Below, piece by piece: positions 1-26,194 of a stretch of 26,194 nt of DNA. A model generated the notes under the pieces. The model saw only the letters and a list, made by a program, of their open reading frames with translations. It searched no databases and was not told the origin of the DNA. Made by a program: the position numbers and the translations under genes. How positions within the stretch are numbered: position 1 is the stretch's first letter; each line of letters starts with the position of its first letter. This stretch comes from a virus, in IMG/VR virus record IMGVR_UViG_3300032676_000180, positions 1 to 26,194 of that record. One strand, written 5' to 3'.

Positions 1-2
1 AT

Positions 3-1517
3 GTATTTTTATGCGAAGAAATATTTAATATTTTGAATGCTGAACTTGAAGGCGGATACCCTAAGAGTGAGTTAAAACTAATAGACATGACGCTCAGAAT
101 GTTTACCGACCCTGTTCTTGAGCTAGATAAGGAGATGCTAAATGAAGCCATTGTCGACGAACGCAGCAAGCGCGAAGCGATTCTTAAAAAAGTTAACATT
201 GATGAAACGGCGTTGGCTAGTAACGATCAGTTTGCTGGAGTCCTTGAGGCGCTCGGGGTATCCCCCCCAAAGAAAATTAGCAAAACGACTGGTAAAGAAG
301 CTTTTGCATTCGCTAAAACGGATGCCCTCTTCCAAGCATTGCTTAATTCAGACAACGAAGACGTATCACTTATTTGTGAAGCAAGGCTTAAAGTTAAGTC
401 GACGCTTGAACGAACGAGAGCGCAGAGGTTCATCGATATATCGCAACGAGGTACACTTCCTGTCCCGCTCAACTACTACGGAGCGCACACAGGTCGTTGG
501 TCGGCGAGCAAAGGCTCGGGCCTTAATTTACAAAACCTCAAGCGGGGGTCTTTTCTACGCAAAAGTATTCAAGCGCCGGAAGGCTATACCTTGGTGGTCT
601 GCGATCTCTCCCAAATCGAGCCCCGAGTACTTGCGTACCTTGCGGACTTTACGCCTCTTCTCACGATCTTTTCCTCCGGGCAGGATGCGTATGCCGCGTT
701 TGGCGCGCAGATGTTTGGCATTCCTACCCTTACCAAAGACACCCATCCCGATCTCCGCCAGTCAGCTAAATCGGCGCTTCTAGGTTGCGGCTATGGTATG
801 GGTTGGGCTAGCTTTGCGGCGCAGTTATTAACTGGCTTCCTTGGCGCTCCACCTACTATGTACGATAAGGCTTTTGCCAAACAGCTAGGTGTTACTGGTC
901 AGGATATGCAAGACTTTATTAGCTGGGAAAAAAACCTAGAGAAGATGAATGAGATACCTCATACATGCACTAAGGACGAGTTGCTTATTCATTGCGTTGC
1001 AGCAAAAAAGATCATTGATATTTACCGAGCCACATCGCAGGATGTTGTGGCCTTTTGGCAACTGTGTAACGACTCTATCCTTTCATGCTTGTCTAGGGGT
1101 AAGGAATATAAATATAAATGTATTACATTTAAGAAAGAAGCTATTGAACTACCGAGTGGCTTATCTATCCGCTACCCTAACCTTGAAGGACATGCAGACA
1201 ACAAGGGTAGAGTCCAGTGGCAGTATGGTGGAGACGCTAAAAACAAGCCTAAGAAACTGTACGGTGGTAAAATAGTAGAAAATATTGTGCAAGCAGTAGC
1301 ACGATGTGTCATGACGGATGGTATGTTACGGATTCAAAGGAGATATCCGTGCGTATTAACTGTGCATGATGAAGTTGTAGTACTAGTCCCCGAGTCAGAA
1401 GCTAAAGAAGCTGAAACTTGGGTATACGCGCAGATGGTCACAGAACCTAAATACATGTCAGGAATCCCTCTTGACGCTGAGACCGGCTGTGCCAAACGAT
1501 ACGGAGAAGCGAAGTGA
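3..1517 (+). CDS. DNA polymerase I-like, family A (5' end outside window)
   Basis: Template-directed DNA synthesis during phage replication. The reading frame is open through the left edge (codons from base 3), so the gene starts upstream. A TTG at 33 is only an internal Leu codon; the residues before it read as the end of a 3'-5' exonuclease domain. Numbering from that TTG: a GRWSASKGSGLNLQNL segment near 154-169, motif A (DLSQIEPR, 191-198) with the metal-binding Asp191, the O-helix motif B (R242, K246, Y254 in RQSAKSALLGCGYG), and motif C (HDE, 445-447). All polymerase catalytic motifs are therefore present. The residue matching E. coli Pol I Phe762 is Leu250. The stop overlaps the next start (GTGA). 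Family assignment is secure; the exonuclease domain is mostly outside the window. Confidence 0.95.
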   Translation, partial: VFLCEEIFNILNAELEGGYPKSELKLIDMTLRMFTDPVLELDKEMLNEAIVDERSKREAILKKVNIDETALASNDQFAGVLEALGVSPPKKISKTTGKEAFAFAKTDALFQALLNSDNEDVSLICEARLKVKSTLERTRAQRFIDISQRGTLPVPLNYYGAHTGRWSASKGSGLNLQNLKRGSFLRKSIQAPEGYTLVVCDLSQIEPRVLAYLADFTPLLTIFSSGQDAYAAFGAQMFGIPTLTKDTHPDLRQSAKSALLGCGYGMGWASFAAQLLTGFLGAPPTMYDKAFAKQLGVTGQDMQDFISWEKNLEKMNEIPHTCTKDELLIHCVAAKKIIDIYRATSQDVVAFWQLCNDSILSCLSRGKEYKYKCITFKKEAIELPSGLSIRYPNLEGHADNKGRVQWQYGGDAKNKPKKLYGGKIVENIVQAVARCVMTDGMLRIQRRYPCVLTVHDEVVVLVPESEAKEAETWVYAQMVTEPKYMSGIPLDAETGCAKRYGEAK

Positions 1518-1810
1518 AAAAACAATACGCAGTACCAAAAGAAATAAAGATAGGTAACCGCAAAATTAAAATTGCTGTGTATGACGATGTGTTTGTAGGT
1601 AGGGCTGAGTGTCGCGGGGCTTACTGTTTTACCGACCACACGATTTCCATTGCCAAGCAAGCGGCAACTCGCCAGCATAATACCTTATGGCATGAGATCA
1701 CCCACGCCATTCTCTACGATATGGGCGAGAGCAAACTTAACCACAACGAGAAATTTGTTAGTGGGTTTGCAGACCGCCTTGAACAAGCTATACGGACAGC
1801 GAAATTCTAA
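1514..1810 (+). CDS. Small HExxH metallopeptidase-like protein
   Basis: A 98-residue protein with a zinc-metallopeptidase signature, HEITH at residues 60-64 in the context LWHEITHAILYDMG. Glu79 in the following helix could be a third zinc ligand. The N-terminal part looks like short beta strands (IKIGNRKIKIAVYDD). Short phage proteins of this kind are usually annotated as ImmA/IrrE- or SprT-like peptidases; the substrate is unknown. The GTG start at 1514 overlaps the polymerase stop, so translation is probably coupled, and the stop TAA shares its last base with the ATG of the nuclease gene. Being set among replication genes suggests action on a DNA-bound or host regulatory protein, which is inference. 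Confidence 0.7.
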   Translation: MKKQYAVPKEIKIGNRKIKIAVYDDVFVGRAECRGAYCFTDHTISIAKQAATRQHNTLWHEITHAILYDMGESKLNHNEKFVSGFADRLEQAIRTAKF

Positions 1811-2481
1811 TGGATAAAATTAAGTGGAGTCATTCAGGACTCAAGGATTACGAAGGTTGTGCTCGGCGGTTTCAAGAAGTTAAAGTACTTAAAAACTACC
1901 CCTTCACTGACACAGTTCACACTATCTACGGTAAACAAGTACATGAGTCGGCTGAGTTATATATTAGGGACGGTAAAGAGTTGCCCCCCGAGCATGCATT
2001 CATGAAGCCTGTACTGGATAGCTTACTTAAGAAAGAAGGACGCAAACTTACGGAGTACGAAATGGGGGTGAGAGAAGATTTAACCCCTTGCGATTTCAAG
2101 GCAGATGATGTTTGGGCGCGCGGTATTGCTGACTTACTTATTATTGATGACGACGGCTTAAAAGCTTGGGTCATCGACTATAAGACCGGCAATAACAAGT
2201 ACCCCGATAAAGACCAGTTAATTCTAATGTCGTTAATGGTCTTTGCGCACTTCCCACATATACGCCAAGTTAATTCAGCGTTGTTGTTTGTGGTTAAAGG
2301 TACGGCAGTAAAACAAAAAATGATGTTAGAAGATGTAGATTTTCATTGGTGGCGCTATCGTGAACGAGTTGCGAAGTTGGCTAGTAGTTATAGCACAGGG
2401 GTTTGGAACCCAACATCTTCTGGTCTTTGCAAGCAGCATTGTCCTGTGATATCATGCGAATTTAACGGGAAACATAAATGA
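1810..2481 (+). CDS. PD-(D/E)XK nuclease, Cas4/RecB-like, probable Fe-S protein
   Basis: A 223-residue nuclease-like protein. Visible core residues are His45 (in VHES), Asp108 (in GIADLL), the Asp123-Tyr124-Lys125 pair of the IDYKTG motif, and Gln136 (QLILMSLMVF), the usual order in the PDDEXK_1 family (RecB, AddB, Cas4 nuclease domains). Cys17 lies in an N-terminal CARRF segment, and Cys207, Cys211 and Cys216 form a C-terminal cluster. That one-plus-three arrangement matches the iron-sulfur staple of AddB and Cas4. Likely role: exonuclease in phage recombination, end processing or host DNA breakdown. Start ATG overlaps the previous stop (TAATG), and its own stop overlaps the next ATG. Nuclease fold is well supported; the cluster is inferred. 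Confidence 0.85.
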   Translation: MDKIKWSHSGLKDYEGCARRFQEVKVLKNYPFTDTVHTIYGKQVHESAELYIRDGKELPPEHAFMKPVLDSLLKKEGRKLTEYEMGVREDLTPCDFKADDVWARGIADLLIIDDDGLKAWVIDYKTGNNKYPDKDQLILMSLMVFAHFPHIRQVNSALLFVVKGTAVKQKMMLEDVDFHWWRYRERVAKLASSYSTGVWNPTSSGLCKQHCPVISCEFNGKHK

Positions 2482-2978
2482 GCATACACACTAAAGTCAT
2501 AGTAGGTAAAAAGTACGGCAGGCTAACAGTTTTAGCGCGTGTCGGTAGCACAGCTCGCGGAGCTGCTTTATGGTCATGCCTATGTGATTGTGGAACTAAA
2601 AAAGTTCAAAGGTCTGATCAACTAACTAAAGGAACTTCTGTCAGTTGTGGGTGCTATAGGCAAGAGCAGGCTTCCCTAAGAAATAAAACGCATGGGCTGA
2701 CGAACACTTTTGAGTTTAGCGTATGGACAGCAATGAAAAAACGCTGTTCTTATGAAAAGCACCCTCGGTATCACAGGTACGGCGGGCGTGGTATTACTGT
2801 TTGCAAACGCTGGGAAAAGTTTGAAAACTTTTACGCTGATATGGGTAAATGCCCAATTAAAAACGGTTCCATAGAACGAATCAATAACGATAAAGGATAC
2901 ATGCCATCTAACTGTAAATGGATCTTAAAAACAGAACAATCGCGCAACCGAAATTGCGTCAGAAAGGAAAATATATGA
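2478..2978 (+). CDS. HNH endonuclease with N-terminal zinc-ribbon-like segment
   Basis: A 166-residue protein. The N-terminal half has paired cysteines (C34, C36, C38 and C57, C59) that could bind zinc. The C-terminal half carries the string typical of free-standing phage HNH endonucleases: YGGRGITVCKRW near 101-112, SIERINNDKGY at 131-141 and NCKW at 145-148. Such genes are often selfish homing-type nucleases, or nicking enzymes acting on phage DNA. The start overlaps the nuclease stop (ATGA) and its stop overlaps the next gene's ATG, so it is fully integrated in the operon. The C-terminal EQSRNRN segment is usual for the family. Whether it is mobile or has a replication or packaging role cannot be told from sequence. 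Confidence 0.8.
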   Translation: MSIHTKVIVGKKYGRLTVLARVGSTARGAALWSCLCDCGTKKVQRSDQLTKGTSVSCGCYRQEQASLRNKTHGLTNTFEFSVWTAMKKRCSYEKHPRYHRYGGRGITVCKRWEKFENFYADMGKCPIKNGSIERINNDKGYMPSNCKWILKTEQSRNRNCVRKENI

Positions 2979-3232
2979 CATATAAACGTGATTACAAAGC
3001 CGAGTATGCAAACTACGACGGCACAGAAGCAGTAAAAAAGAAACGCGCCCAGCGCAATAAAGCAAGACGCATGCTGGAAAAAGAAGGCGTAGTTCATAAA
3101 GGTGACGGCAAAGATGTAGACCACACCAAGCCGTTAAGTAAAGGCGGTAAGACGGTGCGAAGTAACCTCAGAGCAAAGAGTGCCAGCGCCAATAGAAGTT
3201 TTGCAAGAAAATCAGACGGCTCAATCAAATAG
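2975..3232 (+). CDS. Small HNH-motif nuclease
   Basis: An 85-residue, very basic protein. I place the start at ATG 2975 because it overlaps the preceding TGA (ATGA), has an AAAGGA ribosome-binding site six bases upstream, and begins the recognisable MTYKRDYKAEYANY sequence; the in-frame ATG at 2918 lies inside the preceding gene. The HNH-type motif is KDVDHTKPLSKGG (D49, H50) followed by N64 and N73 in SNLRAKSASANRSF. This compact type is frequent in phage replication clusters. The stop TAG is partly embedded in the AGGAGG site of the next gene. It may act as a nickase or DNA-processing factor; specificity is unknown. Confidence 0.75.
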   Translation: MTYKRDYKAEYANYDGTEAVKKKRAQRNKARRMLEKEGVVHKGDGKDVDHTKPLSKGGKTVRSNLRAKSASANRSFARKSDGSIK

Positions 3233-3240
3233 GAGGATAT

Positions 3241-3696
3241 ATGAGCACAAACGAAGGAGCAGGTACAGGCTATAACTGGCATACAGATGATACGGTAACT
3301 AAGATACCGTTAAGAATTCCACAACAACCCGCAATACCAGAGGCGGGTGGGATAGGCGATGTTAGTAGTACAGCCAAAGGATCAGGCGCTAGGTATAACG
3401 GAGGTAAACCGGACTTTAGTTTGATACCTTTAGTTACTCTTGAAGAAGAAGCTAGAGTATGGATGTACGGCGCTAAAAAGTACGCCGCCCATAACTGGAT
3501 GAAAGGGATGCCTTGGTCTGTCCCACTAGCGTGCGCTTTGCGCCACATTGCCGCTTGGCAGGCTGGGGAAGATATTGATTCTGAATCAGGGCAAACCCAT
3601 TTGGCTCACGCCATGTGTAATCTAAGAATGCTAATGCTTTATACAAACACATACCCCGAGGGTGACGACCGACCACCTAAGGAACTAATGCCATGA
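3241..3696 (+). CDS. dATP/dGTP pyrophosphohydrolase-like protein (MazZ/DUF5664 family)
   Basis: A 151-residue protein. The first 45 residues are low complexity. Residues 50-135 read as the DUF5664 (dATP/dGTP diphosphohydrolase, N-terminal) family: GARYNGGKPDFSLIPL, the acidic LEEEARV (Glu68-70), YGAKKYAAHNW, ALRHIAAW, and the GEDIDSESGQTHLAHAMCNL region with acidic and His residues. The family relates to MazZ of cyanophage S-2L, which cleaves (d)GTP to the monophosphate and pyrophosphate in diaminopurine synthesis, though DUF5664 is also common in ordinary phages. Probable role: adjusting nucleotide pools for replication. A strong AGGAGG site four bases before the ATG suggests high translation. 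The stop overlaps the following small ORF (ATGA). Confidence 0.75.
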   Translation: MSTNEGAGTGYNWHTDDTVTKIPLRIPQQPAIPEAGGIGDVSSTAKGSGARYNGGKPDFSLIPLVTLEEEARVWMYGAKKYAAHNWMKGMPWSVPLACALRHIAAWQAGEDIDSESGQTHLAHAMCNLRMLMLYTNTYPEGDDRPPKELMP

Positions 3697-3812
3697 GTTT
3701 TACAATCATGCAGCATGATGGCACGAAAGTTATTCAATGGTTCTTTAATACAGATGAACTTATTAAATCCATGTTGGATAACCCCAGAGATGTGTATTGG
3801 AGAAATTCTTAA
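3693..3812 (+). CDS. Small hypothetical protein (39 residues)
   Basis: A 39-residue ORF that exactly bridges its neighbours: its ATG overlaps the stop of the preceding gene (ATGA) and its TAA is followed with no gap by the ATG of the helicase gene. The product begins MSFTIMQHDGTKVIQWFF and ends WRNS; it is aromatic-rich, with no recognisable motif or membrane segment. The fit of both ends is the main evidence that it is a real gene rather than a spacer. Its function is unknown. A GGAG near 3799-3802 inside it probably serves as the helicase ribosome-binding site. Confidence 0.6.
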   Translation: MSFTIMQHDGTKVIQWFFNTDELIKSMLDNPRDVYWRNS

Positions 3813-5375
3813 ATGCAAATTATAGAAAACAAAGCATTAGTATTTAGAACAAGAGACCCCGATAAGTACAGCATCATACCCCGCAGTAAAGTAGTAGGTG
3901 AACAAAACGGTGTGTATGAAATGGCAGTATTTTGGGGGTTAGACGAAACTAGAGTATTAAGAAATTTAGGGGTTAAAGATGTAGTATCCCCGATAACGGC
4001 TAGATATGATTGGCCTGGTCGCCATCGTCCTTTTTCGCACCAAATAGAAACAGCATCTTTCTTAACGCTACACCCCAAAGCATTTGTGTTCAATGATCCG
4101 GGTACGGGTAAAACCCTTAGCGCCTTATGGGCGGCTGACTATCTTATGCGATTAAAGAAAGTACGGCGGTGTTTAATTCTATGTCCGCTGTCTATTATGC
4201 ATGACGCTTGGATGAGTGGTATATCAAGTAGCATAATCCATAGATCCGCAATTGTGGCGCACCATGCTCAGGCTAGTCGACGTATAGAAATGGTACAAGG
4301 CGATTATGAGTTTGTAATAGTCAATTATGATGGGCTCAATCTTATTGCCGATGAAGTTGCGATGGACGGGCGGTTTGATTTGGTCATAGTAGATGAAGCA
4401 AACGCATACAAAAACTCTTCTACTAAACGGTGGAAATCGTTAAACAAAATCGTCCGTCCTGATTCATTACTGTGGATGATGACTGGTACCCCATCAGCGC
4501 AATCTCCCGTGGATGCGTATGGCTTGGCTCGGTTAGTTAATCCTTCTGGCGTCCCTAAGTTTGCTACTGCATGGCGCGATAAGGTTATGAAAAAACTAAC
4601 GCAGTTTAAATGGGTTCCAAAAAGCGGTGCGGCAGAGGCAGTATTTGATGCGCTTCAACCCGCCATTCGGTTTACCAAAGAAGAGTGCACAGACCTGCCA
4701 CCTGTGATTACCGTTACCCGTGAAATACCACTAACCCCACAGCAAGTCAAGTACTATAAGTTGCTTAAGGAAAGAATGGTTATGCAGGCATCAGGGGAAA
4801 CCATTACTGCGGTAAATGCCGCGGCAGGCGTATCAAAGCTTTTGCAGATATCAGCGGGCGCTGCTTATACAGACGCGCATGAAGTAGTGGAGTTTGATTG
4901 CGCGCCCCGCTTGAATGTTTTGCTAGAAGTGTTGGAAGAAACCAACAGAAAGGTTATTGTCTTTGCACCATTTAGGCACAGCATTGAAACGATCCACACC
5001 TATTTACTTAAGCACAATATAGGCTCTGAGGTTATTCATGGTGACGTATCCGTAAATAAACGCACGGATATTTTTAAACGGTTCCAAACTGAACCAAACC
5101 CGCGTATACTAGTTGTTCAGCCCCAATCAGCTTCTCATGGGGTGACGCTTACCGCCGCGGATACAGTAGTGTTTTACGGCCCCGTTATGTCTGTAGAAAC
5201 CTACCTACAGTGTATTGCTAGAGCAGATCGTATTGGTCAGACCAGTACAAATGTTACTGTGATACACTTGCAAGGTAGCGATATAGAAAAGCGGATGTTT
5301 GCTCAACTAGAGAAGCGTGTTGAAGGGCACGATATTCTGCTGAATTTGTATAAGGAGGAAGTTGGTTTAAATTAA
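3813..5375 (+). CDS. SNF2-type DEAD/DEAH-like helicase
   Basis: A 520-residue superfamily 2 ATPase with a complete motor. RecA domain 1 has a Q-motif-like HQIETASFL (76-84), Walker A DPGTGKT (95-101), Walker B VDEAN (193-197) and motif III TGTPS (224-228). RecA domain 2 starts near residue 350, with KVIVFAPF, VIHGDVS, a motif V region (SASHGVTLTAAD) and motif VI QCIARADRIGQ (466-476); the RADRIGQ form is diagnostic of SNF2-like proteins. No extra DNA-binding or nuclease domain is visible. Likely job: translocation on double-stranded DNA during replication or recombination, or displacement of bound host proteins. The gene abuts the preceding small ORF and is followed by an intergenic control region. 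Confidence 0.92.
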   Translation: MQIIENKALVFRTRDPDKYSIIPRSKVVGEQNGVYEMAVFWGLDETRVLRNLGVKDVVSPITARYDWPGRHRPFSHQIETASFLTLHPKAFVFNDPGTGKTLSALWAADYLMRLKKVRRCLILCPLSIMHDAWMSGISSSIIHRSAIVAHHAQASRRIEMVQGDYEFVIVNYDGLNLIADEVAMDGRFDLVIVDEANAYKNSSTKRWKSLNKIVRPDSLLWMMTGTPSAQSPVDAYGLARLVNPSGVPKFATAWRDKVMKKLTQFKWVPKSGAAEAVFDALQPAIRFTKEECTDLPPVITVTREIPLTPQQVKYYKLLKERMVMQASGETITAVNAAAGVSKLLQISAGAAYTDAHEVVEFDCAPRLNVLLEVLEETNRKVIVFAPFRHSIETIHTYLLKHNIGSEVIHGDVSVNKRTDIFKRFQTEPNPRILVVQPQSASHGVTLTAADTVVFYGPVMSVETYLQCIARADRIGQTSTNVTVIHLQGSDIEKRMFAQLEKRVEGHDILLNLYKEEVGLN

Positions 5376-5391
5376 AACCTATATTTAGGTT
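5376..5391 (+). promoter_or_regulatory. Perfect inverted repeat directly after the helicase stop
   Basis: AACCTA-TATT-TAGGTT, a six-base-pair perfect dyad with a four-base loop, begins at the base after the helicase TAA. It has no T-tract, so a classical terminator is unlikely. It overlaps the position where a -35 element for the TATAAT at 5413 would lie, so an operator or an RNA stability hairpin is possible. Confidence 0.35.
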
Positions 5392-5418
5392 GTACAGTTG
5401 TCTGCATTTATGTATAAT
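5390..5418 (+). promoter_or_regulatory. Candidate sigma70-type promoter
   Basis: A consensus -10 hexamer, TATAAT, is at 5413-5418 in one of the few non-coding gaps of the plus-strand module. A weak -35 (TGTACA at 5391-5396, 4 of 6 to consensus) is 16 bases upstream. Transcription from here would serve the coiled-coil, small acidic and candidate SSB genes. The call rests on the -10 and the gap; the -35 is poor. Confidence 0.4.
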
Positions 5419-5437
5419 TATTGACAAAGGAGGAAGT

Positions 5438-5842
5438 ATGTCAGACGAAAATATCCCGCTAGACAAACTAGCAAAAGTGTATCGCAAGATATACGCACGA
5501 GTAAACGAGCTTACGACGCAATACGAGTCACAGCTCGAAGCCTTAAAAGCGCAACAGGAAGAAATAAAGAACGCTATGAAAGATCAGATGGTGGCGCTCG
5601 GACTTCAGTCTGTAAAAACTGACGAAGGCACAATTATCCTGTCGCAAAAGACACGCTACTACACAGATGACTGGGATTCATTTAAGACATTTGTTGTAGA
5701 GCATGATGCCCTAGACTTGTTTGAGAAGCGTATTGCTCAAAAGAATATGGCGATGTTCTTAGATGAAAATCCTGGGGTTGTTCCAATGGGGTTAAACTCT
5801 ATGTCCGAAGTATCAGTATCAGTACGCAAACCAACTAAATAA
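5438..5842 (+). CDS. Coiled-coil phage protein, Gp157-like layout
   Basis: A 134-residue protein. I choose ATG 5438 because an 11-base AAGGAGGAAGT element (5427-5437) lies immediately upstream and the extra residues from the in-frame ATG at 5390 are hydrophobic and unlike the rest. Residues 8-52 are heptad-like and highly charged (a coiled coil), followed by a short beta region containing TDEGTIILSQKT (61-72), then DDWDSFKTFVVEHDALDLFEKR (described by its ends D77 to R98) and a C-terminal SVSVRKPTK. A coiled coil, then a short substrate-like strand, then an alpha/beta tail resembles siphovirus Gp157-type proteins found next to recombination and SSB genes. A structural or accessory role in replication is inferred; no catalytic residues are evident. 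Confidence 0.6.
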   Translation: MSDENIPLDKLAKVYRKIYARVNELTTQYESQLEALKAQQEEIKNAMKDQMVALGLQSVKTDEGTIILSQKTRYYTDDWDSFKTFVVEHDALDLFEKRIAQKNMAMFLDENPGVVPMGLNSMSEVSVSVRKPTK

Positions 5843-5852
5843 GGAGAAGTAA

Positions 5853-6083
5853 GTGGAAACATTATCCCCAGCGCAACAAGAAGCAGTAGAACAGGCGTCA
5901 CGAAACATTTGGCTAGAAATTGAGCTACGCAAAACAGCTCTTGAAAGAGCAGTAAGCCACTTGTACGAAGGAGACGCATACGAAGTAACTGAAGTAGCAG
6001 AAGTATTTTTACAATTTTTACAGGTAGGCGCAGCTATTGTTAGGCCAACCGCATTTAAAGAAGGAGCAGCAACAAATGAGTAA
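5853..6083 (+). CDS. Small hypothetical acidic protein
   Basis: A 76-residue protein starting at GTG 5853, six bases after an AAGGAG site (5841-5846) that overlaps the previous stop. It is predicted largely alpha-helical and acidic, rich in Glu and Ala (QQEAVEQASRNIWLEIELRK, then VTEVAEVFLQFLQVGAAIV). No motif is recognised. Its 3' end overlaps the start of the next gene by eight bases, and the AAGGAG site of that gene lies within it, so the two are probably translationally coupled. Function is unknown; co-expression with a candidate SSB suggests an accessory replication role at most. Confidence 0.6.
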   Translation: METLSPAQQEAVEQASRNIWLEIELRKTALERAVSHLYEGDAYEVTEVAEVFLQFLQVGAAIVRPTAFKEGAATNE

Positions 6084-6972
6084 AGAACTCACAGCATTTA
6101 ACCCCACTAACTTACCTGCATTTGCTAAGAGGGTAGACCTTTCCTCCCTTGCCAAAAGCTTGGCGGGCGGTGGCAATTTTGGTAAACGCATTTCCGTTAA
6201 AGGTGGCGTATTTCGTTTAATGTCCGGCAGTGAAGAAGTTGCGGCAATTGACGACCGCCATCTTGATGTAGTTATTGTTCAAGCTGCGCCTAAGATTAGC
6301 CGTACATTCTACGCAGGTACATACGAAGAAGGTTCTACAAAAGGCCCCGATTGTTGGTCTGCCGATGGTGAACTACCAGATGCATCTGTCCGTGATCAAC
6401 AGCACACTAACTGCGCATCATGCCCACAAAATGCCAAAGGTTCAGGCCAAGGTGATTCTAGAGCGTGCCGTTTTAGCCAGCGTTTAGCGGTTGTACTTGC
6501 TAACGATGTGGGCGGAGATGTTATGCAGTTAACGTTATCTGCTACATCAATCTTCGGTAAAGAGGACGGCGACAAGCGCCCATTACAGGCTTACGCTCGC
6601 TTCCTAGCTGCCCAAGGCATTAGCCCTGAGACCGTCGTGACTCGTATGCGTTTTGATACTAAAGCCGCTGTACCCAAGCTATTCTTCCAGCCTATGCGTT
6701 GGTTGACTGAAGACGAGTTTGAACATGCTCTAGCAAAGAGCGAGTCGATCGAAGCCAAACAAGCTGTTGTTATGACAGTCTCATCGAGCAACGGCACTAA
6801 GAAAGCAGCACTTCCAGGCCTTCCTGCTAAGCCAGTAAAAGAAGAAGCACCTGCCGAGGCGTTTGATGAACCTGAAAAACGTAAGCCTGCTGTTAAAGTA
6901 TCGGCTGTTCCAGCAAAGAAAACTGGAGACCTAGCGTCTGTAGTTGATTCGTGGGATGCAGACGACGAGTAA
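6076..6972 (+). CDS. Candidate single-strand DNA-binding protein with four conserved-type cysteines
   Basis: A 298-residue protein beginning MSKELTAFNP. I prefer ATG 6076 to the in-frame ATG at 6037 because AAGGAG at 6061-6066 precedes it. Four cysteines (C93, C113, C116, C131) in the order PDCW ... TNCASCPQN ... RACRFSQRLAV could form a zinc site. Residues 136-210 look like alternating strands and helices of a compact domain (RLAVVLAND ... QLTLSATSIFGK). The C-terminal 60 residues are Pro, Lys and Glu rich and end in an acidic tail (DSWDADDE) as many single-strand DNA-binding proteins do. The context (helicase before, primase-helicase after) fits an SSB. I see no definite OB-fold signature, so this is inference. 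Confidence 0.5.
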   Translation: MSKELTAFNPTNLPAFAKRVDLSSLAKSLAGGGNFGKRISVKGGVFRLMSGSEEVAAIDDRHLDVVIVQAAPKISRTFYAGTYEEGSTKGPDCWSADGELPDASVRDQQHTNCASCPQNAKGSGQGDSRACRFSQRLAVVLANDVGGDVMQLTLSATSIFGKEDGDKRPLQAYARFLAAQGISPETVVTRMRFDTKAAVPKLFFQPMRWLTEDEFEHALAKSESIEAKQAVVMTVSSSNGTKKAALPGLPAKPVKEEAPAEAFDEPEKRKPAVKVSAVPAKKTGDLASVVDSWDADDE

Positions 6973-6994
6973 TTAGTTTTGGGGGGAACGTGCA

Positions 6995-7010
6995 AGTCGG
7001 CTCGGCGACT
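6995..7010 (+). promoter_or_regulatory. Short hairpin in the 121-base gap before the HTH gene
   Basis: AGTCG-GCTCGG-CGACT forms a five-base-pair stem with a six-base loop, 22 bases after the stop of the candidate SSB gene. No T-tract follows, so termination is not supported. The rest of the gap (6973-7093) has a run of six Gs (6981-6986) and a C-rich stretch (about 7062-7070), with no convincing -35/-10 pair. Confidence 0.25.
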
Positions 7011-7093
7011 CTAAATAGCCTGTACTGTATTTATTTTGATACTCCTGTTAAGCGCACAAGTACCCCCACCCTTAAACCAACGAGAATAATAAT

Positions 7094-7360
7094 ATGGCTT
7101 ACTCAGAAACAATACGACAGTCCACCGCCAAGGCGGAAAAGACCCTAGGCAATCAGCTGGGTCGATGGGCTATCAAATTAAATTTCCCTGTAATTAAGAT
7201 TTCAGAATATACAGGCGCAACAAGACAGACGGTTTATAACTGGTTTTCCGGAACCGAAGTAACCCCATCATACAGAACAAGCGTGACCAATCTGTTACGC
7301 ATATTACAAACTAGCACAACAGTTGAAGAGGCGATGAAAAAATGCTCACAATACAAATAA
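7094..7360 (+). CDS. Small helix-turn-helix DNA-binding protein
   Basis: An 88-residue protein. Residues about 32-53 (PVIKISEYTGATRQTVYNWF) read as a helix-turn-helix: a first helix, a turn at TGAT, and a recognition helix RQTVYNWFSG, as in XRE/Cro-like proteins. Residues 60-72 (YRTSVTNLLRIL) would be the following helix. The N-terminal 20 residues are polar. The start ATG has only a weak GAGA upstream, so expression may be modest. It lies just before the primase-helicase gene, and a perfect palindrome at 7395-7404 in the intervening gap is a possible binding site. It could regulate the replication operon or act as an origin-binding accessory; nothing in the sequence decides between these. 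Confidence 0.7.
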   Translation: MAYSETIRQSTAKAEKTLGNQLGRWAIKLNFPVIKISEYTGATRQTVYNWFSGTEVTPSYRTSVTNLLRILQTSTTVEEAMKKCSQYK

Positions 7361-7394
7361 AGGAAACATTACACCAATCAAACCAAATAACTAA

Positions 7395-7404
7395 CGGTTA
7401 ACCG
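7395..7404. promoter_or_regulatory. Palindromic candidate operator CGGTTAACCG
   Basis: A perfect ten-base palindrome lies in the 56-base gap between the HTH gene and the primase-helicase gene and directly abuts the AAGGAG ribosome-binding site (7405-7410). A bound regulator would compete with transcription here, and a fold in the RNA could mask translation. Assignment as an operator is inference from position and symmetry. Confidence 0.35.
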
Positions 7405-7416
7405 AAGGAGCATCAT

Positions 7417-10278
7417 ATGAAGTCGCAGGAATTCCTAGCGACTGTGCTTCCGTCTTCGGGTAAATATTGCGCCTGCGAACTAAGCACAGCTAAAAAAGAA
7501 CACGTGTTTGTTGACACGATTGATGAGCTGTATAGCAAAGCTACACAGTTTAGTGGTGAAGGCTTAAATGCTTTTTATGCGCTAGCATCATTCAACGCAA
7601 GTGGCAAGCGATTAGCCACGGATACTGTAAAAATAAAATCTTTGTTCCTCGATATTGATTGTGGGGAAGGAAAGGATTATGATACTCAGAAGGAAGCTGC
7701 GGCGGCCCTGCATACATTTTTGTCTTCAACTTCGTTAGACAGCCTCGGAACCCCATACATCGTATCTAGTGGCGGCGGCATACACGTATACTGGCCGTTT
7801 ACAGAAGAAGTTGATATCGCTGTATGGAAACCTGTAGCAGAAAACCTTAAGCGCCTGTGCAAGAAAGAAGGCCTACGCATTGACGCTATGGTAACTGGCG
7901 ATGCAGCTCGAGTACTACGTGTACCTGATACACAGAACTACAAACAAGAAACCCCCCGCGCCGTATCAATCCGCGTTGTCGGGACTACGTTTGATTTCAA
8001 TACTTTATCTACGGTCATCAAAGAAAAGGTCGGGGAAGATTCCCATGAATTTTTACCTAAGTTCGATTTACCGGGTCAACGTCCAGACCTAAAGGGTGTT
8101 GCGTCAAACGTAAAGTTGGTTGAAAACTCGATTACCTTCTTTAAAAATCTCGCACCAAAATGCAAACAGATTCAGCACTACATAGACCACGCTAAAGATG
8201 ATGGCATGGAGCCCTTGTGGCGGGGCGTACTCAGTATAGCTAAGTACTGCGAAGATGGTGAAGAAGAGGGGCAAGCTTTATCAGCCATGCATCCGTACGA
8301 TATGGATCGTCACAACACCAAGTGGCACCAAATTAAAGGGCCTTATAGCTGCTTAAAGCTAGATGAGGCAAACCCTGGAGTATGTAAAGGGTGCCCGCAT
8401 TTAGGCAAAATTAAAAACCCGCTTGCGCTAGGCCGCGAGATCAAGGTCGACAATAAGCCTAAAGAAATCATTGTTGAAACTAAAGCAGCTACAGACACTA
8501 AACCGGCTGAGCAGTTAATGATTGTGCGCCCGATTCCGCCACGTGGATTTAGCTATGGTTCTAACGGCGGTATCTTTGTAGACAAAATGGTTGATGACCC
8601 TGAAAGTGGGACAAAATCTAAGAAGCAGGTAATGATTCTGCCTTACGATTTGTTTATTGTGGACATCCTAGATAACGGTGATGAGCATCTTATTCATATG
8701 GTAGTTTGCCGCCCAAATGGAACGTCCGATATCATCATGCCGCAAAAATCGGTAGTAAGTAAGGACGAGACGGTCAAGATGTTGGCAAGCCACAATATAA
8801 TTGCTGTCTATGGAAAAGGTAACGACGTCAATCTGTACGAATATGTCAGGGGTTGCGTAGAATACGCTAGCTCAAACAAGGTTGCGGTTAAAGTACCCCA
8901 GAACTGCGGATGGCAAGACGATAATTCTTTTGTCTATAACAGCACTGTATTCTTTCCAGATGGTAGGGAGCTGTATGTACCTACTCCCACTTTGGCTAAT
9001 ATTAACCACGCCACAAAGCCAACCGGTACAGTAGATGAGTGGAAGAAAGTGCTCAATATGTATATCGCCAAGGAGTTGTGGGAGATTGTTACTATGGGTA
9101 TGGTAGGCCCCGCTTCTATCTTGATGCATTTCTCGGGCTTTAGGGGCGTTGTTTACCATCTTGGGTCGTCAGGTTCTGGGCGCGGCAAATCGCTTGCCTT
9201 GGCTCTAGCGGCTAGTTTTTGGGGGCATCCTGAGCTATATAGGGTTACGCAATCAACTTCAGCCGTAGCATCGCAGAACCGACAAGGTATGCTTAATAGC
9301 CTGCCGCTTGTAATGGATGAGATTACAAACAAAAACCGTGAGTCCTTCGAGTGGCTTCCGCAATTCTTACTTGATTTAACCCAAGGTAAGGGCAAGGAAC
9401 GCATGGAACAGGGTGCCAATAGGGAAAGACTGAACACAACTGTTTGGAACTTAATGGTGTTGTTTTCAAGCAACACTCACATATATGATTTCTTATCGGG
9501 CGGCCGCAAGCATACATCTCAGGCTGAGATGCTTCGTATGTTAGAGGTTAAACCAGCCAAAGAAGTGCAGTGGGCGTCTGCCACAGAAAGTAGTACAGTC
9601 GATATTCTTAAAACAAATTACGGAGTGGTAGGCCGTGAATTGGTTCGTTGGATTGTTAAGAATAGACTGATAGCAGTTCAGGTGTACAACGAGACCCGCG
9701 AGAAGTTAAAAGCGGAATTTAAATCATCAGATGACGAGCGTTACTGGACTGCTGGTAATGCCGCCATCGTAGCTATAGTGATACTTATGGGAAAAAAATA
9801 CGCAAACATTATTGATGTACCCCTTCGGCCAATTATTGAGACTTTACGTGGAATGGTTAATGAGGCTAGAGCAGCTGTACGAGGCAACCGCCGTAGTGCT
9901 GAAGATGTTCTTAACGCTTACACTCGTGAATGCTACGGTAAATTTGTTGTTGTTAAAGCAATTGACGGAATTACTAAAGCAACACTAGGGGGCCAAAACG
10001 AAATTGACCAATCTTTAACTAGGTCAGATGTTGCTGGAAGGGTGGAGCATGACGTAACGCCGGGGCATGTTGACTATTACATTGAGGAGCAACTTCTTAA
10101 ACAGCATTGTTCTACTATGAGTTACGGATACTCCGACTTAAAGGCGGAACTCGAAACGCTACCTAATTACAAGATTGGATACATGCGCAAAGATATGCTG
10201 GCTAAGACACGCGGCCCATCTATGCGGGTTAATGTAATTAAGATCAGCCGCCCTGTGGTTATCAGTGAGGAAGATTAG
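7417..10278 (+). CDS. AEP-like primase fused to DUF927-like P-loop helicase
   Basis: A 953-residue replicative protein. The N-terminal part (about 45-190) has primase-type motifs: LFLDID (Asp79, Asp81), SSGGGIHVYW (His123) and a third Asp region (RIDAMVTGDAARVLRVPDTQ, Asp156), in the order seen in archaeo-eukaryotic-type primase-polymerases. A cysteine cluster (C312, C323, C326 in CKGCPHLG) could bind zinc. The C-terminal half (from about 540) has Walker A GSSGSGRGKS (583-592) and Walker B LPLVMDEIT (629-637, Asp634-Glu635), followed by an arginine-rich RKHTSQAEMLRMLE segment, as in DUF927-type helicases. It probably primes and unwinds at the fork for the family A polymerase. AAGGAG sits six bases before the ATG, and a strong terminator follows. 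Confidence 0.85.
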   Translation: MKSQEFLATVLPSSGKYCACELSTAKKEHVFVDTIDELYSKATQFSGEGLNAFYALASFNASGKRLATDTVKIKSLFLDIDCGEGKDYDTQKEAAAALHTFLSSTSLDSLGTPYIVSSGGGIHVYWPFTEEVDIAVWKPVAENLKRLCKKEGLRIDAMVTGDAARVLRVPDTQNYKQETPRAVSIRVVGTTFDFNTLSTVIKEKVGEDSHEFLPKFDLPGQRPDLKGVASNVKLVENSITFFKNLAPKCKQIQHYIDHAKDDGMEPLWRGVLSIAKYCEDGEEEGQALSAMHPYDMDRHNTKWHQIKGPYSCLKLDEANPGVCKGCPHLGKIKNPLALGREIKVDNKPKEIIVETKAATDTKPAEQLMIVRPIPPRGFSYGSNGGIFVDKMVDDPESGTKSKKQVMILPYDLFIVDILDNGDEHLIHMVVCRPNGTSDIIMPQKSVVSKDETVKMLASHNIIAVYGKGNDVNLYEYVRGCVEYASSNKVAVKVPQNCGWQDDNSFVYNSTVFFPDGRELYVPTPTLANINHATKPTGTVDEWKKVLNMYIAKELWEIVTMGMVGPASILMHFSGFRGVVYHLGSSGSGRGKSLALALAASFWGHPELYRVTQSTSAVASQNRQGMLNSLPLVMDEITNKNRESFEWLPQFLLDLTQGKGKERMEQGANRERLNTTVWNLMVLFSSNTHIYDFLSGGRKHTSQAEMLRMLEVKPAKEVQWASATESSTVDILKTNYGVVGRELVRWIVKNRLIAVQVYNETREKLKAEFKSSDDERYWTAGNAAIVAIVILMGKKYANIIDVPLRPIIETLRGMVNEARAAVRGNRRSAEDVLNAYTRECYGKFVVVKAIDGITKATLGGQNEIDQSLTRSDVAGRVEHDVTPGHVDYYIEEQLLKQHCSTMSYGYSDLKAELETLPNYKIGYMRKDMLAKTRGPSMRVNVIKISRPVVISEED

Positions 10279-10303
10279 GGTGCACTTTCCGTGGTTAGAA
10301 GTA

Positions 10304-10324
10304 CCCCCGAAAGGGGGCTTTTTT
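10304..10324 (+). terminator. Rho-independent terminator after the primase-helicase gene
   Basis: CCCCC-GAAA-GGGGG (10304-10317), a five-base-pair GC stem with a GNRA-type tetraloop, followed by C and six Ts (10319-10324), located 25 bases after the stop. The orientation of the T-tract serves rightward transcripts; on the minus strand the hairpin is not followed by Ts. Confidence 0.9.
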
Positions 10325-10333
10325 GTTCCAACT

Positions 10334-10456
10334 TTGGCACTGGAGGAGGTAAAGGTAAACGGTTTAAAAGCCGCCCTTTACCACCAAGTTATTGCCAAAG
10401 CAGAAGTAGGCCGCAAAGATGGAAAGCTAGGAGTGTGGTTTACTCGCGTGCGCTAA
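10334..10456 (+). pseudogene. Coding-like stretch without convincing start, possible gene remnant
   Basis: An in-frame stretch of 40 codons (possible TTG start at 10334) after the terminator ends ALYHQVIAKAEVGRKDG then KLGVWFTRVR. The basic composition and codon choice look coding. A GGAGGAGG at 10342-10349 has no start codon at a usable distance, so I cannot support active translation. Its end overlaps the tail of the convergent gene by 17 bases. It may be the 3' remnant of a lost gene, or chance. Confidence 0.2.
10348..10382. repeat. Inverted repeat between the convergent modules
   Basis: GGTAAAGG (10348-10355) pairs with CCTTTACC (10375-10382). An inner CGG (10360-10362) can pair with CCG (10371-10373), giving an extended hairpin. 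No T-tract follows on either strand. It lies downstream of both convergent transcription units, so it may slow polymerase or protect 3' ends; this is inference. Confidence 0.4.
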
Positions 10457-13400
10457 GGAAGGCCTTAGAAAGTTCTATCCTAGCTTCTTTAATTTCGTCC
10501 AAAGCCGCACGTTTTTCAGCACCGTTAATACCTGTCATTGCCCTGATAGCGCGCTCTTGTTTAGACAGTTCACCCATTTGATGCCTGAAGTTGCCGGAGA
10601 AGCTGGCCATGCCTATTAAATCCGCTTGCTTAGTCATAAGGGCTTCAGCTTCTTCGTCTTGACCGCTTTCAACCAGGTTTTTATAAGAGTTATTAGCTTG
10701 AATTACGCTATCCATCTGCTCGTAGGCTTTATCAATTAGACCATTTGCATCTTTAGGCTGGAAGAATGCGCCAACAATTGGGGTTGTACTGCTTAGGGCG
10801 CCTCGACCTTCGGGTGCTTCGGCCCCACCTGCCACTGGGTTAGCTAACGACAGCAATGCTAAAGGCAGGGCGCCAGTATAGTTGCGGATTAGGTATTCCA
10901 TTTTGACTGGGGAGATATTAGTAGCCGCACCAATAGCCTTTATTGCCTCGGGGGTAGTAGCGTACGAACGTTGGCCCGGCGCTAGCTCTTGCAGGCGCTG
11001 GCTTTCAATTGGTTTGCCCGTAAAGAACGAATAGTTTGACCCCAACTCGATCATAGGTTTAACAGCAGTTGGTGTGAACGAAGGTAAGAAGTTATCGACA
11101 ACGTACTTAGATGTTTCAGCCGCGGCGTCGCCAAGCTTCTTATCCTTGAATGCAGTTGAGTAAAGCATCTCTGGAAGCATTTTAAATATACCGCCAACTT
11201 CAAAAGGAATTGGTACCTTTACTTTTTCATCAATGCCCGGAACTTTTATAAACCAGTTACCAATTCTTTCTGCAGACGTAGCGTTCTTGTAGTCTTCATC
11301 GTCGTAGTTAAGAGCGGTATATGCCATAGTAAACGCAGCCATCATTGCACCGCGCTGCCAAATTTTATTCTTAATGTCTAGCTTATCGTTAAGCGGCATC
11401 TTGCCAGCAAAAGCTTTGTACAAAACGTCAAGGCCTTGGATCTGGGCATTTAAGAATGGTACCATGTGGTTTAACAGATACAAACTTGGGGATGTGCCCT
11501 TCTTACTAAAGTTCATAGCTTCAAGAGAAGCCAAGGTGGCTTCCATATCAGAGGCCCCTTGCTTAATAAAACTGTTGTAAGAAGTAACACGAGACGACGC
11601 ATCGCCCATCATAGCCACGTGATCAAGGTACCCCATAGCTTTTTCCCAACCTGGTTTACCATCAATAATTTGCAACATGGCTTTTTGCATTGCGTCAGAA
11701 GCGTTACCCAGTACTTGACCGCCTAAGATACCGCGCCGCTTTAATAAAAGTTCGCCTTCATTTGTTCCTTTTAGCATGCTGCCTAACTGCTTTAAGTTAT
11801 CAACAATAGGAATTGAATTCGAGCCAGTTACAAACGCATTAGATAAAGAATCTCGCGCAATTTGGCGTACGGCATAAGCAGGGTTACGGGTTATAAATGA
11901 ACGCAATAATCTAGCTGGATAGCCAGCAACTTTAACAAGATTAGGAATCGAAGTCTGTACACCATCCATACCTTTTACAAGCAACTCAGAGGGTATGCCA
12001 ACAGAATCTGTATCCACAATAGCGTGGTAATCTTCGCCATTAATCTTAAAGTGAATTACGTCTGGCCCACTTGCGTCTTTGCCTTTATATATGCCTGACC
12101 CAAATTCTTTGCCACCACGAGCTGTTTTAATTTTTAGCAAGCCCAATTCTTTTAGGCTAAACGCCACATTTCTAGTAGCCAGATTGCGCAAAGACATATC
12201 TGTTAACATACGAGTGTTTTGCAACGCGCTAGTAAAGACGTCCATAATGGCGGTATCACCGCCAACCAGTTCATGTAAATAAGGTTGGTTTTTAATATTG
12301 CCAATATGAATAGGCTGGGCTCCACCCATTTCAAGCATAACGCTACCATCTTTTGCGGTACGGTAAAACGGCACGTAGTCATTCTCTTTAAGCAATCTTG
12401 CGGCTTCTTCTTTTGAGAATCTACCAGTCTGAACACCGAATTCTACCAAGCCGCGGTTGTAGTCGTTGTATATATTTGCTGCTTTTTCAAAAGCTGCTTT
12501 GGTTTTAGCATCAGAATTGATGCGTTTCATCACCTTATCAAGCATCTCTTGAGTAACATCTTTGCTAAAGTTCAACGTATTAAGACCGACTCTAGCCGCA
12601 CGCCGTCCAGCCAAATAAAACGTAAACAACTGATTAGCCGCATTAGCATCGCCAACGTCCGCCGCCTTTAAAGCTTGGGACACTTTTAACATGCTGGCGC
12701 CTTCTTTGGTTTCAATCAGGCGTTCTAATTTACCATCAGCACGTTTCTTTTCGATTATGCTCATTGGGCCGTGTGAAGCGGTCTGGGCTACCCAGTTAAT
12801 TCCCTGATCAAACATACGAAGGTAGTACATTAATTGCGTACCTTCAAGCGAGCTATTTAATTTTGCAGTTAACTTTTCAGCAACTTTTTCTGCTGGGGCA
12901 AACCTATCTATATAGCGAGTCCGTACCGCTAGGCGGTTTTCCTGAGACAGCATACCCCCAGTTTTAAGAATGTCACGTGGGGTTTTAAAGCCTACAGCAG
13001 CCGCATGTACTTTATCCCTAACTGTTTTGTTGGCCTGAACAATTTTGCCGACATCATCGCCGAGATCAGAGAACTTGCTGTTGTACTTAGCTTTACTACG
13101 GAATTGTATATCGCCGTTAGCCGTTTTGTACGCGCCCGGATTAACTTCTTTAAAATCATTACGAGCGTCACGCAGAATTTTGTAAATGTCAGAAGTATTT
13201 ATATCGAGGTTAAGGCCCATTTTCCGCAAGGCAGCACGAACTTCACCCACCAAAGCTTTAATAAAATCATTAGCTTTAGCTACAAAATCTTTGCTAGGGC
13301 GTTGTTCTTCTACGTGGGCAATCATTTCATGCACAGCTTCGGCTTTTGCTTCTTGTTCTGTTTTACCAGAATCAATCGCAGCTTGATAGGCCCCAGCCGC

Positions 13401-16400
13401 CTCGTCACCTACACCTAGTTTGTCAGCTAGTTTTTGAACACTACCTTCTTGTGCAGTAATTTTATTAACTAAGCGCTCCATACCTTCTTTGCCAAGCACT
13501 TGCGCAACGCCTAGGTGACCTGTAACTTCATGCGCAACTGTAGCCGCAACATCAGCAGGGGTAGCATGTGCATCTGCAACAATTACTACATTACCTTTTT
13601 CAGTAACAAAGCCTTTTGTTTTTTCTGGGTCGTATCCGCGATCGCGGATATATTGTTTCATGGTCTCAGGTAGAGTCTGAATAACTTTTACGTCTAAGCC
13701 TTTAGGTAGCTTAACTTTATCCACTACAGCTTGTGCTTCAGACTTAGCCATTTGAACACCGACGTTCTTACCTTCCCCAATACGAGGGTGAAATTCACCA
13801 CTCTCAAGCTCATCTGCCATAACCATATAGGCATCAACGCCCATATCGGCTTCTTTGGCCTCTTGCTTGAATAAAGCTTCAAGGTCTTTGGCTTTTTTTG
13901 TGGCTTCTTCGCTAATTTCTTTACGTAAGGCATCGCGCTTACGAGTCAGCACAGACTTCTCCGTTGGAGTCATCTCAGTGTGTTCAAGCTCGGTCTCTAT
14001 ACCAGCCAGTTCTTTGATCTTGCTACGCGCTTCTTTAGAAATTTTTAAGTTAGTTGTAGGTTTTGCTTTAACTTTCTCAGCTTCTATCTGGCGCACTGTT
14101 TTAGCAACGTTAGCATAAACTTCAGGCGTAATACCAGCTTCTTCAAACTTCCCTTCTTTCTCCATTGCTTTTTCAGCTTTAGAGGGTTTGTACCGTTTAG
14201 ACCCCTGCTCTTCTTGAGCTTGCCCAATAATCATACCAACACGACGGGCGTTTAAGATTGTGTCTATATTTTTAACTTGCTTTTCAAGAGCAGTTTGTTT
14301 TTCAGCAAGCTCAGCGCGTTCTGCTGCGGTTGCTTCTTTGTCTTGCAGGCTTAAACCGTAAATGCGATCGCGAATAGCCTTTAGCTTTTCTTTTAGTTTG
14401 CTATTAACTTCAGCAAGTCTTGTTTCGGTAATTTGGCCAACAGCTTTTTCAGCTGGAGATTTAGCCCGTTCAATATCCGCAATCTCTTGGTTATACTTTG
14501 CTTCGCCAATATCTTCGCTAACTTTCTTTTCAGCTTCAGTAAGTGGCTTTTTAATCTCGGTAATTTTTTTAGCTGGTGTTTTAGCAAACACCTGATCTTG
14601 CATTTTTTCTTCTAGGCCAATAATACGGTTTTGGGCCTTTCGGTACTCTGCTGTTTTTTCGTCAGCAGTAACCATCCAATTCATGATCTTGGCAATACGA
14701 GGGTCGACTTGGCTGTTTTTAAATTGTTCGTTTAATTTGGCGCGGGATTCTACGTATTTTTGGCGAGCTTCTTTTAAAGCCGCAAGTTGCTTAGCGTTTA
14801 AAGTTTTACTTTTTCGAGCATTCCACTCTTTAAAGTACTGCTTAGCAAAATTAAACGCAGTCTCAACTTTACGACCTTGATGTGGCAACGCAGCTTGTAG
14901 TTTCTCTGCGGGCTCAAAAGTTTGTTTTTTACCAGCTAAGTCAAGACCTGTTTGGCGCTCTGCTTCCGCCTGGCTTTCTTCAGTGCGTTCTTTAGCTGTT
15001 TTTTCAACTGCCGGTGTAGCTTTAGCCTTGTTCTTTTCAGCTTGCTTTTTAGTAAGAACTTCTTGGACCGCATAACGAGCCTTGGCTTCTGGAGTAAGTC
15101 GTTGAAGTTTACCGATTTCTTTTATAGGGGTATTAGTGTATTTATTTTTTAAACCTTCAGCAAACCTTTGAACGTCTTTGTATTCATCCCTATGGAAACC
15201 TGTTTCGATTTCTTGCTCTGTGGTTCTAAACCCAGCACGCCGTAATGCATTTGGCATAGAAGTTGTATCTATACCGTACTGATTTGCTAGTTGATCTACA
15301 GTTCCGTTTTCAACAGCGGCATCTACTTTAGCAATAGCAGCCTTAATTTCATTTGCTTTATTTTCTAGCGCCGCGTAAACAACAGGTGACGACTTCGCAG
15401 TATATCCTTGTTTTTTAAGCGGCTCCATTTTTGCTTCGACATCAGCTAAATCTGTCTTAAGAGGGTTTTTAAGCCGCTCAGCAAGAACCATTGCACGAGC
15501 TTTTTTACCCGTAGCACGCTGTATCTTGCCAGTCATTAAATCATCTAGCTGTCTTACGATATCAGCCTTTTGCTCTTCTGTAAGGCGGGGCATGTCTTTT
15601 GCTAAACGTTCGTAGTTAATGCGGCTAACTGTCGACTGGATATACTTGTCCAAAGAACCCCGCGCTTTTTCTGCAAGCGCAGCTAAAAAACCAGAAGCTT
15701 GTTTAGGGTTTGGACCACCAAAGAATTCGCCCTTACGCATACTATCTATAGTGTCAGTCAGATCAAGCAGGTGTACATCTTGTGCTATCTCGCTAACACG
15801 GCCGGACTCAACTGGGGTTTTTACGCCATCAGGAATAGCGTCAATCATTTTGCCGCGAGCATCTTCCATTGCTAAGCGGGCGTCTTCAATTTGTTTACCG
15901 AGCGCCGCTAAATCCCCACGAGCAGTATAGACCTCAGTACCGCGACCTTTTTCACCATAGCCCAGTTCGTTAGCTTTATTTAGTAGCTCATCATATGAGC
16001 TAGCCGCTTTAGTAAAGTTATCTTTTAAGACGTTAATTGCATTAACACGTTTAGTTTCTGCGGCTTTTTGAGCGGGAGTTAGTTCTGTCGGTACGTGTGT
16101 ATCAGGACGGGTATGTAAATCAACTAACTTTTGTGCAAGCAGGTCTGTGTACTCGTCAGATGTCATCTGCTCTCTATACTTACCTTTACTTACATACTCA
16201 CCCGTAGACTGGTCAATCTCTTGGTTGCTTTCATTGGCTGCCTGTTCTTGCTCAAGCGCTTCTTGCGCACGCTGTTCACGTGCTTTTTGTTCTTCTGCAA
16301 GGCGTGCTTGATATGCACGATACGGGGCCGTTGCATCGCCAGGGAACCTAGTTTGAATGTCTTTAATTTCTTGGGCAATTTTACCCACGCTTAATAGGTC

Positions 16401-17912
16401 GCCGTTGGCTTTGGCTTTTTCTAATTCTTTTTGTTTAGCCTTTACTTTTCGAGCGACTTCTTCAGCAGTAGCTGTTTCAACTTGAGAATACTTTATTGCC
16501 TCTAAGTGGTCAGTAAGGTCTTGGACTTTTGCTTGGTTTTGCTCCAAGCTAGTTTGAATTGGCTCGGCCGCTTCTGGGTCATCTTGAACTTTACCAAGTT
16601 GCTTTTGAAGGTCTTTATTTTCTTTGTTTAAAGAATTGATTTGTTCTTTAACTTTGTCAGGGTCTATTGCATCTAACGCAGCGTGGTGCTCTTCGGCTTG
16701 TTTACTTAAGTCCGCTAGTTTGTTTAAGTCTGTCTCAGTGCTAGCCTGCTTGCGTAACTCATCTAAATTAGCTTCCGCTGTCCGTCTTTGATTTGCAATA
16801 CCCACAGCTCTTTGTCTTAATTCTGTTTCTTTTTGGGCAGCATCAAGTTCTTCTGGGCCTGTAGGAAGGTCTGCATTTCCGCCCATTTGTTGTTCACGGG
16901 CAATTTCATTTCGCTGTTCTATACCTTTAGCTTCTTCGCCTTGAAGCATTTTAATTGCTTTGCCGGGTTGCCCAGCGTGCAAGAGGCCTAAGAATGGTGC
17001 GAGAATGCCTGCGGTTTTTGCCTGTTCAACATACTCTTTCATGGCCTCAGGGCTAAACATATCTTGCCCAAGCGCAGCATGCGTAGCAGCTGTATTACCA
17101 ACCATCATCGCTGTACCAGCGCCAGCGGCTTCAACTGTTCCAGCTAAAACGTTTTTTAGTTTGCCAGAGATACTAGCGCTAGCTTCTTCTGCAGTCAGTT
17201 GCCCAGTTAATACTTGTGGCAGTAGTGCTTTAGCTTCTTGGGTAGCAGTTTTTAAAGCAAAGCCTTTCATCGCACCGCCTACAAGTTCACCCCCTAAAGA
17301 GTCAATTGCTGTAGATACGATTGCAGGTAGAATTGCTTTACCATAATTGGCTTCTTGGCCAGCATTTTTTTGTGCCGCTACCATTTCACCCAGATGAATA
17401 GGCAAGTTAGTTCCAGCAAATGCGGCAGTTCCAGCGCCAATACCAGCAAGGGCAGCTCCCTCAGGAGCAAGGGCAGTAGCCGCAGCAGCGGCAGCAATAG
17501 GGGCACCGTAACGCCCAATCATATTACCTGCCATACCAGCAGCAGGTTCTAGTACATTTTTACTTAGTTCAGCGCCAGCTAGTGGCAACCAACCCTTGTT
17601 ACGGGCAGCTTCAATGTCTTGATCGTTAGTATCTTCGTGGGCAGCGGCTGCTTCTTGTTGGTACTGTTTACCTTTTTTAGCTAGTTCATCGGCGCCAACT
17701 AATGTGCCAAGGCCTTCCATAGTGGAACCAAGGCCGCTCTTTAAAGAAGAAGTAAATGCGCTTACTACGCCAGTCTTAGCTTCGTGGGGGACTTCTGGTG
17801 CTGGGGGAGTTTGGAAAGCTTTTAATTTTTGGAGTCCATCAAGCGACATCGCATCCAAATTGTTGGCGCGTAGGGCTTTTAAGTCGTCAAGCGACAGTTG
17901 ATCTAAATCCAT
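10440..17912 (-). CDS. Giant putative ejection protein: polyvalent protein with zinc metallopeptidase motif
   Basis: A 2490-residue protein, the last gene of the virion module. Residues 1-33 hold two imperfect copies of a Leu/Asp-rich motif (LSLDDLKALR ... MSLDGLQKLK). Residues about 125-222 are Ala/Gly-rich hydrophobic helices that could enter a membrane. About 325-610 and 690-1400 are long charged coiled coils. HEVTGH at 1461-1466 in VAATVAHEVTGHLG is a zinc-metallopeptidase motif; a second HExxH (HEMIAH, 1528-1532 plus Glu1535/1536) may supply the third ligand. The C-terminal third, including RNPAYAVRQIARD (2009-2021), resembles the large polyvalent protein associated domain LPD38. By position it corresponds to T7 gp16 and is probably ejected with the DNA; the protease would then act in the host. 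The start has no clear ribosome-binding site. Domain names are from memory. Confidence 0.75.
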   Translation of the reverse strand: MDLDQLSLDDLKALRANNLDAMSLDGLQKLKAFQTPPAPEVPHEAKTGVVSAFTSSLKSGLGSTMEGLGTLVGADELAKKGKQYQQEAAAAHEDTNDQDIEAARNKGWLPLAGAELSKNVLEPAAGMAGNMIGRYGAPIAAAAAATALAPEGAALAGIGAGTAAFAGTNLPIHLGEMVAAQKNAGQEANYGKAILPAIVSTAIDSLGGELVGGAMKGFALKTATQEAKALLPQVLTGQLTAEEASASISGKLKNVLAGTVEAAGAGTAMMVGNTAATHAALGQDMFSPEAMKEYVEQAKTAGILAPFLGLLHAGQPGKAIKMLQGEEAKGIEQRNEIAREQQMGGNADLPTGPEELDAAQKETELRQRAVGIANQRRTAEANLDELRKQASTETDLNKLADLSKQAEEHHAALDAIDPDKVKEQINSLNKENKDLQKQLGKVQDDPEAAEPIQTSLEQNQAKVQDLTDHLEAIKYSQVETATAEEVARKVKAKQKELEKAKANGDLLSVGKIAQEIKDIQTRFPGDATAPYRAYQARLAEEQKAREQRAQEALEQEQAANESNQEIDQSTGEYVSKGKYREQMTSDEYTDLLAQKLVDLHTRPDTHVPTELTPAQKAAETKRVNAINVLKDNFTKAASSYDELLNKANELGYGEKGRGTEVYTARGDLAALGKQIEDARLAMEDARGKMIDAIPDGVKTPVESGRVSEIAQDVHLLDLTDTIDSMRKGEFFGGPNPKQASGFLAALAEKARGSLDKYIQSTVSRINYERLAKDMPRLTEEQKADIVRQLDDLMTGKIQRATGKKARAMVLAERLKNPLKTDLADVEAKMEPLKKQGYTAKSSPVVYAALENKANEIKAAIAKVDAAVENGTVDQLANQYGIDTTSMPNALRRAGFRTTEQEIETGFHRDEYKDVQRFAEGLKNKYTNTPIKEIGKLQRLTPEAKARYAVQEVLTKKQAEKNKAKATPAVEKTAKERTEESQAEAERQTGLDLAGKKQTFEPAEKLQAALPHQGRKVETAFNFAKQYFKEWNARKSKTLNAKQLAALKEARQKYVESRAKLNEQFKNSQVDPRIAKIMNWMVTADEKTAEYRKAQNRIIGLEEKMQDQVFAKTPAKKITEIKKPLTEAEKKVSEDIGEAKYNQEIADIERAKSPAEKAVGQITETRLAEVNSKLKEKLKAIRDRIYGLSLQDKEATAAERAELAEKQTALEKQVKNIDTILNARRVGMIIGQAQEEQGSKRYKPSKAEKAMEKEGKFEEAGITPEVYANVAKTVRQIEAEKVKAKPTTNLKISKEARSKIKELAGIETELEHTEMTPTEKSVLTRKRDALRKEISEEATKKAKDLEALFKQEAKEADMGVDAYMVMADELESGEFHPRIGEGKNVGVQMAKSEAQAVVDKVKLPKGLDVKVIQTLPETMKQYIRDRGYDPEKTKGFVTEKGNVVIVADAHATPADVAATVAHEVTGHLGVAQVLGKEGMERLVNKITAQEGSVQKLADKLGVGDEAAGAYQAAIDSGKTEQEAKAEAVHEMIAHVEEQRPSKDFVAKANDFIKALVGEVRAALRKMGLNLDINTSDIYKILRDARNDFKEVNPGAYKTANGDIQFRSKAKYNSKFSDLGDDVGKIVQANKTVRDKVHAAAVGFKTPRDILKTGGMLSQENRLAVRTRYIDRFAPAEKVAEKLTAKLNSSLEGTQLMYYLRMFDQGINWVAQTASHGPMSIIEKKRADGKLERLIETKEGASMLKVSQALKAADVGDANAANQLFTFYLAGRRAARVGLNTLNFSKDVTQEMLDKVMKRINSDAKTKAAFEKAANIYNDYNRGLVEFGVQTGRFSKEEAARLLKENDYVPFYRTAKDGSVMLEMGGAQPIHIGNIKNQPYLHELVGGDTAIMDVFTSALQNTRMLTDMSLRNLATRNVAFSLKELGLLKIKTARGGKEFGSGIYKGKDASGPDVIHFKINGEDYHAIVDTDSVGIPSELLVKGMDGVQTSIPNLVKVAGYPARLLRSFITRNPAYAVRQIARDSLSNAFVTGSNSIPIVDNLKQLGSMLKGTNEGELLLKRRGILGGQVLGNASDAMQKAMLQIIDGKPGWEKAMGYLDHVAMMGDASSRVTSYNSFIKQGASDMEATLASLEAMNFSKKGTSPSLYLLNHMVPFLNAQIQGLDVLYKAFAGKMPLNDKLDIKNKIWQRGAMMAAFTMAYTALNYDDEDYKNATSAERIGNWFIKVPGIDEKVKVPIPFEVGGIFKMLPEMLYSTAFKDKKLGDAAAETSKYVVDNFLPSFTPTAVKPMIELGSNYSFFTGKPIESQRLQELAPGQRSYATTPEAIKAIGAATNISPVKMEYLIRNYTGALPLALLSLANPVAGGAEAPEGRGALSSTTPIVGAFFQPKDANGLIDKAYEQMDSVIQANNSYKNLVESGQDEEAEALMTKQADLIGMASFSGNFRHQMGELSKQERAIRAMTGINGAEKRAALDEIKEARIELSKAFLSARE

Positions 17913-17936
17913 CAGTAAAGCTTTCTAAATTGTAGT

Positions 17937-20900
17937 TTAAGACTTCGACTTCTTAGCAATGGCCGCATCTATAGCGTCCATCGAGATCCCACTTCCTAGA
18001 GCACCAGTACCACTATCTTGGCCAGCCAAACTTCTAGCTTGACCACGCACGTCGTTAAAATACTGATTGCGCTCCATTGGACTCATTTTAGCAAACTTTT
18101 GCTGGAACAGCATATTTGCCATGTTTTTATCATGAATATCAGAGGCCGCTTTTAGAACCGCTGCATCAGTACGCTGTTGTATTATGTCTGCTTTTGAACC
18201 AACTGAGTTAGCCATAGCGCTTGCTTTAATCATGTCTGCGTCAGCCATACGGTTATGTACTGCTAGCATACCCATCTGCTGTGCTTTATCGTCAGCTTGT
18301 TTAGCGTAGTGGAATGCCAATTGCTCATCGCCATTTTGTTTAGCTTCTTGCGCCTTGGCCACGTTAAAATTAAAGTCTTGACGTTGTTTTTCAAGTTCAT
18401 TAATAGTCTTACGGCTTGCAGCCAATCCAGGTAGAGCGGCAATACCGCCTTCGCCAGTAGCTTTACCAAGAGGCCCGACGGTAGTAGCCATCTTAAAGCC
18501 CATATTCATTAAAAAGTCTGCAGTAGCAGAATTTTTTTCGCTGGCTACTTTCTTATCCATAGCTTCTTGGGTCATTGCCATATCAGCAAAACGATCAGGA
18601 GCTGGGGTAAATGTAGGCTGCGGAGCAGGTGCCGGAACTGGGGGCTGAGGTGATCTTGCAGTGGTAAGGTCTTTTATACCACCGGCAGGTGCGTTTGTAG
18701 GGCCAGCAGCAGGAAGTTTATTGATACCGGCATTATTTGATATGGCTTGATCTAGCTGAGACGGAGTAAACTTGCTTTGGTTTGCCTCGCTTAAAGCCGC
18801 AGGCGCAGTTGCAGCAGGAGCTGAAGCCGCATTTATATCAGCCTGAGTTAGTGTGCCTGATTGTGCCTTACTTACCATTTTTGATTGTGGGTCAGAATAC
18901 ATCCAGTCTTTAACTGCCTGTAATGTATCAGCAGGGTGAGTAATGGCATTCCAAATTTTCTTATCGGTATCCGATACAGGCGGGATATAAAGAGCATTGG
19001 GGTCAGTCTGAGTCTGGCTATTAGCAGCAGCGCCAACAGTCTCGTCTACAGTACCGTTTTTAAATGCAATAATACCGCCGCCAGCCATTGTCTTTAGCGT
19101 AGGCGCAGGTAACTGATCCAAGCCTTCTTCTTTGACTGGGTTTTGCGCCATCTGCTGTTGTTGGGCAGCAGGCTGCGCTTGAAGTTGCTGAGGTTCAGGT
19201 TGTTGGCTGTACATTTGCTGTAAAGCTGCTTGCCGTTTTGCCATGTCTTGTGCAAGCATTTGATCTTTAACAGTTGGCTGTTGAGCTTGCATACCAGCTT
19301 GCCGGCCTTGTGCCGCAGTCTGTAATTCTTTACGCTTTTGGTTTGCTAGCATAGCCGCAGTCTGTTCCATTGAAGGAGTCTTTGACTGTAGCTGCGCATC
19401 AATAGCACTTTGTGGGCCATTAACAAACGTATTAAACATTGCTTGCAACGACGTGCCCGCTAATGAACTACCGCTATCAGAAGTATCCGCTGGAGCAGAA
19501 CCGCCAGTAGCCAAGGATGCAATGCCGCCAGCCGCAAAGCCTTTAACCTTACCACCCTTCTTAGCAGCAAGTAATTTAGATGCGCCAATAGCAGCAGTAC
19601 CTAGACCAGCAGCCGTATTAACAAGACTTGGGGCAGCTTGATATTGAGTCTGAGTTTGGTTGGCAGTTGCGCCAGTACCTGTGTAAAGACCTTCCAAATT
19701 GTATGCCTGTTGCATTGGGTAGTTTTGCGTGTTGGCGTAGTTTTGGATAGCTTGATTGATAACTGCTTGTTGTTGGGCTTGTTGTTGAGCGCCCAGTGTG
19801 TTTTGTGTGCCAAGGATGCTAGTTTGCGCCGCCAGATTTTGTGTACCAATATTAGCCAAATTAGAGGCCTGTGTACCAGCACCAGCATAACCAGCTTGTT
19901 GTGCATTAACCCCTGAAAGCCCTACAGCTGCGCCTTGCATACCTAAAGAACCGGCTTGTTGTGCGCCGCTTAAACCTGTCTGTGCTCCTGAAATACCTAA
20001 CTGACCTGCTTGTTGTGCTCCTGTTAAACCAGATTGAATTCCAGCTAGACCTAATTGGCCTGCTTGTTGAACACCTTGTAGACCTTGCGCTGTACCTGCA
20101 AGACCTAAAGTTCCAGCTTGTTGAGCACCAGATAACCCTGCGTTTATACCGGATAAGCCTAATGTTCCAGCTTGTTGAGCACCCTGTAGTCCAGCATTTG
20201 CTCCTGCAATACCTAAGTTACCAGCTTGCTGTGCGCCAGTTAATCCTTGCGCTGTACCTTGCATACCCAAAGTACCTGCTTGTTGAGCACCTTGTAGACC
20301 TTGCGCTGTACCTGCAAGACCTAAAGTTCCAGCTTGCTGTGCTGCAGTTAAACCTTGACCATAGCCTGTTTGAGCTTGTGCATTACCTGTCAAAGCCGCT
20401 TGGTTAGCTGCATTCATTTGGCTTTGTGCGTTGTTAAACGCGGTGTTATATGCATTAGATGTAAGCTGGTTCTGCGCTAGCATTTCGTTCTGCTGATTTA
20501 AAGCAGTCATTACATCGCTACGGCCACCACCAAACGCATTAGCCTGAGTAGCAGCTCCTTGGTTTTGTGCTTGTAGCTGCCCAAACTGTTGTTGTTGAAG
20601 AGCTAGTTGTGGAGCCAAAGATGCATTTAAATAGGGGTTCATGTAGGAATACACAGAACCCGGACCTGTCGATGCGTTTTGTGATTGTTGGCCTAGGCTT
20701 GCTCCGATGGCTGCACCTTGTTGACCTTGGTTTACTGCACCTTGCCCATACATATTAGACATGCCAGCAGCTTGTTGGCCAGTATTGACCCCCATTTGCC
20801 CATACATATTAGACATGCCAGCAGCTTGTTGGCCAGTATTGACCCCCATTTGCCCATATTGGTTAGACGCATTAGCAGCTTGAGCGCCAGCAGCAGCGCC

Positions 20901-21674
20901 AGCAGCGCCGTATAGATTAGACATGCCAGCAGCTTGTTGGCCAGTATTGACCCCCATTTGCCCGTACATATTAGAGGCATTAGCAGCTTGAGCGCCAGTA
21001 TTGACCCCCATTTGCCCATATTGGTTAGACGCATTAGCAGCGTTAGCACCAGTCATTGCACCAGCTGCGCCGTACATATTAGAAAGAGCACCAGCTTGTT
21101 GACCAGCTTGAGAACCTTGCATTCCATACATACTAGATTGACCAGATGCGTTAGCGCCAGCTTGCGCTCCCATTGCACCATAACCAGCGGCTTGTCCAAC
21201 TGTATTTAAAGAGCCCATACCGGCGGCGCCAGCTAAACCAGTGGCTTGTCCGTATTGACTTGGCGTTTGTAATCCAGCAGCCGCGGAGTATGATTGGTTT
21301 TGCAAAGCTGAAGTTGGAGCTACCGCTGCTTGTGCAGCCTGCATTTGCCCGGGGCCAATACCAACACCATTTTGACCAAAAGCTGTGTATCCTAATTGCT
21401 GGCCTAAGTTAATAGATCCATCAGGGTTTGTAGTCTGGTTTGGAAATTGGTTGGCCATCTCTTGGCCGATGATTGCAGAAATGCCGGGTTGCGCCCAAGG
21501 AGAAATAGCAGATATTGTTTGGGTTTGACTAGTAGCAGAAGGGCTTGCGGCAGGACTCGGACCACCACCACCACCCCAACAAATAAAACCAGCTTTAGTC
21601 ATCAGACCATAAGTCAAATAAAATAACTGGTCACTAAGTTTACCGCTTCCGCAGTCAATTCCAAAAAGTTTCAT
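17937..21674 (-). CDS. Repeat-rich Ala/Gln/Gly virion protein, probable internal or tail protein
   Basis: A 1245-residue protein. The N-terminus contains CWGGGGGPSPAASPSA (32-47), and residues 59-160 are Gln/Gly rich. Tract 1 (164-325) has nine 18-residue units around a YG pair (Tyr165, 183, 201 ... 309). Residues 326-426 are unique (VYSYMNPYLNASLAPQL, FGGGRSDVMTALNQQ). Tract 2 (445-588) has eight 18-residue AQQAG units. A basic Gly-rich segment follows (KKGGKVKGFAAGGIASLATGG described by K705 to G725), then a Gln-rich region, AGGGIIAF (864-871), a Pro/Ala linker (about 1000-1070) and a helical C-terminus. No enzyme motif is visible. It lies between the gp13-like and giant proteins, the place of T7 gp14/gp15, so an ejection or internal-core role is likely. 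The ATG overlaps the previous stop (ATGA); the ribosome-binding site is weak. Confidence 0.65.
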   Translation of the reverse strand: MKLFGIDCGSGKLSDQLFYLTYGLMTKAGFICWGGGGGPSPAASPSATSQTQTISAISPWAQPGISAIIGQEMANQFPNQTTNPDGSINLGQQLGYTAFGQNGVGIGPGQMQAAQAAVAPTSALQNQSYSAAAGLQTPSQYGQATGLAGAAGMGSLNTVGQAAGYGAMGAQAGANASGQSSMYGMQGSQAGQQAGALSNMYGAAGAMTGANAANASNQYGQMGVNTGAQAANASNMYGQMGVNTGQQAAGMSNLYGAAGAAAGAQAANASNQYGQMGVNTGQQAAGMSNMYGQMGVNTGQQAAGMSNMYGQGAVNQGQQGAAIGASLGQQSQNASTGPGSVYSYMNPYLNASLAPQLALQQQQFGQLQAQNQGAATQANAFGGGRSDVMTALNQQNEMLAQNQLTSNAYNTAFNNAQSQMNAANQAALTGNAQAQTGYGQGLTAAQQAGTLGLAGTAQGLQGAQQAGTLGMQGTAQGLTGAQQAGNLGIAGANAGLQGAQQAGTLGLSGINAGLSGAQQAGTLGLAGTAQGLQGVQQAGQLGLAGIQSGLTGAQQAGQLGISGAQTGLSGAQQAGSLGMQGAAVGLSGVNAQQAGYAGAGTQASNLANIGTQNLAAQTSILGTQNTLGAQQQAQQQAVINQAIQNYANTQNYPMQQAYNLEGLYTGTGATANQTQTQYQAAPSLVNTAAGLGTAAIGASKLLAAKKGGKVKGFAAGGIASLATGGSAPADTSDSGSSLAGTSLQAMFNTFVNGPQSAIDAQLQSKTPSMEQTAAMLANQKRKELQTAAQGRQAGMQAQQPTVKDQMLAQDMAKRQAALQQMYSQQPEPQQLQAQPAAQQQQMAQNPVKEEGLDQLPAPTLKTMAGGGIIAFKNGTVDETVGAAANSQTQTDPNALYIPPVSDTDKKIWNAITHPADTLQAVKDWMYSDPQSKMVSKAQSGTLTQADINAASAPAATAPAALSEANQSKFTPSQLDQAISNNAGINKLPAAGPTNAPAGGIKDLTTARSPQPPVPAPAPQPTFTPAPDRFADMAMTQEAMDKKVASEKNSATADFLMNMGFKMATTVGPLGKATGEGGIAALPGLAASRKTINELEKQRQDFNFNVAKAQEAKQNGDEQLAFHYAKQADDKAQQMGMLAVHNRMADADMIKASAMANSVGSKADIIQQRTDAAVLKAASDIHDKNMANMLFQQKFAKMSPMERNQYFNDVRGQARSLAGQDSGTGALGSGISMDAIDAAIAKKSKS
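19911..20342 (-). repeat. Coding tandem repeat tract 2: eight units of 54 bases
   Basis: Eight 18-residue units starting at residues 445, 463, 481, 499, 517, 535, 553 and 571, all of the form (A/V)QQAG-x-LG-(x9). The consensus reads AQQAGTLGLAGTAQGLQG. A degenerate unit precedes (427-444) and another follows with a two-residue shift (AQQAG at 591). DNA copies are diverged, so this tract is older or under less recent exchange than tract 1. Confidence 0.9.
20700..21185 (-). repeat. Coding tandem repeat tract 1: nine units of 54 bases
   Basis: Nine 18-residue units with YG at residues 165, 183, 201, 219, 237, 255, 273, 291 and 309. Two adjacent units are identical at the DNA level (20751-20804 and 20805-20858), and a third copy matches one of them over 48 bases (20916-20963), indicating recent duplication. 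Units combine two kinds of first half (YGQMGVNTG or YGAAGAxxG) with two kinds of second half (QQAAGMSN or xxAANASN). Confidence 0.92.
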
Positions 21675-22084
21675 ATTGTTGTCTCTACAATTCTGTATCG
21701 TTCTTCAAATCCAAACCGACGCCATAAACGAGCAATTGATTCTCTAGCTGCCCCTTGTATTTTAGTCGCTCCAAACCCTTTTAATATTGCTTTTAGTTGC
21801 GCAAAAGTATCTTTGTTTGAAATTAACTTACCACCGATAAAAGTTATAAACCCAATGCGGTCATTTGGATAATTAATAAAACAGGCTGTTGCTGCACCGT
21901 GAATTACGCCTTCTTCATCAACCGCGATAATTAAAACCCATTGATTGCTAGCCAAATAAACTTTTACTTGGTCTATAGTATAGTCATCCCCGCCATACTG
22001 CATAGCATCTGCAATATATTTTTCAACCATAGGCCAAGCTTGCGCTACAAATCGCGGTTCAACGGGTCTTAACTGTAGTGTCAT
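21671..22084 (-). CDS. T7 gp13-like GNAT-fold protein
   Basis: A 137-residue protein starting MTLQLRPVEP. The layout is that of a GNAT fold: an N-terminal strand and helix (RFVAQAWPMVEKYIADAM), WVLIIAVDEEGVIHGAATACF as strands 2 to 4 (described by W50 to F70), FITFIGGKLI, then ATKIQGAARESIARLWRRFG and a final FEERYRIVE strand. The usual acetyl-CoA loop (R/Q-x-x-G-x-G/A) is not clearly visible, so catalysis is doubtful. T7 gp13 has about the same length, belongs to a GNAT-related family and is needed for internal core assembly; here the gene likewise lies just before the large internal proteins. It is joined by ATGA overlaps to the genes on both sides. Family is fairly secure; role is inferred. 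Confidence 0.7.
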   Translation of the reverse strand: MTLQLRPVEPRFVAQAWPMVEKYIADAMQYGGDDYTIDQVKVYLASNQWVLIIAVDEEGVIHGAATACFINYPNDRIGFITFIGGKLISNKDTFAQLKAILKGFGATKIQGAARESIARLWRRFGFEERYRIVETTI

Positions 22085-23364
22085 GTTGGCAAGTATTTAT
22101 CAGCATTAATTTCTTTACCTTGCTTTGTAGTTCCAGTACGCGCTTTGCGGACTTGCGCCATCATACTATAAAGTTTCTTAGCCCCGGCATCGCTTGATCC
22201 ATTACCCAAGTGACTTACCACATCAGCGGGAACCACAAATTCATCATTTGCTAAACGGGCTGGTTGCTTGCCTTGAATAGTGGCTGGAATTGAATCACTC
22301 ATTCCATCACCAGGGCCTTTAAGCATATGGCCACCATCCGAGTAGCTACCTAAATTACCGCCAGTAGAAAATGAATTTAAACTAGCTATGCCCCCAGCAG
22401 CAAACAGTTGTTGCCCTGTATATGGGTCTACGCTTGTATCAGTAGCGGTTGTTAGGATGTTGCCGGGTGTTGGCGTATTTGTTGGGTTAGTGAAATGGCT
22501 GCTATGTATGCCGGGTTGTGGGAACATTGTATTTTGGCCTGTGGCATTATCCATTAACTTCTGTGGAACTGGGCCGCCATTTAAACTTTGTTGATCTACT
22601 TGCCCACCATCAGCATAAGTCGGTGTTAAATTCATTGGGCGCGCTGGAACATTAGGAGCATAGTTAAGGCCCGCTGGTATAGTACTTGCCCCAGTAGCCG
22701 CTGGAATTTGATACTTTTTATTGTCTGCGCTGACTAGCCCAATTGCTCCAAGGCCCAACATAGCTGCGGTAGGGCTTATACCTGTACCAAACAAGCCTTT
22801 TGATGGTGCATTAGGGTTTTGGATAGTTTTTGATGCCGGTCCTACATTATTTGAAACACCGTCAGCCTGATCAGCAGCATTTGCGCCAGCCATATTAATA
22901 CCGCCAGTTGTACCAGTTGGGTTAACCATGGACTGATTTATGGCAGCCTGTGCTTGGTTTGGTGTCATCCCATAAGTATCTTGTAGAGACTGAGAAACCT
23001 GAGTTAAATCTGCTCCGGGGGCGTTAACCATAGAAGTAATATCGCCTCCAATTTGGCCAGTAACATCGCCAGTAGGAGGTGCGCCACCTAATAAACCGCT
23101 AATACCGCTCGTGGCCGCTCCAGTAACACCGCCCATAGCCGCGCCTTGTAGTATGTTACCGCCAGTAAGCGCAGAAGATGCGCCCCCAACACCAGCTCCA
23201 ATTACTGAAGAGCCGAGCATTGTGGCGCCAATACCAGCATCTGCTCCGAGAGCTTCGCCCAACATAGGAGCCGCGGCACCATCCGTCATAACAGTAGCTG
23301 CTAAAGCAGCCGCAACCGGGAGCATACCTTCTATACTGCTACTACTACCTCCGCCTCCACTCAT
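22081..23364 (-). CDS. Gly/Ala-rich structural protein with conserved C-terminal domain
   Basis: A 427-residue protein. Residues 1-95 are Gly/Ala-rich with hydrophobic helices (MLPVAAALAATVM, MLGSSVIGAGVGGASSALTG) that could be membrane-active. The middle is Asn/Pro/Thr-rich. The C-terminus has FAAGGIASL (321-329), also found in the 1245-residue protein, then Gly-Gly turns (FSTGG, YSDGG), SIPATIQGKQPARLANDEFV and PADVVSHLGNGSSDAGAKKL, LYSMMAQVRKARTGTTKQGK. The last portion looks like the conserved tail-associated domain common in uncultured aquatic phages. AAGGA lies eight bases before the ATG; the stop overlaps the GNAT gene start. Likely a virion or ejection-associated protein; I recognise no enzyme motif. 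Confidence 0.6.
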   Translation of the reverse strand: MSGGGGSSSSIEGMLPVAAALAATVMTDGAAAPMLGEALGADAGIGATMLGSSVIGAGVGGASSALTGGNILQGAAMGGVTGAATSGISGLLGGAPPTGDVTGQIGGDITSMVNAPGADLTQVSQSLQDTYGMTPNQAQAAINQSMVNPTGTTGGINMAGANAADQADGVSNNVGPASKTIQNPNAPSKGLFGTGISPTAAMLGLGAIGLVSADNKKYQIPAATGASTIPAGLNYAPNVPARPMNLTPTYADGGQVDQQSLNGGPVPQKLMDNATGQNTMFPQPGIHSSHFTNPTNTPTPGNILTTATDTSVDPYTGQQLFAAGGIASLNSFSTGGNLGSYSDGGHMLKGPGDGMSDSIPATIQGKQPARLANDEFVVPADVVSHLGNGSSDAGAKKLYSMMAQVRKARTGTTKQGKEINADKYLPT

Positions 23365-23374
23365 ACCATATCCT

Positions 23375-23848
23375 TTACAAATTAATTACTAGCACGTTGC
23401 CAGCAGTTTCATCCACATATACATCACCATGCCTCAAAGGTACCAAAGCTGTTATCGTAGTAGATCCAGCGGTTTGAGAAGGGCTTACTGTATAAGTTCC
23501 TGTACCGCCAGTGCCTGATCCTAGTGCCGTAATAGTTGTACCTGTAGTAATTCCAGTCCCAGTTAAAACCTGCCCAACAATAAATTTGCCGTTTGGTGCT
23601 GCCGTAATAGTTAAAGTTGTACCGGAAATGGAACCCGTGCCAGAAACTTTAGCTGGTAATACAACGACTTGCTGCCCGTTTTGCTGATTTATACTGCTCA
23701 AGTTTACCGTAGTTCCTTGCAAAGGTCCATTATTATCTAGCTGGGTAAAGTATAGTTGTAGCACCTTTAAAAGCTGGTCCATGTAGGCTTTATTATATTC
23801 AATAGGCGCTACGGGTAGGTTTGGTGCTATTACATTTTGGTTAGACAT
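23375..23848 (-). CDS. Small phage structural protein with inserted beta-rich domain
   Basis: A 157-residue protein. The N-terminal part ([20 protein letters not shown], helix [20 protein letters not shown], then [12 protein letters not shown]) and the C-terminal part ([19 protein letters not shown]) read as one compact protein family. Residues about 68-133 between them are a Gly/Thr/Ser-rich stretch ([48 protein letters not shown]) typical of beta-sandwich or decoration modules found in many phage structural proteins. AGGTGA lies about nine bases before the ATG. It is located between the nozzle-like and Gly/Ala-rich proteins. A role as a minor tail or head-tail protein is likely; the insertion is inferred from my memory of shorter homologues. 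Confidence 0.6.
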
Positions 23849-23856
23849 TTTTTACG

Positions 23857-25857
23857 TCACCTACGTCCATCAGGCCGAACATCAAGTCTTGGATTGCCCA
23901 GTTGCCATTGAACCCCAAGCTGATCTGAAGAAACAACTAAAGCCATCTGGCGGCCTCTCATACGGCAGTATGCATACTGGGTAAACTGCTGCACATTATA
24001 AGTACTTTGAGTGCTTGAAAATGGGGCGCCTGTCCAAGAAACTTGTGGGTTATCATCCGATCCATAGGCTGCACCGGGGTTTTGACGTGGAAGCATAGTA
24101 AAGTTTACTGCTGGGTTTGCTGTGTAAGAACCGTTAAAACTCACATCCGGGATAAGACGCCACACAAAACCAAAGTTAGAACCATCTCCAATATCAAAAT
24201 CAGATGACTGAATGTATGCATAAATTGGGGAAGGCGGGTTAGTAGTGCCATCATCGACTCCATCTTCGTGGTAAATAAGACCGGGGTTAACGCCAGCATA
24301 CTGTGGGCTAACTGAATTATTTTGGTATCCGGCGGCTAAAGGATATGTACGTAAAGGGCTATCATACCAAGCAGTACGAGTCATAGAACCGTAGTACCAG
24401 ATTTGCTCTAAATAGTTGTAAATGACGTAGCTATCAATAACTGTAGAATTTTGTGAACAGTAGAACCACCAGACTTCGTTAAAGCCTTCATTCGTACCCG
24501 CAAAAAACTGCGCAGACTGAGAGCGATTTATGTTTTGAAATACATACTCGCGTAGCGTACATGGTAGCGTAGCTACTGTACCGGAATACATATAGAACTT
24601 ATCTTGCCCCATCCAATACACGACGTTATTAGCAACTGCAGTTACATTTGGTCCTATGATAGAGATATTGTCCATCATTAAAGTAAAACCAAACACATAG
24701 GGCGCGCCCAGATACTGCATAGAATACAGCGCAGAATCAGTCCAGACCACAATCTCTTGCCTATTTTGCTTAGCAGAAACTATTTGAGAGCCTTTACTTA
24801 ATATAAAATTACCGGCTTGGTTAGTTACACTTGGCTGCCAGACTAAAATATTTTCTTGATCTGACCAGCTTACAAGCATTGGGTTTTGTATTCCATTGCC
24901 GTATGTATCTGTACCAAAAGCAATAGTAAACCGTGAAGCGTCAGACACCATCACAAAATTAGCAATGGTCGGCGCATATGAATCAGTTAGCCAGTACTGA
25001 GTAGAATTTTGTGTGTTGGTATTGGTTTTTGATAGCTGCTGGGCTACGTCAAATACGTTAGGGTTAGTATCTACAACCCAGTAATATATAGGACCCCCAC
25101 GATAGTTAAATACTAGATTCTGGCCGTAGTTAGCTTGACTCCACAAACGCATTTGAGAGCCAACACCAGTGGAAGCTGGTAGGCCCCACCCTGTAGACGC
25201 CAGACCGGTAGTAGCTCCACCCCACCCACCTGCACCCCAACCAAGAGCTGTTGTATAGATGGCATTACCTGAAGTAATTTGGTAGGTTGCGGTTACTGCG
25301 CCGCCGCCGTTGCCTGAATCGCTTGAGTTAGCGGCTACTGATGCTGTTATGGAGTACTGGCTGGAGGATATGTATGTTATCTGATAGCCTTGGGTTTGAT
25401 TCAATAAAGCAGCAGTTATGGTACCGCCTAGGCTTGTAGCCCCACTAAATATTACCGTATCCCCAGTTTGTGCTCCATGTCCAGCTTGGGTAACAGTAAT
25501 TGTCTTTGACCCATTAGTAGCTGCAAAAGAAGCTGAAGGTGAAGATATAACAGTCCTAATCGGGGTTACATCATATAGGCTGCCGTTTGTACCATTCTGG
25601 ATATAAAACTTTTGATTTGTACCAATGCCGCAGTAGCTGTAGCCTGTTAAACCATTCCACAAAAGCAACGACCTGCATACACCGACATAAGGACCGCCTG
25701 TTGAAACTTGGCCAGAATCTTTAGTCCAGCCACCGATTTTTTCTACTTGGCCTGAACGGAATCGAATATTATTGCCTTGAAACCAACCACCTTCGTTGGC
25801 AAGAGTTGTGCCTTCCCGATTGACCCCCGGCCTGAATTGCAATTTTTGGATGGGCAT
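23857..25857 (-). CDS. Tail nozzle-like structural protein (T7 gp12 / P22 gp10 type)
   Basis: A 666-residue protein starting MPIQKLQFRPGVNREGTTLA, then EGGWFQGNNIRFRSGQVEKI and GGW, the conserved start of a family of podovirus tail proteins. It is Tyr, Trp, Asn and Gly rich throughout and beta-rich, suggesting a beta-propeller-like fold as in the T7 gp12 nozzle. Residues about 104-193 (FAATNGSKTITVTQAGHGAQ, TGDTVIFSGA, YQITYISSSQYSITA) form an apparent extra beta domain of a type repeated in many phage proteins. The start follows the TAA of the lysozyme gene with no gap. No enzyme motif is seen. Structural assignment is good; the exact tail position is inferred from context. Confidence 0.65.
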   Translation of the reverse strand: MPIQKLQFRPGVNREGTTLANEGGWFQGNNIRFRSGQVEKIGGWTKDSGQVSTGGPYVGVCRSLLLWNGLTGYSYCGIGTNQKFYIQNGTNGSLYDVTPIRTVISSPSASFAATNGSKTITVTQAGHGAQTGDTVIFSGATSLGGTITAALLNQTQGYQITYISSSQYSITASVAANSSDSGNGGGAVTATYQITSGNAIYTTALGWGAGGWGGATTGLASTGWGLPASTGVGSQMRLWSQANYGQNLVFNYRGGPIYYWVVDTNPNVFDVAQQLSKTNTNTQNSTQYWLTDSYAPTIANFVMVSDASRFTIAFGTDTYGNGIQNPMLVSWSDQENILVWQPSVTNQAGNFILSKGSQIVSAKQNRQEIVVWTDSALYSMQYLGAPYVFGFTLMMDNISIIGPNVTAVANNVVYWMGQDKFYMYSGTVATLPCTLREYVFQNINRSQSAQFFAGTNEGFNEVWWFYCSQNSTVIDSYVIYNYLEQIWYYGSMTRTAWYDSPLRTYPLAAGYQNNSVSPQYAGVNPGLIYHEDGVDDGTTNPPSPIYAYIQSSDFDIGDGSNFGFVWRLIPDVSFNGSYTANPAVNFTMLPRQNPGAAYGSDDNPQVSWTGAPFSSTQSTYNVQQFTQYAYCRMRGRQMALVVSSDQLGVQWQLGNPRLDVRPDGRR

Positions 25858-26193
25858 TTAATATGTTTCCAGTGCTGTTTTAGCTTCAGTTATTCTAATA
25901 ATCCGGTCTTCAAACCCATTTAAGCCACCGTTAATACGGCGGGTCATTTGCCCATATTCTTTAGCGTCAGCCAACTCATTAAGGCCCAGCTTATTCCAAA
26001 TCCATCCAGCCGATAAAATAGCATAGCGGGGCTCAATTAAAAGTTCAGGCTGCGCTATAAAATCTACACCTAAAGCCTTACTACAACGGTCATAATTATC
26101 GCGCCCCGTTAATTGGATAGCGCCGCGTCCGTGAAACTTCCAACCATCGCCTTCTTCAGTATTGCCCATTTTACCAGCATATACCTTATTTGC
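25858..26193 (-). CDS. Endolysin, GH19 chitinase/lysozyme-like (5' end outside window)
   Basis: The frame is open to the right edge: codons upstream of the ATG at 26169 read ANKVYAGK and join smoothly to MGNTEEGDGW, so that ATG is an internal Met and the gene begins outside the window. The visible 112 residues contain the GH19 signature GWKFHGRGAIQLTGRDNY and the C-terminal TRRINGGLNGFEDRI, both typical of phage lysozymes of the chitinase-like class that cut peptidoglycan. The catalytic glutamates would be mostly upstream and cannot be checked. The gene ends directly at the start of the tail nozzle gene (TAA then ATG), which is an unusual place for an endolysin; a tail-associated lysozyme is also possible. 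Confidence 0.85.
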   Translation of the reverse strand, partial: ANKVYAGKMGNTEEGDGWKFHGRGAIQLTGRDNYDRCSKALGVDFIAQPELLIEPRYAILSAGWIWNKLGLNELADAKEYGQMTRRINGGLNGFEDRIIRITEAKTALETY

Positions 26194-26194
26194 A

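Follow-up and report, generated by a model that had tools for sequence, protein, structure and literature searches.

A probable zincin-like domain ahead of the LPD38 carrier in a giant polyvalent protein of a virus contig, and its nearly fixed position in many related phage giants

The DNA analyzed here (the window) is the whole of a virus contig of 26,194 bases. Its left-hand genes lie on the plus strand and are replicative, encoding DNA polymerase A, a PDDEXK nuclease, a dATP/dGTP diphosphohydrolase, an SNF2-type helicase, and a DUF927 protein that also gave a weak PrimPol match. This block converges at about 10.3-10.4 kb with a minus-strand virion block, which runs from a GH19-type endolysin fragment through a phrog_3287 protein and products of 157, 427, and 137 aa to a 1245-aa repeat protein, and closes with a giant open reading frame (ORF). 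The initial annotation had described this ORF, with exact ends at 10440 and 17912 and 2490 residues, as the last gene of the virion module. Both points are borne out, the ORF being present on the minus strand (the plus-strand frame across the same interval is riddled with stops) and the gene order on that strand placing it last. The repeats of the 1245-aa neighbor were likewise correctly noted, and consist of 54-bp tandem units. The “gp13-like” label given to 21671-22084, which encodes the 137-aa product, is not supported: comparison with the T7 gp13 profile gave only E 0.21 over 5 columns. The features on which the argument rests are the following:

10440..17912, minus strand (17912 -> 10440): giant ORF, 2490 aa, LPD38-type (ORF translation)
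17820..17912, minus strand: N-terminal tag, residues 1-31, MDLDQLSLDDLKAL..., exchanged among relatives; candidate packaging signal
16893..17819, minus strand: Ala/Gly-rich segment, residues 32-340 (composition)
13761..16892, minus strand: charged, partly coiled-coil-like helical region, residues 341-1384; presumed cargo or spacer
13113..13760, minus strand: probable zincin domain, residues 1385-1600 (AF2 model, VIA zincin matches, conservation)
13515..13532, minus strand: HEVTGH, residues 1461-1466, with H1461 and H1466 as predicted metal ligands and E1462 as predicted general base
13314..13331, minus strand: HEMIAH, residues 1528-1533, with E1529 as predicted third metal ligand (Glu invariant in the distant alignment)
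10443..12992, minus strand: conserved, mostly helical C-terminal carrier, residues 1641-2490 (conservation)
10809..11300, minus strand: LPD38 (PF18857), residues 2205-2368 (Pfam E 1.7e-34)
17937..21674, minus strand: neighboring Gly/Ala/Gln repeat protein, 1245 aa (repeat analysis)
23857..25857, minus strand: neighboring virion structural protein (phrog_3287, E 7.8e-62)

Nine close relatives with 61-73% identity were found in IMG/VR, together with one other record nearly identical to the window. An SU10-type portal and adaptor are present in relatives. No relative of the close carrier was found in bacterial genome contigs, and therefore no host is suggested.

The C-terminal region, which had been described as polyvalent-type, was confirmed as such by its LPD38 match in Pfam. 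This is the sole Pfam domain above cut-off in the giant, scoring 120 bits against a cut-off of 27. The carrier is 83-86% identical to those of close relatives. Its AF2 model (residues 1641-2490) reached a pLDDT of 47, and carrier profiles (A2 and A3) searched against PDB sequences returned unrelated weak matches or none. Judged by its sequence, the giant is a phage-type polyvalent protein of known kind.

The N-terminal part differs among relatives. The tag is exchanged for MAIYRVEGPDGS in L005 and L011 and for MAYFLPMPDGRR in L018, and residues 1-340 as a whole are the fastest evolving part of the giant. In P1 DarB the capsid-targeting signal consists of the first 30 residues (PMC9024508), an analogy that suggests that the exchangeable tag is a candidate packaging signal. 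The hydrophobic segments initially assigned to the N-terminus proved to be Ala/Gly-rich, but are not clear membrane spans, with a top 19-residue Kyte-Doolittle mean of 1.42. The two long coiled coils proposed downstream were recovered in part: heptad periodicity is significant in residues 421-510, 601-690, 781-870, and 1141-1230, but not in the stretches in between. In one relative (L010), about 300 aa are inserted around residues 928-969. Neither Pfam nor PHROGs recognized an enzyme in the presumed cargo, and zincin and LPD38 are the only recognized domains of the giant.

The HEVTGH motif was found where it had been reported and is conserved, although it is an HExxxH motif, with three residues between Glu and the second His, and not the canonical HExxH of metallopeptidases. 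HE(V/I)TGH and the downstream AVHEMIAH are present in every one of the nine close relatives. More distant giants have HELVGH or HEVVGH with an invariant Glu equivalent to E1529, and HExxxH with the downstream Glu is conserved as far as Achromobacter phage CF418P1 and Bacteroides phage BF1-TP2. Conservation over this range of relatives shows that HEVTGH is not a chance occurrence. The main text of Iyer et al. (2017; PMC5512222) describes an HEXXXH set among polyvalent metallopeptidases, in which the third ligand is a Glu in a second conserved C-terminal helix. HEMIAH itself was considered as a second active site and rejected, because L018 and CF418P1 have Arg, and BF1-TP2 has Glu, in place of its first His; the only residues that never vary in this region of the distant alignment are the Glu, one Ala, and a Glu further on.

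An AF2 model of residues 1385-1640, built from 8 sequences, had a pLDDT of about 65-89 across its first 200 residues. Its elements follow the order expected for a zincin, helix-strand-helix-strand-strand-helix(HExxxH)-...-helix(Glu), with HExxxH inside helix 68-83 and E1529 inside helix 135-152 (model numbering). Structure prediction for a zinc site, as had been advised, places both motifs in the expected helices, but the likeness to zincins is weak. The top VIA-align match was 3e11, a solved zincin-like metalloprotease (Z 6.2, 71 residues, 2.4 A), followed by other zincin-like folds, namely the Mtb regulator 6cyy (5.7), anthrax LF (4.5), Wss1 (4.3), and PPEP-2 (4.2); Z values of about 6 or less are weak alone and within the range of chance arrangements. 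Foldseek returned nothing below E 0.39 for the model against the PDB. Against the predicted viral structures of BFVD it gave matches with E 6.6e-7 to 7.2e-4, which include phage polyvalent-type proteins. A profile of the region (A1) searched against PDB sequences yielded unrelated weak matches or none. No peptidase profile in Pfam or PHROGs matched the region, including residues 1350-1610, a result that the initial annotation had named in advance as speaking against its reading. A Pfam match to Calici_MSP at residues 1450-1524 (E 0.013) was below cut-off and was taken as chance. The zincin family is missing from both collections; what supports the assignment as a peptidase is conservation, the structure model, and the published description of such domains. 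On that basis the modeled domain is probably a zincin of the HExxxH kind described in the main text of Iyer et al. (2017). A zincin is the best reading of residues 1385-1640, with predicted zinc binding and putative proteolysis.

The position of this domain is best appreciated by comparison with other giants. L020 has a carrier 41% identical to that of the window protein, and its corresponding slot is filled by a canonical HExxH subtype, namely HELTH with ...ADEFLAEL. The L020 zincin has a match in phrog_2206, the N4-type virion RNA polymerase family (positions 2095-2252, E 3.5e-4), and also matches the gp16-position proteins of Corkvirinae phages, which are homologous to the tetrameric ejection protein of PhiM1 (8vb2). 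HEMAHYLD...EGFAEF takes the slot in Thalassomonas phage BA3 and Vibrio phage 1.211.A. The subtypes of L020 (HELTH), BA3 (HEMAHYLD), and the window (HEVTGH) thus differ, but the place is the same. Like the window protein, the giants of Vibrio phages 1.232.O and D274, CF418P1, and Aeromonas phage phiARM81mr have an HExxxH zincin followed by an LPD38 carrier; unlike it, they bear other cargo, and their carrier identity is about 25%. Upstream cargo comprises an SF2 helicase, MTase, and GNAT in 1.232.O, InPase and LPD3 in CF418P1, and ddrB-ParB and MTase in phiARM81mr. In BA3, 1.205.O, PTXU04, CF418P1, and Palmer the giant is the last or nearly the last in the run of virion genes, and lysis genes adjoin some of these giants. 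That of Escherichia phage PTXU04 has HEIIVH 1036 aa from its C-terminus.

For 51 giants with an LPD38-type carrier, we determined how far the motif lies from the C-terminus. The set comprises 43 proteins of >1150 aa that were left after the yield of two IMG/VR scans had been dereplicated at 70% identity, to which the window protein and eight other relatives, including isolated phages, were added and from which shorter ones were dropped. The criterion was the pattern HE..H or HE...H alone, so that single cases may be chance. In 25 of the 51 giants (16 HExxxH and 9 HExxH) this distance is 990-1065 aa, and the standard deviation of the motif's position is 23 aa when counted from the C-terminus vs 692 aa when counted from the N-terminus. 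After shuffling of the sequences a mean of 0.05 proteins had a motif in the same interval, with a maximum of 1 in 300 trials. With the interval widened to 990-1460 aa the count is 38/51 (shuffled mean 0.57, maximum 3); in CF418P1 the extra length includes an LPD3 domain. Because the carriers are homologous, part of the slot statistic is owed to common descent. Carriers can also do without the zincin: five of the 51 have no such motif at all, and 13 have none within 990-1460 aa. Because the slot is fixed while protein length, upstream cargo, and zincin subtype vary, the zincin belongs with the C-terminal carrier and not with the variable cargo. The computation supports zincin and carrier as one constant C-terminal module of about 1000-1060 residues, ahead of which phages exchange cargo.

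It had been proposed that the giant stands at the T7 gp16 position with a metallopeptidase in place of the gp16 transglycosylase. The likeness holds for position, as the giant is the last gene of the virion block, but family membership gained no support. In profile comparison the carrier showed no homology to T7 gp16 (E 0.24, or 0.073 with a deeper profile), although a remote one is conceivable, or to the Corkvirinae gp16-position proteins (E 0.41 and 0.26), and no lytic transglycosylase match was obtained for the giant in Pfam or PHROGs. A metallopeptidase-like domain at this position is already known from N4 vRNAP (Iyer et al., 2017, main text; PMC12633501) and from the Corkvirinae HExxH domain. 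The tetrameric Corkvirinae ejection protein (PhiM1 gp48, PDB 8vb2; PPWS1 gp46) is also a gp16-position protein and has an HExxH domain, called endolysin-like by its authors, that is related to the L020 zincin, which would fit a true gp16 homologue, that is, an ejectosome ring protein whose transglycosylase was swapped for a metallopeptidase. It is, however, a protein of 1230-1263 aa that forms a ring in the ejectosome, and no homology to the LPD38 carrier was found in the rest of it. In addition, relatives carry the SU10-type portal and adaptor, the gp13 likeness of the 137-aa neighbor is unsupported, and a T7-type single-subunit RNA polymerase (RNAP) was found neither in the window nor in four relatives (all possibly incomplete records), while T7 and N4 positive controls were detected. 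Replacement of the transglycosylase in a genuine gp16 homologue is therefore very improbable.

Selection was compared along the protein against L007, L010, and L003. dN/dS was about 0.06-0.08 in the carrier, about 0.10-0.13 in the zincin, 0.14-0.21 in the middle region, and 0.4-0.5 in the N-terminal 340 residues, all rough figures with synonymous sites near saturation. The zincin is under purifying selection and evolves more slowly than the regions upstream of it. This bears on the proposal that the phage delivers a protease into the host as an effector, cleaving a host (for example, defence) protein at the start of infection. The main text of Iyer et al. (2017) offers such a role as an alternative one for polyvalent MPTases. 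In addition, no other enzyme was recognized in what is presumed to be the cargo of the giant, and zincin subtype varies between phages, as that of an effector might under host-driven selection. The zincin is nonetheless held at 990-1065 aa from the C-terminus whatever lies upstream, whereas recognized effector-type domains vary in kind and sit upstream. Host attack is thus one option, and we regard it as unlikely, the place of the zincin being tied to the carrier and not to the cargo. The sequence comparisons suggest instead that the zincin serves the delivery part of the protein and is not the delivered weapon.

A system of comparable build is N4 vRNAP (gp50), a packaged and ejected giant in which a zincin-like C1 precedes a large helical C2 (PMC12633501; structure 9pnq). 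It differs from the window protein in its canonical HExxH, 1272 aa from the C-terminus, in its RNAP cargo, and in a C-terminal domain lacking detectable sequence homology to the carrier (hhalign E 0.4 against C2, or 0.11 with a deeper profile). No single-subunit RNAP match was obtained in the giant or elsewhere in the window, and no homology was found between the carrier and a crassvirus giant. C1 belongs to a C-terminal domain that is an allosteric inhibitor of the RNAP, and purified recombinant vRNAP was not reported to be degraded (PMC12633501); according to the main text of Iyer et al. (2017; PMC5512222), vRNAP is packaged uncleaved and its MPTase-containing region is required for encapsidation. 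These observations would suit a zincin fold that is a structural part, helping the carrier to fold, be packaged, or dock at a membrane without acting as a protease in the phage, as would the carriers that have no motif. A purely structural domain would have no need of the metal-binding His/Glu pattern, which is kept across subtypes and in distant phages, and we hold such a role to be quite unlikely.

Presence in the virion has been demonstrated for a related LPD38 giant, gp69 of podovirus JC1 (4515 aa, LPD38 at 4195-4401), from which mass spectrometry of CsCl-purified virions recovered 51 unique peptides (PMC9144972). By analogy we infer that the window giant is also a virion protein. The DarB-like giants of Lessievirus (JC1 gp69 and Bcep22 gp75) share with it the place of last large gene in the virion module and an LPD38 near the C-terminus (about 115 residues away from it, against 122 in the window protein). 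JC1 gp69, compared here by description and not by sequence, differs in its size and in its transglycosylase-like, MTase, helicase, and LPD3 domains.

It is thus reasonable to propose, and we think it rather probable, that the giant is an ejected polyvalent protein whose zincin acts on the protein itself or its neighbors, releasing or processing cargo or helping the particle to mature, and is not a host-directed effector. The computation supports a build of N-terminal tag, the Ala/Gly-rich segment, variable helical cargo, the HExxxH/Glu zincin, and the LPD38 carrier. It would be packed in the capsid, possibly through the exchangeable tag, and at infection would thread out through the tail and refold in the host. 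The predicted zincin could separate cargo from carrier by cleavage in cis, either after ejection or during head maturation. The fixed slot favors such a carrier-linked role in processing or release, and autoprocessing was proposed for the polyvalent MPTase class in the main text of Iyer et al. (2017; PMC5512222). Cleavage in cis may not occur, because N4 vRNAP remains undegraded when purified (PMC12633501) and, per the main text of Iyer et al. (2017), is packaged uncleaved. A broader proposal, that zincin and carrier of about 1000 aa form a delivery module shared by unrelated phages, in which the zincin cuts exchangeable cargo from the carrier, is more tentative, and we put it forward as possible.

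The window protein itself is a further member of an already known class. The zincin-like MPTases of the HEXXXH set described in the main text of Iyer et al. (2017; PMC5512222) are likewise giant multidomain proteins with LPD38, HExxxH, a downstream Glu, and predicted injection; the window protein differs in a cargo without a recognized enzyme. The fixed zincin-LPD38 spacing is, as far as checked, a new regularity, unstated in the searched main text of that paper. Zincin-like domains are the commonest in polyvalent proteins, and whether they serve self-processing or host attack has been a question since 2017. A fixed spacing between zincin and carrier predicts a carrier-linked role such as cargo release. 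The slot also offers an annotation rule for LPD38 giants, a group with many mislabelled members at present, and the protease in these proteins should not be counted as cargo. If the broader proposal is true, cleavage at the zincin slot would be common to the way in which short-tailed phages deliver proteins, since the slot is kept while at least three zincin subtypes are exchanged within it.

The domain of PhiM1 gp48 that spans Asp268-Asp528, a part of this tetrameric Corkvirinae ejection protein (PDB 8vb2), was named endolysin/exotransglycosidase-like by its authors (PMC11440229). It is homologous to the domain in PPWS1 gp46 (L041:3035-6727), a Corkvirinae protein at the T7 gp16 position, and the PPWS1 domain is the match of the zincin, the probable metallopeptidase-like domain, in the related record L020. 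Because of this homology, the PhiM1 gp48 domain may itself be a zincin. The endolysin/exotransglycosidase-like domain carries LLHEAAHAKT followed downstream by HEFISQLF (8vb2 chain A, about residues 380-460).

The zincin motif is absent from the proteins bearing the conserved LPD38 C-terminal region (the carrier) in L012, L013 and the following two phages:

L051:7758-9272, Pelagibacter phage HTVC010P, carrier without zincin motif, stand-alone 504-aa ORF
L049:4325-9361, Bacillus phage Palmer, carrier without zincin motif

In the giant of Vibrio phage 1.205.O (L045:4905-14297), a zincin-like motif occurs twice, as HELIH (1059) and as HEILAH (2092); it is HEILAH that occupies the slot, 990-1065 aa from the C-terminus. 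Compared with the window protein, the giant of a further record (L010:1245-9503) has ~300 extra residues in its middle region, near window residues 928-969, and no Pfam domain was found in this insertion.

Two other window genes were noted:

1514-1810, plus strand, SprT-like (Pfam E 2e-4, which does not reach the family's cut-off), 98 aa, small HExxH protein
17937-21674, minus strand, Gly/Ala/Gln protein, 1245 aa, 54-bp (18-aa) tandem units

The former is flanked by DNA polymerase and PDDEXK nuclease genes; the latter gave no family match.

In public records, the LPD38 giant of CF418P1 (OQ817832.1) is labelled 'putative portal', which looks like a mislabelling, and that of MinM2 (OQ594354.1) 'RelA/SpoT', which may name a single domain within the giant.
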